Positions 1-64,000 of a stretch of DNA of 64,000 nucleotides are shown here, piece after piece (the first letter of the stretch is position 1; each line of letters opens with the position of its first letter). This DNA is from Hyunsoonleella ulvae. GTDB taxonomy: Bacteria; Bacteroidota; Bacteroidia; Flavobacteriales; Flavobacteriaceae. Below the pieces are notes generated by a model that was given only the letters and a program-made list of their open reading frames with translations, made no database searches and was not told where the DNA came from. A program made the translations under genes and the position numbers. Where the stretch lies: contig NZ_JAEPJQ010000005.1 in the NCBI RefSeq assembly GCF_016827605.1, positions 1 to 64,000 of the forward strand, given 5' to 3'.

Positions 1-2
1 AT

Positions 3-140
3 GTTGATAACGCTGCGCGTTAGCCAACATTCCAACACCACATTAGCATTATGATATAATTAAAAATAAAATAGTAAATTTAAACTCATCTAAGGTACTT
101 GCTTAAACAATGGCTTTTCATAGGACACGTTGTTACCTGC
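3..140 (-). other. Candidate attC-like site at the end of the HNH cassette
   Basis: This 132-nt leading stretch has no gene. Read on the minus strand it begins with GCAGGTAAC (140-132), just past the stop of the HNH gene, and ends with GCGTTATCAACAT at the window edge. GCAGGTAAC is the exact complement of the GTTACCTGC box that precedes the same gene, which is how an integron cassette is expected to begin and end. The length (~136 nt) matches the neighbouring candidate attC. The internal palindrome is weaker here than in the neighbour, so the call rests mainly on the boxes. A further cassette probably starts at about position 11 and runs out of the window to the left. Confidence 0.5.
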
Positions 141-942
141 TGGCTTTTTCCATTCTTTTTTTAATTTCTTCTATTGAGTAAGGTTCTTTTTTTCGGTGTA
201 TCATAGCGTGACAATTCGGACAAACTGGTCGTAAATCAACTATTGGGTTAACTTTATATTCTTTTCCGATATCAGAGACTTGTTTTAAATGATGGACGTG
301 GATAAAGTTTTTTCCTAATTCGCCATACTCATCCTCAAAATTAAATTCACAAACAGAACAGGATAGTCCATAATGTTCAATACATTTATTTCTTGCGTGT
401 GGATTTCGCTCGTATTTGGTTATTCGGACTTGATTTGGTGTTCCCTCTGTATATACGGTTTGTTCAGAATTTTCATTTTCTTGGAATGGATTTACTCTTA
501 TGTCTTGAGTTGTTAAAAAGTCAAACCAAACTGCTTCAAGTTCAGCTGTTACTTCTGGTTTGATTTCGACACCAGATGATTGAGGTGTCCAATTGACTTG
601 TCCTAAATTCCCTTGGTTCAATAAATTCAGATTTAAAAGTGGTTCTTCGTTTGGGTTTAGAAGAACCTCAAAATCAATCATTACTCTTTTTACTAATCTG
701 CCCGAACCATCCCAATGAGGCGATAAAAACGGATTTGACGTTACAAAACCCGAGCCCATTATTCCTTTCGGTTCTTGCCCTAATCGCATCAAAAATGCTC
801 TGTCGCCAGCTTTAATTTTCTTATGGCTAACAACACTCCATTTTTCATTCGCACGTCCCGTTTGTTCGATTTGGTCAATACTCTCTTCAAGAGTTGTCCA
901 ATCCCATTTTTTAGGGTTCCACGCGAATAAATATGATTTCAT
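133..942 (-). CDS. EVE-like domain plus HNH endonuclease, predicted modified-DNA restriction enzyme
   Basis: The protein has 269 residues. Residues 1-145 start with a Lys-Ser-Tyr-Leu-Phe-Ala-Trp-Asn-Pro stretch typical of EVE/PUA-like base-reading domains. The C-terminal third is a clear zinc-ribbon HNH nuclease: Cys195/Cys198, the catalytic His pair near 217-218, Asn232 and Asp236, Cys241/Cys244 and His245/His249. Fusions of modified-base readers to HNH nucleases are known as modification-dependent restriction enzymes, so phage defence is the likely role; that is inference. The gene starts at ATG 942 and is the only gene in its cassette. It is flanked by the complementary boxes GTTACCTGC (132-140) and GCAGGTAAC (962-970). 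The HNH call is firm; the EVE call is a motif impression. Confidence 0.8.
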   Translation of the reverse strand: MKSYLFAWNPKKWDWTTLEESIDQIEQTGRANEKWSVVSHKKIKAGDRAFLMRLGQEPKGIMGSGFVTSNPFLSPHWDGSGRLVKRVMIDFEVLLNPNEEPLLNLNLLNQGNLGQVNWTPQSSGVEIKPEVTAELEAVWFDFLTTQDIRVNPFQENENSEQTVYTEGTPNQVRITKYERNPHARNKCIEHYGLSCSVCEFNFEDEYGELGKNFIHVHHLKQVSDIGKEYKVNPIVDLRPVCPNCHAMIHRKKEPYSIEEIKKRMEKASR

Positions 943-961
943 ACGGATTTTTGTTCAGCTT

Positions 962-1098
962 GCAGGTAACGGGTTAGTGTATGATATCGTTGCGTGTTTA
1001 GGCACTAAAGTTAGCAAATAATCACGGATAGAAAATTCCAGCGGAATTTTCGTAAGTAAGCCTTTACTAGCAATGAATTATACACAGTGTTGTGCATA
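962..1098 (-). repeat. attC-like imperfect palindrome between two cassettes
   Basis: This 137-nt intergenic element folds almost end to end. The outer arms are 977-993 and 1070-1085 (complementary with one bulge and a few mismatches), a TTAGGC/GCCT pair lies further in, and a perfect 9-bp hairpin GAAAATTCC-AGC-GGAATTTTC sits at 1031-1051. Its two ends are not complementary to each other. The right end TGTTGTGC pairs with the far end of the membrane-protein cassette, and the left end GCAGGTAAC pairs with the far end of the HNH cassette. In known integrons the recombination point lies inside the attC right core, so each cassette carries the partner of its own core. This element fits that rule. 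Confidence 0.72.
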
Positions 1099-1103
1099 GT
1101 GTT

Positions 1104-1547
1104 TTATTTTTTTATCAATTTTATTATTAAAAATGGCATCATTATTCCAATTCCGATTAATATTGTCGAATATAAATCAAAAGGTTCAGCTTTTAAATAA
1201 TTAGGAATCAAAGGATTTGAGTGTTTGGCAGAAAAAACCATTATAAAAAGTCCAATTACAAATACTATAATTACAAAAAAAAGAATAGTCAAAATATCCA
1301 TAGTTAACTCTTTTACTTTAAAATCCTTTCTTGTTGAATTGTAAATCATCCCAAAAAAAGGAATAGAGGCAAAAAGCAAGTAGTCAAGGGTATTTGTTGA
1401 AATTCCAAAAAAATAGTCAGTCAGTTTTTGTAAGTTTTCAGTCAGTTCAATCTGAATTTTTGCTCCAAGTCCAAAATTCAGCGCAATGAAAATCAGTCCG
1501 CAGAGTCCATAAATCAGATATTTTATTTTGTTAGGCGTTTTGTCCAA
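1104..1547 (-). CDS. Four-helix membrane protein, cassette-borne, unknown function
   Basis: The 147-residue protein has about four hydrophobic segments (near residues 10-28, 50-68, 82-105 and 125-144), a short Lys-rich C-terminus and no enzymatic motif that I recognise. Its start overlaps the end of the upstream membrane gene by 17 nt, so the two are translationally linked and may form a complex. The stop lies 6 nt from the attC-like core box at 1087-1098, typical of compact cassette genes. No family assignment is possible by eye. Confidence 0.7.
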   Translation of the reverse strand: MDKTPNKIKYLIYGLCGLIFIALNFGLGAKIQIELTENLQKLTDYFFGISTNTLDYLLFASIPFFGMIYNSTRKDFKVKELTMDILTILFFVIIVFVIGLFIMVFSAKHSNPLIPNYLKAEPFDLYSTILIGIGIMMPFLIIKLIKK

Positions 1548-1968
1548 TATGTTCTTGTTTATTAGGTTTCATTTTCCAAATAATCCAAGTCGCAAAAAAT
1601 GAAATTAATATTAGAGAAATAGAAACTAAGATATCTTTTAATTTCCAAGTTGTACTAGGAACGTAATCACGATGAAAATCTACTAATGAACTAAATATAA
1701 TTTTGTATGTTGTCCAAAGTCCGTGTAGTAAAGCAAATCCGAAGGCTCCAATCCACATTATTTTCTTATTAATAATAATTGGTCCAATTAGTATTAAAAT
1801 CGAAATGATTGTTAAAGTCAACATGTCAATTCTAAATGGACTAAAATCATATTTATATTTTACGAATTTCAATCCGACAAATATCCATAAGAGTAAAATT
1901 CCGCCATAAATCAGACGTTGCTTTTTATTATTTTTCAGATATTCAATTATCGAACTTTCGCTTTTCAA
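1531..1968 (-). CDS. Four-helix membrane protein, first gene of the proximal cassette
   Basis: The 145-residue protein has an N-terminal basic segment, then hydrophobic stretches near residues 18-36, 48-66, 70-90 and 110-130, and a short hydrophilic C-terminus. It begins about 40 nt inside the cassette boundary box TATGCACAACAC (2008-2019) and is the gene nearest the recombinase. It reads away from the recombinase, as the first cassette of an integron does. It overlaps the next membrane gene by 17 nt in another frame. Membrane pairs of this kind could be immunity or stress proteins, but nothing in the sequence decides. Confidence 0.7.
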   Translation of the reverse strand: MKSESSIIEYLKNNKKQRLIYGGILLLWIFVGLKFVKYKYDFSPFRIDMLTLTIISILILIGPIIINKKIMWIGAFGFALLHGLWTTYKIIFSSLVDFHRDYVPSTTWKLKDILVSISLILISFFATWIIWKMKPNKQEHIGQNA

Positions 1969-2007
1969 TTCAGTCGTTTTTCGGTTTTTGAGAATGTTGC
2001 TCTACAT

Positions 2008-2169
2008 TATGCACAACACATATATATGTACAATTGATTGCAATGTAAAAAATATTGTTGAATTTACCTATCATATAATGTTTTCAGTGTCTTAAAGGAA
2101 ATAGCGAGTTGTGTATTTTGTATATCAAAAAAGCGTATATTTAAAAATGATATACAAAATGCACAACTA
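2008..2169. promoter_or_regulatory. Candidate attI region and promoter of the recombinase
   Basis: The stretch holds TATGCACAACAC (2008-2019), the inverted copy of the box at 1087-1098, then AT-rich DNA. It ends with a 20-bp inverted repeat: AGTTGTGTATTTTGTATATC at 2107-2126 against 2149-2168 (one mismatch). Each arm contains a GTTGTG-A-T core like the cassette boundary. The right arm ends one base before the recombinase ATG. In integrons the primary site lies between integrase and first cassette, so this is the expected place for attI. The palindrome could also bind the recombinase or fold in the mRNA. Confidence 0.55.
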
Positions 2170-3237
2170 ATGAAGCTAGATAATTATAAATTTAAGATAG
2201 GAACGCATAGAGGTAAAGATGTTATTTGGATTATCTTTCCTTATAATAAGCAGATGCAGTTTGAATTAAAAAGTAAATTCCCTTCAGTATCATATAGTGG
2301 AAGCAATAAATGTTGGTATTTGCCAGATTTGCCCGTGTTAAGAGCTAAACTGAAAGTGCAGCAAAAGGAAATGGGATATCAGTTTCTTAATAATATCCAT
2401 TCTATTAATAAACAAGCGTTTCTAGATTTTTTAAGTCAACTTCAAATTAAAGCATACAGTATAAATACGCAACGTATTTATATAAAAGAATTTGCTGAAT
2501 TACTTATTTTAATTAATGATTATAGAGTTCAGGATTTATCGCCAAAAAGACTCAAGGATTATTTTTTGTATTGTAGTAAAAATTTGAAAATGAAAGAGCG
2601 GAAAATGAATGGGAAAATAAATGCGATTAAGTTCTATTTCGAACAAGTAATTCATAGACCAAAAATGTTTTTTAATATACCAAGGCCGAAAAAACCTTCT
2701 ACATTACCTAGATTACTTAGTAAATATGATGTAAAACGAATAATAGTTGCAACACCTAATCTTAAGCATAAATTAGCGTTAAAAATTTGTTATGGTTTAG
2801 GTTTGCGAGTGTCTGAGGTTGTAAATATTAAGCTACATCACATCGATAGCACTAGAATGATGGTACACATAGTGGGGGCTAAGGGAAAAAAAGATCGCTA
2901 TGTACCATTACCTAAATCAATTTTAAAGGAACTTAGAACATACTATCAAATTTACAAACCAAAAGAATACTTGTTTGAGGGGGCTTATGGGGGTAGTTAT
3001 TCCAAAAGCAGTGTACAACAAATATTTAGAAAAGCTATGCTTAAGGTAGGTATAAATAAAAAAATAGGTATTCATGGATTGAGACACAGTTATGCAACGC
3101 ACTTGTTAGAATCTGGAGCAGATATGCGTTTTATACAGGAACTCTTGGGACATAATTCCATAAAAACAACACAAGTGTATACCAAAGTATCTAACCGAGC
3201 ACTTAAAAATATTATGAGCCCACTAGACACCCTGTAA
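2170..3237 (+). CDS. Tyrosine recombinase, integron-integrase-like
   Basis: The 355-residue protein has an N-terminal extension of ~80 residues, a SAM-like core-binding domain (about 82-165) and a tyrosine recombinase catalytic domain. The catalytic set is complete: Arg213, Lys in the GAKGKKDR turn (~239), His302-x-x-Arg305, His328 and Tyr337. The C-terminus (IMSPLDTL) resembles the ending of integron integrases. The extra helix that IntI proteins carry between the Lys turn and the His-x-x-Arg box is not visible; the spacing here is that of XerC/XerD. It reads away from the left-facing cassettes, and its start abuts a palindrome containing the putative core site. It ends one base before the convergent photolyase gene, without a visible terminator. 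Confidence 0.85.
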   Translation: MKLDNYKFKIGTHRGKDVIWIIFPYNKQMQFELKSKFPSVSYSGSNKCWYLPDLPVLRAKLKVQQKEMGYQFLNNIHSINKQAFLDFLSQLQIKAYSINTQRIYIKEFAELLILINDYRVQDLSPKRLKDYFLYCSKNLKMKERKMNGKINAIKFYFEQVIHRPKMFFNIPRPKKPSTLPRLLSKYDVKRIIVATPNLKHKLALKICYGLGLRVSEVVNIKLHHIDSTRMMVHIVGAKGKKDRYVPLPKSILKELRTYYQIYKPKEYLFEGAYGGSYSKSSVQQIFRKAMLKVGINKKIGIHGLRHSYATHLLESGADMRFIQELLGHNSIKTTQVYTKVSNRALKNIMSPLDTL

Positions 3238-3238
3238 G

Positions 3239-4543
3239 TTATGCAACAGCTGCTTTGTATACACCTAAGCAGCGCTCTCTGGCAAATTTATGATCTACAA
3301 TAGGCTGTGGATAGGTAAGTTCCTGAAAATTGGGTACCCAGGTTTTAATATATTCTAAATTTTTATCGAACTTTTGTATTTGTGTAGTAGGGTTAAAAAT
3401 TCTAAAGTAAGGTGCAGCATCTACACCAGAGCCTGCTACCCATTGCCAGTTACCTATATTGCTGGCCATCTCGTAATCGTGTAATTTCTCCGCAAAATAG
3501 GCTTCGCCCCAGCGCCAATCTATAAGTAAATGTTTACATAAAAAACTGCCCACTAGCATACGCACCCGGTTATGCATAAATCCTGTTTCGTTTAACTGTC
3601 GCATGCCCGCATCTACTAAAGGGTACCCTGTTTTACCATCACACCAAGCCTTATATTCTGCCTCGTTATTACGCCATTGTATACGGTCGTATTTAGATTT
3701 AAAACTTTTATTTACCGTATGTGGAAAATGCCATAGAATTTGCATAAAAAACTCACGCCAAATCAACTCTTGCCAAAATATCTCATTGTTTTCTGCTATG
3801 GCTTGTTTTATCATTTTACGTACACTTACTGTACCAAAGCGTAAATGTGGCCCCAACCTAGATGTAGCATCCTTCGCAGGGAAATTACGGGTGCTTTCGT
3901 ATTGTTGGATAAGTGTTGGTGTTAGGGTATAGGGTTTAATATTCTGGTTGGACTTTTTAAACCCAATATCTGATAAACTTAAGTTGGGTAATTGTGTATC
4001 TATTACTAAGTTTTTTAAATACGGGTTGGTGTGGTATATTTCTAAATTTTGGGATGTAAATTTGTCTTTCCAGGTTTTCATATAGGGTGTGTAAACCACA
4101 TAAGGGGTGCCATCGCTTTTTACCACTTCGTCTTTTTCAAAAATAACCTGGTCTTTATAACTCTTAAATGCAATATCATCCTGTGCTAATACATTTTCTA
4201 TATCTTTATCTCGTGTTATAGCATAAGGCTCATAATCATGGTTGGTGTAAACGGTTTTAATATTGTAAGTTTCTATTAGGCGCTTGTAAACATCTATAGG
4301 GTTACCATGGTATAAGGCTATGCTGCTATTGTATTTTGTTTGGAGTGTATCACGCATGTGTTGCAATATGTCATGAATAAATGTAACCCTTGCATCGTCT
4401 CGTGGTAGTTTGTCTAGAATTTCAGTATCAAAAATAAAAATAGGAAGTACGGGGTATTCGCCTTTTAGGGCTTCATAAAAGCCTTTATTATCGGCTAATC
4501 TTAAGTCTCTTCTAAACCAAAAAATAGAAATTGGTTGTTTCAT
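3239..4543 (-). CDS. phrB: Class I CPD photolyase
   Basis: The 434-residue FAD flavoprotein is predicted to repair cyclobutane pyrimidine dimers with blue light. The N-terminal alpha/beta antenna domain begins IFWFRRDLRLADN. The FAD-binding helical domain has WQELIWREFF, the Gly-Tyr-Pro-Leu-Val-Asp-Ala-Gly-Met-Arg stretch, and near the end the signature SNIGNWQWVAGSGVDAAPYFRIFNP region (Asn near the flavin and the electron-transfer Trp residues). Length is somewhat short for the family (usual ~450-480) but both domains look complete. It is the last gene of the leftward operon that starts near 9072, 88 nt after the SRPBCC gene, and is one of four photolyase-family genes in this block. Confidence 0.95.
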   Translation of the reverse strand: MKQPISIFWFRRDLRLADNKGFYEALKGEYPVLPIFIFDTEILDKLPRDDARVTFIHDILQHMRDTLQTKYNSSIALYHGNPIDVYKRLIETYNIKTVYTNHDYEPYAITRDKDIENVLAQDDIAFKSYKDQVIFEKDEVVKSDGTPYVVYTPYMKTWKDKFTSQNLEIYHTNPYLKNLVIDTQLPNLSLSDIGFKKSNQNIKPYTLTPTLIQQYESTRNFPAKDATSRLGPHLRFGTVSVRKMIKQAIAENNEIFWQELIWREFFMQILWHFPHTVNKSFKSKYDRIQWRNNEAEYKAWCDGKTGYPLVDAGMRQLNETGFMHNRVRMLVGSFLCKHLLIDWRWGEAYFAEKLHDYEMASNIGNWQWVAGSGVDAAPYFRIFNPTTQIQKFDKNLEYIKTWVPNFQELTYPQPIVDHKFARERCLGVYKAAVA

Positions 4544-4631
4544 ACGTTTAAGTTGGTTTTGTTGTGTTTAGGAACTTGTTGTGTATATGTTTATCTGCGT
4601 AATTGGGAAATTTGTTGTTTAAAACAGTGTT

Positions 4632-5096
4632 TTAGCTATACTTACCAAATAGCGCTTCTAACTTTTTTGTTCTGTAATTAAATATTTCCTCTAATTTTGG
4701 TTTTACTAAAATAGGATGTACAAGCTGACCTAAAATACCAAAGGGTACTTTATAGTCTATAATGTCTTCCATTTCTATACCACCTTCTATTGCTTTAATA
4801 AAATGTTTATGATGCCATAGGGCATAGGGTCCAAAGCGTTGTTCATCTACAAAATACTGCTTGTCAATACAATGTGTAATCTCTGTGACCCACTTGGTTT
4901 TAATGCCTAAAACTGGTGTTACTATATACTGGATTATTTGCCCTGCATACATCGGTCTATCTGCTCCAGATAGTATATTAAATCCCATATAATCTGGGGT
5001 AATAGTTTTTAAATTTTTTGGATCTGATAAAAATTCCCAAGCCTGTTCTATACTTATAGGTAAATTTTGTGTTTTATGCAGTGTATATATTTTCAT
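4632..5096 (-). CDS. SRPBCC (START/Bet v1-like) family protein
   Basis: The 154-residue protein has the ligand-binding SRPBCC fold: an N-terminal strand, then SIEQAWEFLSDPKNLKTITP, a WVTEIT strand and a C-terminal helix ending YRTKKLEALFG. Members are often labelled cell-division-inhibitor-like in light-response clusters of proteobacteria, next to photolyase genes. Here too it sits directly upstream of phrB and 41 nt after tspO. The ligand is unknown; a hydrophobic pigment or lipid is plausible from the fold only. Confidence 0.82.
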   Translation of the reverse strand: MKIYTLHKTQNLPISIEQAWEFLSDPKNLKTITPDYMGFNILSGADRPMYAGQIIQYIVTPVLGIKTKWVTEITHCIDKQYFVDEQRFGPYALWHHKHFIKAIEGGIEMEDIIDYKVPFGILGQLVHPILVKPKLEEIFNYRTKKLEALFGKYS

Positions 5097-5137
5097 GTGA
5101 TGTTTATGGCTTTTATATATTATAAATAGGCATTGTT

Positions 5138-5602
5138 TTAATTGTTTAATACAATGTACCCGTTAAGTGATGTTGCAATGCACAACCATATTAAATACGG
5201 TAAAATTAATAGGGTTTTGGCTTTTAATAGGTTTTTAAACAATACTGCAAACACAGCTATAACAAATGTTAAAAGCACAATTACAGTTAAACTTAAACCT
5301 ACAAGGTGTATGTTAAAAAATAAATATCCCCAGATGGTATTTAGTATAAATTGCACTGTAAATAAACTAAGTACTGTTGCAGTAGGCTTAAGCTTGTATA
5401 AATAAGCCATGTATATGGAGAAGCATAGCATAATGGTGGTCCATGCAACACCAAACACCCATCCTGGTGGTGTCCATGGTGCTTTATTTAGATTTAAATA
5501 CCACTGGGTTTGCGGGCCATTGGCCATAAGCCAATTGCCTATGGCCAAGGCTCCAAAATTTATAACTAAGAATATAAAACTGTATTTAAGAAGCAGTTTC
5601 AT
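5138..5602 (-). CDS. tspO: TspO/MBR family tryptophan-rich membrane protein
   Basis: The 154-residue protein has five predicted membrane helices and the typical WYLNLNKAPWTPPGWVFGVAWT stretch near residues 34-55. TspO proteins bind porphyrins and act in oxidative and light stress. Its start overlaps the end of the upstream 59-residue gene by 17 nt. Its position between glutathione peroxidase and photolyase fits a photo-oxidative role. Confidence 0.93.
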   Translation of the reverse strand: MKLLLKYSFIFLVINFGALAIGNWLMANGPQTQWYLNLNKAPWTPPGWVFGVAWTTIMLCFSIYMAYLYKLKPTATVLSLFTVQFILNTIWGYLFFNIHLVGLSLTVIVLLTFVIAVFAVLFKNLLKAKTLLILPYLIWLCIATSLNGYIVLNN

Positions 5603-5765
5603 GCTTTAGCGCATTTATGAGTTTGGCGATGTCTTGAGCTTCGGCATATTTTTTATCGCTAGCGGCTCTGTTAACAGAGGACAGTTCATGCCACTCTTGC
5701 ATTAATTTTTTAAACCGTTCTTCTAATTTTTCTCTTTTTGATTTTCTTTTAAATAATCCAAACAT
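5586..5765 (-). CDS. Lacal_2735-type small helical protein
   Basis: The 59-residue protein begins MFGLFKRKSKREKLEERFKK, is highly charged and likely one long helix or coiled coil, with LSSVNRAASDKKYAEAQ in the middle. It matches from memory the small flavobacterial family labelled Lacal_2735, of unknown function. ATG at 5765 is 7 nt after the glutathione peroxidase stop and the gene overlaps tspO by 17 nt, so it belongs to the operon. Confidence 0.8.
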   Translation of the reverse strand: MFGLFKRKSKREKLEERFKKLMQEWHELSSVNRAASDKKYAEAQDIAKLINALKHETAS

Positions 5766-5772
5766 AGCTTCT

Positions 5773-6309
5773 TTATTTTAAGTGTTTCGTAATTTTCGAA
5801 CTCATGGGGTTGGTAGATGAAAGGTAATAGTCTACCCAATTACCCTCTTTATCTATTAGGTATTTCTGGAAGTTCCATTTTACTGAAGTATTGGACATCC
5901 CGTTGTTTACTTTTAGTGTTAACCAACTGTATAGGGGATGTTGGTCTTTGCCCTTAACTTTAATCTTCTCTGTTATGGGGAATGTTACGCCATAATTTGT
6001 TTCGCAAAACGTTGTGATGGCTTTGGCGTCTCCTGGTTCTTGACCTCCAAATTGGTTACACGGTACACCTATTACTTGTAGGTTGTCCTTGTATGTGTCT
6101 TGTAGTTCTTGTAGCGATGTATACTGTGGTGTAAAGCCGCATTTTGAGGCTACATTAACAAACAATATATATCTTCCTTTAAATTTAGATAAGTCTATGG
6201 GTTGTCCATTTAATGCATTTATCTTGATATCATAGACACGTTTTACATCCAGTTTTTTTTCTTCTGAAGATGTTCCAAGTGTCGCCACAAATGTTTTTAA
6301 CAAATTCAT
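5773..6309 (-). CDS. Glutathione peroxidase-family thiol peroxidase
   Basis: The 178-residue protein belongs to the thioredoxin-fold peroxidase family that reduces hydrogen peroxide and lipid hydroperoxides. Visible are the catalytic Cys57 in VNVASKCGFTPQY, the Gln in CNQFGGQEPG (Q90), the Trp-Asn pair W145-N146, and a second Cys (C84). It is a Cys enzyme, not a selenoenzyme, and the bacterial enzymes usually use thioredoxin. The first ~20 residues extend beyond the family core and are weakly hydrophobic. It lies 3 nt after the SDR gene in the operon. Confidence 0.93.
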   Translation of the reverse strand: MNLLKTFVATLGTSSEEKKLDVKRVYDIKINALNGQPIDLSKFKGRYILFVNVASKCGFTPQYTSLQELQDTYKDNLQVIGVPCNQFGGQEPGDAKAITTFCETNYGVTFPITEKIKVKGKDQHPLYSWLTLKVNNGMSNTSVKWNFQKYLIDKEGNWVDYYLSSTNPMSSKITKHLK

Positions 6310-6312
6310 AAT

Positions 6313-6996
6313 TTAAATTTTAAAGCTTACTATACCACAATCCATTTCAAATACTTGCCCTGATATTGACGATGATTTTTCAAATAGTAAAAATTCAGCC
6401 ATGTCTGCAACTTCTTCTGGTGCCAGGAACTTTTTTAAGGGATGCCGCTCTGTGATATTTTCTACCATTTTTTCGTTACGCAATAGTTTCGACGCTAAGT
6501 CTGTGTTTGTAACGGTAGGGGCGATGGCATTGATACGAAGTTTAGGTGCTAATTCTGCACCTAGTGATTTTACCAAACCTTCTACTCCAGATTTGGCAAC
6601 GGCTATACTGGCATGATAGGGCATACCCAGTTTGGCAGCTACTGTGCTAAACAGTACTATTGATGGTAAGCTTCCTTGTTTTAAGATAGGAAGGTATTTT
6701 TGAATTACTTTTACCGCTCCTAATACATTGATTTCAAAATCGTTTTTAAAATCATCGATACTTAGGCGGGATATTGGCTTTAAATTTATGCTACCAGGAC
6801 AATAAACAAGTCCGTTCGCATATTCAATATCTGGTAATTCATCTTGTGTTACATCGCAATTAAAGTGAGAGAGGTTGTTGTGCGATATGTCTGGGGTGCT
6901 TCTGCTTATGTTTATAACATTGCAATAGGGTAATAGCTTTTCTGTTAAAGCGTTTCCAATGCCCTTACTTCCACCAACTATTATAATTGTTTTCAT
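6313..6996 (-). CDS. SDR-family oxidoreductase, atypical active site
   Basis: The 227-residue Rossmann protein has the NAD(P) motif GGSKGIG at 8-14, NV near position 90 and a catalytic-type Ser117. The usual Tyr-x-x-x-Lys is altered: Tyr127 is present, but the Lys position is Ile131 and a Lys follows at 135. The start ATG 6996 is 21 nt after the preceding small gene. The substrate is unknown. SDR proteins are regular members of light-response clusters. Confidence 0.88.
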   Translation of the reverse strand: MKTIIIVGGSKGIGNALTEKLLPYCNVINISRSTPDISHNNLSHFNCDVTQDELPDIEYANGLVYCPGSINLKPISRLSIDDFKNDFEINVLGAVKVIQKYLPILKQGSLPSIVLFSTVAAKLGMPYHASIAVAKSGVEGLVKSLGAELAPKLRINAIAPTVTNTDLASKLLRNEKMVENITERHPLKKFLAPEEVADMAEFLLFEKSSSISGQVFEMDCGIVSFKI

Positions 6997-7017
6997 GGGT
7001 TTCAGGGCATATAATTT

Positions 7018-7233
7018 TTATGGCCTGCCCTTTAGCCGCTTTTCTATTTTTTGTTTGATGACGGTTAAACGCTTCATCAAATCCATTAATTCAGGATCTT
7101 TTTCTTTTTTGTAGATGTCGTTTAAACCTAAAATTAAACTTTTCACTTCTCTAGACGATTCGATACGCTCACTTGTTGTTTTAAAAGTGTGTCTGCGCTG
7201 CTCGAACTCTAAAGCCTTATCAATAATCTCCAT
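7018..7233 (-). CDS. Small helical protein A, paralogue of the 7386-7607 gene
   Basis: The 71-residue charged, helical protein begins MEIIDKALEFEQRR and ends IKQKIEKRLKGRP. It aligns along its whole length with the 73-residue gene 152 nt upstream (shared ALEFEQR, SREV/AK, LILxLN, IYK, LMKRLTxIKxKxEKRLK), so the two arose by duplication. No family or function is recognised. The basic C-terminus could contact nucleic acid, but this is a guess. Confidence 0.75.
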   Translation of the reverse strand: MEIIDKALEFEQRRHTFKTTSERIESSREVKSLILGLNDIYKKEKDPELMDLMKRLTVIKQKIEKRLKGRP

Positions 7234-7385
7234 AATTTTGTTACTATAATTTTAATTCACTAACCTAAATTTTGGGTAGCTTCGCAATATAATAAAATAT
7301 AGCAGATTAACTGTTTTTACGGCTATTTATTAGATAAAATTTAATATTCAGGTGTGGTTTTACCTTACTTTTTACGATTATGCGA

Positions 7386-7607
7386 TTAGATACGCATTTT
7401 TAAACGTTTTTCTACTTTTCGTTTAATTGTGGTTAAGCGTTTCATGATGTCCATGATTTGCTCGTCTTTCTTTACTTTATAAATTTGATTTAAATCTAAA
7501 ATCAATGCTTTAGCTTCTCTGGATATTTTTACGCGATCGCTAGTAGACAATGATTTCATTTTTCTTTGTTCAAATTCTAATGCTCTGTTAATTAATTCTA
7601 ATTCCAT
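7386..7607 (-). CDS. Small helical protein B, paralogue of the 7018-7233 gene
   Basis: The 73-residue protein begins MELELINRALEFEQRK, 4 nt after the folE stop, so it is probably co-translated with it. It is all-helical and Lys/Arg-rich at the end (KRKVEKRLKMRI). It shares nearly every landmark with protein A downstream. The function is not recognised. Its tight link to folE and to photolyases suggests a light- or oxidative-stress accessory role, by context only. Confidence 0.75.
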   Translation of the reverse strand: MELELINRALEFEQRKMKSLSTSDRVKISREAKALILDLNQIYKVKKDEQIMDIMKRLTTIKRKVEKRLKMRI

Positions 7608-7611
7608 AATA

Positions 7612-8307
7612 CTAGCTATTTAAATAATTTTGTAATTCTGTAATTTTTTCTGCGGTATTAAATTTACCTCCGTAGTATGCTGTAACGGTTGAAGATGTAT
7701 CATCTTTTATACCTCTAGATGATACACAAAGATGTTTTGCATCTATAATAACAGCAACATCCTCAGTATCTAAAACGGTTTTTAACTCATTGGCAATTTG
7801 GTTGGTAAGGCGTTCTTGTACTTGCGGGCGTTTTGCATAGTACTGTACTATTCTATTTAGTTTTGAAAGCCCAATAACCTTTCCTGATGAAATATATGCT
7901 ACGTGTGCCTTGCCTATGATAGGTACAAAATGATGTTCACAATTAGAGTAAAATGTAATATTCTTCTCTACAAGCATTTGGTTATATTGATATTTATTAT
8001 CAAACAAAGCCACTTTAGGTTTGTTTTTAGGGTTTAATCCTGAAAATATCTCTTCAATATACATTTTAGCTACACGTTTTGGTGTGCCTTTAAGGGAATC
8101 GTCTGTTAAATCTAAACCCATTACTTCCATTATTTCTTCAAATAAAATAGCAATGCGTGCTTTCTTTTCGGTGTCGCTTAATTTAAAGGCATCTGGTCGC
8201 ATTGGAGTTTCTAGGCCAGTAAAGAGATGGTCGTCTCCTATGTCTTCAATCGAAAATCCGTTTAACTTGTGTCCGTTAGCTTCTTTTTTTAATTTTTCTA
8301 GTTGCAT
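7612..8307 (-). CDS. folE: GTP cyclohydrolase I
   Basis: The 231-residue enzyme converts GTP to dihydroneopterin triphosphate, the first step to folates. Zinc ligands are visible: Cys123 and His126 in SNCEHHF and Cys194 in HLCVSSRG. The GLSKLNRIVQYYAKRPQVQERLT helix is typical of the family. The N-terminal 35 residues are an extra tail. In light-response clusters folE is thought to supply the methenyltetrahydrofolate antenna of photolyases; here it lies in one operon with phrB. Confidence 0.95.
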   Translation of the reverse strand: MQLEKLKKEANGHKLNGFSIEDIGDDHLFTGLETPMRPDAFKLSDTEKKARIAILFEEIMEVMGLDLTDDSLKGTPKRVAKMYIEEIFSGLNPKNKPKVALFDNKYQYNQMLVEKNITFYSNCEHHFVPIIGKAHVAYISSGKVIGLSKLNRIVQYYAKRPQVQERLTNQIANELKTVLDTEDVAVIIDAKHLCVSSRGIKDDTSSTVTAYYGGKFNTAEKITELQNYLNS

Positions 8308-8374
8308 ATCATCTTTTTTATGTGCTGTACCAATACATTCTTGTTCATGCTTAGTGTGTATTGATCAAAGCACG

Positions 8375-8647
8375 TTAGCGTTTTGAAATTTTATTTTGTG
8401 TTATTTGCTTTTGTCTGCTGCATTTAAAGCGACCACTTTCAAATGTTCTTAGTTTTTCATGTTTTGTAGCACGACCTTGAACTCTTTTTCGCCACATTTT
8501 AAAACTACTTGGTTTCATTTCTCGGCGCATGAGCGTTATTACCTCTTGTTCCTTTAATCCAAATTGAAACTCTATAGCATCAAAAGTGGTTCTGTCCTCC
8601 CATGCCATTTCTATTATTCTGTCTATATCTTCAATAGTAAAAGTCAT
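8375..8647 (-). CDS. TIGR03643 / DUF2805 family protein
   Basis: The 90-residue protein has the recognisable core TIEDIDRIIEMAWEDRTTFD followed by FGLKEQEVITLMRREM and SFKMWRKRVQGRATKH. It looks like a small helix-turn-helix protein that could bind nucleic acid. The family recurs beside photolyase and cryptochrome genes, but its role is unknown. It overlaps the upstream gene by 4 nt (ATGA) and precedes folE by 67 nt. Confidence 0.87.
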   Translation of the reverse strand: MTFTIEDIDRIIEMAWEDRTTFDAIEFQFGLKEQEVITLMRREMKPSSFKMWRKRVQGRATKHEKLRTFESGRFKCSRQKQITQNKISKR

Positions 8648-9072
8648 GCCTGCATAAAGTTATACTGTTGGTCGTACTTAATTTTCTCTTCTAACATCTT
8701 TTTAAAAAAACCTTTATTCTCCTTAAATGTTTTGTTGTTTTTAAAGTGAATAAATTTACCCTGTGCATGTATGCTTGCACCATTTATCTTATACAGCACT
8801 AACTGGTAATAGGGGATAGCCCACGTAAAATTTTTTAAGCCTTTATTTATAAATACCAGAATACCAGATTTTCTAAGTTCTATATTGGCATAATTTATGT
8901 CTGATACTGCATTCATATAGGTTTTCATATTTGGGCTAACATCTTCTACAATCATTCTTTTAGAACCTACACCTTTCATCTTTAAAGCTTCCAACAATGT
9001 AAACGATCTGCCTACTATGTCGGTCAATAAATGTTTGTGCTCTTTACTGTAATGTGTAGTATTTAGTATCAA
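8644..9072 (-). CDS. Unknown protein, first gene of the photolyase/folE operon
   Basis: I place the start at TTG 9072 (142 residues). An upstream in-frame TTG at 9102 lies inside the -7 promoter box, so transcripts should not contain it. The protein is mixed alpha/beta with a middle containing SGILVFINKGLKNFTWAIPYYQLVLYKINGAS, then basic and helical to the end. I recognise no family. It heads the operon that continues with DUF2805, folE and ten genes in all down to phrB. Confidence 0.7.
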   Translation of the reverse strand: MILNTTHYSKEHKHLLTDIVGRSFTLLEALKMKGVGSKRMIVEDVSPNMKTYMNAVSDINYANIELRKSGILVFINKGLKNFTWAIPYYQLVLYKINGASIHAQGKFIHFKNNKTFKENKGFFKKMLEEKIKYDQQYNFMQA

Positions 9073-9091
9073 TTTTTCTTTATTTACATAC

Positions 9092-9134
9092 CAAAGATAC
9101 AAAATGTTTAACCTTTAAAGTTAAAAGTTAAACA
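9092..9134 (-). promoter_or_regulatory. Promoter and TetR-type operator of the folE-phrB operon
   Basis: On the minus strand a TATCTTTG -7 box (9099-9092) is preceded by the inverted repeat TGTTTAAC-N14-GTTAAACA (arms 9105-9112 and 9127-9134). The 20-nt string GTTAAACATTTTGTATCTTT is shared exactly with the promoter of the tetR operon at 17633-17652, and the arm spacing is identical. The repeat covers the region just upstream of the -7 box, where a bound repressor would block RNA polymerase. Confidence 0.72.
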
Positions 9135-9196
9135 AAAATTAACATATTACTATCAGAAAAATTTATCGTGAGTTTAACGCCTTATTTTATAGGGGT

Positions 9197-10678
9197 TTAG
9201 GGGTTTTTTATTCTGTTTTTTAAGGTATGCTTTTTTAGAATTCTTTTGCTTTCCTCTAAAACTGTTTTGTCTTTGCGTAATTTCCAAAGTGTGTCTCCCG
9301 CTTTTTTTCTGGATAGTTCTAAATCTACAATAGGCTTTGGGTAATCTAATCCTAGTTTAAAGTTATAGAACTGTTGCTCCATGTCCGTCATTAAATAGGG
9401 TTGATGTGCAAAAGGGGTATCTAGGTTTTTTAATTCTGGGAGCCATTTTTTTATAAAAGTTGCTTCCGGATCGTGTTCTATACTGTTTTTTACCGGGTTG
9501 TATATGCGAAGCATGTTTATTCCCGTTTCTCCTGCTTGCATTTGCAGTTGCGGAAAGTGGATACCAGGTTCAAAATCCAGAAACATTTGCGATAGGTGGG
9601 TAGTGGCCTCTTGCCAAGGTTGCCATAGGTTATGTGTAAAAAAGGAGACTACTAAGGCGCGCATTCTAAAGTTAAGATACCCTGTTTCATTTAAGCAGCG
9701 CATACATGCATCTACCAAAGGGTACCCTGTATTGCCTGTTTTCCAGGCGATTTGGTAGGCTTTAGATACACTCTTTTTTAGTTTATGGAACCCTTTGTTT
9801 ACACTGACCTCTTCCATGGTATGTTCCATTTCAAACTTTTGTATAAAATGTGTTTGCCAGCGTAGCCTGGACATAAAGGCCTCCAAAGCCTTTTTGTGTT
9901 TTGAGGTTTGTTTTAATTGGTATGCTTCATGGTACACCTCTCTAACCGATAAATTTCCCCAAGCTAAATAAGGGGACATTCTACTGCAGCTTGTTCTTGC
10001 CAACTCTGGCTTAGAAATATGAAACATATAATTGGGATAACGCTCGGATAAAAAGGATTCTAAATAACGTTTTCCAGTAGTTCGCCCTCCTTTTTGAAAT
10101 GGTGTAAACTCTGGTGTTGTTAACTCTGGTACTTTAAAGTTTTGCTCTAAGCTATTAATAGCTTCTATAGCTATTAATTGCTGTTGTTTTGGCTGAAAGG
10201 GTAGTGGTGTAATGGCATAAAATGCATCTACTTTTTCATTCCAACCTTCCCTGTCTCTTAACCCTCGTATAACGCCATTGTTAATGTTTTGATGCCATTG
10301 GATGAGATTGTTTTTACAAAACCGCTTAAAATTTTTATCACGATTGTAAGTGACTAGAATACCTGTTTCTTGATGCGAGAAAATATCTGATATATGGTAG
10401 TGGGTTAGTAACTGATTTATGGTGGCTATAATATCCGATTGCACTACCAATACTTTAGAATTATACGTTTTTAAGGCGTTGTTTAAGTCTACTATGGATT
10501 CTTTTATAAAATTCCAATGGCGCTCACTATAATGTGGATCGTTAATAAGCATAGGCTCAAAACTATATAGTAGTAAAACGCGTTTGCCAGTTTTTAAGGC
10601 ATTAAAAATGGCTTCGTTATCATACAATCTTAGGTCTCGTTTTAACCAAACAATGTGTACGTGTTCTTTTTTAGTCAT
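9197..10678 (-). CDS. Photolyase/cryptochrome-family protein, divergent subfamily
   Basis: The 493-residue protein has an N-terminal antenna domain (HIVWLKRDLRLYDNEAIF) and a FAD domain with GYPLVDACMRCLNETGYLNFRMRALVVSF. The segment that reads SNxGNWQW in CPD photolyases is replaced by FPQLQMQAGETGINMLRIYNP, so the flavin-proximal Asn and the nearby Trp residues differ. This marks a distinct subfamily; repair versus signalling cannot be decided. It overlaps the upstream gene by 8 nt and ends the second operon, just before the promoter of the first. Confidence 0.88.
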   Translation of the reverse strand: MTKKEHVHIVWLKRDLRLYDNEAIFNALKTGKRVLLLYSFEPMLINDPHYSERHWNFIKESIVDLNNALKTYNSKVLVVQSDIIATINQLLTHYHISDIFSHQETGILVTYNRDKNFKRFCKNNLIQWHQNINNGVIRGLRDREGWNEKVDAFYAITPLPFQPKQQQLIAIEAINSLEQNFKVPELTTPEFTPFQKGGRTTGKRYLESFLSERYPNYMFHISKPELARTSCSRMSPYLAWGNLSVREVYHEAYQLKQTSKHKKALEAFMSRLRWQTHFIQKFEMEHTMEEVSVNKGFHKLKKSVSKAYQIAWKTGNTGYPLVDACMRCLNETGYLNFRMRALVVSFFTHNLWQPWQEATTHLSQMFLDFEPGIHFPQLQMQAGETGINMLRIYNPVKNSIEHDPEATFIKKWLPELKNLDTPFAHQPYLMTDMEQQFYNFKLGLDYPKPIVDLELSRKKAGDTLWKLRKDKTVLEESKRILKKHTLKNRIKNP

Positions 10679-12155
10679 GATCTAGGGCTTTAAAAAATGC
10701 TTCGGCATATTCAAAATGCTGTTGTTTGGTTTCTGGTTTCATTTTATCGAAAGTCCTAATAAGCATACCTAACCTTGGATTACTTAAAAAGAAATTGCGG
10801 TGTTTGTCCATAAACGTCCAAAATAACCCGTCCCAGGTAGATTGCCATTTGCCTTTGCCGTAGTTGCTCATTTTCATGATGTAATTACTACTGCTTATAT
10901 AGGGTTTTGTAGACATCAATCCGCCATCGGCATATAAACTCATGCCATACACATTGGGTACCATTACCCAATCGTAAGCATCAATAAATAGTTCCATAAA
11001 CCATTTATACACATCGTCTGGATGAAATTCGCACAATACCATAAAATTGCCTAAAATCATTAAGCGTTCTATATGGTGTGCATATCCTGTTTTTAGTACT
11101 TTTTTAATCACATCGTCTACAGGGGGAATTCCAGTAGTACCATCATAAAACGATGTTGGTATCTTTCTTGAAAACTTCCAAAAATTTTTCGTGCGTTCCT
11201 CGGTACCTTTAGCCTCATATACACCTCGAATAAATTCGCGCCATCCTAGAATTTGCCTAACAAAACCCTCGGTGGAGTTTATGGGTACATTATAATTTTT
11301 TGCATAATTGATAGCCTTGTTTATAACTGTTTTTGGATGTAGTAATCCAGCATTAATTAAAGGGGATAAGAGGCTGTGGTTTAAAATATGTTCTTCCTTG
11401 ACTATGGCATCTTCATAAGTTCCAAATTCATGAAAGCGTAGTTCTAAAAATTGGTCTAACCATGCTTCAGCAGATTTAAAATCGATTGGATAAACTAAAA
11501 CATCATTTAGCTGTCCGTAGTTTTCAGAGAAATTATCCCTAACATAGGCTTCTGCTTCTTTATGGAATTTGGTTTTCTCTGGAAATTGAATGCTTGGAGG
11601 GGTTTTACCTTTGGGGTATTTTTTTCTATTATCAGAATCGTAGGTCCATTTACCACCCTCAGGTTGGTTGCCTTGCATCAAGATGTTCCTGTTTTTGCGT
11701 TCATCTTTGTAATAAGAAGTTTGAAAAAACTTTTTCTTTGCTGGTTTAAAAAATGAAGACAATTCTTCTTTGGTATTGATGAAAAGTGGATTATTATACC
11801 ATTCAATGTTGATATCTTGAGCAGATGATGTTATGTGTTTTTCAAGCCAATTATCTGTGGGGTCTATGATATGAAGTGTTGATACACCTTGTTGTTTTAG
11901 CTCTGGCAATAACTGCCTTACATCTGATGTTTCCTCTTCGGCTTCAATATATGTTACATGTTTATCCAGCGATTCTAAATACGCTTGATAAGCTTTCATG
12001 CTTGCCCGATGAAATGCGATTTTTTGTTTATGGAATTTGTACTGCCTAAAGAATAGATATTCTTCAATCAGGATAATAGCATCTACATGGTTTAAAACCT
12101 CCGAAGTTTTAAATAATTGGTGAGGAAATATAATATGTATTTGTGTGTCTTGCAT
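10671..12155 (-). CDS. CryB/PhrB-type (6-4)-like photolyase lacking the Fe-S cysteines
   Basis: The protein has 494 residues from ATG 12155, 2 nt after the Cry-DASH stop; an upstream ATG at 12182 would lie inside that gene. It has the FeS-BCP family features: GWREFIRGVYEA, GYAHHIERLMILGNFMVL, DAYDWVMVPNVYGMSLYADGG and STKPYISSSNYI. Characterised relatives carry four Cys ligands for a [4Fe-4S] cluster, three of them after the SNYI segment. Here that stretch reads MSNYGKGKWQSTWDGLFW, and the whole protein contains a single Cys. A cluster of the usual kind cannot form. It is the middle one of three photolyase-family genes in a row. Confidence 0.9.
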   Translation of the reverse strand: MQDTQIHIIFPHQLFKTSEVLNHVDAIILIEEYLFFRQYKFHKQKIAFHRASMKAYQAYLESLDKHVTYIEAEEETSDVRQLLPELKQQGVSTLHIIDPTDNWLEKHITSSAQDINIEWYNNPLFINTKEELSSFFKPAKKKFFQTSYYKDERKNRNILMQGNQPEGGKWTYDSDNRKKYPKGKTPPSIQFPEKTKFHKEAEAYVRDNFSENYGQLNDVLVYPIDFKSAEAWLDQFLELRFHEFGTYEDAIVKEEHILNHSLLSPLINAGLLHPKTVINKAINYAKNYNVPINSTEGFVRQILGWREFIRGVYEAKGTEERTKNFWKFSRKIPTSFYDGTTGIPPVDDVIKKVLKTGYAHHIERLMILGNFMVLCEFHPDDVYKWFMELFIDAYDWVMVPNVYGMSLYADGGLMSTKPYISSSNYIMKMSNYGKGKWQSTWDGLFWTFMDKHRNFFLSNPRLGMLIRTFDKMKPETKQQHFEYAEAFFKALDHD

Positions 12156-12157
12156 GC

Positions 12158-13468
12158 TTAAAACAATGTTGTTTGTAACCACATATTTTGAAATTTATTG
12201 GAAGCATCGTAGCGTTGTGCCTGTAACTCCACATTAAATTTTCGGTCGCGTGGATCGTTACCAACGCCAGCTACATACATCCAATTGCCATAATTGCTGT
12301 GCACATCATAATCTATAAGTAGCGACTCAAAATATGCTGCACCAATTCTCCAATCTAGTAGTAGGTCTTTAGCAAAAAACGAAGCCACATTTTGTCGCCC
12401 CCTATTGCTCATCCATCCTGTAAGCTTAAGCTCTAGCATATTGGCATTTACAAAACTTGATGATGTATTCCCTTCAATCCAATCTTCAATTTGTTGTTTT
12501 TCTCTCTCCCAATGGTATTCCTTTTTAAGGATACCACCTATTTTAAAGATACTATTACCATGTTTTAGCGAGATATATTTAAAATAATCCCTCCAAATCA
12601 ATTCAAAGATTAACCAATAGGTAGACTGGTTTTTGTAATATTCTTTTTCAAATTGTTTTACTTGCCAAAAAATGGTGCGAGGAGAAATACTGCCATTGGC
12701 CAACCATGATGAAAACTTTGAGCTATAGTCTTTACCTACAAGTCCATTCCTTGTTTTTTTATAAACTCCTAGGGTTTTGGTTTGAAATATATAATCATCT
12801 AAACGGTTTAATGCAGCATTCTCGCCTCCTTCAAATGGGAAAGCGGAGTTAGGGTGTGCTGTAAAATCTTTATAGCCTAAATCCTCCAATGATGGTATTT
12901 GTGTAGGGTTGTAAATGTCTTGTAGGGGGGCTTTCGGTATAGGATGATGGATAGGCCTAACTTTACTTTCTTTTTCAACCTTTTTCCTAAAATTGGTAAA
13001 CACTTGCGGGATGTTATAAAAAGATATTCCTATATCGTCTGGATGAAACAAAAACTGGTTGTAGTATTCGTTAAATACGGTATGGGCAGGACTATTTAAT
13101 TTTACCTGTTCTAAAACTTTGGTTTCCTCTTGTGTCCATTCCCTTTGAAGATAAATGGTTTTGGTATTGAATTGTTCTATTAATTTAGGAATTTCTTGCT
13201 CTGGATGGTTATGGTAAACAAACAGTTCAATATTTAAATCGCTTAGATTTTTCTTTAAATCCTGTAGTGTTTCAATTAAAAATTTTGCTCTATATTTCTC
13301 TGTTTTTTTAAATCCAAAATTCCCTACGCTAAAAAGCCTGGGTTCAAAACAGTAAACAGCAATACAGTGTTTGTGATGTTGTAGTGCCTTATTGAGGGCT
13401 ATGTTATCATTTACCCTTAAGTCGTTTCTAAACCAAATTAAGCCGAGGTTTTTTTGTTTTTCCTGCAT
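12158..13468 (-). CDS. Cryptochrome DASH
   Basis: The 436-residue protein has the antenna domain ([13 protein letters not shown]) and the DASH hallmark near the C-terminus, [22 protein letters not shown]. Cry-DASH proteins bind FAD and methenyltetrahydrofolate and repair dimers in single-stranded DNA; some have light-signalling roles. Its start overlaps the DUF2256 gene by 31 nt. The folE of the companion operon could feed its folate antenna. Confidence 0.95.
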
Positions 13469-13584
13469 CGTTCACTACAATATTTAACGTTGTACCAGTT
13501 CTTTTCCCATTTCTTTCGCCAAGTAAAAGGTAGGTTACAGGTGTTACACGTTTTCTGTGGTAAGTGTTGTTTTTTGTGTCTCAA
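13438..13584 (-). CDS. DUF2256 small zinc-ribbon-like protein
   Basis: The 48-residue protein begins at TTG 13584 and contains [19 protein letters not shown] and then [17 protein letters not shown]. The two Cys-x-x-Cys or Cys-x-x-x-Cys pairs and the aromatic core are diagnostic for DUF2256, a family that commonly sits beside cryptochrome genes. It overlaps the preceding NAD(P)-binding gene by 41 nt and Cry-DASH by 31 nt, which makes it easy to miss. Function unknown; zinc binding is likely. Confidence 0.85.
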
Positions 13585-15004
13585 CTTTAACCAGTTTATC
13601 AATCATTCCCGAGAATATAAAGCCATGAAAAGGCAAAACGCTATACCAATACAAACGTCCCCACAAACCTCTGGGTCTAAACGTGGCGGTTTGCTTTAAT
13701 TTATTGTCTTCAATTTTAAATTCTAACCAAGCTTCTCCTGGTAAACGCATTTCAGCATAGAGTAGCAGTTTTTGTTTTTCTTTATCGGCAAAAATTACAC
13801 GCCAAAAGTCTAAAGCATCTCCAGCATCTATATTTGTGGGGCTTGTACGTCCGCGTCTTAGTCCTATACCTCCAAAGAGCTTATCAATATAACCTCTTAT
13901 GCGCCAAAGTATAGTACCATAATACCATCCGTTTTTTCCACCAATACTCCAAATTTTCTCAATGGTTTCATTAGCATCAGTTACGTAACGTTCTTTGTAA
14001 TCTTTAAAGCACCCGTATTTTGGGACGTTTACATATTTGTGTAATTGTTTGCCGAGGCGTCCGCTGCTTACCATAGAGTCTTTCCAGCTTGATACGATAC
14101 CATTTTGTTCTATTTTTTCAAAAGCTAAAGCGACTGCTTCTTTGTAAGTAATGGGGTTTACATCTAATATTTGGTTAATATCACTGGGTTTACCTATAAT
14201 TTGTACACCCATGCTATCTACTAGTGATGTTGCTAATTTGTATGAGGTAGATGTTACAAAATATAACCAATAAGACGATAGTTTTGGTGTCATTACCGGT
14301 ACAGTTAGGATGTAACGTTTAAGTCCCCTAACTTTGGCGAATTGTAACAGCATCTCCCTGTATGTTATTATTTCTGGACCAAATACATCAAAACTCTTAT
14401 TGTACAACGCTTCGTTACCTACAGCACGAGATAAAAAAGCCAATACATCCCGTACGGCTAATGGTTGGGTTTTGGTGTTTAACCATTTGGGGGCAATCAT
14501 AAAGGGGAGCTTTTCTACTAAATCCCTGATAATCTCAAAAGAAGAACTCCCCGAACCTACTATAATTCCCGCTTTAAATATCGTGAGTGCATATTGCTCT
14601 GATGCCAGTATGCCTTCTACATTTTTTCTCGACCTTAGATGCTTGGAAAGTTTATCTTCATTAGTAATACCACTTAAATAAATTACCTGTTTAGCCTCTG
14701 TGGTTTCTACGTAATTTTTAAAATTTACTGCGCATTTTTCTTCTAAGGATTCAAAATCTTTAGACGAGTTGGACATGGAGTGAATAAGGTAATAGGCAGC
14801 ATCTATACCCTTAGGGATGTTTTCTAGGGTTTCAGGTTTTAGAAAGTCTGCCTCAATAACGTATACATTTTCATCTTCAGTATAACTCTTATCCGCTCTT
14901 AACCGATCTCTTACAACACAAACAACAGTGTGCCCTTGATGTAACAAAAAAGGGATAAGACGTTTGCCTATGTAGCCTGTTGCTCCTGTTACTAAGACTT
15001 TCAT
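13544..15004 (-). CDS. NAD(P)H-binding SDR-type protein with DUF2867-like C-terminus
   Basis: The 486-residue protein starts at [16 protein letters not shown]; the ATG at 15004 overlaps the flavin reductase stop (ATGA), and a farther upstream start is less likely. The N-terminal half is an atypical SDR with the GATGYIG nucleotide motif. The C-terminal ~150 residues ([22 protein letters not shown] onward) match the DUF2867-type domain with GDALDFWRV and [11 protein letters not shown]. Proteins of this build occur in light-induced clusters next to photolyase in many bacteria. The substrate is unknown. Confidence 0.88.
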
Positions 15005-15636
15005 GATGTTTCTGTTACTAAGTTTTTTGGTCTCTGATATCCATAACGTGTTTTGCACTCTGGTACTGCATAACCATCCAAACCATTAATGGCAGCTACT
15101 TTTGCTTTGGATAAATTGATAAAGCCGTCCTCTTCAATTAGTTCATTATCAACATATAACCCAATAATTTTACCAATTACCAAAATGGTATCATTGGCTT
15201 TTATAGGGTATTCTTCAAGGTATTCCATGGCTAGTTGTATGGGTGCTCCCTTTACAAATGGTGCATTAAAACCTGTTTTGTATTCTGCTTCTAAATGTGT
15301 AACCTCGAATTCTGATATGTTGCTATCATATTTAGCTGATGTATGATGCGCATCTTCTTTTATAGCCTCGTGTATGTGGTTAATGGTATAATATCCTGTA
15401 GCTTTTAAATTCTCATAAGTATTACGGATTACTGTGGTGGGACGTAAAAAGAATCCTAAAATTGCAGGACTTGAACCAATGTGGGTAACCGAACTAAACA
15501 CAGCTACATTTTCTACACCATTCTTTGAAATGGAACCAATTAAGTTAGCCGATTTGTAGCCAGAACAGCTATTTATTAGATTGATTTTATAGATGTGCTC
15601 TAACTCTTGAATATCTGATTCGCTAAAATATTTCAT
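15001..15636 (-). CDS. Flavin reductase-like, FMN-binding split-barrel protein
   Basis: The 211-residue protein has family features including NLINSCSGYKSANLIGSIS, the SSVTHIGSSPAILGFFLRP stretch and TYENLKATGYYTINHI, which form the FMN site. It could supply reduced flavin or act as an FMN-dependent oxidoreductase. It sits 1 nt after the AarF-like gene and overlaps the next gene by 4 nt, so it is firmly in the operon. A link with the three flavin photoreceptors downstream is plausible. Confidence 0.87.
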   Translation of the reverse strand: MKYFSESDIQELEHIYKINLINSCSGYKSANLIGSISKNGVENVAVFSSVTHIGSSPAILGFFLRPTTVIRNTYENLKATGYYTINHIHEAIKEDAHHTSAKYDSNISEFEVTHLEAEYKTGFNAPFVKGAPIQLAMEYLEEYPIKANDTILVIGKIIGLYVDNELIEEDGFINLSKAKVAAINGLDGYAVPECKTRYGYQRPKNLVTETS

Positions 15637-15637
15637 A

Positions 15638-16951
15638 TTACGACAGTCTTAAATAATTATCAATTTTGATGTTTTTAGCTTTTAAATCAAACATTAGGTT
15701 GTATAGTCCAAAAAATGTTCTATTGATGTATATAAAATGCTTTGAGCCACGATTACCATTCATTTTCTTTAAGTCGGTGCTTTTGGAGTACCGCTCTCCC
15801 AATTCAGCTATCTTTCCGAAGAAATCTGCATCAGAAAAATCGAAGGTTTCATTTTGAAATGGTAGTGTAAATAAGCTTAGCATTTCATGGAACATGGCTG
15901 TAAAAAAGTCTATTTCTTCATTAGAATCGTCTTCTCTTAAAATTTCAAGCTCGTATAATTTTGAAGTAAAATAGGCCTCGTTGTCAATGTTTTCTCGTTT
16001 TGCAAGCTCAAAGTAGGGTGTATAGAAGTCCTGTGGTATGGATTTCATACACCCAAAATCAAGAGCTATTAATTCTCCTTTTTCAGATACTAGGAAATTC
16101 CCTGGATGAGGATCTGCATGCACTTTTTTTAGGTTATGAATTTGGTACATGTAGAAGTCCCAAAGGGCTTGTCCTAATATATTTGCTTTGTCTTGATTGG
16201 TATTATGCGCTGTAAATTCTGAAAGGTGTTCGCCCTCCATGTAATCCATAGTAATAATACGCTCTGATGATAATGTTTCATAATACTTTGGAAACTTAAG
16301 ATTGGTAATGTGGGCGCAAGCACTGGCTATTTCTTTACTTTGGGCGACCTCCAATACATAATTGGTTTCTTCAATCAATTTATATTCTACTTCCTTAAAA
16401 TATTTATTAGAATCTTTTCCTTTTATATTGAACATGCTCATAGCCACAGGTTTTACCATGGCTAAATCTGAAGCGATACTTTCAGCAACTCCTGGATATT
16501 GGATTTTCACAGCAAGTTTTTTCCCATTCTTAGAGGCAATGTGCACCTGGCCGATGCTAGCCGCATTCACAGAAGTTGCATTAAAAGTATCATACAATTC
16601 ATTAGGGTGTTTTCCGAAATATTTTTTAAATGTTTTTATAACTAGAGGTGGCGATAATGGCGGTACGGAGAATTGTGCAAGGGAGAACTTTTCTACGTAA
16701 GCTCTTGGCAATATGCTTTTTTCCATGCTTAGCATTTGTGCTACTTTAAGCGCGCTTCCTTTTAGTTGTTTTAGGCCGTCGTATATATCGGCAGCGTTAT
16801 TTTTATTTAGGCGTTCTTTTGCCTCTTCTTTAGGATTTACAATCTTATCGCCGTAATATTTTAAGTAATTAACACCCACTTTAGCACCAGTGGATACTAA
16901 TTTTGTGGCACGTTGAATTTTAGATGTAGGTATGTTGTCAATGGTTTTCAT
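15638..16951 (-). CDS. ABC1/AarF/UbiB-type atypical kinase-like protein
   Basis: The 437-residue protein has the ABC1 signature: KGSALKVAQMLSME (the KxGQ-like motif, here K-V-A-Q) near residue 63-75, AASIGQVHIA as the Ala-rich nucleotide loop, KIQYPGV, then VHADPHPGNFLV and ALDFGCMK. Family members regulate isoprenoid quinone synthesis or lipid metabolism. It follows tetR by 6 nt. The same tetR-ABC1 pairing with SDR and photolyase genes points to membrane or quinone protection under light. Confidence 0.92.
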   Translation of the reverse strand: MKTIDNIPTSKIQRATKLVSTGAKVGVNYLKYYGDKIVNPKEEAKERLNKNNAADIYDGLKQLKGSALKVAQMLSMEKSILPRAYVEKFSLAQFSVPPLSPPLVIKTFKKYFGKHPNELYDTFNATSVNAASIGQVHIASKNGKKLAVKIQYPGVAESIASDLAMVKPVAMSMFNIKGKDSNKYFKEVEYKLIEETNYVLEVAQSKEIASACAHITNLKFPKYYETLSSERIITMDYMEGEHLSEFTAHNTNQDKANILGQALWDFYMYQIHNLKKVHADPHPGNFLVSEKGELIALDFGCMKSIPQDFYTPYFELAKRENIDNEAYFTSKLYELEILREDDSNEEIDFFTAMFHEMLSLFTLPFQNETFDFSDADFFGKIAELGERYSKSTDLKKMNGNRGSKHFIYINRTFFGLYNLMFDLKAKNIKIDNYLRLS

Positions 16952-16957
16952 ACACGT

Positions 16958-17614
16958 TTAATTCATGTGGAATTTTTCTTTAAACAAAAATTTGCCTAAG
17001 TCCAGTACACTTTTAACTGGAGCTATATCGAGTACATCAAAAGTTGTATTGACCGATTTTTCAATGAAAACATCTGTTTTTTCAAAGGATGCAGATGTAT
17101 CATCCAACCAAAATTTCATGGTCAGCAATAACTGTAACCAAGCTGATTCTTTTAAAGCTCTGTCTTGGATTTTTTCCAATTGCTCTTGTTTAATGTCTAG
17201 CATTTGGATACCGAGTCCGCTGATGTAGTGTGTAAAATGCTTTTTTAATCTAGATAGTATTTTTAAGCCTTTAAGGTCATTTTTGTACTTGTCTAGAACA
17301 TGCTTTACATAGCTTCTGTTTGCAGTTAAGTTCTCAAAAAAGGTATAGTAAAAACTCAGTAGTTTGTTTCGGGCATCAAAAATTTTATAATCTTCGCTTT
17401 TGTCTAATACATTAATGGAATTTGTATAAAATGCTTCGAAAATCCCTTTTTCTATGCCTTCAAAAGATGAGAAATGCTCATAAAATTTAGCTTCTTCAAA
17501 ATTGTTCATTTTGGCAAAAGCAAACACTGTTTTTGGGTTTTCGTCATGTTCTAGTACATAATCCATGTACCAGGTAATGATATCGTTTTTAGTAATAGAT
17601 TTTTTCTTTGCCAT
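16958..17614 (-). CDS. TetR-family transcriptional regulator
   Basis: The 218-residue protein has an N-terminal helix-turn-helix (about residues 7-55: TKNDIITWYMDYVLEHDENPKTVFAFAKMNN then EEAKFYEHFSSFEGI) and a helical ligand domain. It is the first gene of the leftward operon with ABC1, flavin reductase, NAD(P)-binding protein, DUF2256 and three photolyase-family genes. Its own promoter carries the TGTTTAAC-N14-GTTAAACA repeat also found ahead of the folE-phrB operon. Autoregulation and control of both operons is the simplest reading. The inducer is unknown. Confidence 0.85.
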   Translation of the reverse strand: MAKKKSITKNDIITWYMDYVLEHDENPKTVFAFAKMNNFEEAKFYEHFSSFEGIEKGIFEAFYTNSINVLDKSEDYKIFDARNKLLSFYYTFFENLTANRSYVKHVLDKYKNDLKGLKILSRLKKHFTHYISGLGIQMLDIKQEQLEKIQDRALKESAWLQLLLTMKFWLDDTSASFEKTDVFIEKSVNTTFDVLDIAPVKSVLDLGKFLFKEKFHMN

Positions 17615-17631
17615 AATTGTAATATTTATGG

Positions 17632-17674
17632 TAAAGATACAAAATGTTTAACAATTAAATAAAAAAGTTAAACA
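17632..17674 (-). promoter_or_regulatory. Promoter and operator of the tetR-photolyase operon
   Basis: On the minus strand a TATCTTTA -7 box (17639-17632) lies 18 nt before the tetR ATG. Immediately upstream is the inverted repeat with arms 17645-17652 and 17667-17674 and a 14-nt spacer, the same arm sequence and spacing as at 9105-9134. The spacer sequences differ between the two sites while the arms do not, which argues for selection on a protein-binding site. Confidence 0.72.
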
Positions 17675-17712
17675 AAATAAAATATAGAACTATTTGATTT
17701 ATCTATTTTAGG

Positions 17713-18369
17713 TTAACAGCACTGCTCATCTTTAACCAATTTACAGCTAGAAACCGCTACGATAGCTCCCAAAATTGGTGCAGAGACGTAGAGCCATAAA
17801 AATTGGAAATTGCCTGTAAAGATTGCTGGGGCTATAGAGCGTATAGGGTTCATGGATGCTTTGGTCATGGGGCCTGCAAACATGGCTTCAAGTAAAATTA
17901 CTCCACCAACCGCAATGGCTGCCATAGTGCCTATTTCTTTACTGCCCGTAGATACGTTAATAATAACTACCATTAAGAAAAACGTAAGTAGAAATTCTAA
18001 AATAGCAGCTTTATAGGCTGGAAATCCATTTGCAGGTACTGTTTCTCCTAGGGTTTTACTTTCTGGAAATAAAAACCATAGTAAAGCTATGGCTAGAATG
18101 GCTCCTATGGCTTGGGCTAAAATGTATTTTGGGACCTTATTTAAAGGGAACTTTTTGGCAAAGGCAAAACCTATGGTTACTGCAGGGTTAAAATGCGCAC
18201 CAGAAATTTCCCCAAAAGCGTAAATCATAGCCATAACGATAAGCCCCCATGTAATGGCAACGCCTACATGAGAGATACTACCTCCAGTGACTTCGTTTAT
18301 AGTCATGGCGCCACAACCACAAAATATCATGGCGAAAGTTCCTATGGTTTCAGATAAGTATTGTTTCAT
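17713..18369 (-). CDS. Aquaporin/MIP-family channel
   Basis: The 218-residue protein starts at MKQYLSETIGTFAMIFCGCG. It has six hydrophobic helices and the two half-helix loops: SGAHFNPAVT and, in place of the second NPA, SMNPIRS. The NPA-to-NPI change is at the third residue only. Transport of water or small solutes is expected. An upstream in-frame start at 18420 would translate an AT-rich repeat, so I prefer 18369. The gene ends with a Cys-Cys pair, and 39 nt separate it from the tetR promoter region. Confidence 0.9.
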   Translation of the reverse strand: MKQYLSETIGTFAMIFCGCGAMTINEVTGGSISHVGVAITWGLIVMAMIYAFGEISGAHFNPAVTIGFAFAKKFPLNKVPKYILAQAIGAILAIALLWFLFPESKTLGETVPANGFPAYKAAILEFLLTFFLMVVIINVSTGSKEIGTMAAIAVGGVILLEAMFAGPMTKASMNPIRSIAPAIFTGNFQFLWLYVSAPILGAIVAVSSCKLVKDEQCC

Positions 18370-18421
18370 GAGTATAAAATTCCAAAACTCAAATATCAAA
18401 TTCCAAAATCTAAATTCCAAA
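18370..18421. repeat. Short tandem AT-rich repeat upstream of the aquaporin gene
   Basis: The stretch repeats AAATTCCAAAA with small variations (for example AAATTCCAAAACTC and AAATTCCAAAATCT). It lies in the 5' region of the aquaporin gene and falsely extends its reading frame. Similar simple repeats occur between flavobacterial genes. No function is evident. Confidence 0.55.
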
Positions 18422-18577
18422 CAGCTGTTCCCAAATTTTTATATCAAAAGTTAGATGTTCTTCCTTAAGATAGGTTACGTGGGGGTTTCCCCTTATTTTA
18501 AGCTTTTGTTAACAATAAGCGATTTTAGTTTGGTTAATTTTATGGGATAAAACTTGATTATTAATAACTACTTAAAA

Positions 18578-19426
18578 ATGAAAAAATTACTATTATTGTT
18601 TATGGCTTGTACCACTATGACTTCTGTACAAGCACAAATTGAAACCCCACAACCAAGTCCTACTGCTAAATTAGAGCAAAAAGTAGGGTTAACTGACGTA
18701 ACCATAGCTTATTCCAGACCTGGTGTAAAGGGGCGTAAAATATTTGGAGGTTTAGTGCCGTATGGAGAATTATGGAGAACAGGTGCCAATAAAAACACCA
18801 CTATTACCTTTAGCACAGCAGCTACTATTGATGGGCAAACACTACAAGCAGGTACTTATGCTATTTTCACTAAACCTGGTAAAGAAATGTGGGAAGTGTA
18901 TTTTTACACGGATACTGAAAACTGGGGTACACCTAGAGATTGGGATGATAGTAAAGTAGCTGCAAAAACTACTGTAAAGTCTTATCCTGTACCTTTTAAT
19001 GTGGAGACTTATGCTATGGATATCAATAATATTACCAATAGCGGGGGTACTTTGGAGTTTATTTGGGAAAAAACTTATGTGGCGGTTCCTTTTACATTAC
19101 CAACAGATAATGCTGTTTTAAAAAGTATAAATAGCGTAATGGGAGGTCCAAGTGTAAACGATTATTTTTCTGCTGCGGTCTACTATTTACAAGAAAATAA
19201 AGACATTAAAAAAGCTAAAATGTGGATAGATAAAGCTGTGGAAATGACTAAGGATAAACCACGTTTCTGGGTATTGAGACAACAATCTTTAATTCATGCT
19301 AAAGCAGGGGCTAAAGACACTGCTATTGCTGCCGCTAAAAAGTCTTTAGAGCTTGCTGAAAAAGCAGGGAATAAAGGATATGTGAAAATGAATACAGATT
19401 CTTTAAAAGAATGGGGAGCTATGTAA
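18578..19426 (+). CDS. DUF2911 exported protein
   Basis: The 282-residue protein has a signal peptide (MKKLLLLFMACTTMTSVQAQ). The DUF2911 domain follows (about 22-165: SPTAKLEQKVGLTDVTIAYS, PYGELWRTGANKNTTITFS, LQAGTYAIFTKPG), then a helical, TPR-like C-terminus. I use ATG 18578; a TTG 24 nt upstream would spoil the signal peptide. Its role is unknown; it is periplasmic or outer-membrane associated. It is transcribed divergently from the aquaporin gene. Confidence 0.9.
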   Translation: MKKLLLLFMACTTMTSVQAQIETPQPSPTAKLEQKVGLTDVTIAYSRPGVKGRKIFGGLVPYGELWRTGANKNTTITFSTAATIDGQTLQAGTYAIFTKPGKEMWEVYFYTDTENWGTPRDWDDSKVAAKTTVKSYPVPFNVETYAMDINNITNSGGTLEFIWEKTYVAVPFTLPTDNAVLKSINSVMGGPSVNDYFSAAVYYLQENKDIKKAKMWIDKAVEMTKDKPRFWVLRQQSLIHAKAGAKDTAIAAAKKSLELAEKAGNKGYVKMNTDSLKEWGAM

Positions 19427-19452
19427 CACTAGATTTACGATTACAATTTAAG

Positions 19453-19482
19453 AGCGCAATTTTTTTAGGGTTGCGCTTTTTT
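19453..19482. terminator. Bidirectional hairpin terminator
   Basis: AGCGCAA (19453-19459) pairs with TTGCGCT (19471-19477). A run of T follows on the plus strand, and an AT-rich tract lies on the other side. It sits between the end of the DUF2911 gene and the end of the convergent TlpA-like gene, so it can serve both. Confidence 0.7.
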
Positions 19483-19489
19483 AATATGA

Positions 19490-20649
19490 CTATAAAAGTT
19501 GTTCAATTAATAGTTCCAACTTCTTCATATTTTGCTTGCTATACCCCGTTTTTATAGATACTATGGTTCCGTTTTTATCAATAAGAAAAAAAGTAGGAGC
19601 ACTAACAACATTATAGGCTTCTGAGAATTTTTTCCCATTGGATAGGTTTTCATATTGAATATTTTGTTTTTTAATATAACTTATTAGCTCATCTGAAGTA
19701 TTTTTTTCTTTAGTTTCAATGCCATAGAGCTTAAATTTTTTACCTCTATATTTTTCTTCAATTTTATTTAAGCTAGGAATTGAAGCCAAACATGGACCAC
19801 ATCCCTTAAACCAAAATTCTAATAAAATAACGTTTCCTTTCAGTTTAGAAATATTTATAGTATTTTCTTTATTAAGAACAGGCAATTCAAAACTTTTTAT
19901 TTGCTTTCCTATGTTTTTCAGAACGGTATTTCTAAGTTTTTTATAATATTCGTTTGATGTGGTTATCAAATACCCGTCAGGATAAATTTTTTGTGTCCAT
20001 TGATTCTCTTTAAATTTGAAATTCACATCAACATTCTCAATAGTTGTACTGGAAGTAGTATTTTCTCCCATAGGGCTTATATATTTATAGGGTAAAAGGG
20101 ATGATTTATCAATAAACAAAAAATACGTTGAGTTGTAATCTATTCCTTTTTCATAATTATAATTCACGAAATTTATATAAGCATTTTTTAGAGTAAATTT
20201 ATATCCATAACATGGTGTCCTATTGATTAAGGTATCATTTATTCTTTCCGTATGGATTTCTTTATTTTCAATAAATTTTGGGATGACGTTCTTTAGATAG
20301 TATAAACTGGAGATTAAAGGGTTATTGATTACATTAGTATCAGTTGTTTTTTTTACAATTACAACTTTTTCTTTATGCTTTATATTTTGTATGAGTTCTC
20401 CATTATATACCCTTTCAGCACTACTATTTAATAGATGATATTTTAGCTTATTTTTTGTAAAATCAAAAGCAAATAATGTGGTGTCATTAAAGATGGGGCG
20501 TCCATTTTCTTTTGCTTCTAATACGAAGAGTATTTTACTGTTTTAAGGTTGTTTAAATTATCAACAACACTATTTAAAATGTATTTATTTGATTTTGAGC
20601 ATGATGTTAAACTAATGGAGATAATTATAATAGAAATATATATTTTCAT
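19490..20649 (-). pseudogene. TlpA-like thioredoxin lipoprotein gene, frameshifted
   Basis: The C-terminal part (19490 to about 20521) is an open frame with a thioredoxin-like domain: LEFWFKGCGPCLASIP with the Cys-x-x-Cys pair, and APTFFLIDKNGTIVS. The N-terminal part starts at ATG 20649 with a lipoprotein signal (MKIYISIIIISISLTSCSKS) and reads 43 codons to TAG at 20518-20520. The two frames meet at that point: one extra T would join them as YLEAKENGRPIFND. So this is one gene of about 387 codons with a single-base deletion near 20520. It is either a real pseudogene or a sequencing error. The intact family reduces periplasmic disulfides. Confidence 0.8.
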
Positions 20650-20710
20650 TTGTTGTTCTTTTTAGTTTAAATTGATTGAAGTTTTAGAAGAGATATAGAA
20701 GTAATTAACA

Positions 20711-20911
20711 TTAATCATTATCATCTAAAAAAAATAATTTCTCTACGGGCTGATTAAAGAGCTTAGCGATTTTTAGGGAAAGTACTGTAGATGGCACATA
20801 TTTATTCTTTTCCATGGCGTTAATAGTTTGCCTGCTTACACCAATTTTTTTTGCTAAATCAGCTTGGGTCATATCGTGTATGGCGCGTTGTACCTTTATG
20901 CTATTCTTCAT
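20711..20911 (-). CDS. Small XRE-family HTH regulator
   Basis: The 66-residue protein is a Cro/CI-type helix-turn-helix: MTQADLAKKIGVSRQTINAMEKNKYVPSTVLSLKIAKLF. Such short regulators in Bacteroidota usually pair with a membrane protein of unknown role. Here the start overlaps the end of the upstream membrane gene by 11 nt, so the two are one unit and the regulator may control the pair. Confidence 0.9.
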   Translation of the reverse strand: MKNSIKVQRAIHDMTQADLAKKIGVSRQTINAMEKNKYVPSTVLSLKIAKLFNQPVEKLFFLDDND

Positions 20912-21374
20912 CGCTTCTAGATCTAAGTTTTAAGAAATTAAAGCGAATGATAAAGAATAGTAATGGAGTAAACATGTTGTAAACCAAAACGTGAAAAAAA
21001 GTGATATCGTATACAAATATAATGGTCAACATCAGTATAAAGTAATTAAAAACAATAGCCCAAACTAAAGAATCTTTTCTTAATTTATAAATGAATTCAT
21101 CTTCAATTTTTTCTTTAGAAAATACAATGATAAGACCACCAATTATGATAGCTATAGACGTTAATTCACTAGATATACCAGTTTCAATAATTGCAAAGTA
21201 TTCCATTTGCTTGATTCCAAGAGCGTAGTCATTAAAAATTGATAAAACTTTTGCCCTTATCGGCTCATGTTCATAATCCGAAAAAACAATTTTAAATCCT
21301 GATATTATTCCAGCTATAAATAGAAACCAGCCAAGTATCTTACACTTACTTGGTAATAAATAATTTGTTTTCAT
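20901..21374 (-). CDS. Four-helix membrane protein paired with the HTH regulator
   Basis: The 157-residue protein starts at ATG 21374 (MKTNYLLPSKCKILGWFLF); a farther upstream start at 21443 adds a doubtful tail. Hydrophobic segments occur near residues 13-30, 63-84, 100-118 and 122-143. The end is basic (KLRSRSDEE). No family name is certain. Membrane-HTH pairs like this are common in Firmicutes and Bacteroidota; the function is open. Confidence 0.75.
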   Translation of the reverse strand: MKTNYLLPSKCKILGWFLFIAGIISGFKIVFSDYEHEPIRAKVLSIFNDYALGIKQMEYFAIIETGISSELTSIAIIIGGLIIVFSKEKIEDEFIYKLRKDSLVWAIVFNYFILMLTIIFVYDITFFHVLVYNMFTPLLFFIIRFNFLKLRSRSDEE

Positions 21375-21487
21375 AATTGTTCGTTTTAAGATTGACAAAA
21401 TAATTGATCTATCAAAAGTAAAACAAACTTTACATTTAGACAAATAAAAATTACATTAAGTCTTAAAAACTAGTCTTTTATTACTGT

Positions 21488-22477
21488 TTAGTATTGTAAA
21501 TTGATACGAGAACGAACGTGGTCTAAAGTATTAATCAACTGTTTACTAAATTTAAAAGTCATCACATCGCTTTCAGTTTTACCATCAAGTAGAAGTTGAT
21601 TAAAATGGATAGCCTCATAATTATAACCAATGGTGTTGTAACCAAAATCTAAAGTTTCATTAACACCTTCGTTAGGCACAAGCGTTACAGTTGTTGGCAT
21701 ATGAAACATGCTATTTATCTTAATAGTACCTGTTTCACAATAAAATATAGCTTCTGTAGGCGTATCTTCAGTTAAGGTGCTTTTTAAAAAGGCTTTTACA
21801 TTATCGTCATACTTAAATACCATATTACATGAAGCATCTGCACCATTGTGAAAAAAAGAGGCTTTAGCATCAATGTGCTTGGGAATACCAAGAGTAGATA
21901 AGGCTACAAAAATAGGATAGATGCCAATATCTAATAAGCTACCACCGCCTAGGGATTTATTAAACAGTCTATGAGAATTATCAAAAGCACGATTGAATCC
22001 AAAATCGGCTTCTATTTTTAAAATCTCCCCATATTTTTTTTCGTTTAAAGCCTTTAGTACATATTGATAATGTGGTAAAAAATACGTCCATAGTGCTTCC
22101 ATAAGCAGCACATTTTTTGCTTTAGCCTTAACTACCATTTCTGAGACTTCTTTGGCATTCATAGCAAATGGCTTTTCGCATAATACAGCAATACCGTGTT
22201 CTAAGCAAAGTAGGGTATTCTCTTTGTGAAGTGCGTGTGGTGTGGCGATATACACCGCATCTACATTTGGGTCTTTAGCTAAGGCTCCATAACTATCATA
22301 GGCTTTTACTGCATTGTATTTAGTGGCGAAGGCATCTGCTTTATTTTGGTTTCTGGAGGCAACAGCATAAAGTTTAGCGTTTTCAATAATCAGTAGATCA
22401 GTCGCAAACTTATGGGCAATATTGCCAAGGCCTATAATGCCCCAGTTTATGGTTTTAGGTAGTGGTTGATGGTTCAT
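21488..22477 (-). CDS. Gfo/Idh/MocA-family NAD(P)-dependent oxidoreductase
   Basis: The 329-residue protein has a Rossmann start WGIIGLGNIAHKFATDL, the family motif EKPFAMN near residue 98, and a C-terminal alpha/beta domain with LGGGSLLDIGIYPI. The family oxidises or reduces sugars, inositols or their derivatives. It overlaps the symporter gene by 23 nt, so uptake and oxidation of the same compound is a fair inference. Confidence 0.92.
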   Translation of the reverse strand: MNHQPLPKTINWGIIGLGNIAHKFATDLLIIENAKLYAVASRNQNKADAFATKYNAVKAYDSYGALAKDPNVDAVYIATPHALHKENTLLCLEHGIAVLCEKPFAMNAKEVSEMVVKAKAKNVLLMEALWTYFLPHYQYVLKALNEKKYGEILKIEADFGFNRAFDNSHRLFNKSLGGGSLLDIGIYPIFVALSTLGIPKHIDAKASFFHNGADASCNMVFKYDDNVKAFLKSTLTEDTPTEAIFYCETGTIKINSMFHMPTTVTLVPNEGVNETLDFGYNTIGYNYEAIHFNQLLLDGKTESDVMTFKFSKQLINTLDHVRSRINLQY

Positions 22478-24170
22478 TTTTTGTAAATCCTTGTAGTGTA
22501 CAAGCTATAAAAATAACAATAATACAGCCAACAAAATTTAACCATAAAAAAGGTAGGTTTATATATTCGTACTCATTTAATAGAAATAATGCAATCACGA
22601 TATGCTGTGTTATTAGTGCCCCGATAAATACGGCATTACCTTTAACAAATTTGAAAAAGAACGCTAACAGGAAAATTCCCAAAACATTACCGTAGAAAAT
22701 AGACCCTATGATATTTACTAACTGGATTAAATTTTCAGCAAGCTTTGCAACACAAGCTACAGCAATGGCAATAACACCCCATAACAGTGTAAACCACCTA
22801 GAAGCCTTTACCATCTGTTCTTCGGTTTTTTCAGAAACGTTTCTTTTGTACAAATCTATTGTGGTAGTGGAGCCTAAGGCATTCAATTCGCTTGCGGTAC
22901 TAGACATAGCCGCACTTAAAATTACGGCTAACAGTAATCCTATTAAACCACGAGGTAGGTTGTTCAAAATAAAGTGAATAAACACATAATCTTTATCATT
23001 ACTTTCTACTTTTAGTTCCTTGCTTTCTCCTGCTTTATCAATTAGGACTCTAGCTTCTTTGCGTAGCTCTTCATTTGCGGCATTAGCTGCTGAAATATAT
23101 TTTGCAGCTTCTGTATTTTCAGAGTTCACATAGGCTTTTATAATTTTTTGCTTATCCCTAAAAATCTGTTGTTGTTCATTCTGAAGTTTTTTATAATCCT
23201 CGGCATATTCAGAATTTAAAACGACTTCGGTTGCAGTTGGATTAAAATTCACAGGTGCTTCATTAAACTGATAAAAGACAAATACCATCACACCAACTAG
23301 AAGAATAAAAAATTGCATGGGTATTTTTAAAAGACCATTAAAGACTAATCCCAATTGCATTTCTTTAACAGATTTTCCAGATAGATAACGTTGTACTTGG
23401 CTTTGATCTGTACCAAAATAGGAGAGGGCTAAAAACGTACCGCCAATTAGTCCAGACCATACCGTGTAACGGTTATCCAGATTAAAAGAAAAATCTAAAA
23501 CCTCCATTTTACCACTAGCCCCAGCAATTTCTAGAGCTTTTTGAAATGTGATATCCTCTGGTAATTTGTCCACAATTAAAAAGAATGCCACTAACATTCC
23601 AGCAAAAATAATTACCATTTGATGCTTTTGCGTAACGTTTACAGCTCTTGTGCCACCAGAGACAGTATAAATAATTACCAAGACTCCAATAGCTATGTTT
23701 AGCGTTAGTAAATCCCAACCTAACACTACGGATAAAATAATAGCGGGTGCAAAGATGGTTATTCCAGCAGCTAAACCGCGTTGTATTAAAAACAGAATTG
23801 CTGCTAGCGTCCTTGTTTTTAAATCGAATCTATTTTCTAAAAACTCATAGGCTGTGTATACTTTTAGGCGATGGTACAGCGGAATAAATACCATGCAAAT
23901 CACAATCATGGCAATGGGGAGCCCAAAGTAAAATTGAACAAAGCCCATGCCGTCGTTAAACGCTTGTCCCGGAGTTGATAAAAACGTTATGGCACTGGCC
24001 TGTGTTGCCATTACGGATAGGCCAATGGTCCACCATTTAGAGGTGTTGCCTCCTCTTAAATAGTCCTTTACATTTTTACTGCCCCGTGTTTGCCATGTAC
24101 CGTAGGTAACTATGGCAATAAGTGTGATGGAAAGTACAATCCAATCTACCCAATTTAGCATGTGCATCAT
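22455..24170 (-). CDS. Sodium:solute symporter
   Basis: The 571-residue membrane protein belongs to the SSS family. Family features are ATQASAITFLSTPGQAFNDGMGF near residue 55, YTVSGGTRAVNVTQKHQM, and ALSYFGTDQSQVQRYLSGKS. A hydrophilic, helical loop of ~70 residues (about 315-390, Lys/Glu/Asn-rich) interrupts the helices, as in many Bacteroidota sugar or sialic-acid transporters. Its ATG directly follows the stop codon of a 35-residue gene. The substrate is unknown. Confidence 0.93.
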   Translation of the reverse strand: MMHMLNWVDWIVLSITLIAIVTYGTWQTRGSKNVKDYLRGGNTSKWWTIGLSVMATQASAITFLSTPGQAFNDGMGFVQFYFGLPIAMIVICMVFIPLYHRLKVYTAYEFLENRFDLKTRTLAAILFLIQRGLAAGITIFAPAIILSVVLGWDLLTLNIAIGVLVIIYTVSGGTRAVNVTQKHQMVIIFAGMLVAFFLIVDKLPEDITFQKALEIAGASGKMEVLDFSFNLDNRYTVWSGLIGGTFLALSYFGTDQSQVQRYLSGKSVKEMQLGLVFNGLLKIPMQFFILLVGVMVFVFYQFNEAPVNFNPTATEVVLNSEYAEDYKKLQNEQQQIFRDKQKIIKAYVNSENTEAAKYISAANAANEELRKEARVLIDKAGESKELKVESNDKDYVFIHFILNNLPRGLIGLLLAVILSAAMSSTASELNALGSTTTIDLYKRNVSEKTEEQMVKASRWFTLLWGVIAIAVACVAKLAENLIQLVNIIGSIFYGNVLGIFLLAFFFKFVKGNAVFIGALITQHIVIALFLLNEYEYINLPFLWLNFVGCIIVIFIACTLQGFTKNEPSTTT

Positions 24171-24278
24171 TTAAAAGGCTTTTGTGATAAGGTAGAACAT
24201 TAAAAAATACAACAGGTTAGCTACTAAAACCACGGTGTAAAGTGTATTCCATTTTTGGTTTGGGGCGTCTTCTTTCAT
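24171..24278 (-). CDS. 35-residue single-helix membrane protein next to the symporter
   Basis: ATG 24278 opens MKEDAPNQKWNTLYTVVLVA, followed by a hydrophobic run to FYLITKAF and a stop at 24171. The start is 2 nt after the PIG-L gene stop, and its stop touches the symporter ATG without a gap. The perfect packing argues for a real gene. It has one predicted helix with the N-terminus in the cytoplasm, and may be a small subunit of the symporter. Confidence 0.75.
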   Translation of the reverse strand: MKEDAPNQKWNTLYTVVLVANLLYFLMFYLITKAF

Positions 24279-24280
24279 GT

Positions 24281-26806
24281 TTAATCTTCTAGTTTTAGTG
24301 AATTTTTAATCTCGTCTTTACCTAAAGATAGCATATTTGCGAATAATCGGTAGGCACCAGAAACGCCAGCAGGAAATTCCCTAAAAAAACTTAAGCCTGT
24401 ATAGATATAATAACCCTTACCATGTTTTGCTATAAGTAAACTACCTTCTTTTGCCGGCTCATCTTTATCGTTCATAGATAGGATAGGCGTGAACTCTTTA
24501 CCCCAACTATCAGCAAAATACAACCCACGTTCTTGTGTCCACCCCTCAAAATCTTTTTGGGTTATATTGTTGGGGAAATTAAGCACCTTATGGTCTGCCT
24601 GTAAAAAGCGTACTTCAGCATTTTCATCGGTTACACGATCTCTTGATAAATTTAAATCATAAGGTGCTAAATCTTGTGTTTTTAAACGATAGGATGTACT
24701 GTACTGTACAATAACATTACCTCCGTTTGACACAAAATCAAATAACTGTTGTTGCTTAAATTGTAAATCATCCAAAGTATTATGTGCCCTAATACCAACA
24801 ACCACAGCATCAAACCTACTTAAGGTTTCAGGAGTAATTTCATCTGTAGTAATCACACGTACGTTATACCCAATTTGGCGCAAGCTTTCTGGTACTACAT
24901 CTCCTGCACCTTGGATATAGCCAATATTTTCGCCACGTTTTTTAATGTCTAAGCGTACTACTTTGCTTTCACTGGGCAGCAACACGGTTTGGAATGGAAT
25001 ATGATCGTAATCTATCGCGATGAGTTCTCTAGTATAGTCTTTATCGCCAATATGTACAATCGGTCCAATAAACCCTTCGCTTTGTTTATTTGGAGGAATT
25101 ACTGTAAATACCAAAGTTTGGGTTTCGCCTTTATGCGCAATACTCACTTTTTGTTTTTTGGGATAAACTTGCCAATCATTTGGATGGCATACTTCAACAT
25201 CGCCCTCTAAATTGTCTCTGCCAGCCTTTACAACCACTGTAATATCTTGCTGGTTACCATTTTCGAAAATGAATACTTTTTCTTTGATTTTTGCTGAAGC
25301 TTCTGGAATGATTTCAAACGGACGGTATAATTCGCCTTTTTCTGGTTTTGAAAATCTTTGAATTACGGGTTTAGTGAACGTTATTGGAGTATTTTCTATG
25401 AGGAGGTTAAAAGCAACGTTATAGCGCCGTGGTGTTTCGGGATGTCCAATTAAAGTTTTATCCTCCACTTGATACATGCCTAAAGTGCCTTTTTTATCCA
25501 ACCAATAGGGCGTTGTGGGAGTGGCATCCTCTTCTATTTTCAGCACTTCTTTAAATATAAATTTTGTATTATTATCTAGTACAATGTTTTTAGACACATT
25601 TGTACTACCCAAGTTGCCTATGCTTATTAACGATATAGGTACAGTACTTCTGTTTAAAACTTCTAAAGCCATATTTACCTTATCTCCAGCTGAAGCCCAA
25701 TTGGTATCAGCAGAGGCTTCAAGGTATAATCCTGCACACATCTGGATGATGTGTTTTAATTCTTTAGTTTTTAACTGCTTCCAATGTTTATTGTCAATGT
25801 TTTGAAGTAGTTTATAGGCTTTCAAAAGGTCTGAAATATGTTCTGCTGGGTTTGTGAAATTAAAATTGGCTTCAACGTCATTTAAAATAGCTCCAATAGC
25901 GTTTCCGCCTTTTACACGATTCCATGAGGTATCTATTCCAGCAAATACATTATTGGTGTCATCAATAGGTTCTCCCTTTAAAAACTCAATATATTCGTTT
26001 TGGGTACCGCGTGTGGATATGCGCCCGAAACCCTGACATAAATGCTGACTGCTTGCTATGGATGCCAACTCGTTATTAGACATACCTTTAAGCGGGTAAT
26101 ACACCCCAATATCTAGTTTAAGCATATTGCCTTTATCAATTTTATTAAAAGCTTCTCTACTGCCGTAGCGCCACCAACTAGTATTGTAAAACAGGCGTTT
26201 TGGTTGCCATAATGATGTTTGCTGTAATTGTTCTGGATATGCAGTTGGGCTGTTAGCCAAATCAAAAGCTTCTATGCTTAGCATAGCTGAAGTGGTATGG
26301 TGCCCATGGGTTTTTCCTGCTCTTCTATGGTCAAATCTGTTGATAATGATATCTGGCTTAAATTTTCTAATGGCTAAAACCACATCACTTAGCACTTTAT
26401 CTTTGTCCCAAATGTCTAAAGTCTCGTCTGGATGTTTGGAGTACCCAAAATCGTTAGCTCTAGTAAAACGTTGTTCTCCACCGTCTACACGGCGTGCCGC
26501 TAATAACTCTTGGGTGCGAATTACCCCTAAAAGTTCTCGTATTTCTGGACCTATCAGGTTTTGTCCCCCATCGCCTCTGGTTAAGGATAAATAAGCGGTT
26601 CGCGCTTTTACATGATTTGCCATGTATGCGATAAGACGTGTGTTTTCATCATCTGGGTGTGCTGCCACATATAAAATAGAACCCAAAACGTTTAGTTTTT
26701 GGATAGATTCATAAATTTCAGAAGATGAGGGTGTTTTTGGTTTTTGGGCTGTAATGAACGACAGTGTAAAAGTGGCTATTAGGACCGTGAGTACTCTTTT
26801 TTGCAT
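24281..26806 (-). CDS. Secreted PIG-L deacetylase with ThuA/GATase-like C-terminus
   Basis: The 841-residue protein has a signal peptide (to about residue 20), then a PIG-L/LmbE domain with the metal motif AAHPDDEN (His50, Asp52, Asp53) and a second His cluster KTHGHHTTSAML. The middle holds beta-sandwich-like segments, and near residues 640-830 there is a glutamine-amidotransferase-like or ThuA-like fold (VVVGIRAHNTLDDLQFKQQQ, NGGNVIVQYSTSYR). PIG-L enzymes remove N-acetyl groups from sugars. The operon with a symporter and a Gfo/Idh oxidoreductase suggests use of an N-acetylated sugar or glycan. Confidence 0.92.
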   Translation of the reverse strand: MQKRVLTVLIATFTLSFITAQKPKTPSSSEIYESIQKLNVLGSILYVAAHPDDENTRLIAYMANHVKARTAYLSLTRGDGGQNLIGPEIRELLGVIRTQELLAARRVDGGEQRFTRANDFGYSKHPDETLDIWDKDKVLSDVVLAIRKFKPDIIINRFDHRRAGKTHGHHTTSAMLSIEAFDLANSPTAYPEQLQQTSLWQPKRLFYNTSWWRYGSREAFNKIDKGNMLKLDIGVYYPLKGMSNNELASIASSQHLCQGFGRISTRGTQNEYIEFLKGEPIDDTNNVFAGIDTSWNRVKGGNAIGAILNDVEANFNFTNPAEHISDLLKAYKLLQNIDNKHWKQLKTKELKHIIQMCAGLYLEASADTNWASAGDKVNMALEVLNRSTVPISLISIGNLGSTNVSKNIVLDNNTKFIFKEVLKIEEDATPTTPYWLDKKGTLGMYQVEDKTLIGHPETPRRYNVAFNLLIENTPITFTKPVIQRFSKPEKGELYRPFEIIPEASAKIKEKVFIFENGNQQDITVVVKAGRDNLEGDVEVCHPNDWQVYPKKQKVSIAHKGETQTLVFTVIPPNKQSEGFIGPIVHIGDKDYTRELIAIDYDHIPFQTVLLPSESKVVRLDIKKRGENIGYIQGAGDVVPESLRQIGYNVRVITTDEITPETLSRFDAVVVGIRAHNTLDDLQFKQQQLFDFVSNGGNVIVQYSTSYRLKTQDLAPYDLNLSRDRVTDENAEVRFLQADHKVLNFPNNITQKDFEGWTQERGLYFADSWGKEFTPILSMNDKDEPAKEGSLLIAKHGKGYYIYTGLSFFREFPAGVSGAYRLFANMLSLGKDEIKNSLKLED

Positions 26807-26837
26807 AACTTTCTTTTAGCGGACTGCCAAATATAAC

Positions 26838-26862
26838 TAAAGAAACCAGCAGGTGTGCTGGT
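26838..26862 (-). terminator. Hairpin terminator of the leftward operon ending at 27006
   Basis: On the minus strand ACCAGCA (26862-26856) pairs with TGCTGGT (26851-26845) across a 4-nt loop, followed by TTTCTTT. It lies downstream of the lipoprotein gene at 27006 and just upstream of the PIG-L gene, separating the two transcripts. Confidence 0.65.
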
Positions 26863-27005
26863 TTTAATGTTTCTTTAACGGTATCTAAATTTGATGTCAT
26901 TGTGAATGAAGTAAAGCCATCTGGTTCATTTGCACTATGATGTTTTCTAGTTGTATGGGATTTTACTTCGTCCTTCGTGCATCACTTTTGGATAATACTG
27001 CTATT

Positions 27006-27488
27006 TTAAATTTGTCTCATATTTTTAGGTTTTGCCTTTTCTTCTGGCTCTGGCGGAATTAGCATTTGGTGCTTGTCGTTAAAGAAGAGTTGCTGAATGG
27101 AATCCATACGTTTCATCATGTGTTGGATGCTTTGGTTATGGTCTATAAACCCTTTTTGAAAGAAATTGTCTGGATAAGAACCACCACCTGAGATAGAATC
27201 TTTTCCAAAAAAATCATCGAAAAAAGAGTTGTTAAAAAGCGAATGATTATTGAAATGCTGCTGGAATTGTAATTTTAGGCTATCGCTTAGTTTTCCGTTT
27301 GATGAATAGCTGTAGGAGTAAATAGAATCGTAGCGTTTTAGGTTTCCAAATTCATCATACTCTTTGTTAACGGTAATGTTTTCATCGGGTGTAACGGTGC
27401 TTTCTTTTGTTTTTTGTTTTGAGTTGTCTTGCCCTGAACAATTAAAAAATAACAGACAAAACAACAATAAGAGTTTTAAGGTTTTCAT
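27006..27488 (-). CDS. Lipoprotein of unknown function
   Basis: The 160-residue protein has a lipoprotein signal (LLLFCLLFFNCSGQDN with the Cys near residue 17). The mature part is Ser/Asn/Gln-rich with repeated Phe and Asp (NNSFFDDFFGKDSISGGG) and ends Lys-rich. It looks largely disordered. No family is recognised. It is followed by a terminator, and 281 nt without a visible gene separate it from corA. Confidence 0.75.
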   Translation of the reverse strand: MKTLKLLLLFCLLFFNCSGQDNSKQKTKESTVTPDENITVNKEYDEFGNLKRYDSIYSYSYSSNGKLSDSLKLQFQQHFNNHSLFNNSFFDDFFGKDSISGGGSYPDNFFQKGFIDHNQSIQHMMKRMDSIQQLFFNDKHQMLIPPEPEEKAKPKNMRQI

Positions 27489-27769
27489 CTTTACTTATTT
27501 TTTAAAGAACTCATCTTTACTTTTTATAATTTGCTATAAAAATGTTCTTTTGCATCCATATTTCACATTTTTTAGTTCCGTAGCTCTGCTATGCAAAGAA
27601 AAAACTGTTTCATAGGGGTCACAAAACATCTATTTTTCGCTTAAATCAAAAAAGTCAAGATGAGTTCAAATTATATGTTTAAAACATGAAGGAATTTTCA
27701 AAAAATATGCCAGATGGGTTGGAGTAAATGTTATGTGTTTTAAAAATGTCAAGTTGGCAGGATTCTAAT

Positions 27770-28837
27770 TTACAACCACTTTTTACGTTTAAAATAATAG
27801 AGTAAGGCAGCAAAAATTACAACCATAACTCCCCAGACAATATAGTAACCGTATTTGTAGTGCAACTCTGGCATATGCTGGAAATTCATACCATATACTC
27901 CAGCGATGAACGTGAGTGGTATAAATATGGAAGCCATTATGGTTAACACTTTCATCACTTCGTTCATTTTATTACTGATGGAAGTCATGTACATATCCAT
28001 TAAACTCCATATCATTTCCCTGTATATATCTATGTTTTCTGAAACTTGTACGAGGTGATCGTAAATATCGCGATAATAGGTAAGTGTTTTTGGGTGTATA
28101 AGGTTGTTGTCGTTTTTTTCAATGCGGTTAAGCACTTCACGCAAGGGAAATATGGCACGGCGTACCCGTAATATTTCACGTTTTAAATCTTGGATATTTT
28201 TACTGGTATCTTCTTCTACTTCATTAGAGAAAATAGCAGTTTCAAAATCTTCTACCTTATCACCTAAAATCTCTATAACACTAAAGTAATGGTCCACAAT
28301 GGCGTCTATGAGGGTGTATAGTAAATAATCGGCAGACATGCTTCTTACACGTCCTTTGGCGTGCCTAATTCGGTCTCTTACGGTATCGAACACATCACCC
28401 TCGGATTCCTGAAAAGATAGCACATAATTTTTTCCCAAAATAAAACTTACTTGCTCTGAGACGATGTTTTTATCATTATCGTAATACAACATTTTAAGTA
28501 CTAGAAAAAGGTAATCGTCAAACTCGTCAATTTTTGGGCGTTGTGCAATGTTAACAATATCCTCTAAAACCAGCGGATGTATATTGTAGTGTTGCCCTAG
28601 TTGTTCTATTTGTTTAACATGGTTTAGTCCGTTTATGTTTATCCAAGATACGGTAGGCGTGTCTTTAAAGTTGAATACATGCTCTACGCTTTGCAGCTGG
28701 GTTTCGGAGCAATTGTCTTTGGTAAAATCGAAAGCTTCCAGAAAAAGCTGACTTTTTACTTTTTCTCCTGTGTAAATAACACTACCCGGGACTTGCCCTA
28801 GCTTTTTCTTGGAACGGTATATTCTTTGTCGTGGCAT
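27770..28837 (-). CDS. corA: CorA-type magnesium/cobalt transporter
   Basis: The 355-residue protein has a large cytoplasmic N-terminal domain, two C-terminal membrane helices and the ion-selectivity motif YGMNFQHMPEL in the loop between them. It carries the usual Lys-rich end. It follows the MscS-type gene by 31 nt in the leftward operon, and this order is common in Flavobacteriaceae. Confidence 0.96.
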   Translation of the reverse strand: MPRQRIYRSKKKLGQVPGSVIYTGEKVKSQLFLEAFDFTKDNCSETQLQSVEHVFNFKDTPTVSWININGLNHVKQIEQLGQHYNIHPLVLEDIVNIAQRPKIDEFDDYLFLVLKMLYYDNDKNIVSEQVSFILGKNYVLSFQESEGDVFDTVRDRIRHAKGRVRSMSADYLLYTLIDAIVDHYFSVIEILGDKVEDFETAIFSNEVEEDTSKNIQDLKREILRVRRAIFPLREVLNRIEKNDNNLIHPKTLTYYRDIYDHLVQVSENIDIYREMIWSLMDMYMTSISNKMNEVMKVLTIMASIFIPLTFIAGVYGMNFQHMPELHYKYGYYIVWGVMVVIFAALLYYFKRKKWL

Positions 28838-28868
28838 AAGTGATGCGTCTTGTTAAAGATAGGGTTAT

Positions 28869-29423
28869 TTAAACGATATCTGCACCATCATCACTGTTTT
28901 CATGATCTATAGCATCTTTTTCCACTAGGGTAACTGCTTTTTGAAGCATGAGATTATTGGGGTAGGTTACCAAATCGCCATTGTCTAGCCTTAAGTGCAA
29001 CTGAAAGGCACGTATATCCTCAATGATGGCTTTTACAGGGAAATCCTTGTCGTGAATTTCTATTTTATCGCCTACTTTATATGGAAAATTAAAAAACATG
29101 ATGATACCAGACGTTACATTGCTTAATATGGACCAAATGGCAAAAAGGGCAATACCAATAATGGCAAATACAGAGGAAAATATAACGGCGATATCCTCGA
29201 ATTCGGCTCCTAGAACAAAGCATTCCATTAGGATACCTATTAAAAAGAGGCTCACTGTTACATATCTGCGCATAAGTCTTATCCTTGCGTCATTAATACC
29301 GCTTTTACCGCCTATTTTTTTTATTAAGATGTTTGTAATTAAACCAATAATAAAGAGTATTCCTATTACAAACGCTGTGCGAATAAGCTCTGTTTGGTAG
29401 GTTTCAATAAAGTTAGCAATCAT
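28869..29423 (-). CDS. Small MscS-family mechanosensitive channel
   Basis: The 184-residue protein has three membrane helices (near residues 12-34, 55-75 and 82-104) and a short beta domain with the MscS signature FFNFPYKVGDKIEI followed by VTYPNNLMLQKAV. It lacks the large C-terminal cage of full-length MscS, typical of this compact group. A minus-strand TATCTTTG box at 29444-29451 could give it its own promoter. Confidence 0.9.
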   Translation of the reverse strand: MIANFIETYQTELIRTAFVIGILFIIGLITNILIKKIGGKSGINDARIRLMRRYVTVSLFLIGILMECFVLGAEFEDIAVIFSSVFAIIGIALFAIWSILSNVTSGIIMFFNFPYKVGDKIEIHDKDFPVKAIIEDIRAFQLHLRLDNGDLVTYPNNLMLQKAVTLVEKDAIDHENSDDGADIV

Positions 29424-29443
29424 AATTCTGGTGGATTATGATA

Positions 29444-29451
29444 CAAAGATA
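29444..29451 (-). promoter_or_regulatory. Candidate -7 box ahead of the mscS-corA genes
   Basis: TATCTTTG on the minus strand matches the TAnnTTTG -7 consensus of Bacteroidota and lies 20 nt upstream of the MscS gene start. No convincing -33 TTG is seen at the standard spacing, so support is limited. Confidence 0.45.
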
Positions 29452-29459
29452 CACCCAAA

Positions 29460-30371
29460 TTAGTTTAGTTGTAAAGTGTCTCGCAAAACTTCGCTTGCGT
29501 TATTGTTTTGTTGCCAATAGGGAGAGGTTATGGTTTTAAGTTTTGTGGCCTTGGTTTTCATGGTTTTAGAACCGCTTTTAAAAGTTTCTTCCCAACTTAA
29601 GATATCGTATGGAAATTTAGGGTTGTAATTAATTACCAAGGTTCTGTTTAAGTCTTTGTAGGTTAGTGTGTAACTATTTTCGGTAGTTTTGGCCATTGCT
29701 TGGTAAGGTTTTATTTTTACATGTTTCATTCTGGTAAACTCAAACGATGGTATTACCGAAATGTTTCCTGTTGGTAACGATTTTGGATTGATACGTAATT
29801 GGGTCCATAACTCATTTTCTAAAATGGTTTTATCTAGTTTGAATTGCTCATCGGCTTCTCCTTGAAAATAGGAATGCGACATGATGTTAAACTGTTCCTT
29901 GTTGTTTAACTGGGCATATATATGGCCACACCATTCCTGCATAGAGCTTGATACTTTTAGTGCATGCTGGTTATTCGCCACAGGATAAAAGGTGCTCTGC
30001 ATAATAGAGTATGGGTAAATACCCGTATTGAAGTTTTTAGTGGCATTTAGTTTTAATACGGGAATGTTGTTACTGCTCTGGTAATCGGCTTTTACCTGTA
30101 CCTCTGGAAGAAAATCTTCGGTTACATATATTAAAACGGCTTTACCTTCTCGTATTTCACCATAGCGGGCTTGTTCTAGTTTATAGGATGAAATTTCTGC
30201 TTTACCCGCATACCAGTAGCCTTTAAATTCTTGGGATAAGGGCTGGGCTGGTTTTTTTTGCGCCGTGTGGGTGTTAACGGCTAGTAAGTCTTTATTTGCT
30301 TTTTGGTTGTTACATGCAGTAAATACTAATAGCAATGCAAGCACTACTATTGGTTTTAATATCTGTTTCAT
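29460..30371 (-). CDS. Lipoprotein of the Maf-adjacent conserved family
   Basis: The 303-residue protein has a lipoprotein signal (VVLALLLVFTACNNQ, Cys ~20). The mature region contains QEFKGYWYAGKAEISSYKLEQARYGE, SSSMQEWCGHIYAQLNN and YPYSIMQSTFYPV. This family is carried beside maf in many Flavobacteriaceae and is sometimes mislabelled septum formation inhibitor because of that. The function is unknown; cell-envelope location is likely. It lies 27 nt after maf. Confidence 0.82.
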   Translation of the reverse strand: MKQILKPIVVLALLLVFTACNNQKANKDLLAVNTHTAQKKPAQPLSQEFKGYWYAGKAEISSYKLEQARYGEIREGKAVLIYVTEDFLPEVQVKADYQSSNNIPVLKLNATKNFNTGIYPYSIMQSTFYPVANNQHALKVSSSMQEWCGHIYAQLNNKEQFNIMSHSYFQGEADEQFKLDKTILENELWTQLRINPKSLPTGNISVIPSFEFTRMKHVKIKPYQAMAKTTENSYTLTYKDLNRTLVINYNPKFPYDILSWEETFKSGSKTMKTKATKLKTITSPYWQQNNNASEVLRDTLQLN

Positions 30372-30398
30372 AGCATTATTTTTTATAAAATTACAAAC

Positions 30399-30992
30399 TT
30401 ACTTAAGGTCTGCAATAGCATTTAACGTTTTGTAAACAAGATGTATAGGTAAGCCCATAACATTAAAATACGAACCTTGAATGTTTGTGACGCCTATTTG
30501 CCCTATCCAATCTTGTATACCATAAGCGCCTGCTTTATCAAAGGGTTTGTGTTGTTTTATATAATAGTTTATCTCTTGGTCGCTTAATGCTTTAAAGCTT
30601 ACTTTTGTTGTGCTATGTAGTGTTTTTTCATAGTTTGCTGTAGTAAAACAAACCGAGGTAATTACCTCGTGGGTCGCATTGCTCAAGGATTTTAATATGG
30701 TAAATGCTTCGGTGGCATCTTTTGGTTTACCCAAAGCTATGTTGTTGTGCCAAACTATAGTGTCACTAGTAATTAATATATCATGGGATTGCAGCTCATC
30801 TTTAAATGGTAATGCCTTTAATTGTGCTAGATAATTACTGATTTCAAAGTGTGTTAGACGTGGTGGGTATTCTTCTTTTACAGATTTTAATCGTATTTCA
30901 AAATCTACATCAAGTGCTTTAAAAAACTCTTGCCTCCTTGGAGATTGTGAGGCTAGAATGATGTTGTAATCTTTTAATTTTTCCCTGAGCAT
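30399..30992 (-). CDS. maf: Maf-type nucleotide pyrophosphatase
   Basis: The protein has 197 residues from ATG 30992; a farther upstream start would overlap the UbiA gene and add a hydrophobic tail. Maf motifs are visible: ILASQSPRRQEFF, FEIRLKSVKEEYP, SDTIVWHN, LGKPKDATEAF and KAGAYGIQ. The family hydrolyses non-canonical or pyrimidine nucleotides to monophosphates. It follows the prenyltransferase gene by 26 nt. Confidence 0.95.
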   Translation of the reverse strand: MLREKLKDYNIILASQSPRRQEFFKALDVDFEIRLKSVKEEYPPRLTHFEISNYLAQLKALPFKDELQSHDILITSDTIVWHNNIALGKPKDATEAFTILKSLSNATHEVITSVCFTTANYEKTLHSTTKVSFKALSDQEINYYIKQHKPFDKAGAYGIQDWIGQIGVTNIQGSYFNVMGLPIHLVYKTLNAIADLK

Positions 30993-31018
30993 TTGACAGT
31001 TAGTTGTTAGTTGTGAAA

Positions 31019-31927
31019 TTACAAAATAAATGCATAGCCCAATAGCGACAGCATACCAAATAACATAATCCATTTGTATAGGGTAGATACATGATGAAAG
31101 TGTTGTTTGGTTTTTGCGCTGAATAATTTTATACCAACATACATTAAAGGACCTATTACTGCACCTAAAAAATAGATGAGCATGAGTGGTTGCTTATAAA
31201 ACCCTGAAACTGCATAAAATATAAGTATTGCCAGTGAAATACTGTTTAGAACAATCACTATGTTCCTGGTGCGTTCCCTGCCAATCGCAATGGGTAGGGT
31301 GTAAATTCCTGTTTGGTAATCGCCATCTATATCTTCAATATCTTTTACCATTTCCCTTAGTAGATTTATCATGAAAGCAAATACGGCGTAGTCCATAATA
31401 AGCTTAAAAAAGGTTATTTGTATATCTCTGTTAAACTCGGTTATTGTTGGGATAAGTTCGAATAACCCAACGATAAGAATACTTGTGGCTACTAATATTG
31501 AAATTAAAATATTGCCTACCAGAACTATGCTTTTTAAGTAAGATGCATACATATACAGTAAAGCAGAAATAAGTACAAAGATGGTAAAAAAGGCACTTTT
31601 GCCTACACTGTGTGAAATGTAGAAACCTACAGCTATGCCTATGCAATTACAAGTTATAAATATGGTATAGGCGGTTTTCTCTGAAATGGTTTTCCCAACG
31701 ATAACCTTGTTGGGTTTATTGATGTTATCAGTTACTACATCATAAATATCATTGATGATGTTACCTGCAGCTGCTATGGCTATTGTAGCTAGAATGAGTA
31801 ATGTAATACCCAAGCCATCTAAAGCTACCGAGACGCCAAATGGTGCTAGAAGTGCATACTTTAGTAGTAACTGTACCAATACAATCATTACTAAATTTTT
31901 CCAGCGAATGAGATTTAAAACTTTCAA
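31019..31927 (-). CDS. UbiA-family prenyltransferase, geranylgeranylglycerol-phosphate-synthase-partner type
   Basis: The 302-residue integral membrane protein has the two Asp-rich motifs of UbiA enzymes: NIINDIYDVVTDNIN near residue 60 and DIEDIDGDYQTG near residue 195. Bacteroidota homologues beside maf and kdsC are usually annotated as geranylgeranylglycerol-phosphate geranylgeranyltransferase-like. The exact acceptor is unproven. Its start overlaps the upstream small gene by 4 nt. Confidence 0.88.
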   Translation of the reverse strand: MKVLNLIRWKNLVMIVLVQLLLKYALLAPFGVSVALDGLGITLLILATIAIAAAGNIINDIYDVVTDNINKPNKVIVGKTISEKTAYTIFITCNCIGIAVGFYISHSVGKSAFFTIFVLISALLYMYASYLKSIVLVGNILISILVATSILIVGLFELIPTITEFNRDIQITFFKLIMDYAVFAFMINLLREMVKDIEDIDGDYQTGIYTLPIAIGRERTRNIVIVLNSISLAILIFYAVSGFYKQPLMLIYFLGAVIGPLMYVGIKLFSAKTKQHFHHVSTLYKWIMLFGMLSLLGYAFIL

Positions 31928-32259
31928 TATATAATGGGTGTATTTCTATTGTCGATAGCAGTAAATAAATAAGTACGCACAAGGAAAAATAAGATGATGA
32001 TTACGATAAGGGTAATAATAGCGGAGATGACAACTTTGCGTTTTTCTGCTTTTCTAATTTTATTTTTAATAAGCGCCTTGTCCGTTTTAGAGAGTTTTTC
32101 GTGTTTAAAGTCGAGTTTAAAATGATAATGAGACGCTTCATGTAGTCTCTCTTTTGCTGTTGTAAACGGATTGTCGTTTTTCTGATTAAAATTACTTTGC
32201 TTGTTCCCAAAGCCTATATAACCAAATCCTATGCTAATACGTCTACTTTTACGTCTCAT
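31924..32259 (-). CDS. Small protein with one C-terminal membrane helix
   Basis: The 111-residue protein starts at ATG 32259 (MRRKSRRISIGFGYIGFG); a TTG 15 nt upstream is less likely. A basic N-terminus is followed by a charged helical part and one helix (VVISAIITLIVIIILFFLV) near the end. It overlaps the UbiA gene by 4 nt, so it is co-translated. No family is recognised. Confidence 0.7.
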   Translation of the reverse strand: MRRKSRRISIGFGYIGFGNKQSNFNQKNDNPFTTAKERLHEASHYHFKLDFKHEKLSKTDKALIKNKIRKAEKRKVVISAIITLIVIIILFFLVRTYLFTAIDNRNTPIIY

Positions 32260-32305
32260 GTATTCAAATTTCAAGAACTAAATTCAAAAATAGCGTGGCT
32301 AGTTT

Positions 32306-32890
32306 TTAATAATTCCAAATCTTTTTTATGTTTCCATTTTCGAAATATTCAATTGACTCTCCATTCAACTTGCCATTCTTGTAATTCCATTCAATCTTCT
32401 TTTTACCATTTTTGTAATATTCAGTTGATATTCCTTCAGGAATTCCATTTTCATATTTAAAATCTATTTTCTTTTCTCCAGTTATGTAATAAGCTACACC
32501 TGAAACTAGAATATCGTCTTTGAATATCCATATTGTATTTTTCTCTCCAGTTTCATAATATCTAATTGCTGCCCCTTCTTTTTTTCCATCTTTAAAAGTG
32601 TATTCTTGAAGAAGCTTTCCGTTTTTAAAATAAGATTTCCCTTCAACTAGCTTTCCATTTTTATAATTCCAGTCAGAATATGTGCCATCTTTGTGGTATT
32701 CCTTTGAAATTCCATTTAGTATATTATTTTCATATTTCCATTCTATTTTTAACCCTCCATCTTCATAAAACTCTTTTGTTATTCCATTAAGTTGATTTTG
32801 AGAGCTGTTAGATGTTTCAACTGCTTTTTTTGATGAAGAGCAAGAAGTTATAATTACTAAAAATATTATATGTAAAATTTGCTTTTTCAT
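32306..32890 (-). CDS. YwqK-like MORN-repeat lipoprotein
   Basis: The 194-residue protein starts at ATG 32890 (MKKQILHIIFLVIITSCSSS), a lipoprotein signal with Cys16. The rest is seven or so MORN-like beta units of about 22 residues with the pattern YKNGKKKIEWNYKNGKLNG. This family is often annotated as a YwqK antitoxin. Here it sits between kdsC and a small membrane gene in an otherwise conserved operon and may be a local insertion. Confidence 0.85.
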   Translation of the reverse strand: MKKQILHIIFLVIITSCSSSKKAVETSNSSQNQLNGITKEFYEDGGLKIEWKYENNILNGISKEYHKDGTYSDWNYKNGKLVEGKSYFKNGKLLQEYTFKDGKKEGAAIRYYETGEKNTIWIFKDDILVSGVAYYITGEKKIDFKYENGIPEGISTEYYKNGKKKIEWNYKNGKLNGESIEYFENGNIKKIWNY

Positions 32891-32915
32891 TATTGAAAAT
32901 TGGTTGTAATTTAAA

Positions 32916-33446
32916 CTAATCATACTTTGCATTAAAATTACCGTCCCACTTATCCTGTACTTTTAATACTTGCTCAATAACATCTCGTACTGCACCCTTA
33001 CCACCGTTTTTATGTGATATGTATTTAGAAATTGCCTTTATCTCTGGTACTGCATCTTGCGGACAGCAGGGTAGGCCTATAGCTTTCATAACAGGGTAAT
33101 CTGGAATATCATCTCCCATATATAGCACATTTTCAGCATTCACATTCTTACGGTTGTAGTAATCGTTTAACTGTTCAATTTTGTTGTGCGCACCCATATA
33201 GATATCTGTAATACCTAAACCTGCCAAACGTTTTTTTACACCACCGTTACTACCTCCGGTAATGATACAAACATTAAAACCTTTGTCTACAGCGGTTTTA
33301 AGGGCATAACCGTCTTTTATACTCATGGTACGAAGCATTTCCCCTGATGATGTAATGTGTACTGTACCGTCGGTTAACACACCATCAACATCAAAAATAA
33401 ACGTGGTAATTTGATGCAAATATTCTTTATAACTCTTTTCCGCCAT
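32916..33446 (-). CDS. kdsC: KdsC-type HAD phosphatase
   Basis: The 176-residue HAD phosphatase probably acts on 3-deoxy-manno-octulosonate 8-phosphate in lipopolysaccharide core synthesis. Motifs are FDVDGVLTDGTV near residue 18, ITGGSNGGVKKR, and YMGDDIPDYPVM. There is no cap domain, as expected for a tetrameric KdsC. It overlaps the DUF2520 gene by 20 nt. Confidence 0.9.
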   Translation of the reverse strand: MAEKSYKEYLHQITTFIFDVDGVLTDGTVHITSSGEMLRTMSIKDGYALKTAVDKGFNVCIITGGSNGGVKKRLAGLGITDIYMGAHNKIEQLNDYYNRKNVNAENVLYMGDDIPDYPVMKAIGLPCCPQDAVPEIKAISKYISHKNGGKGAVRDVIEQVLKVQDKWDGNFNAKYD

Positions 33447-34194
33447 GTGTATTCTGGATTGATTTGGTTATTAATTTATAAATGTCTTTATGTGTTTCGC
33501 TTTTTAAAAGCTTGAGGTGATTCTTAATGGTTTTTTGGTCATTACGCTTTGCTGGACCTGTTTGCGCCATATAAGGCGACAAATCTTGTACCTTTTTAGC
33601 AGTTTCTAAGATAAGAGGTTTTAAAAGATCGAACTCTGTTGCTTCAGACTCTGTAATTTCATGAGCGATACGGTACATTTGGTTTGTAAAATTATTTACA
33701 AATACCGCAGCTAAATGCAATACCTTGCGTTGGTCTGTATTTACTTTTTTTACTGGGCAGCCAAGGCTAAGGGCTAGGGTTTTTAGTGTATGGTAGTCTT
33801 TCTTATCTAAAGTTTCTATACAGATGGGGATTTCAGAAAAATCTAAATCTGCAGTTTTAGTGAACGATTGTAAAGGATAAAACACACCGCGTCTGTGTTT
33901 CTTATCCAAATCATGTATATTGATACTTCCTGCTGTATGGACTACTAATTTATTTTTAAATGGTAAAGCCGAGGAAATAGGAGCAACAGCTTCATCACTA
34001 ACTGAAATAATGTAAACATCGGCCTCTTCCAAAGTTTTCAAATCGTTTGTGATATTAACTTTGCTCTTGTATTTTGATATCACACCTAAACTTCTGTTAA
34101 ACCATTGTTTTACAGAAATTTGACTATTGTCATTAAAAGCTTTAAATAAATGTGTGCCTACGTTGCCAGCACCAATGATGGTTACAGAAATCAT
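33427..34194 (-). CDS. Rossmann/DUF2520 oxidoreductase-like protein
   Basis: The 255-residue protein has an N-terminal nucleotide site SVTIIGAGNVGTHLFKAF and a C-terminal helical DUF2520 domain (about 125-245) with HLAAVFVNNFTNQMYRIA. It resembles F420- or NADP-dependent reductases of the ketopantoate type, but the substrate is unknown. It heads the leftward operon. The start is 90 nt from the divergent haemoglobin gene. Confidence 0.9.
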   Translation of the reverse strand: MISVTIIGAGNVGTHLFKAFNDNSQISVKQWFNRSLGVISKYKSKVNITNDLKTLEEADVYIISVSDEAVAPISSALPFKNKLVVHTAGSINIHDLDKKHRRGVFYPLQSFTKTADLDFSEIPICIETLDKKDYHTLKTLALSLGCPVKKVNTDQRKVLHLAAVFVNNFTNQMYRIAHEITESEATEFDLLKPLILETAKKVQDLSPYMAQTGPAKRNDQKTIKNHLKLLKSETHKDIYKLITKSIQNTHGGKEL

Positions 34195-34208
34195 GATGCT
34201 AAAATACT

Positions 34209-34236
34209 AACGAATTATGAATTACGAATTACGAAT
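34209..34236. repeat. Short tandem repeat in the divergent spacer
   Basis: GAATTAC-type units repeat three to four times (GAATTATGAATTACGAATTA and on). It lies between the DUF2520 and haemoglobin genes. Such simple repeats are frequent between flavobacterial genes, and no regulatory role is evident. Confidence 0.5.
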
Positions 34237-34284
34237 TGATAATTTTTATGGTTCTAGAATTGCTTAAAGTTTTATTTTTGAAAC

Positions 34285-34671
34285 ATGGAAAGACGAGACA
34301 TAAAAACAAGGGAAGATGTATTTTTGTTGGTAGAAACATTCTATCTAAAAGTTAGACGTAATGAAATACTTGCCCCTTTTTTTAATGAAACTATAAGTGA
34401 TTGGGATGCACATTTAGACCATCTTACTACCTTTTGGGAGTCTAGTTTGTTTTTGAAAACGCGTTATATGGGAGATCCCTTAATGGCCCATATTGCGGTA
34501 GACCAAACGTTTAACCATTCTATTTCAGAACTGCATTTTGGTATATGGCTCAACCTGTGGTTTGAAACCATTAACGAGCTATTTGAGGGTGATTATGCTG
34601 AAAACGCAAAACGGCGTGCTAGGAAAATGGCAACATTTATACATTTAAAGATTTTTGAGGCTAGGCCATAG
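34285..34671 (+). CDS. Group III truncated haemoglobin
   Basis: The 128-residue protein belongs to the compact 2-on-2 globins. It reads VFLLVETFYLKVRRNEILAPFF, then DHLTTFWESSLFLKTRYMGDPLMAHIAVD, where the second His would be the proximal haem ligand (F8), and ends in the usual Lys/Arg-rich helix. Oxygen or nitric-oxide chemistry is likely. It is a single gene divergent from the kdsC operon. Confidence 0.93.
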   Translation: MERRDIKTREDVFLLVETFYLKVRRNEILAPFFNETISDWDAHLDHLTTFWESSLFLKTRYMGDPLMAHIAVDQTFNHSISELHFGIWLNLWFETINELFEGDYAENAKRRARKMATFIHLKIFEARP

Positions 34672-34689
34672 TGGTTATTCGAAACCTAG

Positions 34690-34736
34690 TGAAGCTTTTT
34701 TATCAGGAATTTTTCTTTACGGATGCTTAAGCTTCA
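34690..34736. terminator. Possible weak hairpin between convergent genes
   Basis: TGAAGCTT (34690-34697) and AAGCTTCA (34729-34736) are complementary, with a 31-nt loop and T-rich DNA nearby. The position between convergent genes fits a bidirectional terminator. The loop is long, so support is modest. Confidence 0.35.
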
Positions 34737-34749
34737 TTACAGACCATAT

Positions 34750-35244
34750 TTAGTCAATAATTTTCATCATCCTATAATCATCCATCATAAAACCATTACC
34801 TATATCTATACAAATGGCTTCTAGGATTTTAAACCCCATACTTTCGTATGCCTGTATGGTGTTTACATTGTTTTTATTCACAGTTAAAGTCACAGAGTCA
34901 CAATCAAACACCTTGGCTTTAGCCTCTAAAAATTGCATTGCGCTTTTTCCAATGCCTTTACCTCTAAAGGTTTTCAAGACGTAAATCTTGCTTAAAAAAA
35001 GTGTTTTACGGTCTTTTTTTATTGAGATATAACCAACTTCAATATTATCTTTTTTTAAAATAAAATATTGAAACCCATCTATGGTTTGCTGTTTTATACT
35101 ATGTGCAGATTGAAATTTGTTCAACATATATATCACTTGGGCTTCTCCTATAATAGGGGTGTAGTGTTGCTGCCAAATAGTATTTGCAAGAGTTTCAATA
35201 GTTGCAAAATGTTGGTTGTTTGTGGCTTTAGTGAACGTTATCAT
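34750..35244 (-). CDS. GNAT N-acetyltransferase
   Basis: The 164-residue protein has the acetyl-CoA motif LKTFRGKGIGKSAMQFLEAKA. It starts at ATG 35244, which overlaps the TrhA stop (ATGA); a farther upstream start adds Cys-rich residues from another frame. The C-terminal strand reads SMGFKILEAICIDIGNGFMM. The substrate is unknown. Confidence 0.9.
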   Translation of the reverse strand: MITFTKATNNQHFATIETLANTIWQQHYTPIIGEAQVIYMLNKFQSAHSIKQQTIDGFQYFILKKDNIEVGYISIKKDRKTLFLSKIYVLKTFRGKGIGKSAMQFLEAKAKVFDCDSVTLTVNKNNVNTIQAYESMGFKILEAICIDIGNGFMMDDYRMMKIID

Positions 35245-35867
35245 ATCACATATAAAAATATCATAAAGAAATGACATACGGCACCAGCAAGGACAAACAA
35301 GTGCCAAATTACATGATTAAATGGTATTTTTTCTACCGCATAAAAAATGATACCAACAGTATAAGCTAAACCCCCGGCAAACAAAAGTAAAATACCATTA
35401 CTGTGCATAATTTGTGATAAGGTAGAAAAATCAAACACAATAAGCCACCCCATAACTAAATAGAGTAAGGTAGAGAAGATCTCAAATTTACCTGTAAAAA
35501 ATGTTTTTAAAACAACCCCAAAAGTGGCAATGCCCCAAACAATATAAAATAGAGTCCATCCAGAGCTTTGCTCTAACATAATAAGTAATACCGGCGAGTA
35601 CGTACCAGCAATTAAAAGGTATATGCTAATGTGGTCTATAACTCTTAGAAAACGTTTTTTGCACTCATTTTTTGCAGCATGGTAAAATGTAGATGCTGTA
35701 AATAGTATAATGATAGAAAACCCATAAATAACAACACTTGTTAAGCTGTAATCGGTTTTTCGGGTATCAAAAACTATAAGAAGTACCAAGGCAACAACGC
35801 CAAATGCAGCACCAATTGCATGCGATATGGTATTTAACTTTTCTTCAACAGCAGATTGAATACGCAT
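35241..35867 (-). CDS. trhA: TrhA/hemolysin III-family (PAQR) membrane protein
   Basis: The 208-residue protein has seven membrane helices. The PAQR metal-site residues show as KLNTISHAIGAAFG (N-terminal Ser/His), TFYHAAKN and, near the end, HVIWHLFVLAGAVCHFF. The family is linked to membrane-fluidity homeostasis. It overlaps the GNAT gene by 4 nt and the DUF4294 gene by 1 nt. Confidence 0.93.
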   Translation of the reverse strand: MRIQSAVEEKLNTISHAIGAAFGVVALVLLIVFDTRKTDYSLTSVVIYGFSIIILFTASTFYHAAKNECKKRFLRVIDHISIYLLIAGTYSPVLLIMLEQSSGWTLFYIVWGIATFGVVLKTFFTGKFEIFSTLLYLVMGWLIVFDFSTLSQIMHSNGILLLFAGGLAYTVGIIFYAVEKIPFNHVIWHLFVLAGAVCHFFMIFLYVI

Positions 35868-36550
35868 TACTGTTCGGTTTTAGGTGCGTTGTACACCCAT
35901 TTATCAGTCAGCTTGTAAAAGTCAATCTCTAATTTAGATTTTTGACGTTCTAACCTACCACTTTGAAAGTTACGTTGTAAAATATCCTCTATTAAATAAT
36001 CTTCTTTATCATTCCAAGGGTCAAACTCCTTCTTAAGTTTTATATCAAACACATTGGCGGTGGTGTTATACCAAAACGCACGCCAACCATTACGCAGTTC
36101 TTTAACTAAATCAAAGGCTGTACGTCCCGTTTGTCGGTGTATCAGTTTTACCAAAATTTGGCCTTCCGTACGGGTTAATTTCTTTAACTCATCAGAAAAC
36201 TCGCCTTCAATATATTTTTGTACTTTTTTTGTGTAGCGCTTCTTTTCGCGCTTTTTAGTGAGTTTAGCAAGATGAGTTGTTAGAGAGTCCAAACGCTCCG
36301 CAGCCATTTTAGCGTAGGGATATACTTTAATCGTTTTACGTCTTAAAATTAAATAGCGAATTCTATCTTTTTTACTGTCAAATTTTAATTTGTGAAGCAG
36401 CATTACTTCGTCTAAATCAATCGCCGTTTTAGGTATAGAATCGCCCTCAACGATAATATAAGTTACGTCGGTAGAATCCTGTTCTACTTCATTCACTTGA
36501 GAAAACGCCAAAACAGGCAACAACAGCAGTATGTATTTTAAATAATTCAT
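35867..36550 (-). CDS. DUF4294 exported protein
   Basis: The 227-residue protein has a signal peptide (MNYLKYILLLLPVLAFSQ), then a DUF4294 domain with VYPYAKMAAERLDSL, EGEFSDELKKLTRTEGQILVKLI and GRTAFDLVKELRNGWRAFWYN. The family is restricted to Bacteroidota and of unknown role, probably cell-envelope. It begins the short trhA-GNAT operon. Confidence 0.9.
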   Translation of the reverse strand: MNYLKYILLLLPVLAFSQVNEVEQDSTDVTYIIVEGDSIPKTAIDLDEVMLLHKLKFDSKKDRIRYLILRRKTIKVYPYAKMAAERLDSLTTHLAKLTKKREKKRYTKKVQKYIEGEFSDELKKLTRTEGQILVKLIHRQTGRTAFDLVKELRNGWRAFWYNTTANVFDIKLKKEFDPWNDKEDYLIEDILQRNFQSGRLERQKSKLEIDFYKLTDKWVYNAPKTEQ

Positions 36551-36852
36551 GCTAAAACCTTTGGAGCAAAATCAGTACCAAAATTAAGAATTTACAAGTT
36601 GTTTCGCTTTAAAATCAATATTATTTTTTGGGCATTACCCTCGATGAATATACTGTAAGTTTCATAACATCTTGTTGCTCGGGTCGGGCTTTACGTTAAT
36701 AGTTTTGGCTCGATGCGCGCCTCTCCAAAAGCTGCCACTGCAATCCCTAATGCGAACTACGTCTATAATTTATAATACATATATAGTATAAAAACTTACT
36801 TCAAAAACTTTAAAATCATATTAATATTTTATTTTAGTGCAAAATTTAACAC
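36551..36852. other. Intergenic stretch with a structured, REP-like element
   Basis: No gene is seen in these 302 nt between divergent genes. At 36673-36760 there is a GC-richer block that reads GGTCGGGCTTTACG, then a hairpin (AGTTTTGG 36701-36708 with CCAAAAGCT 36725-36733), then CAATCCCTAATGCG. From memory, blocks of this layout recur between flavobacterial genes. The right 90 nt are AT-rich and likely hold the promoter of the peptidase gene. Confidence 0.5.
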
Positions 36853-37941
36853 ATGGCAAAAAAGTCGATTTTAAACAAAAAATCATTAGAATTTTTAGAG
36901 GCATATTTAAATAATGCAGCACCTACGGGATATGAGTGGGATGGGCAAAAACTATGGATGGATTACCTGAAACCTTACGTAGATGAGTTTATTACAGATA
37001 CCTACGGTACGGCAGTTGGGGTTATTAATCCAAAAGCTAAATATAAGGTTGTTATAGAGGGACATGCTGATGAAATTTCTTGGTATGTTAATTATATTTC
37101 GGATGACGGACTTATCTACGTTATTAGAAATGGTGGAAGTGACCACCAAATAGCACCGAGTAAGGTTGTAAATATCCATACCAAAGAAGGTATTGTAAAA
37201 GGTGTTTTTGGGTGGCCGGCGATACATACTAGAAATAGAGCTAAAGAGGAGCCGCCAAAACCTGATAATATTTTTATTGATTGCGGTTGTGCAAACAAAG
37301 AAGAAGTTGAAAAATTAGGCGTACATGTGGGGTGTGTTATAACTTACCCAGACGAATTTCATATATTAAATGACGATAAGTTTGTATGTCGCGCTATAGA
37401 TAACCGTATGGGCGGTTTTATGATAGCAGAAGTGGCACGTTTATTAAAAGAAAATAAAAAGAAGTTACCTTTTGGTTTATACATTACCAATGCGGTACAG
37501 GAAGAAATAGGCTTACGTGGTGCACAGATGATTACTGAAACAATTAAACCCAACGTAGCCATTGTTACCGATGTAACGCATGATACTACAACCCCGATGA
37601 TAGAAAAGAAAAAAGAAGGACATCTAGAAATAGGGAAGGGGCCAGTTGTAGCTTATGCGCCAGCAGTACAGCAAAAACTTAGAGATTTAATTATTGATAC
37701 TGCTGAAGAAAAGAAAATACCTTTTCAACGTTCGGCATTATCTAGAGCTACAGGAACAGATACGGATGCTTTCGCATATAGTAATGGAGGGGTAGCATCT
37801 GCATTAATTTCATTACCATTACGTTACATGCATACCACAGTAGAAATGGTGCATAAAGCCGATGTGGAAAACGTGATTAAATTAATTTACGAGTCGCTTC
37901 TAAACATAAAAGAAGGCGAAAGTTTTAGCTATTTTGATTAG
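36853..37941 (+). CDS. M42-family aminopeptidase/glucanase-type metallopeptidase
   Basis: The 362-residue protein shows the two-metal site as His71-Ala-Asp73, Asp183 in RAIDNRMGGF, Glu217/Glu218 in AVQEEIGLRG, Asp240 in VTDVTHD, and His327 in RYMHTTVEM. Members are self-assembling aminopeptidases. The gene stands alone on the plus strand, just before tRNA-Arg. Confidence 0.94.
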   Translation: MAKKSILNKKSLEFLEAYLNNAAPTGYEWDGQKLWMDYLKPYVDEFITDTYGTAVGVINPKAKYKVVIEGHADEISWYVNYISDDGLIYVIRNGGSDHQIAPSKVVNIHTKEGIVKGVFGWPAIHTRNRAKEEPPKPDNIFIDCGCANKEEVEKLGVHVGCVITYPDEFHILNDDKFVCRAIDNRMGGFMIAEVARLLKENKKKLPFGLYITNAVQEEIGLRGAQMITETIKPNVAIVTDVTHDTTTPMIEKKKEGHLEIGKGPVVAYAPAVQQKLRDLIIDTAEEKKIPFQRSALSRATGTDTDAFAYSNGGVASALISLPLRYMHTTVEMVHKADVENVIKLIYESLLNIKEGESFSYFD

Positions 37942-38043
37942 CTGAAAAATTAAGTTAAATTAAAAAACATTTATCTTGTTTAATAGTTACAGCTATTTTA
38001 TATTTGCACCGCTTTTAAATAAATTATTATTTAAAATGTCAAT

Positions 38044-38117
38044 GGTCGCGTAGCTCAGCTGGATAGAGCATCTGCCTTCTAAGCAGACGGTCACAGGTTC
38101 GAATCCTGTCGCGATCA
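38044..38117 (+). tRNA. tRNA-Arg (anticodon TCT)
   Basis: The full cloverleaf is visible. The acceptor GGTCGCG pairs with CGCGATC (one G-T pair), the D arm is GCTC/GAGC, the anticodon stem is TCTGC/GCAGA with loop CTTCTAA, and the T arm is ACAGG/CCTGT with TTCGAAT. The discriminator is A and no CCA is encoded. It reads AGA codons. tRNA 3' ends are common integration sites, and a tyrosine recombinase gene lies 360 nt downstream. Confidence 0.97.
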
Positions 38118-38123
38118 CGAATA

Positions 38124-38180
38124 AATAGTCCAAATAAAAAAACGCCAAGTATACTTGAGCGTTTTTTTATTTGGACTATT
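38124..38180. terminator. Very long perfect hairpin terminator after tRNA-Arg
   Basis: The 22-nt left arm (38124-38145, starting AATAGTCCAAAT) is perfectly complementary to 38159-38180. The loop CAAGTATACTTGA itself contains the palindrome CAAGTATACTTG, so the two strands pair almost without interruption over 57 nt. The arms hold A7 and T7 runs next to CGC/GCG, giving a terminator in both directions. Confidence 0.85.
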
Positions 38181-38190
38181 TTCAAAGCGG

Positions 38191-38354
38191 AGCTTTTCAG
38201 GATGCACGAAGTGAATCCTGTTCGTGATTTTCATTAGTTTAAAACGGACTAATAGCCTGATAGTTTTGTTGCTATTCTTGTTTTTCTTTATAGATAGCTT
38301 TCCAGAATGCACGAAGTGAATCCTGTTTGTGATCTTCATTGGTTAAAAACGACT
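38191..38354. repeat. Two ~60-nt direct repeats resembling the tRNA 3' end in part
   Basis: Copy 1 is 38191-38250 and copy 2 is 38296-38354. Both read AGCTTT-CAG-ATGCACGAAG followed by TGAATCCTGTT-GTGAT and TTCATT-GTT, with about 85 % identity. The GAATCCTGT core equals the tRNA 3' stem at 38101-38109. Each copy also has a small hairpin of its own (CAGGAT...ATCCTG in copy 1). They may be relics of repeated integration at the tRNA, or REP-like units. Confidence 0.6.
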
Positions 38355-38476
38355 GAACATATAATCGTGTTATTGCAATTGATGTTTTTAAACAAATCTC
38401 AACGCTCATTCTGCATATAAACTGTGACTATTTATTGCTGTGACAAACATACATCAATTACCACTTTAGAAGGGAT

Positions 38477-39517
38477 TTAATATGCCTCCAATTTACTATG
38501 TACTTTATCAATTTCTTTATCAATATACGCTTGTGCATAATGTACATATCTGTTAAAGGAGTTACTGGCATAGCTATGTCCACTAATTTTTCTAACCAAA
38601 TGTTCTGGCATGCCTAATATTAGTAGTGTGGTTATTGCAGTACGTCTCATCATGTGCGAACTCATTTTATCACAAAAGCGTATTTGCTTTACGTTTTTAT
38701 GTAGCATTTTAGTTTTGCCTTGACGCTCACGTGTCATTGCTATCGGGGTTGTAAAACCAGCTTTCTCTCCAATTAATTTTAGATTTCTATTAAAAACAAA
38801 TAAGCTAATGGGTTTAAAAACAGGTATTTTTGAGGATTTAGATTTATATGTTTTGTAAATCTCTATGGCATATTCTGGAAGTTTAATAAAACTATAGGTT
38901 TTTGTTTTTTGAGATTTTATTTTTAAGTACCAATCGTTATTTTGCTGTTCAAAGTTTTTATTGGTTAAATTAAAAATATCAGAAAAGCGTAAGCCCGTAG
39001 TACATCCAAACACAAAAATGTCTTTAATACGCCTTATGGCTGGGGTTAAACTATTTTCAAACTCGGTATCATGTATTAAAAATTTTAGTTGCTCTGGCGA
39101 TAATACTAAAATATCTACATCTTCTTTTCTTACATAAAATAGATGTTGAAAGTCGCCAGTAGGGAAGTCCCTATCGTACTTTAAATAGTTAAAAAAGGTG
39201 CGTATTAGCTTTATATTGGCACCTACATAATTATCAAAACATCCATTTTTATACATGTAATCGGTAAAGCTTTTATAAAACTTTTTCCAATAGTTTTTCT
39301 CTGATCGTAATTCGCGTTTGTTTAATTTAGATGCATCGCAGATACGCAATTCATAACCTGTATCAATACTGAATTTCTGTAGGTTATTAAACGTGTATTT
39401 ATAATTATTTATAGAACCTTTTGTTATTCTTTCTCCGTTTTTCTTCAGGCGTTTTCCTGTTTCGCTATCACGAATAAACTGTTTAAATAATGGGAGTAGG
39501 AGTGTGGTTTTTTTCAT
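38477..39517 (-). CDS. Tyrosine recombinase of a Bacteroidota mobile element
   Basis: The 346-residue protein has an N-terminal SAM-like domain (SINNYKYTFNNLQKF and following) and a catalytic domain with Arg177 (TTGLRFSD), Lys in the IKSQKTKTYSF turn, His288-x-x-Arg291, His314 and Tyr324. It faces the tRNA-Arg gene, so it is likely the integrase of an element that inserted there. It is unlike the integron-type recombinase at 2170, lacking its N-terminal extension. No partner relaxase or mobilisation gene is seen in the window. Confidence 0.92.
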   Translation of the reverse strand: MKKTTLLLPLFKQFIRDSETGKRLKKNGERITKGSINNYKYTFNNLQKFSIDTGYELRICDASKLNKRELRSEKNYWKKFYKSFTDYMYKNGCFDNYVGANIKLIRTFFNYLKYDRDFPTGDFQHLFYVRKEDVDILVLSPEQLKFLIHDTEFENSLTPAIRRIKDIFVFGCTTGLRFSDIFNLTNKNFEQQNNDWYLKIKSQKTKTYSFIKLPEYAIEIYKTYKSKSSKIPVFKPISLFVFNRNLKLIGEKAGFTTPIAMTRERQGKTKMLHKNVKQIRFCDKMSSHMMRRTAITTLLILGMPEHLVRKISGHSYASNSFNRYVHYAQAYIDKEIDKVHSKLEAY

Positions 39518-39675
39518 GTGCTATAACCTTATGATGGTTTATAGCGTATAAATCTACATGAAAAAAATCAATGGGTATAGATTGTAGGTAAAGTTGTTTA
39601 TGAGAGATTTCTTTTCTTACTCTTACTTACACTAAGCTCAGCTTAGCGGTAGCTGGGCATATTTTTAGAGGTATA

Positions 39676-39957
39676 TTATTTGATCTTTTTGAGAGGATGT
39701 TGATGTGTGTTAAAGACAGAATAAACAAAAATTGTATCTTTTATTTTCTAATAAATAATCACAAATGGAAATCGTTTCAAAGGTAGTTCCCTAAATACTG
39801 GTTTTCGCTTTATGGAAAAATCTGCATTTCCATTCCTTAAAGTTTCAAAATAACCTTCCAGATAATTATAAAATTCTTGTCCTAAACCTAATTGCTTAGA
39901 TTCATACCAGTCAATCGCATCATAAATTTCAATTTCAGCTTCTGGCTCAATAACAAT
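39676..39957 (-). pseudogene. ParE/RelE-type toxin gene, broken by a nonsense codon
   Basis: The frame right after the antitoxin stop reads IVIEPEAEIEIYDAIDWYES, then GLGQEFYNYLEGYFETL, KRKPVFRELPLKRFPFVIIY, TAG (39748-39750), and KIKDTIFVYSVFNTHQHPLKKIK to a TAA at 39676. This is a RelE/ParE fold with an in-frame stop exactly where family members have Glu (YEK). There is also no start codon: the frame opens directly after the antitoxin TAA. The toxin is therefore inactive. Confidence 0.8.
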
Positions 39958-40203
39958 TTAGAACCCATACTTCTTTTTAATCCCGCTTTTTACATCATCC
40001 CAACTTTTACCTTTTGTTTCTCCCACTTGATGTTTTCTTCTGCGTTCTTCAACGATTTTATAATGTTCTTCTGGAACTACTGATGATGATTCTACTGCAT
40101 TAATAGAATCAAAGATACCATCCAAAGTCATTAACTTTGAATCATCTTTAATAATCCTGTTAAAACGCTTTATCAAACTATTTCTTAATTCTATTTCTGC
40201 CAT
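39958..40203 (-). CDS. Antitoxin-like protein of the broken RelE-type pair
   Basis: The 81-residue protein starts at ATG 40203 (MAEIELRNSLIKRFNRIIKD); farther upstream starts are less likely. The C-terminus (SWDDVKSGIKKKYGF) has the typical tail of addiction-module antitoxins in Bacteroidota. It is intact although its toxin partner downstream carries a stop codon, so the pair survives as an orphan antitoxin. Confidence 0.75.
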   Translation of the reverse strand: MAEIELRNSLIKRFNRIIKDDSKLMTLDGIFDSINAVESSSVVPEEHYKIVEERRRKHQVGETKGKSWDDVKSGIKKKYGF

Positions 40204-40422
40204 AATTACTAATATACGAATTATTAAATTCTCATTATTTATTGCTTCACAAATCATACCTAAAACACCATGCTTTCCATCGGATGATGACATTCCAGCT
40301 TTTTCTGTAAATCATCAATACTTTTAAAATGATATGGCAGCATACTGATTACATACTTGTAACCATCTAAATACTGTGCTTCACGTCATTCCAATTTCTT
40401 TATCCATATATTGACTTTAAAA

Positions 40423-40450
40423 CTAAAAAAGCCTTTACGTTGCCGTAAAA
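40423..40450 (-). terminator. Hairpin terminator of the 40526-40963 gene
   Basis: On the minus strand GCTTTTACG (40450-40442) pairs with CGTAAAGGC (40437-40429), a 4-nt loop between them and a run of six T after. It lies 76 nt downstream of the stop codon of the leftward gene. Confidence 0.7.
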
Positions 40451-40486
40451 GCTATTCTTTATTTCTTATTCTTGTCCCAATCTTTA

Positions 40487-40508
40487 CCGCCACTAGCAAA
40501 TGCTAGCG
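40487..40508. repeat. REP-like hairpin
   Basis: GCCACTAGCA and TGCTAGCGGC form a 10-bp stem with one mismatch and a 2-nt loop. The CTAGCG core recurs around the transposase fragment (41851-41873 and 41914-41922). It is probably part of one REP/RAYT system. Confidence 0.55.
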
Positions 40509-40525
40509 GCATCCTTTAGAATTTT

Positions 40526-40963
40526 CTAATTCAAAACAATCTCTTTATGCAATGTAATGGAGTTGTTTTTTGTAAAATTTTCGGGTCTCTCACCTGTAGA
40601 ATTAAATTGCAATGCCAAAATCATCTTTTCTGTACTTATGAACTCTATTATTCCTTTAATCCTCTCTTGCTCTTTATTGGTCTTAATTGTAGAAATTATT
40701 AAATCAATCTCAATTGGATTTTTGCTATAATCTACTTGATATTCCATCTTAACTTTTTCTTGTTTTCTATAAGACTCTTTACCCCCTAAAACTTTACCAT
40801 TAATTTCAAAACTAGCATAACCTTCTTTGTCCAATATTAAATAACCTATATCATGGTTGTCTTTTCCCATCCATTTTCCAATATGTTGTCTATTGTTTAT
40901 TAAGGTATAAGAGTTTAATAAAAAGCTGAATAGTACGAATATGAAAACTTTAATTGATTTCAT
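40526..40963 (-). CDS. Exported protein of unknown function
   Basis: The 145-residue protein has a signal peptide (MKSIKVFIFVLFSFLLNSYT). The mature part starts HIGKWMGKDNHDIGYLILDK and continues in beta strands (FEINGKVLGGKESYRKQE, PIEIDLIISTIKTN), a lipocalin-like pattern. No family is certain. The start overlaps the upstream gene by 14 nt. Confidence 0.7.
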   Translation of the reverse strand: MKSIKVFIFVLFSFLLNSYTLINNRQHIGKWMGKDNHDIGYLILDKEGYASFEINGKVLGGKESYRKQEKVKMEYQVDYSKNPIEIDLIISTIKTNKEQERIKGIIEFISTEKMILALQFNSTGERPENFTKNNSITLHKEIVLN

Positions 40964-41486
40964 TTATTTTTTTGATTAATTCCACAAGTGTTTTATCTTC
41001 TTTTTCAGAATAATAAATAAAATAATCGAAATGACTAACAAAATTCAATATTTTGCCTGAGTATTCTTTCCAGACACGATATTTTGATAAAAAACCACCC
41101 TTTTTTAGACTTTTTCTTTTAAAAACATCACATAAATCTTTGAATTGAACAGTACTCTGTGTTTTCAAAAATAATACATCATTATCATTAAAAATAATCT
41201 CGTTTATCATTAAAACAAACTCTTCATTAAACTCAGATTCAATTAATAACGAACCTTTATACTCAAATTTATTTATAATATTAAGTGATACTAAATTATT
41301 AAGTCTATGACCTCCAGAAATTACTAAAAATATTTTATCATTTAACTTAAAAAAGTTGTCTAGTACAAACTTATAAAAGAATCTTTTATCACCTTCATTA
41401 ATGAAACACTCTTTAGTATCATACTCAATAAAGTGTGAATATATTTTTTCATTTTGTATTTGTTGCGAAAATAAGCTTATCTCCAT
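40950..41486 (-). CDS. Unknown cytoplasmic protein
   Basis: The 178-residue protein starts at ATG 41486 (MEISLFSQQIQNEKIYSHF); a TTG 9 nt upstream is a weaker choice. It is mixed alpha/beta, rich in Phe and Asn, with no membrane segment or recognised motif. It lies in a row of small accessory genes typical of toxin-immunity islands, where such proteins can be immunity proteins. This is context only. Confidence 0.6.
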   Translation of the reverse strand: MEISLFSQQIQNEKIYSHFIEYDTKECFINEGDKRFFYKFVLDNFFKLNDKIFLVISGGHRLNNLVSLNIINKFEYKGSLLIESEFNEEFVLMINEIIFNDNDVLFLKTQSTVQFKDLCDVFKRKSLKKGGFLSKYRVWKEYSGKILNFVSHFDYFIYYSEKEDKTLVELIKKINEIN

Positions 41487-41487
41487 A

Positions 41488-41772
41488 TTAATCAATATTT
41501 CCTAAATCTCTTCCTTTTTTGGCTGTACATTTTTTAAAATCCCGTAACAGTTCCATCGGCTCTTGGTTACTTGACCTGAATATAAAATGGACATGGCTTG
41601 GCATAAAGCAATAGCTGTACAATTCCATTCCTTTTTCTGCTCTGCAATAGCCTACGCTATCCGCCAAAACATCAAAATAGACTAGTCTTGTAAATACGTC
41701 AATCCAATTTACGGTGGTAAACGAAACAAAATACAGACCTTGCCTGTTGTAAAATTTATACTTTCTGCTCAT
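41488..41772 (-). pseudogene. Truncated REP-associated tyrosine transposase (RAYT)
   Basis: The fragment starts MSRKYKFYNRQGLYFVSFTT and has the Y1-transposase strand and the His-x-His site FMPSHVHFIFR. It then breaks off after LLRDFKKCTAKK, before the helix with the catalytic Tyr. Intact relatives have about 180-190 residues; only ~94 remain here. A longer reading frame to 41865 only adds REP-derived sequence. REP-like hairpins surround it. Confidence 0.8.
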
Positions 41773-41850
41773 AGCCACAAAATACGAAACTTGTGCTGGG
41801 TTTATGGAAGTAAGCCATGATTTAACACCATGGCTATTTATTCTATTTCT

Positions 41851-41922
41851 AGCGCTCGTTTGCAACGAGTGCTATTGTTTACCGCTACTCATTATCGGCA
41901 CCCGACACAGTCGAGCGCTAGC
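41851..41922. repeat. REP-like hairpins at the transposase fragment
   Basis: AGCGCTCGTT (41851-41860) and AACGAGTGCT (41864-41873) form a 10-bp stem with a TGC loop and one mismatch. A related CGAGCGCTAGCGG follows at 41912-41924. They sit immediately upstream of the RAYT fragment, the usual place for its target REPs. Confidence 0.6.
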
Positions 41923-41928
41923 GGGGGA

Positions 41929-42330
41929 TTAATTATATCCTCTATTTGCCAAACTTGTCTTCACCGTCACACCAACATACTTTCCAAATTTTTCTGCTAC
42001 TTTCTTTAAATCATTTAAAAACTGTGGCTTTAAATTAGCCACTGAGATTTCCTTTTCATTTAATGTGGCTAATTCTTGCTGGGAATAATATTTAATAATC
42101 AGAGCTTCTACTTCATTACTAAATTTTAGTGTATTAATTTGTGTTTTAATCTCGCTCCATACTTTCTGAGGAACATTAGGGCTTAATTCTTTATAAATTT
42201 CAAATATTTTTTCTGTAATTAGCTTACTTTGTTCCGCTACACCTATTTTTTTTGCTAAAATAGACGATTCTTTTTGAGCATAATTATTCAAACTAAAAAG
42301 AAGTAAAATAGTAAAAAGTATTTTTTTCAT
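41929..42330 (-). CDS. Exported helical protein of unknown function
   Basis: The 133-residue protein has a signal peptide (MKKILFTILLLFSLNNYAQ). The mature part is all-helical with YSQQELATLNEKEISVANLK, which recalls DUF2059-type periplasmic proteins (YtEFTxxEL-like). The end is basic. It lies downstream of the immunity-like gene. Confidence in the family is low. Confidence 0.65.
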   Translation of the reverse strand: MKKILFTILLLFSLNNYAQKESSILAKKIGVAEQSKLITEKIFEIYKELSPNVPQKVWSEIKTQINTLKFSNEVEALIIKYYSQQELATLNEKEISVANLKPQFLNDLKKVAEKFGKYVGVTVKTSLANRGYN

Positions 42331-42332
42331 TA

Positions 42333-42737
42333 TTATTCTAAATTTGGATACTTGTTTTTATCAATTGGGGATTTTATTATTTCTATTTCTGAAAAACCAT
42401 TTAACTTCTTTTTAAATAGTTCAAATAAGAAGCTATTGATTCTAACTCCTTCAAAGCTGTCTTCAAAAACAATTTTCTGTTTAAATTGCAACCAGAATAA
42501 TTCTTGATTTTCAGAACCATATTTTTTTCCTCCATTATCCATTAAAACAATTCTAAATCCTAAAAAATCTGGAATAAAAACCGCTTCAAATTCGTCTCTG
42601 ATTTTTAATTCTTTTCCTCCAAATTGAAGATTATTAAATATTTTTTCAGAAACTATACTAGCAAGCTCATCTAAAGGAAGTGTGGAAAGAATACATAGAT
42701 TTCCAGATATATTAACACGGTCAATTACGTCTATCAT
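42333..42737 (-). CDS. Probable immunity protein for the RHS toxin
   Basis: The 134-residue cytoplasmic protein is mixed alpha/beta with alternating strands (FEAVFIPDFLGFRIVLMDN) and an amphipathic C-terminus. It follows the RHS-toxin gene by 11 nt on the same strand, the standard place for an immunity gene. No family motif is recognised, so the call rests on position and size. Confidence 0.6.
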   Translation of the reverse strand: MIDVIDRVNISGNLCILSTLPLDELASIVSEKIFNNLQFGGKELKIRDEFEAVFIPDFLGFRIVLMDNGGKKYGSENQELFWLQFKQKIVFEDSFEGVRINSFLFELFKKKLNGFSEIEIIKSPIDKNKYPNLE

Positions 42738-42748
42738 AATTTTTAAAT

Positions 42749-44194
42749 TTATTCTATAATCTCTACAGGGTCTTTGGTCAAATCCATTTTCTTAAATTGT
42801 TCTTTAGTATAAACTCTAATTGAAAACTCATCTCTCATTCCCTCAAATTTATTTGCAAGCTCCTTTTTCAACTTATCAATTTGTCCTTCCAAACCAGGAA
42901 TTTCCGCTAAATCTCTCCATTTAACATTTCCACCATTTTCTTCTATCATTTTAGCTAATTTATCACTTACAACAAAAGCATCGATATCAAAGTCATCTGG
43001 CATAAAATTACCCCCTCCTTTATCAATATGTTTTTTACCTCTAGCTAATGACCCACGATATCCAAACTTGGCATCACCATCTAATTTCTTTATAAGAGAC
43101 ATAATTTTAGATTTACCCATTACTCTTTTCGCCTCACTTCGTATACCCCTAATTATCATATCACATAGCCCACTATTATGAACTAACACGTTGAGTTCAG
43201 TGATGTAATAAGTATGATTATCTTCTACTTCAATATTAAAGACTTCGTGAATTTCATCCAAGTATAATATTTGGGTAATTGGTAATGTTTTTCCGTTTGA
43301 TAGTGTTAATAAATCTCCAACCTCTAAATCACTTACTTTTACCCATTTACCATCTACATAAAATGGATGGTCCTCAGTTGCTTCTATCAATACATCTTCG
43401 AAATAGATTTTATATATATGGTCTCTTTCAAATTTAAATGTATTAGTAACAGGTTTTACTTCTATTTCTTTGGTTTCTTCATTAAAAGTGTACACTAAAT
43501 CACCCACTTTTATTTCCTCGATACTTTTGTAGCCTGATTCGGTCATTACCCTTGTGCCAGCAGAAAAACATCCACAAGGATTTAAATTAATCTGCTTATA
43601 GAACTTAAGAAGCTTTCCTATACCATACTTTGCAATTAAATCCCCAGCTTTATCTCCTATTAATGAAGAGATACCTCCTTTAACTCCAGCCATTACAAAT
43701 CCTTCTGTTGTCCAATCGTCTGTAGTAAAAGAGTAAGTAAGCATGTCCCAACCAGCAGAGGCCGCTATTTTAGCTTTTTTACCAGGTATAATGGCTTCAC
43801 TACTGGAGCCTGCAGCTGCCCACCAATCTATTTCTATATCATCCCAATCTTTTCCTCCTATATAATGTTCAATAGCAGCTTGAATGGCAACATCAATAGC
43901 AACATATAGGGCAGCCTCTCCTAACTTTTTTAATAGCCAAATTACAATTGGAGCAATATCTCCATTAGGGTCATTTTTCCATTGTGGACTATTATCAAAA
44001 GCCGAATATGGACTTTGCCATGGCTGGTCTCTATATTTAGGGTCAACGGTTTTCCATCTACCTAACCTAGGGTCATATTGTCTAAAATGAGAAGTATAAC
44101 TATTTCCTTCACCAGAAACTTCATCATCTTTTTCCATACCGTTAAAGCCATACCTATAAGAATCCGCACTACCACTTCGATTGGGCAGCAGCAT
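42749..44194 (-). CDS. Orphan RHS tip: RHS core end, HINT domain and nucleotidyltransferase-like toxin
   Basis: The 481 residues are read from the first Met. The frame actually continues open about 70 nt further upstream (YYYWLYSYFDYYPFG is encoded ahead), so this is a 5'-truncated RHS gene. Residues 15-75 are the RHS core end (RYGFNGMEKDDE, YDPRLGRW, NSPQWKNDPNG). A HINT self-cleaving domain spans Cys209 (CFSAGTRV) to Asn340 (NVLVHN). The C-terminal ~130 residues show Gly381-Ser382 (YRGSLARG) and Asp403/Asp405 (FDIDAF), a minimal nucleotidyltransferase site. A cut at the HINT end would free the toxin. Confidence 0.85.
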   Translation of the reverse strand: MLLPNRSGSADSYRYGFNGMEKDDEVSGEGNSYTSHFRQYDPRLGRWKTVDPKYRDQPWQSPYSAFDNSPQWKNDPNGDIAPIVIWLLKKLGEAALYVAIDVAIQAAIEHYIGGKDWDDIEIDWWAAAGSSSEAIIPGKKAKIAASAGWDMLTYSFTTDDWTTEGFVMAGVKGGISSLIGDKAGDLIAKYGIGKLLKFYKQINLNPCGCFSAGTRVMTESGYKSIEEIKVGDLVYTFNEETKEIEVKPVTNTFKFERDHIYKIYFEDVLIEATEDHPFYVDGKWVKVSDLEVGDLLTLSNGKTLPITQILYLDEIHEVFNIEVEDNHTYYITELNVLVHNSGLCDMIIRGIRSEAKRVMGKSKIMSLIKKLDGDAKFGYRGSLARGKKHIDKGGGNFMPDDFDIDAFVVSDKLAKMIEENGGNVKWRDLAEIPGLEGQIDKLKKELANKFEGMRDEFSIRVYTKEQFKKMDLTKDPVEIIE

Positions 44195-44286
44195 TCCAAA
44201 GGGATAGTAATCAAAATAGCTATAAAGCCAGTAATAATAAGAACGTATTGGTTTTTTTAAAACCTAAAAAATGCTAAATCGTGTAA

Positions 44287-44312
44287 TTTTTGGCTGTTTT
44301 TAGAGCCAAAAA
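44287..44312. terminator. Hairpin at the right border of the RHS fragment
   Basis: TTTTTGGCT (44287-44295) pairs with AGCCAAAAA (44304-44312) around an 8-nt loop, with T- or A-runs on both sides. It lies just beyond the truncated 5' end of the RHS frame, and about 165 nt of AT-rich DNA without a gene follow. Confidence 0.5.
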
Positions 44313-44476
44313 ACACTCGAAAATCATAATCTAAAAATATAAAAATTTCCTTACCATTTATCGATGCTTTTAAAAGTTCGCTAAAATTTAATGATATACC
44401 CTAATATAATTAAGGCAAAACCTTATCGCTAATTTTTAGTGCCTTAATAAATTAGTATTTTAAATACACTATAGCT

Positions 44477-45193
44477 TTGACAAACTATTTATTAATTGAA
44501 AAGGATCCTAAAATAATTAATAAAATTACCGGAATTCTTGATGATTTCCCTGAGTTTAATTGTATTGGGCATTCGCACAATTATGAGCAATCTATGGATG
44601 TAGTGTTACGGGAAATGCCAGATTTAATTTTTGTTAATATAGACGAGGTTAAAGATGCCCCTTTTGGACTGGTAAACGAGCTAAAGCAGTATTTAAAAAC
44701 TGATACGGAATTTATTGCCATTTCAGCTTCCAAAGAAAAAACATATGATGCTATTAAAATTGGTTTTTTCGACTACTTACTGAGTCCCATCAATGGTTTA
44801 GATACACGAAAAGCAGTAATTAAATATAAAAAAAAACGCCCTACTAAAGCACATAGAACCATATGCTTAAAATCTTATAAGGATTATAAATATTTAAATG
44901 TTGATGAGATTTTATTTCTAAGGGCAGACAATAACACTACAGATTTTCATATGAATGATGGCAGTGTAATTAATTCTTTTAAAACGCTAAAGACATTCGA
45001 GGCTATCTTACCAAGCAATTTTTTAAGGGTACATAAAAGTTATATAATAAATTCTAATTATGTGTCTAGGGTTAACTACGGTAATTCTAAATGTACATTA
45101 AAACGGCACAAACACAATGTGCCATTTACCAAAACCTATAAAAATAATGTAGAGTATATGATTAATTATTTATCCCCCATAGCTTCCGCTTAA
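44477..45193 (+). CDS. LytTR-family response regulator with degenerate receiver
   Basis: The 238-residue protein has a receiver-like domain (1-110) and a LytTR DNA-binding domain (about 140-230: YLNVDEILFLRADNNTTDFHM, FLRVHKSYIINSNYVSRV). In the receiver, the residue that is normally the phosphorylated Asp is Asn54 (DLIFVNID). The acidic pair Glu8/Asp10 remains. This suggests a phosphorylation-independent regulator. The start is TTG 44477. It precedes the secretion cluster and may control it. Confidence 0.88.
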   Translation: MTNYLLIEKDPKIINKITGILDDFPEFNCIGHSHNYEQSMDVVLREMPDLIFVNIDEVKDAPFGLVNELKQYLKTDTEFIAISASKEKTYDAIKIGFFDYLLSPINGLDTRKAVIKYKKKRPTKAHRTICLKSYKDYKYLNVDEILFLRADNNTTDFHMNDGSVINSFKTLKTFEAILPSNFLRVHKSYIINSNYVSRVNYGNSKCTLKRHKHNVPFTKTYKNNVEYMINYLSPIASA

Positions 45194-45439
45194 CGGGAAA
45201 AGTAATTTCACTCTTAAAAACAGGTGTTTTACCCATACAACTATAATGTTCACTCAACGAAAAGTTAATGTATTGGTAATTTTTAATTAGTTTAATATAT
45301 TTACTTTTAAGTAAGAATTGACAATTTTAAACAAAAGAAAATATCTAAAACAGTAAAGCGTTTACTTATATATAAAAATGAATTTTCGTCCCCATATCTA
45401 TCATTTTTAATCTAGACAAACCATAAAACATACTAGAAC

Positions 45440-46117
45440 ATGAAGAACACCATTAGAGTTTTAATTATCGAGGACGAACCTTTAATTATTAATGTTTATG
45501 AGCGTACTTTGTTAAAAATTGCTGCTAAAGATAAGTCTTTATCTTTCGATATCCAATCAGCTGTAAATTGTGATAAGGCTATTTTAAAGCTTGATAGACT
45601 AGGAAAAAATGAAGCTTTTGATATTATTTTTTTAGATATGAGAATACCGGAATCTAAATGTGGTAAGATATTATGTGGAGAAGATTTGGGTCTCAAAATT
45701 AAAAACAAGTTTAAAAACACTAAAGTTGTTGTTTCAACATCTTATGATGATGCTTACAGAATATATAGCATTTTAAAAAATCTAGACCCAGACGGTCTTT
45801 TGGTTAAAAAAGACTTGACCACTCCAGTATTGTTAGAGGCTATTGAAAAAATTGTTATTGAACCTCCGTTTTATAGCCATACTGTAATGAAGCTTTTTAG
45901 AAAACAATCTACTAACGATTTCTTTGTGGATAATATAGACCGTAAAATGCTTTATGAATTGGCAAATGGCACAAAAATGAATGAACTACCACAAGTCTTA
46001 CCTCTGTCTATTGCTGCTTTAGAACGTAGAAAACGCATATTAAAAGATGTGTTTAATGTGCATGGCAAAGGTGACAGGGCCCTATTGGTCTCAGCTAGAG
46101 AGCGAGGTTTTATATAA
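45440..46117 (+). CDS. Response regulator with LuxR-like HTH
   Basis: The 225-residue protein has a complete receiver: Glu11/Asp12, phospho-acceptor Asp66 (FDIIFLDMRIP), Thr/Ser and Lys (LLVKKD). The C-terminal ~60 residues form a helix-turn-helix (KMLYELANGTKMNELPQVLP, AALERRKRILKDVF), GerE-like but divergent. No sensor kinase is encoded nearby. It stands 147 nt ahead of the first pseudopilin gene and could regulate the secretion operon. Confidence 0.87.
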   Translation: MKNTIRVLIIEDEPLIINVYERTLLKIAAKDKSLSFDIQSAVNCDKAILKLDRLGKNEAFDIIFLDMRIPESKCGKILCGEDLGLKIKNKFKNTKVVVSTSYDDAYRIYSILKNLDPDGLLVKKDLTTPVLLEAIEKIVIEPPFYSHTVMKLFRKQSTNDFFVDNIDRKMLYELANGTKMNELPQVLPLSIAALERRKRILKDVFNVHGKGDRALLVSARERGFI

Positions 46118-46263
46118 ACTAAACATAACGCTTTAACAAGGTAATACCTTAATTATTATAAGTCGCTACCCTAGTAGGTAAGATGACAATATTTGTACGT
46201 TTAATAGTAAGTTTTAATAGAAGCATTTAGGCTTTTTTAAAAGCTTACAATAATTTATCCCCA

Positions 46264-47529
46264 TTGCATAATAACCATAAATATAGCATTTTAAAAACCC
46301 GTTACCTTAGGGGATCTTCCTTGGTAAATGCCATTTTCATATGCGTTATTATCTCAATATTTTGTGGTTGTATTGTTTTACTCTCCCATTATCAAAATAT
46401 ATTAAACAACAAGCTTTATGCCCAAGAGGATTTAATACACAGAAATGATTCTTCATTTAATTATTTACTTAATAATGTTGAATCCTTATTAAATACCAAA
46501 AGTGGGACTATTGATGTGTTTAGTGATGGATTAGCATCTTACATTGAAAAAAAGCATTGGGGTTTTTATGACATTTTAGTATGTAAAACTGGGGTTGGCA
46601 ATGATACGGTTTCTAAAATAGCCCTAGTGGGACAAAAAGACAATGCAAAAAATAAATTAGCGCTATATGTAACAGATTATGATAAACCCCTAAAGCTATC
46701 TGGCAACACAAAAATATTAGGAGCTATGGAAATTCCTAATGCACGTACAGAGACTGCATATATAAATGGACAAAAAGGCAACAACATTAAGCTTAAAGGT
46801 AAACAGCGAAAGTCTCAGGATCGGCTTCCTAAAATAAAGAAAGACATTTTTGTTAATGTTTTAAAATCAAAACCAATTCCATTAGATCAATTTGACAAAG
46901 ACGCTGTTATTGTAAATGGCTTTGATGTGCCAACCAAAGTTATAGAATCTACCGGAAGTGAAGTGCTTACTAACATTACGTGTAAAGGTAATATTATTTT
47001 GTTGTCTAAACACAAGCTTACTATATCCAGTACAGCCCATTTAAATGATGTAATGGTATCTGCCCCATTTGTGCATGTAGCTAACGGATTTAAAGGTAAT
47101 ATTCAAATTATTGCTACAGATAGTGTTAAGATAGATGAGGATGTGCAACTGAAATACCCCTCTAGTATATATATTAAAAACGATGCAATAGCAACAGTAA
47201 GAGTAGGTAAAAACACTATAGTAGCTGGTGGTATTGTTATTGATGGTGATGCTTTTAATAGTGCGTTACATCGCAACTTACATATAGCGGAGAATGCTAC
47301 AGTAATAGGCAATATATATTGTTATGGAAATACGGAGTTGAAAGGTAAGGTTATAGGTAGTGTTTACACAGATAAGTTTTTCTTAAAAACAAAAACTTCA
47401 AATTACGAGAATGTTATTTTAAATAGTGTTATAAACAGGGACAGTTTACCAGAAAACTTTATAGAGTTACCATTATTTGACAATACCACTAATAATAAAA
47501 GAGCTTATGCAGTCATTAAAGAATTTTAA
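46264..47529 (+). CDS. Large pilin-like membrane-anchored protein, GspK-like candidate
   Basis: The 421-residue protein reads LRGSSLVNAIFICVIISIFC at the N-terminus, a prepilin-type leader (Gly-Ser) and a hydrophobic helix in which the usual Glu at +5 is Asn. GspK-type minor pseudopilins also lack that Glu and are large. From about residue 210 to 390 the chain is a right-handed-helix-like series of short strands (KGNIILLSKHKLTISSTAHL, IGNIYCYGNTELKGKVIGSV), reminiscent of bactofilin. The start is TTG 46264. It opens the secretion operon and overlaps the next gene by 23 nt. Confidence 0.6.
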   Translation: MHNNHKYSILKTRYLRGSSLVNAIFICVIISIFCGCIVLLSHYQNILNNKLYAQEDLIHRNDSSFNYLLNNVESLLNTKSGTIDVFSDGLASYIEKKHWGFYDILVCKTGVGNDTVSKIALVGQKDNAKNKLALYVTDYDKPLKLSGNTKILGAMEIPNARTETAYINGQKGNNIKLKGKQRKSQDRLPKIKKDIFVNVLKSKPIPLDQFDKDAVIVNGFDVPTKVIESTGSEVLTNITCKGNIILLSKHKLTISSTAHLNDVMVSAPFVHVANGFKGNIQIIATDSVKIDEDVQLKYPSSIYIKNDAIATVRVGKNTIVAGGIVIDGDAFNSALHRNLHIAENATVIGNIYCYGNTELKGKVIGSVYTDKFFLKTKTSNYENVILNSVINRDSLPENFIELPLFDNTTNNKRAYAVIKEF

Positions 47530-47857
47530 TACGCTAAAAGCTTCATCTGTAATGGAATCTGTAATTGCAATTTCTATAATTTCGGTATGTGCTCTTGTGG
47601 CTTTTACGGTTTATTTAAATGTAATACGTCAACATCGATCAATTAACTATTTTAATGCAAAACACAATATCAGTCGTTTAATTAAAGAAACCGTTGAACA
47701 AAAAGACTACAGCAACAGTACCTATACGTTTAAAAGGTATACCATAGATAAAAGTGTTGAAATAAATAAAGCAGACCAAACCGCCACGCTAACCTTTACA
47801 TTTAAAACAGGACATAATACTGATATAATCCATAAAATTATCCCCTATGAAGAATAA
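47507..47857 (+). CDS. Minor pseudopilin
   Basis: The 116-residue protein starts at ATG 47507 (MQSLKNFNTLKASSVMESVI). The hydrophobic helix VIAISIISVCALVAFTVYL follows a leader with Glu in the right place, and the rest is a short globular domain (RLIKETVEQKDYSNSTYTFK). It overlaps the previous gene by 23 nt and the next by 11 nt. GspI or GspH level is likely. Confidence 0.8.
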   Translation: MQSLKNFNTLKASSVMESVIAISIISVCALVAFTVYLNVIRQHRSINYFNAKHNISRLIKETVEQKDYSNSTYTFKRYTIDKSVEINKADQTATLTFTFKTGHNTDIIHKIIPYEE

Positions 47858-48323
47858 AACGCTTAAGGGGTTTACAATTTTAGAGGCGCTAATTAGCTTG
47901 ATGTTAATGAGTATAATCATTACCCTTACATATGCCTTGTTTAGTTTAACAGAAAAACAACTATCACTTTTTAAACAGGAAAATTTTGAGGTATTGGAAT
48001 ACAATTTATTCAATTCAACTTTATTGAGAGATATCGAAAAATCTACACGATTTGAACATACAGAACATGAATTATTTATAGAAAATTACGATGCCTCTAC
48101 CATACATTACAGCATAAACAAGCAATATATATTGAGACAAAATGATGTTAAGGTTGATACATTTAATTTAAAAGTTATTGATTTTGGTATCTCTGATAGT
48201 AATGATGCAGATGCCACAGTTTTATTAACATTAGATATTCTTAATGATACCATAAACGCAAATTATTTTTTTAAGAAAGATAATTCAGAATTAATAAATG
48301 CCACCTTTTTTAATGAAGATTGA
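47847..48323 (+). CDS. Pseudopilin with a class III leader (GspJ-like)
   Basis: The 158-residue protein has the leader KTLKGFTILEALISL, giving cleavage at Gly-Phe and Glu at +5, then a 20-residue helix. The C-terminal domain is mostly strands with many Asp and Asn. It overlaps both neighbours (11 nt before, 26 nt after), which argues for one translated operon. Confidence 0.85.
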   Translation: MKNKTLKGFTILEALISLMLMSIIITLTYALFSLTEKQLSLFKQENFEVLEYNLFNSTLLRDIEKSTRFEHTEHELFIENYDASTIHYSINKQYILRQNDVKVDTFNLKVIDFGISDSNDADATVLLTLDILNDTINANYFFKKDNSELINATFFNED

Positions 48324-49434
48324 TACGGTTACATATAACAAACCTAAAAAAAAGGATGCTTTAAAATTCGACACGAATTTATCTGGGCCTATTTTAAAAA
48401 GGTTTTCAGATAAACAAAAAGAGGATTTTTACAGAGAGTTTTCTACACTAATTAAATCTGGAGTGGATTTTAACAAGGCATTATCAATTTTAACCCATCA
48501 GCAAAAATCAAAATTCATAAGTTCTATTTACAAGAAAATTAATGCCGATGTGGTAAAAGGTAAATCATTACACGAAGCCATTAAGGATTATAAATATTTT
48601 TCTGCTTATGAGTATTATAGTATAAAAATAGGAGAAGATACTAGGAGACTACCCGATATTTTTGATCAATTGCAAAAGTTCTTTTCAAGAAAAATTAAAA
48701 TGAAGCGTCAAGTAGTATCAGTACTGGCATACCCCATTTTTGTTTTAGTTATTACGTTTGCAGTACTATACTTTATGTTAAATTTTGTTGTACCAATGTT
48801 TGCTTCGGTATTTCAACAATTTGGTAAAGATTTACCAGAGATTACACAATTCGTAGTAAGTGTTTCTAATAACTTCAACACTATTTTATGTGTTGTATTA
48901 GGCTTTTGTTTAGCATTATATGTTGGCCATAGAATGTTAAAAATTAATAGTAAATATCAAAACATTACATCAAAAATACTATTAAAGCTACCCTATTTTG
49001 GGAGTTTGATTAGAAAGGTATACTTAGCCAGATTCTGCCAGTCCTTTAGTTTGCTTTTGTCGGCTAAAACACCACTTATTACAGCACTTGAGCTTACTGA
49101 GAAAATGATTTCTTTTTACCCACTAAAGTCGGCTATCTCTCTAGCAAAAAAGGATGTAATGAAAGGGGAAACATTATCCTCCAGTCTTAAAAAAAGTTCA
49201 TTTTTTACGCCCAAAATTATTTCACTAACCTCTATAGGAGAAGAGATTAATGAGTTAGATACAATGTATGATGGCTTGGCAAATCAGTACAACGAAGAAG
49301 TAGATCATGCTACAAAAATGATAGGTACCATTTTAGAGCCTTTAATGATTGTAGTAATTGGTGGGATTGTTGGTTTTATTATGATAGCAATGTACTCTCC
49401 CATTTTTAATTTAAGCAAGGTTATAGAAAGTTAA
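48298..49434 (+). CDS. gspF: GspF-type inner-membrane platform protein
   Basis: The 378-residue protein has two T2SF domains (about 60-190 and 265-375) with FYREFSTLIKSGVDFNKALSIL and RFCQSFSLLLSAKTPLITALEL, and three helices (near 143-165, 193-213, 345-368). Met at 48298 or 48313 can serve as the start. It bridges the pseudopilus and the ATPase. Confidence 0.93.
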   Translation: MPPFLMKIDTVTYNKPKKKDALKFDTNLSGPILKRFSDKQKEDFYREFSTLIKSGVDFNKALSILTHQQKSKFISSIYKKINADVVKGKSLHEAIKDYKYFSAYEYYSIKIGEDTRRLPDIFDQLQKFFSRKIKMKRQVVSVLAYPIFVLVITFAVLYFMLNFVVPMFASVFQQFGKDLPEITQFVVSVSNNFNTILCVVLGFCLALYVGHRMLKINSKYQNITSKILLKLPYFGSLIRKVYLARFCQSFSLLLSAKTPLITALELTEKMISFYPLKSAISLAKKDVMKGETLSSSLKKSSFFTPKIISLTSIGEEINELDTMYDGLANQYNEEVDHATKMIGTILEPLMIVVIGGIVGFIMIAMYSPIFNLSKVIES

Positions 49435-49460
49435 ACATAAATAGTAAATCGTTTTAGACA

Positions 49461-49883
49461 ATGAAAACTAAACATAGAAACAAAAATAAATTACACTTAA
49501 AAGCCTATTCAATGTCAGAAATTTTAATAGTACTCTGCATTATCGGAATTCTAATTTATTTGGTAGTACCCAACCAAACATCTGTAGTTACAAGTGCAAA
49601 GTCAATTGAGGCACAAAATATGTTAAGCATGATTCATGGTTTGGAGAAAAGTCACTTTTACCGTCATTCCAAATACACCGCAGATTTTAATGAACTAGGT
49701 TTTGAAGAAGCGCTTACCATAGATAAAGGAGGTCAGGCTGTTTATAAAATAGAAATTACAGAAGCATCGCTAAATACGTTTAAAGCTACAGCTACCGCTT
49801 TACAGGATTTTGATGGCGATGGTGTGTACAATACATGGGAAATTAATCAAGATAGAATTTTAAAGGAAATAGTTAAAGACTAA
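49461..49883 (+). CDS. gspG: Major pseudopilin (GspG-like)
   Basis: The 140-residue protein has the leader LKAYSMSEILIVLCIIGILI with Glu at +5, a long helix, and a C-terminal calcium-type loop DFDGDGVYNTWEINQDR, as in GspG, where calcium stabilises the pseudopilus. It is the first gene after gspF, with a 26-nt gap. Confidence 0.87.
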   Translation: MKTKHRNKNKLHLKAYSMSEILIVLCIIGILIYLVVPNQTSVVTSAKSIEAQNMLSMIHGLEKSHFYRHSKYTADFNELGFEEALTIDKGGQAVYKIEITEASLNTFKATATALQDFDGDGVYNTWEINQDRILKEIVKD

Positions 49884-49889
49884 TAATAC

Positions 49890-50369
49890 ATGCTTATTAC
49901 ACTAAACATATTATTAATTATTGTTTTGGCGATTATTCTCTATCAAGATTTCATGATGAGAACCATTCATGTGAGTTTGCCATTAGGGGTATTCCTCATT
50001 GCACTTACAGTGAATCTTATATCCAATGATTTTAGCGTTTACCAAATGCTGTACAATTTGGCATTTATAACAATAAATATATTGGGGCTAACATTATACT
50101 TTTCGTTAAAACATAAAACTTTAGTCAACCCTATAGATTCCTTTATAGGCATGGGTGATATTGCATTTTTCCTTGCCATTACCCCATTATTTCACTTAAA
50201 ACCCTTTATACTTTTTTTTATTGTAGGGTTAGTGTTTTCCTTAATGGTTCATGGTGTTTTGCTTTTGTTTAAAAAGGTAAAAACAATTCCTCTAGCAGGG
50301 TATTTGGCACTATTTCTAGCGATAAACATTGTCGCAAATAACCTACTGAAAATTAATATAAAGTTGTAG
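49890..50369 (+). CDS. Minimal prepilin peptidase (A24 family)
   Basis: The 159-residue membrane protein has the two catalytic Asp motifs: YQDFMMRTI near residue 20 and GMGDIAFF near residue 89 (the GxGD motif). The N-terminal zinc-binding methylase domain of full-length GspO/PilD is missing, as in archaeal and other minimal peptidases. It abuts gspE without a gap. Confidence 0.9.
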   Translation: MLITLNILLIIVLAIILYQDFMMRTIHVSLPLGVFLIALTVNLISNDFSVYQMLYNLAFITINILGLTLYFSLKHKTLVNPIDSFIGMGDIAFFLAITPLFHLKPFILFFIVGLVFSLMVHGVLLLFKKVKTIPLAGYLALFLAINIVANNLLKINIKL

Positions 50370-51779
50370 ATGGATATAGGTAACATTGAACATATAAATT
50401 TAAGTGTAGATTTACAACAAGCCATTGATGCAGATATGGCTAACCATTTCTCAATCGTACCAAAAGAAATCACTAACGATACCTACGTTTTCTATTTTGA
50501 TGCATCTAAACTATCAGAAAAAGAGTCCATAAAAGAAGAGTTAAAACTCATTTTTAATAAAGCCATTATTTTAGAGGAGATCGACTCGTCATTGATAAAG
50601 AGAGCACTTTCCGTTTACTACAGAAAAAGTAATGAAGGTCCGAGATTGGTGTCTTATAAAAATGATTTTTTAGAAGATTTGATTTTTGAGGCTAAAAATA
50701 TAAATGCCAGTGATATACATATAGAAATATACGAAGACGATGTGCGTGTAAGACTTCGCGTAGATGGGCATCTTATTGAAAAAAACCACATTAAAAAAGA
50801 CAACTATTTAGAGTTGATAAATCAAATAAAAATTAAGTCTAATCTGGATATCACAGAAAAACGACTCCCCCAAGATGGCAGGATTGAATATGATGATTTT
50901 GATGTAAGGGTGTCCATACTACCAACCCACCATGGCGAAAAAGTAGTTATGCGGATATTAGGAAGAGATGCATCACATTTAAATATTAATAAGCTTGGAC
51001 TTGAACAAGACGATATAGCACTGTATATAGAAGCAGTTAAAAAACCTAACGGTATTGTACTTATTAGTGGACCAACAGGATCTGGAAAAACAACTACTCT
51101 CTATGCGACATTAAAACACCTTAACAATGTAAAACGCAATATAGTAACAGTAGAAGATCCTATTGAATATACATTAAAAGGTATTAATCAAGTACAACTA
51201 AAAGAAGATATAGGGCTTACGTTTACATCGGCGCTACGTTCGTTTTTAAGGCAAGACCCAGATATTATAATGCTTGGGGAAATAAGGGATGCGAAAACAG
51301 CGCAAATGGCCATTCGAGCATCGTTAACAGGACATTTAGTGTTATCAACAATCCATACCAACTCAGCCGTAGGCACCATTTCTAGATTAATAGATATGGA
51401 TATCCCTCCTTTTTTAATTGCTGAAACTATTAATATCTCGGTGGCACAACGCCTTTTAAGAGTGTTATGTGATACTTGTAAAAAAGAAGCCCCTTTTAAT
51501 GCAAAGGACTTACCAAAATCGTTTAAACCAGAATACGCAATAGAGAAACACTATACTGCTGTAGGGTGCAATGAATGCTACCATACAGGTTACAAAGGGC
51601 GTACAGCAATTTATGAAATATTGCCAATTACACATGACGTGGCAAGCGCCATTAAAAACAATACCCTGCAGCAACTGGATAGTATTAAAGGAAAACAACT
51701 ATCAGACAAAGCGTTTAGCCTATTATCTAAAGGTACTACCTCTTTAGATGAAATCTACCCCATACTCATTAACTCATAA
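50370..51779 (+). CDS. gspE: GspE/PulE-type secretion ATPase
   Basis: The 469-residue ATPase has Walker A SGPTGSGKTTT near residue 232-240, Asp box and Walker B (PDIIMLGEIRDAKTAQ), and the tetra-Cys zinc site LCDTC...GCNEC near 367-402, all typical of GspE. It drives pseudopilus assembly. The start ATG directly follows the peptidase stop. Confidence 0.96.
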   Translation: MDIGNIEHINLSVDLQQAIDADMANHFSIVPKEITNDTYVFYFDASKLSEKESIKEELKLIFNKAIILEEIDSSLIKRALSVYYRKSNEGPRLVSYKNDFLEDLIFEAKNINASDIHIEIYEDDVRVRLRVDGHLIEKNHIKKDNYLELINQIKIKSNLDITEKRLPQDGRIEYDDFDVRVSILPTHHGEKVVMRILGRDASHLNINKLGLEQDDIALYIEAVKKPNGIVLISGPTGSGKTTTLYATLKHLNNVKRNIVTVEDPIEYTLKGINQVQLKEDIGLTFTSALRSFLRQDPDIIMLGEIRDAKTAQMAIRASLTGHLVLSTIHTNSAVGTISRLIDMDIPPFLIAETINISVAQRLLRVLCDTCKKEAPFNAKDLPKSFKPEYAIEKHYTAVGCNECYHTGYKGRTAIYEILPITHDVASAIKNNTLQQLDSIKGKQLSDKAFSLLSKGTTSLDEIYPILINS

Positions 51780-51782
51780 ACT

Positions 51783-53720
51783 ATGTTAAACAGATTTATA
51801 TATACTTTTTTCTTTTGCGTCCTATGTCATGTAGGTTTTGCCCAAACACCTGTTGATGTGTTTACTAAAAAGCTTGATGAACTAGCGAAAATAAAAGAAG
51901 GCTTGAATGATAATGTGAGAATTGATTTATCGGGATTAACCCTCTATGATTTTATAAATGCAATAGCAGAAGAGCATGAATTAAATGTAAGTGTAGATTC
52001 TAATTTAAATCAATTAGTCACCAGTAATTTTTATGATGTTAATATAAAAGATGTATTTCTTTTTTTAATCCAAAAGCATAACCTAGATGTTAAGGTTATC
52101 AACAACATTATGGTATTTAATAAAAAGAAAGAAGAGGTTATTAAAATTCAGCCAAAACCTTTAAAGAAAATAGATGTTAGCTATAACGAAAGCAATAATT
52201 TTTTATCTGTTAAATTAAAAAATGATTCCTTACCTAGGGTGGCACAAGCCATTACGGATATTTCTAAAAAAAATGTAGTATTAGCACCAGATGTAAAAGC
52301 AGAAAAAGTATCAGCATATATTTTAAACAGACCCTTTGATCAGGTACTGGAAATGATGGCTAAATCCAATAATTTGGTACTTACAGTTGATGAGCATGAT
52401 AATTATTATTTAGAAAAAGATAACACACCTAAAGAAACTGCAAAACCAACTACACAAACCAGTAGAAGCAGAAGTAGACGAAGCGGTGCTTCTCAGAATA
52501 ACAAACTCCCAAGTAATCAAGAAGGAAACTATGAAATTGAAGTTGATGCGCAAGGTTTTTTGGATATTAAAGCTTTTGATGCTGATGCTGCGTCCATAAT
52601 TATGGACGTAGCAGAAAAATTAAATATTAACTATTTCATGTATAATACTCCAGCTGATGTTAGTACAACATTAATGGCTAAGGGTATTACATTTGATAAT
52701 TTGTTAAATCACCTATTCACTGGCGAGAATTATACCTATAAGAAAACTGGCGACTTGTATTTAATAGGTGAGCATGCAACACAAGGTTTACGAACAACAG
52801 AACTCATCCAATTAGAAAACAGAACTATTGAGACAGTTTTGGCAACGTTACCTTCTAATTTAACCCAAGGGCTTGAAATTAAAGAGTTTATTGAACTTAA
52901 TGGATTTGTAGTTTCTGGATCTAAAATCCATATTCAAGAGTTCAAGGATTATATTTATGAAATTGATTTGGTGGTACCTGTAATACAAATAGAGGTTATT
53001 ATCGTGCAATATCAGAAATCTTATGAAATACAAACAGGCTTACAGGCCGGTCTTAATAATGAAGCAGGAGCTGAAACCTCTGGTGTGTTGTTTCCCTCTA
53101 GTGATGTTGCGCTTAACGCAACATCAGTTAATGGCTTAATTGATGCGTTTAATGGGTTAGGTATTATTAATTTGGGCAAAGTATCAGAGCGGTTTTATTT
53201 AAACTTAAAAGCTCTAGAAAATAACTCATTAATAAAACTATCCTCAACACCTAAACTGGTTACCCTAAACGGACATGATGCCACATCCTCAATAGGTGAG
53301 ACAAATTATTATTTTGAGCAGAACAATAGATTGATTAACTCTGGAATAAACAACAACATTCTACAATCTGGAACTTGGAAATCAACCGAAGCTAATTTAA
53401 GTATTAGTATAAAACCCTTCGTTTCAAAGGATGAAAATGTAACATTAACCATTAGTGTAGAAAAAAGTTCGTTTTTAGGAAGAGCTGGAGAAAATGCACC
53501 TCCAGGAAAGTCTACTCAAAAATTTGAATCCTTAGTTAGAGTTAGAAATAATGAAATGGTTTTACTTGGTGGTTTAGATGAATTGGAAAATGAAAACTCT
53601 GGTACAGGCACGCCATTAATGTCTAGGATACCAATTATAAAATGGTTGTTTAGTGGCAGAACAAAACGTAAAGAAAAATCAAAATTACACATCTTTATTA
53701 AACCAACAGTAACCTATTAA
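51783..53720 (+). CDS. gspD: Secretin (GspD-like outer-membrane channel)
   Basis: The 645-residue protein has a signal peptide (to about 20), an STN/N0-type start (RIDLSGLTLYDFINAIAEE), N1-like domains with a Ser/Arg-rich linker (TSRSRSRRSG) near 225-240, and the secretin C-domain (GLDELENENSGTGTPLMSRI and LHIFIKPTVTY at the end). It forms the outer-membrane pore of the system. It is 3 nt after gspE. Confidence 0.94.
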   Translation: MLNRFIYTFFFCVLCHVGFAQTPVDVFTKKLDELAKIKEGLNDNVRIDLSGLTLYDFINAIAEEHELNVSVDSNLNQLVTSNFYDVNIKDVFLFLIQKHNLDVKVINNIMVFNKKKEEVIKIQPKPLKKIDVSYNESNNFLSVKLKNDSLPRVAQAITDISKKNVVLAPDVKAEKVSAYILNRPFDQVLEMMAKSNNLVLTVDEHDNYYLEKDNTPKETAKPTTQTSRSRSRRSGASQNNKLPSNQEGNYEIEVDAQGFLDIKAFDADAASIIMDVAEKLNINYFMYNTPADVSTTLMAKGITFDNLLNHLFTGENYTYKKTGDLYLIGEHATQGLRTTELIQLENRTIETVLATLPSNLTQGLEIKEFIELNGFVVSGSKIHIQEFKDYIYEIDLVVPVIQIEVIIVQYQKSYEIQTGLQAGLNNEAGAETSGVLFPSSDVALNATSVNGLIDAFNGLGIINLGKVSERFYLNLKALENNSLIKLSSTPKLVTLNGHDATSSIGETNYYFEQNNRLINSGINNNILQSGTWKSTEANLSISIKPFVSKDENVTLTISVEKSSFLGRAGENAPPGKSTQKFESLVRVRNNEMVLLGGLDELENENSGTGTPLMSRIPIIKWLFSGRTKRKEKSKLHIFIKPTVTY

Positions 53721-53727
53721 GTGGCAA

Positions 53728-54912
53728 ATGATAGATAACATAAAATCTATATTAAATCATTCAAAAGGGTATTACGTAATAGGAATTACTTCGATTTCTA
53801 GTGCTTTAAAATGTCATCTTATAGAGCTTTCCTATAAGAATGGTAACTTAAAATTAGAGCGTAGTTGTCCTTTGGAGAGTAATGATGCATCTTTTGTATC
53901 AAAACTAAATAAAGATTACCCAATAATTTTACATGTAGAAGGCGATAGTATCATTAATAAAGCTGTAGAAAACAAAGCAGGCTACAGAAAAAACTTAATA
54001 TTTAAAGCCAATCAGGACGATTTTTATTTTTACGAATACCATCAAAAAGAAACCATATATACATCAGTAGCAAGAAAGCAAAACATTAATGAACTAATAT
54101 CAAAAATAACTGCAAATGATAAATTTGTGGTACACCTTTCTTTTGGGCCTTTTGTAATGGCTAATTTAATACCTATGCTTGAAGATAGCAGTGAATTATC
54201 ATCTTCAAATTATAGTCTAAACATCGAAAACAAAAGTGTTTTTTCTTTTGAAAACAAGGGTGTAACAGATAAACAATATAATATAAATGGAGATGTTTTT
54301 AATGAAAAGGAAATAGCCCTGCTAGCTTCTTTTTTTGATTATAAATTTCCTAACAGCTTTGTTGAGTTTGACACAGGTTTTTTAGACAAAAATAAATCTG
54401 AAATAAAGTATAAAACATGGTTTAAAATAGCAGGTATTTTCACATTGGTATTTTTTTTAGTTACACTTTTTACCAGCCATCAATTCATGGATTATTACAA
54501 TAATAAACTAGCCGAAAAAAAATCACTTAGCCTCATTTCACAAAAAAATATAGAGAAGCTTAACGTTTTGAAAGAGGAAAAAACAGTAAAGGAAAAAATA
54601 TTACAATCCAGTGGCATAAATAACAACAGTTTTATCACAAAATATATCGCAGATATTGGCAATACAGTTCCAAAAAGCTTAAGTATAGCAGCAATACATG
54701 TAATGCCCAATCAAAAAAAAATAAAGCCTTCAGAAAAAATCAATTTTAACATAAATGCCATCAACATATCTGGTGTATCAATGGATGATAAAATGTTTAA
54801 TACATGGATTAAAAATATTGAAAGCTTGGAATGGATTAAAAAAATAAAGATTGAGGACTATTCTCAAGAAACTACCAGAGAAAATAATTTTTCCATTATA
54901 ATACAAATTTAA
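53728..54912 (+). CDS. GspL-like protein (actin-like N-part, one helix, PilN-like C-part)
   Basis: The 394-residue protein has an N-terminal cytoplasmic domain of about 225 residues in PilM/GspL style, one membrane helix (FTLVFFLVTLFTSHQF near 236-252), a coiled coil, and a periplasmic ferredoxin-like part (SITAIHV-type IAAIHVMPNQ). It should couple the ATPase to the pseudopilus. It lies 7 nt after the secretin gene and abuts the next gene. Confidence 0.75.
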   Translation: MIDNIKSILNHSKGYYVIGITSISSALKCHLIELSYKNGNLKLERSCPLESNDASFVSKLNKDYPIILHVEGDSIINKAVENKAGYRKNLIFKANQDDFYFYEYHQKETIYTSVARKQNINELISKITANDKFVVHLSFGPFVMANLIPMLEDSSELSSSNYSLNIENKSVFSFENKGVTDKQYNINGDVFNEKEIALLASFFDYKFPNSFVEFDTGFLDKNKSEIKYKTWFKIAGIFTLVFFLVTLFTSHQFMDYYNNKLAEKKSLSLISQKNIEKLNVLKEEKTVKEKILQSSGINNNSFITKYIADIGNTVPKSLSIAAIHVMPNQKKIKPSEKINFNINAINISGVSMDDKMFNTWIKNIESLEWIKKIKIEDYSQETTRENNFSIIIQI

Positions 54913-55440
54913 GTGTTTAAAAATTTTACATATAAACAAAAGTTCTTTGCTGTTATAATAGGTTTTATAATACTATTTATGGCGTCTTATAAAAAGACAT
55001 TTAAACATACCTTATTAGCAAAAAAAGAATTAAACCGTGTAGAGGAAAATTTATCCAATAACGAAAGTTTATTAATCAACTTAAGCTATTTAAAAGATGA
55101 AATCAATCATTTAAATAAAATAATTGGAGGGCAAACTAATAACCCACAACTAGTACAACAAAGTCTATTAGATTTTATTTCTCAAAAAGAGGCTGCTATA
55201 GATATTGTTTCTATTGAAGACGTTCATCTGTTCTCAGATAATGATTTCTTAATTTATTCCAATCAGATCCAATTAGAGGGAAATTATACAGATTTAATAC
55301 ATACCCTATACGAAATAGAGAAAAATTTTAAGGATTCAAGAGTAGCGAATGCTCATTTTTTTTCGAAAAAAAATTACAGAACCAATTCTAAAAAACTTTT
55401 TCTAAAAATAATTTTACAAAACTATGAAAACCTTAAGTAA
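54913..55440 (+). CDS. GspM/PilO-like inner-membrane protein
   Basis: The 175-residue protein starts at GTG 54913, with one N-terminal helix (FFAVIIGFIILFMASYKKTF), a coiled coil (LLAKKELNRVEENLSNNE) and a small alpha/beta domain. The order GspL then GspM is standard. It overlaps the next gene by 17 nt. Confidence 0.75.
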   Translation: MFKNFTYKQKFFAVIIGFIILFMASYKKTFKHTLLAKKELNRVEENLSNNESLLINLSYLKDEINHLNKIIGGQTNNPQLVQQSLLDFISQKEAAIDIVSIEDVHLFSDNDFLIYSNQIQLEGNYTDLIHTLYEIEKNFKDSRVANAHFFSKKNYRTNSKKLFLKIILQNYENLK

Positions 55441-56377
55441 GTATTTTACACTTTTTTTAGCATTATTGTGTGCTTGCGATGATATTTTGGAAGAAGACAT
55501 CACAAATGATACAGTACAAATAATAGCCCCTGTATCCAATGCGTCTATTGAAGGTAATACAGTTCTGTTTTTGTGGCAAAGCATAGATGGGGCTGATAGT
55601 TATAGAATTCAAATTACTAATGAAGAGCTAACAAGTACGATTGACACATTAGTATCCAATACAGAGTTAAAGTACACTTTAAATACAGGAAACTATCAAT
55701 GGCGTGTTAGGGCAGAAAATTTCGCATATCAATCTACTTACACATTCCCTGTGAATTTTTCAGTAAAAGAAACTAACGATTTATCTGGACAGTCTGTTGC
55801 ATTACAAGCTCCCTCAGAAAACCTATATACCAATACAGCGATTACTATTTTTAATTGGGATGCCATAAATACGGCAGAGCATTATAACTTTCAGTTGATA
55901 AAAAAAACAACTACGGGAGAGCAAACAATATTTCAAGAAGCAAATATTATGTCTAATGCTATTACCATCGAAGCTTCATTACTAAATGAAGATGCAGCTT
56001 ATGGATGGAGGGTAAAAGCAGTGAATACAACATCTGAAAGTGCGTTTTCAGAACGATCTTTCTATTTAGATACTACTGTTCCTAACCAACCAAGCCTATC
56101 TGAGCCAGCGAATGAAAATACTGTGTCTCCTTCAATCGTTACATTTAATTGGACCAATGGATCTGATACTGGAGCTGTAACATCTGAAATTACAAACACC
56201 TTGGACATAGCAACAGATAATAGTTTTAATAATATAATACACTCAGAAAATACAGTGAACAACACCTTACAATATGAGTTTACAACACCAAATACATATT
56301 ATTGGCGTGTTGTAGCTATGGATGCAGCCTCCAATAAAAGCGATTACAGCACAATAAGATCAATTATTGTTGAATAG
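55424..56377 (+). CDS. Lipoprotein with FN3-like repeats in the secretion operon
   Basis: The 317-residue protein has a lipoprotein signal (FTLFLALLCACDD, Cys ~17). Three similar beta modules follow, each with a core such as SIDGADSYRIQIT...GNYQWRVRAENFA, AINTAEHYNFQL...AYGWRVKAVN, and TPNTYYWRVVAMDAASNKSDYS. These are fibronectin type III-like. It is unusual in a secretion operon and may help the secretin or bind cargo outside the cell. It overlaps the GspM-like gene by 17 nt. Confidence 0.82.
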   Translation: MKTLSKYFTLFLALLCACDDILEEDITNDTVQIIAPVSNASIEGNTVLFLWQSIDGADSYRIQITNEELTSTIDTLVSNTELKYTLNTGNYQWRVRAENFAYQSTYTFPVNFSVKETNDLSGQSVALQAPSENLYTNTAITIFNWDAINTAEHYNFQLIKKTTTGEQTIFQEANIMSNAITIEASLLNEDAAYGWRVKAVNTTSESAFSERSFYLDTTVPNQPSLSEPANENTVSPSIVTFNWTNGSDTGAVTSEITNTLDIATDNSFNNIIHSENTVNNTLQYEFTTPNTYYWRVVAMDAASNKSDYSTIRSIIVE

Positions 56378-56381
56378 TTAC

Positions 56382-56876
56382 ATGAATAAAAAACATTTTA
56401 ATATAACTTTATTGGTATTACTTATCGTAATATGGGGAGGTGTTTTATATAAGCACTTTGGCAAGTCAAATGTAGTGGTAAATCCCCAAGAAAATAATAT
56501 AAATACTGTTGCTTACACACCAAAAGCTGCCTTCTCTAAGGATACCTTTACATTACAATTAATTAATAACAATCCTTTCAAGACGGCTATAAGTGTTAAT
56601 AAAAAATATAGCAAAACCATAGTGACACATAAAGCAAAGCCAAAAGTAAAACCAAAAACTAATGCCAAATTAGAATGGCCAAAAATAAAATATCATGGTT
56701 TTGTGAAAAGCAACTACCAGAATACTCCATTAATTCTATTAAATGTAGATAATGTGTTGTACAGAAAACGTGTAACGGAAAGTGTTAAAGGTATAACATT
56801 AGTTAAAGTGTACAACGATTCCTTAAAAGTATCCTATCAAAACAACATAAAAAACATAAAGAAAATTCATGACTAA
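56382..56876 (+). CDS. GspC-like periplasmic linker protein
   Basis: The 164-residue protein starts at ATG 56382 (MNKKHFNITLLVLLIVIWGG), has one N-terminal helix, a basic linker (KAKPKVKPKTN) and a small HR-type domain (WPKIKYHGFVKSNYQNTPLI, LLNVDNVLYRKRVTESVKG). GspC/PilP homology regions look like this. A TTG 15 nt upstream is less likely. It overlaps the Skp-like gene by 8 nt. Confidence 0.72.
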   Translation: MNKKHFNITLLVLLIVIWGGVLYKHFGKSNVVVNPQENNINTVAYTPKAAFSKDTFTLQLINNNPFKTAISVNKKYSKTIVTHKAKPKVKPKTNAKLEWPKIKYHGFVKSNYQNTPLILLNVDNVLYRKRVTESVKGITLVKVYNDSLKVSYQNNIKNIKKIHD

Positions 56877-57381
56877 TATTAATAAACTCCCAGTATTAAA
56901 TTTCATACTTTTATTGGTAATAAGTAGCATGCTACTTATCAATTACTTTTCCTCTAACCAGGATAATAATTTAGTTTACGTAGATAATATCCAACTTTTT
57001 AATGGATTTAATATGGTTAAGGATATTAAGCTTTTTGAAGAAGCTAAAATTAAAAAGCAAACCAAAATATTAGATAGTTTGTATGCAAGTTATAATGCTT
57101 TATCAGATAAAGAAAAAAAGCAAACAACCACAAAGCAGTTACAGCAACAAATAGCAATAAAGAGTAAGCAACTACAAGAGTTAAAGGATACATATAGCCA
57201 TAGTTTAAATGTGAATGTATGGAAAAGACTCAATGAATATATTGAGATGTATGCAAAGGAAAAAGGGTGTTCTGTTATTTTAGGAACAAGCGGTAAAGGT
57301 AATATAATGTATGCAAAAGATGCTATTAATATCACTGATAAAGTATTAGAATTTTCAAATAAAAAGTATGAGGGGAAATAG
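56869..57381 (+). CDS. OmpH/Skp-like periplasmic chaperone
   Basis: The 170-residue protein has an N-terminal signal or anchor helix (LNFILLLVISSMLLINYF), then YVDNIQLFNGFNMVKDIK, a long coiled coil (about 60-115) and the C-terminal KGCSVILGTSGKGNIMYAKDAI typical of OmpH. It probably helps secretin or cargo through the periplasm. It ends the compact secretion operon. Confidence 0.85.
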   Translation: MTNINKLPVLNFILLLVISSMLLINYFSSNQDNNLVYVDNIQLFNGFNMVKDIKLFEEAKIKKQTKILDSLYASYNALSDKEKKQTTTKQLQQQIAIKSKQLQELKDTYSHSLNVNVWKRLNEYIEMYAKEKGCSVILGTSGKGNIMYAKDAINITDKVLEFSNKKYEGK

Positions 57382-57471
57382 CGGGTTTTTCCTTAATTAT
57401 GTGATGGCTATACCCTACACATAAACAAATAGGCTTTACTACTTTTAGCTAGTATTTTAACACTAGTTTTT

Positions 57472-58068
57472 GTGATTTTAACAAGTAATAAAACCTGCCT
57501 TTTAATATTAATTTTCACATTTTGCTTATGTATATCATGTGGTAACTCCAATGATAAGAAAACACGATTAAGCTACAAATCTTTTAGTTTAAACCAGCGT
57601 GAGTGGAAGTCACAATCCATCACTCAATTTATAGGAGATATAAATTATACAGCTACAGAAGTCCCTATACAATACTATCTCTTAAAAAACAATCCAGGCA
57701 ATCATCAAAAAATAGATTCTCTATACAAATTAAGTAACAGAGAACGTGTTGTTGAAATAGAATTTCAACATGCGGATAATACAGATCTTTTAAAACAAGA
57801 ATACACCAACAGAAGTTACGAAGACGCTGTAAAATATATGGCGTTTACAATAGAAAAAGATTTTACTGCAGTAACCTCTTCAAACGATACTATACAATGT
57901 TCTGGAGTTAATTTTGAACGTAACTTTAAAATAGCACCTTTTAAAAGAGTGCTACTCTACTTTAATAATATTGATCCCAATGACCACATAAAATTACTGT
58001 ATCAAGACCATTTATTCCAAAATGGCATTATAAAATTTGATTTTAACGATAAACCTTTAAAACTATGA
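57472..58068 (+). CDS. Lipoprotein of unknown function
   Basis: The 198-residue protein starts at GTG 57472, with a lipoprotein signal (LLILIFTFCLCISCGNSND, Cys ~23). The mature part is mixed alpha/beta (SITQFIGDINYTATEVPIQY, AVKYMAFTIEKDFTAVTSSN). No family is recognised. It overlaps the next gene by 4 nt (ATGA-type), so it belongs with the fibre genes. Confidence 0.7.
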   Translation: MILTSNKTCLLILIFTFCLCISCGNSNDKKTRLSYKSFSLNQREWKSQSITQFIGDINYTATEVPIQYYLLKNNPGNHQKIDSLYKLSNRERVVEIEFQHADNTDLLKQEYTNRSYEDAVKYMAFTIEKDFTAVTSSNDTIQCSGVNFERNFKIAPFKRVLLYFNNIDPNDHIKLLYQDHLFQNGIIKFDFNDKPLKL

Positions 58069-59531
58069 TGAATCATATTAAACAAATATTAGTATTGATA
58101 TTGTTTTTAACAATATCAAAAACGTCTTTATCACAAGCTACTAACTTAGGTGATTTTAGTGGGACAAATGGAAATGATAACACGTTCATTGGCAAATATT
58201 CAGGTAATATAGCCACTGGTAACGGAAATACTTTTTTAGGGTATGGCAGCGGAAGAAAAACTACCTATGGGAATTATAATGTGTTTTTAGGGCTCAATTC
58301 AGGCAAGAACAATATTGGTGGCAACGGTAATGTTTTTTTAGGGATTAATAGTGGTTTTAATAACTCTGATGGTTCACATAACCTTTTTAATGGAACCTTC
58401 AGTGGGCAAAGCAACACAACTGGATATAGAAATGTGTTTTTAGGAAGTGAATCTGGGGGTACTAATACCACAGGTAAGGGTAATGTGTTTATAGGTTATG
58501 GAAGTGGGTATGGTAATAATAGTTCAGGATATAACACTTTTGTAGGTACTAATAGTGGACGCACCAATAAAGGTGGTGGAAATGTCTTTCTTGGAAACGC
58601 TAGTGGTTTCTACAATAATTGGGGGGCTGAAAATGTATTTGTAGGAACTAAAAGTGGTTATAAAAATAATAGTGGGTTTCATAATGTGTTTTTAGGTCAG
58701 CACAGTGGTACCAAGAATGAATCGGGATACAGAAATGTGTTTTTAGGTCCTTTTGCTGGAGGTACAAATATTTCAGGCCACAGTAACATTTTTATAGGAA
58801 ACTATGCTGGTTATAATGAATTGGGTAATAATAAATTATATATAGATAATTCGTCAACAAATACCCCTCTTATTTATGGCGATTTTAATCAAAATTTTGT
58901 AAACATTAATGGGAATTTAGGAATAGGAACCCAAACTCCTGCAGGAAAGCTTCATGTAGAGGGTTTAGTTGTAACACCTACTTTTAAGTTTTCCAACTCT
59001 TTTGGAGATCTACAAATGAGAAGAGTTGCAAGTAACGACCCTCAATATAGAAGAGCATTGGTGCCAAGTTATGTTGAAGCAACTGATAAATCATTATTAA
59101 TTATCAACTATGGGGGAGATTTTAATGAAGGCGTAAAAGTTCATGGATCAAAATTACATGTAGAAGGTAATCTAGCTATAGGAACTTCAGTTGTGCCTAG
59201 TGGATATAAATTAGCCATTGCAGGAAAAATGATAAGCGAAGAAGTAAAAGTTCAACTACAAACCGGTTGGCCAGATTATGTGTTCAATGCTAATTACAAC
59301 TTGCTAAGTTTAGAAGAATTAGAGGCTTATATATATACCAACAAGCATCTACCAAATATACCTTCTGCTCAGGAGGTAAAAGATAACAATGGTATTGAGC
59401 TTGGAGAGATGAATGCTAAACTCCTCGAAAAAATAGAAGAGCTCACACTATATATTTTACAACAACAAAAACAAATAGAATTGCAAAAGAATACGATTGA
59501 TGCAATTTTAGAAAAGCTTAAAGCAGAGTAA
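58065..59531 (+). CDS. Fibre-like surface protein with 13 Gly/Asn repeats
   Basis: The 488-residue protein has a signal peptide (to about 25). About 13 units of ~17 residues follow (residues ~30-260) with the pattern xxNVFLGxxSGxxNxxG, likely a beta-helical or trimeric shaft. The C-terminal part (from about 370) has GYKLAIAGKMISEEVKV, WPDYVF, HLPNIPSA and a coiled coil (LLEKIEELTLYILQQQ), shared with the next gene. The layout recalls phage tail fibres. It follows the secretion operon, so it may be secreted by it. Confidence 0.8.
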   Translation: MMNHIKQILVLILFLTISKTSLSQATNLGDFSGTNGNDNTFIGKYSGNIATGNGNTFLGYGSGRKTTYGNYNVFLGLNSGKNNIGGNGNVFLGINSGFNNSDGSHNLFNGTFSGQSNTTGYRNVFLGSESGGTNTTGKGNVFIGYGSGYGNNSSGYNTFVGTNSGRTNKGGGNVFLGNASGFYNNWGAENVFVGTKSGYKNNSGFHNVFLGQHSGTKNESGYRNVFLGPFAGGTNISGHSNIFIGNYAGYNELGNNKLYIDNSSTNTPLIYGDFNQNFVNINGNLGIGTQTPAGKLHVEGLVVTPTFKFSNSFGDLQMRRVASNDPQYRRALVPSYVEATDKSLLIINYGGDFNEGVKVHGSKLHVEGNLAIGTSVVPSGYKLAIAGKMISEEVKVQLQTGWPDYVFNANYNLLSLEELEAYIYTNKHLPNIPSAQEVKDNNGIELGEMNAKLLEKIEELTLYILQQQKQIELQKNTIDAILEKLKAE

Positions 59532-59534
59532 AAA

Positions 59535-61967
59535 ATGGAATTAAAAAAGATATTTTTTTACGTTTTAATAGTATTCATTTCAGGTGATGCATTAGGGCTA
59601 CAAACAAACTCAGAAGATTTATATAATATAAATAATGCAACGAGTATAAACAATGAGTCTAATACTCTTACAGGATGGGTAGCAACAGGAGTTTCTACCA
59701 TTGGATTGGTTACTGAAACTGATGGCTCTAGTAATTATTCTGTCGTAATAACAAGAGGTAATGGTGCTACGGGTTTTAATGCCGCACAAACTACCATTTC
59801 AAACCTTACAAACGGCACACAGTATAACGTAGTGATAAGAGCTAGGAAAGATATCAATAATACAAGTAATGGATATTTCTATGCATGGTCTGGTATTTCA
59901 GAAACTATAGATACAGCTGTTACTTCAACCACATATCAAGATTATATTTTTCCAATAACTTCAGATGGGAACGATTTAGTTATTACAGCTTATGGTTGTA
60001 TTTGTTCTTCAGTTGATGATAAACTATATATAAGTAGTATATCAATACAAGAAGTTGGAGCACTTGATACTCAGGCTCCAACCGTCCCTACAAATATAGT
60101 TGCCTCTAACATTACAGAAACAACAGTAGATTTAAGTTGGTCTGGAGCAACGGATGATACAGGTGTAACAGGCTATAATATTTATCAAGATGGAACTTTA
60201 GCTGTTACACTTGGTAATATAACTAACTACCAAGTGACAGGACTAACAGCGGCAACATTATACAATTATACAATAACAGCCTTAGACGATGCTGGAAATG
60301 AGAGTACGGAAAGTAGTGCTATTTCTGTTACGACCAACAACGAGACAACATCAGCGGTTAATCTCATTGATAGCTCTGGATGGACCGAAGGAACAGGGCA
60401 TACATCTGGTTTCAGTACAATATATGCAGATGAGGTTAATATAAGAGAGATTGGCACAACACCGTATGGAACACAAGGAGTAATATGGAAAAACGTTTAT
60501 GACGAAACTATTAATAAACCAGGAGGTTGGATTACAGACTACATTGGCATAGACCATACAAAAACATATAGGTTTACTACTTGGGTAAAACAAAAAAACA
60601 CATTGGACGGGTGGCATTATATGGCTTTTTTCTGTAAAGACGATCTAGATAATAATACTGGTTTACGTTTGAATGGTAGTGTTAATGGGAATCCTTATGT
60701 TTTTGATACAAGCCTCCCTAATACAGACCAGTGGTATCTCGTAGTTGGATATATTCATAATAGCAGTTATGGTACACAAACGAGTATAGGCGGTGTATAT
60801 GATACAAATGGTGTCAAGCAATTAAACACCACAGATTATAAGTTCTCCTCTACTGCTACAAGGTTTAGGCTGCGTAACTATTTGTCACACACAACGGATG
60901 CAAATATCGAATTTGAGACCTACGGCCCTACCATGTATGAAGTTAACGGACAAGAGCCGACTATTCAAGAGCTCGTAAGTAATGCCCAGTCAAATGGTAA
61001 CTCAGGAAATAACCAAGCTGCATCTGGCTATTGGAGTCTTGAAAATCAAGATGTATACTACAATACGGGCAATGTGGGTATAGGGACTGATACTCCACAA
61101 TACAGTTTAGATGTAAATGGAACTGGTCGATATTCTGATAATCTTGTAATAGGTAACCCAGACGGTGCTAGAACTGAAATCAACATTAATACAAACCATA
61201 AGATTTATGCGCCAACAAATAATAAAACTGTAGATATAGATGGAAATTGGCATGGAGGAGGCTATGTAGGTGTGTATAGAGCTGATAATGGAAAATATGC
61301 CGTTACGATGACAAGTAGATCGGATCAAGGACATCTTAATAATAGCGTTGTAATTCAAGAATTCAGAAATGATAATGCAGAAAGTAATGCCATAAAGCTT
61401 AGTTCAGCCATTTTTGAAGGAGAAACAACAGCAACAAATTTTATCCATATGCCAAAAGAAAAATCCACTATAGTAATTGGTGATTATGGAGACTATAAAA
61501 AGAACCTAGGCTATGGTTTGATAAACAAACACAAAACAAGTTTTGAAAATGATGTACATATTATTAATAATGGAAAATTAGCCATAGGTGCTGAATTCTC
61601 TGCAATACCATCTGATTATCAATTAGCAGTTGCTGGTAAAATAATAAGCGAAGAAGTTAAAGTAAAATTACAAAGCGTTTGGCCAGATTATGTTTTTGAT
61701 AAAACATATAAACTGCCTACTCTAAAAGAATTACAGGACTATATAAAACAACAAGGGCATCTACCAAATATACCATCCGCAAAAGAAGTTGAAGAAAATG
61801 GGGTACTCATCGGGGAAATGAATGCTAAACTCCTTGAGAAAATAGAGGAGCTAACCCTTTATATAATTCAGCAAGAAAATAAGTTAAAGCAACAAGAAGC
61901 AAACAACCAAAGCTTGGAAAAACGTTTACAACAGTTAGAGGCATTGGTTAAAAGTATAAAAGAATAA
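59535..61967 (+). CDS. Secreted FN3-containing fibre-like protein
   Basis: The 810-residue protein has a signal peptide and a carbohydrate-binding-like start (GWVATGVSTIGLVTETDGSS, about 40-175). An FN3 domain spans ~185-265 (APTVPTNIVASNITETTVDLSW to NYTITALDDAGNES), and a second beta-sandwich region follows (280-470). From about residue 690 it carries the same C-terminal module as the previous protein (YQLAVAGKIISEEVKV, WPDYVF, HLPNIPSA, LLEKIEELTLYII). It begins 3 nt after that gene. A surface adhesin or substrate-binding fibre is likely. Confidence 0.82.
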   Translation: MELKKIFFYVLIVFISGDALGLQTNSEDLYNINNATSINNESNTLTGWVATGVSTIGLVTETDGSSNYSVVITRGNGATGFNAAQTTISNLTNGTQYNVVIRARKDINNTSNGYFYAWSGISETIDTAVTSTTYQDYIFPITSDGNDLVITAYGCICSSVDDKLYISSISIQEVGALDTQAPTVPTNIVASNITETTVDLSWSGATDDTGVTGYNIYQDGTLAVTLGNITNYQVTGLTAATLYNYTITALDDAGNESTESSAISVTTNNETTSAVNLIDSSGWTEGTGHTSGFSTIYADEVNIREIGTTPYGTQGVIWKNVYDETINKPGGWITDYIGIDHTKTYRFTTWVKQKNTLDGWHYMAFFCKDDLDNNTGLRLNGSVNGNPYVFDTSLPNTDQWYLVVGYIHNSSYGTQTSIGGVYDTNGVKQLNTTDYKFSSTATRFRLRNYLSHTTDANIEFETYGPTMYEVNGQEPTIQELVSNAQSNGNSGNNQAASGYWSLENQDVYYNTGNVGIGTDTPQYSLDVNGTGRYSDNLVIGNPDGARTEININTNHKIYAPTNNKTVDIDGNWHGGGYVGVYRADNGKYAVTMTSRSDQGHLNNSVVIQEFRNDNAESNAIKLSSAIFEGETTATNFIHMPKEKSTIVIGDYGDYKKNLGYGLINKHKTSFENDVHIINNGKLAIGAEFSAIPSDYQLAVAGKIISEEVKVKLQSVWPDYVFDKTYKLPTLKELQDYIKQQGHLPNIPSAKEVEENGVLIGEMNAKLLEKIEELTLYIIQQENKLKQQEANNQSLEKRLQQLEALVKSIKE

Positions 61968-61992
61968 AACTATTTAAACCTTTTAAATTATT

Positions 61993-64000
61993 ATGATCCA
62001 TAATATTCGAAAAAGCAGATATTCAAAAATAATAGCTAGCTATTTAGCTATTCAATTGATATTTACAACCATTCAGCCTTCAAATTTGTTTGCGCTTACT
62101 GGTGGTCCATCCCAACCAGAGTTTAATTCCTTTACACCAATAGGAACATCGGATATGGTTGATTTATCTTCAGGAGATTTTAATTACAATATTCCCATTA
62201 TGGATGTGGGAGGCTATCCTCTAAACTTAGCTTATAACTCTGGTATTACTATGGATCAAGAAGCTTCTTGGGTTGGTTTAGGTTGGAATTTAAATGTAGG
62301 TCAAATAGCTAGAAACGTCCGTGGCATACCAGATGATTTTAAAGGGGATGAAATTAGGTATGAAAATGACATGCGAGAAAATGTTACCGTAGGGGTCAAT
62401 TTCAATATTCAACCGGGTTTTTTTGGAAAAGATGCACCTCTAGATATAGGCCTAGGTTTAGGTGTTCAGTATAATAATTATGAAGGTATTTCTTGGAAGC
62501 CCTCTTATGGACTAACATATTCAATTAGTGAGAATGTACAATTAGGTGTTAATGTTTCTTCATCTACAGCTGAAGGGCCTACTGTTAGTCCTAATATTTC
62601 TATATCCAAAAAGGGAGAGCAATTAGAAGACATGACTGTTTCTACAGCCAGTGGGAACTTAGGTGTTAGTTTTAATTCAAGAAAAGGTTTAGAAAATATG
62701 AGTATCTCCGCATCAGGAAGGGTCAATGAAATGCTTAACGCTAGTTCAAATGCTACAACTGGCGAGTTAGAATATGATGTAGGTGAAACTCTACGTAGCG
62801 GAAATACAGGAGGGTATATTTCTTTTAATGATCAAAGTTACACACCCACAAAAAGAGCTGGATTAGAAAATAAAAATTTCTCCTTTAGTGGTGGTGCTGG
62901 TGTTACTGTATTCGGAGTAGATGTTCAAGCTAGAATTACAGGTTATGGTTCTTATCAAGATATAAGAAACTCAGAAAAAGACAAATATGTCCCAACTTTT
63001 GGTTACGAACATACAGAAGCTAATGAAGGATTAAATGGAATTTTAGATTTTAACAGAGAAAAAGAAAAAGCTTATACACATAATACCACTGTATTGCCTA
63101 TTACAAATTATACTTATGATATTTATGCAATTCAGGGACAAGGAGCTGGGGGCCAATTTAGACCTTTTAGAAGCCAAACAAGTTATGTTTACGATCAAAA
63201 AATTACTGATTATGGAATGGGAGGCAGCTTTGGTATAGAAGCAGATGTTGGTAATTTAGTACATACTGGTTTTGATATTAAAGTATCACCTTCAACTAGT
63301 TATACTAGCAAGTGGGAAGATAAGAACTTTGCCTTACCAAGATTTATTGAAACGGAAAATGACAAGAATGACATTGTTTACGAACCAGTTTATTTTCAAA
63401 CTATTGCAGAATTAGGTTTAGATACAGAACCTGAGATATACAATTCTAAACTATATAAAAACAAGCCTATAAAAATAGGTCTTGGCGGCTCTAGATATAA
63501 CCGCAAAGCATTAGCAGAATTTAGTGTAAAAACTATCAACGATGGTAGTAATGGGACTATAGCAGGTACTGCTAACTACGAAAAACACGATATAAATTCA
63601 ACAATAAAGCGAACAATTCGTAAAAGCAGAAACCAATCGATACATAAAGTCACTAATGCTGAGGCTGAGTATGATAATTTAATTGTAAACAGAGCAAATG
63701 AATTTGATAACCCCCACCACACTGCTGGAATAAAAGTGCTTAAACCTGATGGTAGTACTTATGTATTTGGTAATACAGCCTACAATACTAAAAAAGTTGA
63801 AGCTACTTTTGATATGTCTGGAGTTGGTAATGAAAGTATTGATTGCGCTACAGGTATTATAAGTAATGTTGGAGCTAATACACCTCAAAATGATGGAGGC
63901 GATCCTAGAAGAATAAATGATAATTTAAATAGTGATGCGTTTTTAAATAGAATAACAACGCCTGAGTATGTGCATACCTATTTATTAAGCAGTGTATTAT
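61993..64000 (+). CDS. Giant YD/RHS-type surface protein, 5' part (runs off the window)
   Basis: From ATG 61993 the frame stays open for 2,008 nt to the window edge. A signal-like segment (IIASYLAIQLIFTTIQPSNLFA) is followed by a start typical of huge Bacteroidota YD-repeat proteins: FTPIGTSDMVDLSSGDFNYN, IPIMDVGGYPLNLAYNSG, EASWVGLGWNLNVG, IARNVRGIPDD. YD repeats and a C-terminal toxin are expected beyond the window. It lies 25 nt after the fibre gene, so the secretion machine, fibres and RHS protein are all in one orientation. Confidence 0.85.
   Translation, partial: MIHNIRKSRYSKIIASYLAIQLIFTTIQPSNLFALTGGPSQPEFNSFTPIGTSDMVDLSSGDFNYNIPIMDVGGYPLNLAYNSGITMDQEASWVGLGWNLNVGQIARNVRGIPDDFKGDEIRYENDMRENVTVGVNFNIQPGFFGKDAPLDIGLGLGVQYNNYEGISWKPSYGLTYSISENVQLGVNVSSSTAEGPTVSPNISISKKGEQLEDMTVSTASGNLGVSFNSRKGLENMSISASGRVNEMLNASSNATTGELEYDVGETLRSGNTGGYISFNDQSYTPTKRAGLENKNFSFSGGAGVTVFGVDVQARITGYGSYQDIRNSEKDKYVPTFGYEHTEANEGLNGILDFNREKEKAYTHNTTVLPITNYTYDIYAIQGQGAGGQFRPFRSQTSYVYDQKITDYGMGGSFGIEADVGNLVHTGFDIKVSPSTSYTSKWEDKNFALPRFIETENDKNDIVYEPVYFQTIAELGLDTEPEIYNSKLYKNKPIKIGLGGSRYNRKALAEFSVKTINDGSNGTIAGTANYEKHDINSTIKRTIRKSRNQSIHKVTNAEAEYDNLIVNRANEFDNPHHTAGIKVLKPDGSTYVFGNTAYNTKKVEATFDMSGVGNESIDCATGIISNVGANTPQNDGGDPRRINDNLNSDAFLNRITTPEYVHTYLLSSVL

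What the first reader, a model, noticed from the sequence alone, without database searches (positions are those of the whole stretch)
1..3237. Probable integron with atypical integrase at the left edge
Seen: the recombinase reads right, and genes in front of it read left in two compact units separated by ~136-nt palindromic elements. The box at the start of each unit (GTTGTGC at 2011-2019 reverse; GTTACCTGC at 962-970 reverse) is the exact complement of the box at the end of the same unit (1087-1098; 132-140), while the two boxes within one element do not match. Established: in integrons the crossover lies within the right core, so each cassette keeps the complement of its own core. Inference: this is an integron whose integrase lacks the extra IntI helix but has an ~80-residue N-terminal extension. 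Integrons of this form are little described in Bacteroidota.
Basis: partly seen in the sequence, partly recalled or inferred. Interest (0 to 1): 0.82.

Follow-up and report, generated by a model that had tools for sequence, protein, structure and literature searches.

The report
Bacteroidota integron without classical IntI integrase
The left edge of the window is a gene-capture platform that works like an integron but is run by a different branch of recombinase and marks its folded DNA sites in a different way, and relatives of it occur across the phylum Bacteroidota.

Summary
A 355-aa tyrosine recombinase (2170-3237) faces an attI-like region and two cassettes reading away from it. The box at each cassette's start is complementary to that at its end (up to 14 nt, one fixed difference). 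The element at 968-1091 is an attC-like imperfect hairpin; that at 1-131 is an IS110 end inserted in an attC. At 80 related recombinases, attC-like sites lie in front in one orientation (101; other strand 1, behind 3, shuffled 0), but 23 of 59 loci with 1 kb in front show none. The recombinase lacks the IntI additional domain (73 of 73 measured relatives) and forms a clade outside IntI. Box-bounded sites carry A.C on the top strand, hence G.T on the bottom, at stem positions 7 and 12 (29 and 36 of 44; top-strand G.T in 0), apparently in place of extrahelical bases. Cargo is diverse; near-identical attCs cross genera. Such sites flank lnu(H) and other resistance genes on Empedobacter and Riemerella plasmids and might explain published homology-free gene uptake in Riemerella. 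Recombination was not tested; the structure job did not finish. Verdict: integron-like, a new variant of a known kind.

The parts
2170..3237 (+). Tyrosine recombinase, 355 aa (integron-type integrase without the IntI additional domain; residues 1-85 are an N-terminal extension)
   Evidence: Pfam Phage_integrase 183-341 and SAM_4 86-164; below the cut-offs of NCBIfam XerA_Arch and TIGR02249; trees; K-motif to HxLRH spacing of 64 residues against 101-106 in IntI
2107..2168 (.). Dyad AGTTGTGTATTTTGTATATCA-20 nt-TGATATACAAAATGCACAACT just before the integrase start codon; possible operator or arm-type binding site
   Evidence: I1; inverted repeat score >=13 in 25 of 80 upstream regions (the window and 79 loci), 0 of 79 shuffles
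2015..2169 (-). attI-like region; crossover inferred at the GTT (2017-2015, minus strand)
   Evidence: 95% identical copy without an integrase gene at C3:1968-2131, with identity starting at the AAC/GTT
1089..2017 (-). Cassette 1: two small ORFs (1531-1968, 145 aa; 1104-1547, 147 aa) without a Pfam family above its cut-off, boxes GTTGTGCATAATGT / GTTGTGCATAGTGT
968..1091 (-). attC of cassette 1 (124 nt, AAC to GTT); its bottom strand is the window + strand
   Evidence: scanner score 15
132..970 (-). Cassette 2: 269-aa protein with an HNH nuclease domain and a sub-threshold EVE match (133-942), boxes GTTACCTGCAAGCT / GTTACCTGCTGGCT
125..131 (-). Left remnant (spacer plus 4 nt of stem) of the attC of cassette 2, cut by an IS
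1..124 (.). End of an IS110-family insertion sequence; contig end
   Evidence: 92-94% identical to the C17 and C16:124k copies; 1455 bp copy with 357-aa transposase on C17

Best explanation
This is a chromosomal integron-like cassette-capture platform. The recombinase excises and inserts circular cassettes. Each cassette is one or two ORFs plus an attC-like hairpin site. Crossover is at the GTT core, so a cassette keeps, at its start, the complement of the box at its own end. The substrate is probably the folded bottom strand of attC recombining with double-stranded attI. The strand is told apart by G.T wobbles at stem positions 7 and 12, and by a third at position 11 of the box in the ring form; on the top strand these become A.C mismatches. 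The recombinase belongs to a Bacteroidota-centred clade that lacks the IntI additional domain and is related to, but outside, IntI. Shown by sequence: box rule, site grammar, strand polarity, association with the recombinase, cassette turnover at one shared site, near-identical attCs in different genera, absent domain, separate clade. Inferred: single-strand folding in the cell, attI x attC catalysis by this enzyme, recognition of wobbles, and binding of the dyad by the N-terminal extension.
For: Box rule: 76 to 1 in polarity upstream of 80 integrases; about 3 expected from the downstream rate, my arithmetic. Nine own-genome cassettes fit exactly; two more (cassette 2 of the window, the first on C17) match 6 of the 7 variable letters. 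attC scanner: 101 sites in front in cassette orientation, 1 on the other strand, 3 behind, 0 in shuffled DNA; 0 sites in three class 1 integron plasmids. Stem table on 44 box-bounded sites, near-copies included, aligned on Watson-Crick pairs only: A.C 29 at position 7 and 36 at position 12, G.T 0 and 0. Bottom strand folds better than top in 5 of 5 sites. Of 88 box pairs, 78 have their longest ORF in the expected direction; median stop-to-AAC distance 16 nt. Cargo is diverse: 63 Pfam families, none in more than 2 of 77 proteins. Cross-genus attCs are up to 99-100% identical. Same locus, different cassettes. Missing domain in 73 of 73 measured; trees. Published: homology-free, site-specific integration of a resistance gene with a 27-bp leader and a 140-bp attC-like tail in R. 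anatipestifer ATCC 11845 (PMC13148043, section 11); a strain of that species (CCUG25054, L128) has this integrase and a rule-abiding cassette.
Against: No recombination was observed here. 23 of 59 loci with at least 1 kb in front show no scanner site, and 7 of 25 with the full 8 kb show none. In Riemerella (L128) and Mucilaginibacter (L148) cassettes or sites lie behind the integrase, and in L128 the scanner itself finds no site: the attC there was read by eye and found again only by DNA similarity. attC sites also occur in genus genomes with no match to the integrase at the cut-off used (G001, G011). The scanner was designed after looking at these loci and rewards the polarity, so its other-strand control is biased; the behind-the-gene and shuffle controls are not. 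It misses 4 of the 47 box-bounded sites at score 12 (one of the four has doubtful bounds). Swapping arms among sites leaves a 29.5 to 7.6 excess of A.C, so composition explains part of the asymmetry. Single bottom strands fold only moderately better than shuffles (z -1.8 to -4.2 in 5 sites). The class 1 control of the stem pattern rests on 2 usable sites of 5 regions given. A promoter for the cassettes was not tested. The structure prediction did not finish.
Confidence: 0.86

Rival explanations
1. It is an ordinary IntI integron whose integrase is merely divergent.
For: TIGR02249 hits at 179 bits in two stretches; profile comparison with IntI gives probability 100 over 274 columns; in the trees IntI is the nearest sampled outside clade.
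Against: No match above the curated cut-off in any of 12 genus genomes; additional domain absent; IntI one clade 100/100 without these proteins; the scanner finds no site in three class 1 plasmids, and the 2 class 1 attCs that my script could bound, of 5 regions, lack the fixed pattern.
Confidence: 0.07
2. The recombinase is a Xer-like or island integrase and the hairpins are RNA elements (terminators) or repeats that happen to lie nearby.
For: The two best matches among solved structures are 4a8e (labelled XerC-like) and 5hxy (XerA), ahead of IntI4; hairpins lie between genes.
Against: The box rule is a recombination signature and no terminator explains it. In sense RNA the conserved pairs would be A.C mismatches, not G.U, so an RNA role on the sense strand is disfavoured. 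A clade with those two XerA-type rows is rejected, AU p 0.003. Sites cluster in front of this gene.
Confidence: 0.03
3. The array is a decayed relic: the sites once moved, but the recombinase no longer acts on them.
For: attI-like copies without integrase on C3 and C17, IS insertions in attCs; 5 of 80 related integrases have a stop.
Against: 75 of 80 related integrases are intact; wobble positions and boxes are kept over wide divergence; different cassettes at the shared photolyase site and 95-100% identical attCs between genera argue for recent movement in the group.
Confidence: 0.1

Closest known systems
Integrons (IntI / attI / attC), including sedentary chromosomal integrons
   Same: Integrase gene beside an attI-like region; arrays of short ORFs each followed by an imperfect palindrome with unequal spacers; GTT core; start box complementary to own end box; diverse cargo; clusters without integrase
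   Different: Recombinase lacks the additional domain and lies outside the IntI clade; box match is 10-14 nt with a fixed A/G difference at position 11 instead of a 7-nt core (the 7-nt core is recalled); polarity marked by G.T wobbles at fixed places instead of extrahelical bases; ~80-residue N-terminal extension and a dyad before its start codon
rAID (recombinase-associated acquired interbacterial defence) arrays of Bacteroidales (PMC12247911, passages seen; Ross 2019 Nature seen only as its reference)
   Same: A B. ovatus plasmid array that looks like rAID has a recombinase in the same broad clade (90/90), co-oriented short genes, and start/end box matches
   Different: Array lies behind the recombinase; intergenic elements are far shorter, begin with ATT instead of GTT and escape the attC scanner; cargo described as immunity genes. 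That this plasmid array is a rAID system is my reading of its annotation
Homology-free uptake of aph(3')-IVb, with lnu(H) and blaRATA cited as parallels, by Riemerella anatipestifer (PMC13148043, section 11 read)
   Same: Insert = gene + 27 bp leader + 140 bp attC-like tail at one chromosomal place; our box pairs have a median leader of 33 nt and 16 nt + ~120-nt attC behind the stop; lnu(H) on an Empedobacter plasmid lies in a rule-abiding cassette
   Different: The paper names no recombinase and its screen found no integron; I did not check where its insertion place lies relative to the integrase gene, nor the aph(3')-IVb sequence; that this integrase does it is my inference
Recombinase-tet(X3) unit of Acinetobacter plasmids ('xerD' in the literature, recalled)
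   Same: Recombinase ~45% identical to the Riemerella one and in the same clade; tet(X3) behind it on the same strand; DNA after tet(X3) 75.6% identical to part of the Riemerella attC
   Different: Remnant below the scanner cut-off, start and end boxes do not match, recombinase annotated at 221 aa

Membership tests
Integron | IntI-type integrase with the additional domain | tested here: not met
   Segment between K motif and HxLRH is 64 residues in 73 of 73 measured family proteins (76 given) against 101-106 in 17 of 20 IntI rows; of the other 3 IntI rows, 2 had no motif found and 1 a mis-hit
Integron | Integrase inside the IntI clade | tested here: not met
   Separate clades, IntI 100/96 and 100/100
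Integron | attC sites: imperfect palindromes with GTT core between successive cassettes | tested here: met
Integron | Start box complementary to the cassette's own end box (crossover in the core) | tested here: met
Integron | attC strand polarity by extrahelical bases | tested here: not met
   8 right-arm and 3 left-arm bulged bases in all over 37 sites, no regular extrahelical base; polarity lies in wobbles and perhaps in the unequal spacers (3 and ~6 nt)
Integron | attI site beside the integrase gene | tested here: met
   Homology of the C3 attI-like copy begins at the AAC/GTT; first cassettes start at the corresponding place in relatives
Integron | Cassettes of few ORFs, mostly one orientation, diverse cargo | tested here: met
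   78 of 88 same direction, 4 opposite, 6 without an ORF of 50 aa
Integron | Promoter Pc driving the cassettes | not tested
   Bacteroidota promoters are not covered by the promoter scan tool; not run
Integron | Integrase-dependent attI x attC recombination | not testable with these tools
   Needs an assay
XerC/XerD/XerA | Groups with Xer recombinases | tested here: not met
   Four Xer rows on the far side of the branch 99/96; clade of the family with the two XerA-type rows rejected, p-AU 0.003
rAID | Recombinase followed by co-oriented immunity-like genes | tested here: not met
   Array is in front of and divergent from the recombinase; cargo is not immunity-like as a set

The most novel reading that the evidence does not exclude
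A second class of integron, widespread in Bacteroidota, branched off before the IntI additional domain arose (or lost it) and solves strand choice with a wobble code instead of extrahelical bases. The same broad recombinase clade drives the rAID immunity arrays of gut Bacteroidales and the uptake and spread of resistance cassettes in Riemerella, Empedobacter and, as a fragment, the tet(X3) unit of Acinetobacter. The additional domain would then not be essential to being an integron.
Probability: 0.5. Interest if true: 0.92.

Novelty: new variant of a known kind. Interest (0 to 1): 0.8.

Why it matters
A survey that selects integrases by the additional domain, as PMC2426708 did (passage seen), would miss these platforms. 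If the system is real, integron function does not need that domain, strand choice can be written as wobble pairs at fixed places, and several unconnected Bacteroidota puzzles (rAID arrays, homology-free resistance gene uptake in Riemerella, the tet(X3) unit) may have one cause. Each claim can be tested directly.

Tried and rejected
Rfam scan of 1-4000: only sub-threshold microRNA matches to the dyad; discarded. A covariance model of attC was planned on the 51-site alignment A3 but not built: the variable central part aligned badly. A scanner of the two arms was written instead. That the C16 array (C16:1-3600) continues the window's array across the IS was considered; the half-stems (GTGT on C19...TTATAC on C16) do not pair perfectly, so the join is left open (by eye). 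'All ~136-nt elements are attC' was rejected for 1-131. A common clade with the two XerA-type rows was rejected by the AU test. Joining L128 (Riemerella) to the 'array in front' layout failed: its cassette is behind the gene. Paper searches on novelty. Integron + Flavobacteriia + attC gave 0 papers; attC + wobble + integron + bottom strand gave 0; in the 15 papers listed of 155 the word Flavobacteriaceae occurs 0 times. Against novelty: PMC9668308 and PMC2426708 (passages) list Bacteroidota or Bacteroidetes/Chlorobi among integron hosts. Subscription journals are not covered. Ross 2019 was not held.
Full report
WHAT IS THERE. The window begins at base 1 of contig C19 of a 4.06 Mb genome. At its left edge a 355-residue tyrosine recombinase (2170-3237, +) has in front of it an attI-like region, two cassettes reading away from it, and an insertion-sequence end. 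Cassette 1 (2017 to 1089) begins GTTGTGCATAATGT and ends with the complement of GTTGTGCATAGTGT. Cassette 2 (970 to 132) begins GTTACCTGCAAGCT and ends with the complement of GTTACCTGCTGGCT. Between them is a 124-nt imperfect palindrome (968-1091). A 1455-bp copy with a 357-aa transposase lies on C17, and in the four junctions examined the element begins 4 nt into the left stem of an attC.

THE BOX RULE IS NOT CHANCE. In 80 loci that encode relatives of the recombinase (best 80 of 234; 78 named as Bacteroidota and two metagenome bins with other labels, my reading of the titles), I counted pairs of GTT-N7 and its exact complement 200-3500 nt apart. In front of the recombinase, 76 of 112 pairs have A at position 11 of the start and G at the same place of the end; 1 has the reverse. 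Behind it (585 kb, both strands, each pair seen twice) the two polarities are 13 and 13 of 116. 34 of the 60 loci with at least 1 kb in front have such a pair. In the own genome nine cassettes obey the exact rule: one on C19, four on C16, two on C3, two on C17; cassette 2 of the window and the first cassette on C17 match 6 of the 7 variable letters. A 12- to 14-nt match with one fixed transition is longer than the 7-nt core of classical integrons (the 7-nt core is recalled).

THE SITES HAVE A COMMON GRAMMAR. From box-bounded sites (47 found; 37 non-redundant used) the arms mostly read: AAC, 3 nt, 6 bp, mismatch, 4 bp, mismatch, 4 or more bp, a variable middle, and about 6 nt before GTT. Aligned on Watson-Crick pairs alone, 44 sites (near-copies included) have A.C at stem position 7 in 29 and at position 12 in 36, and top-strand G.T in none at either position; over all 16 positions A.C is 91 and G.T 6. 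With right arms swapped among sites the interior ratio falls from 65:2 to 29.5:7.6, so composition explains part of it but not all. A.C on the top strand is G.T on the bottom strand: the bottom strand can keep these pairs, the top cannot. In 5 of 5 sites folded, the bottom strand was the more stable. In classical attCs strand choice rests mainly on extrahelical bases (PMC2727003, passages seen); here bulged bases are few (11 in 37 sites). As a control I gave five class 1 regions to the same alignment: 2 yielded a plausible attC and lack the fixed pattern, 1 was bounded wrongly, 2 yielded nothing. The scanner finds no site in three class 1 integron plasmids.

THE SITES GO WITH THE RECOMBINASE. 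A scanner of this grammar finds, at score 13 or more, 101 sites in front of the 80 recombinases in cassette orientation, 1 on the other strand, 3 behind, and 0 in dinucleotide-shuffled DNA; from score 11 up the figures are 114, 6, 7 and 3. The other-strand figure is lowered by design; the other two are fair. The scanner misses 4 of the 47 box-bounded sites at score 12. 36 of 59 loci with at least 1 kb in front have a site (threshold 12.5), and 18 of 25 with the full 8 kb; the rest do not. The three behind are all in one Mucilaginibacter locus. In the 64-kb window it finds 971-1088 (score 15) and one marginal place at 42294-42418 (12.5). A second subfamily with another N-terminus (G003, G005 in the same genus) carries the same sites and boxes behind the gene, co-oriented. 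One attC sequence type is found in all 12 genomes searched of the genus, 1 to 25 copies each, 98 in all. That includes two genomes (G001, G011) without a recombinase match at the cut-off, so clusters without integrase are common.

CASSETTES MOVE. At the one related locus with the same downstream photolyase (80% identity; 1 of 80, Hyunsoonleella aquatilis, L080), the arrays share attC-type DNA and a 22-nt box stretch but no cassette protein at E 1e-3. attCs 95-100% identical occur in different genera (for example Algibacter and Kriegella 99%, Wocania and Maribacter 98%); integrase identity was not computed for each such pair. Of 88 box pairs taken as cassettes, 78 have their longest ORF in the expected direction, 4 opposite, 6 none; median length 780 bp, leader 33 nt, stop to AAC 16 nt; some pairs may be chance. 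Among 77 cargo proteins 63 Pfam families were hit, none in more than two proteins; 16 defence models were hit, each in one.

THE RECOMBINASE IS NOT IntI. Catalytic and SAM-like domains match at residues 183-341 and 86-164. It falls below the cut-offs of both the XerA and the integron-integrase models, and none of 12 genomes of the genus has a match above the latter. The segment that holds the IntI additional domain is missing: K motif to HxLRH is 64 residues in 73 of 73 measured family proteins (76 given) against 101-106 in 17 of 20 IntI. In maximum-likelihood trees the family is one clade (100/99 to 100/100), IntI another (100/96 to 100/100), and the wider clade with the second subfamily has support 99/91, 99/94 and, with B. 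ovatus, Persicobacter, Chryseobacterium-plasmid and IS91-linked recombinases added, 90/90. Xer proteins lie on the far side (99/96), and a clade with the two XerA-type rows is rejected (AU p 0.003). Outgroup sampling is thin (four Xer rows) and one plasmid row was of poor quality. [quoted passage not shown] these proteins are a test of the second half of that sentence.

HOW IT PROBABLY WORKS. Shown: boxes, grammar, polarity, association, turnover. Inferred: the enzyme binds the folded bottom strand of attC, cuts in the GTT core and joins it to double-stranded attI; the ring form, whose boxes pair over 12-14 nt with a third wobble, would be the best substrate, so insertion would be favoured over excision. 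The dyad TTTTGTATATCA...TGATATACAAAA before the start codon (strong in 25 of 80 upstream regions, 0 of 79 shuffles) could be an arm-type site or operator for the N-terminal extension; this is a guess.

LINKS BEYOND THE WINDOW. Riemerella anatipestifer CCUG25054 (L128) has this integrase and one rule-abiding cassette behind it; the scanner does not see its attC. That attC's DNA finds the one after lnu(H) on an Empedobacter plasmid (79% identity), where lnu(H) sits in an exact cassette, and sites beside blaOXA and other resistance genes on a Riemerella plasmid. A 2026 paper (PMC13148043, section 11 read) reports that R. anatipestifer ATCC 11845 takes up aph(3')-IVb at one place without homology, with a 27-bp leader and a 140-bp attC-like tail, by a mechanism 'yet to be fully elucidated', and that screening for integrons found none. 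The lengths fit this system; that this integrase does it is inference, and the insertion place was not compared with the integrase locus. DNA resembling part of that attC (75.6% over 61% of the query) follows tet(X3) on Acinetobacter plasmids, next to a recombinase of this clade, but below the scanner cut-off and without matching boxes. In a Bacteroides ovatus array that looks like rAID, a relaxed search finds 10 start/end box pairs against 1-5 in ten shuffles; by my reading six of them bound successive genes. The scanner finds no site there.

VERDICT. It works like an integron and I would call it integron-like. It fails defining tests of the classical family, the additional domain and membership of the IntI clade, so it is filed as a new variant and not as a member of the IntI family.

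Noticed in passing
window 1-124; L028:5514-6968; L027 1-240; L026 near 4050: An IS110-family element sits in attC sites at one fixed place, 4 nt into the left stem, in the 4 junctions examined; both halves of the attC flank the complete C17 copy. It recalls the IS1111-attC group of classical integrons (recalled, no call).
   Followed up: partly
L025:12630-13673: A second, different IS110-family transposase lies beside the attC at C16:33794, followed on the other strand by a 319-aa cassette-like gene.
   Followed up: no
L027:1968-2131 (C3) and L028 near 7400-7560 (C17): Two attI-like regions with dyad and cassettes but no integrase match on those contigs; the C17 one ends in a start codon followed at once by a stop (by eye).
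   Followed up: partly
L065, L066, L069 (same genus): Second integrase subfamily with a different N-terminus and the array behind the gene; same attC grammar; one copy (L069) holds a stop and another (L066) is short.
   Followed up: partly
L095 6080 and L102 1349 (cassette-strand coordinates): Minimal attC sites of 46 nt with an almost closed hairpin, beside 107-121, 145 and 181-186 nt forms.
   Followed up: no
L273, L274: Recombinases of the same broad clade sit directly before IS91-family transposases in Legionella and Sinorhizobium plasmids.
   Followed up: no
L060-L063: All four other full-length orthologs found in the genus lie within 6.4 kb of a contig start, as in the window: assemblies seem to break at these arrays.
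   Followed up: no
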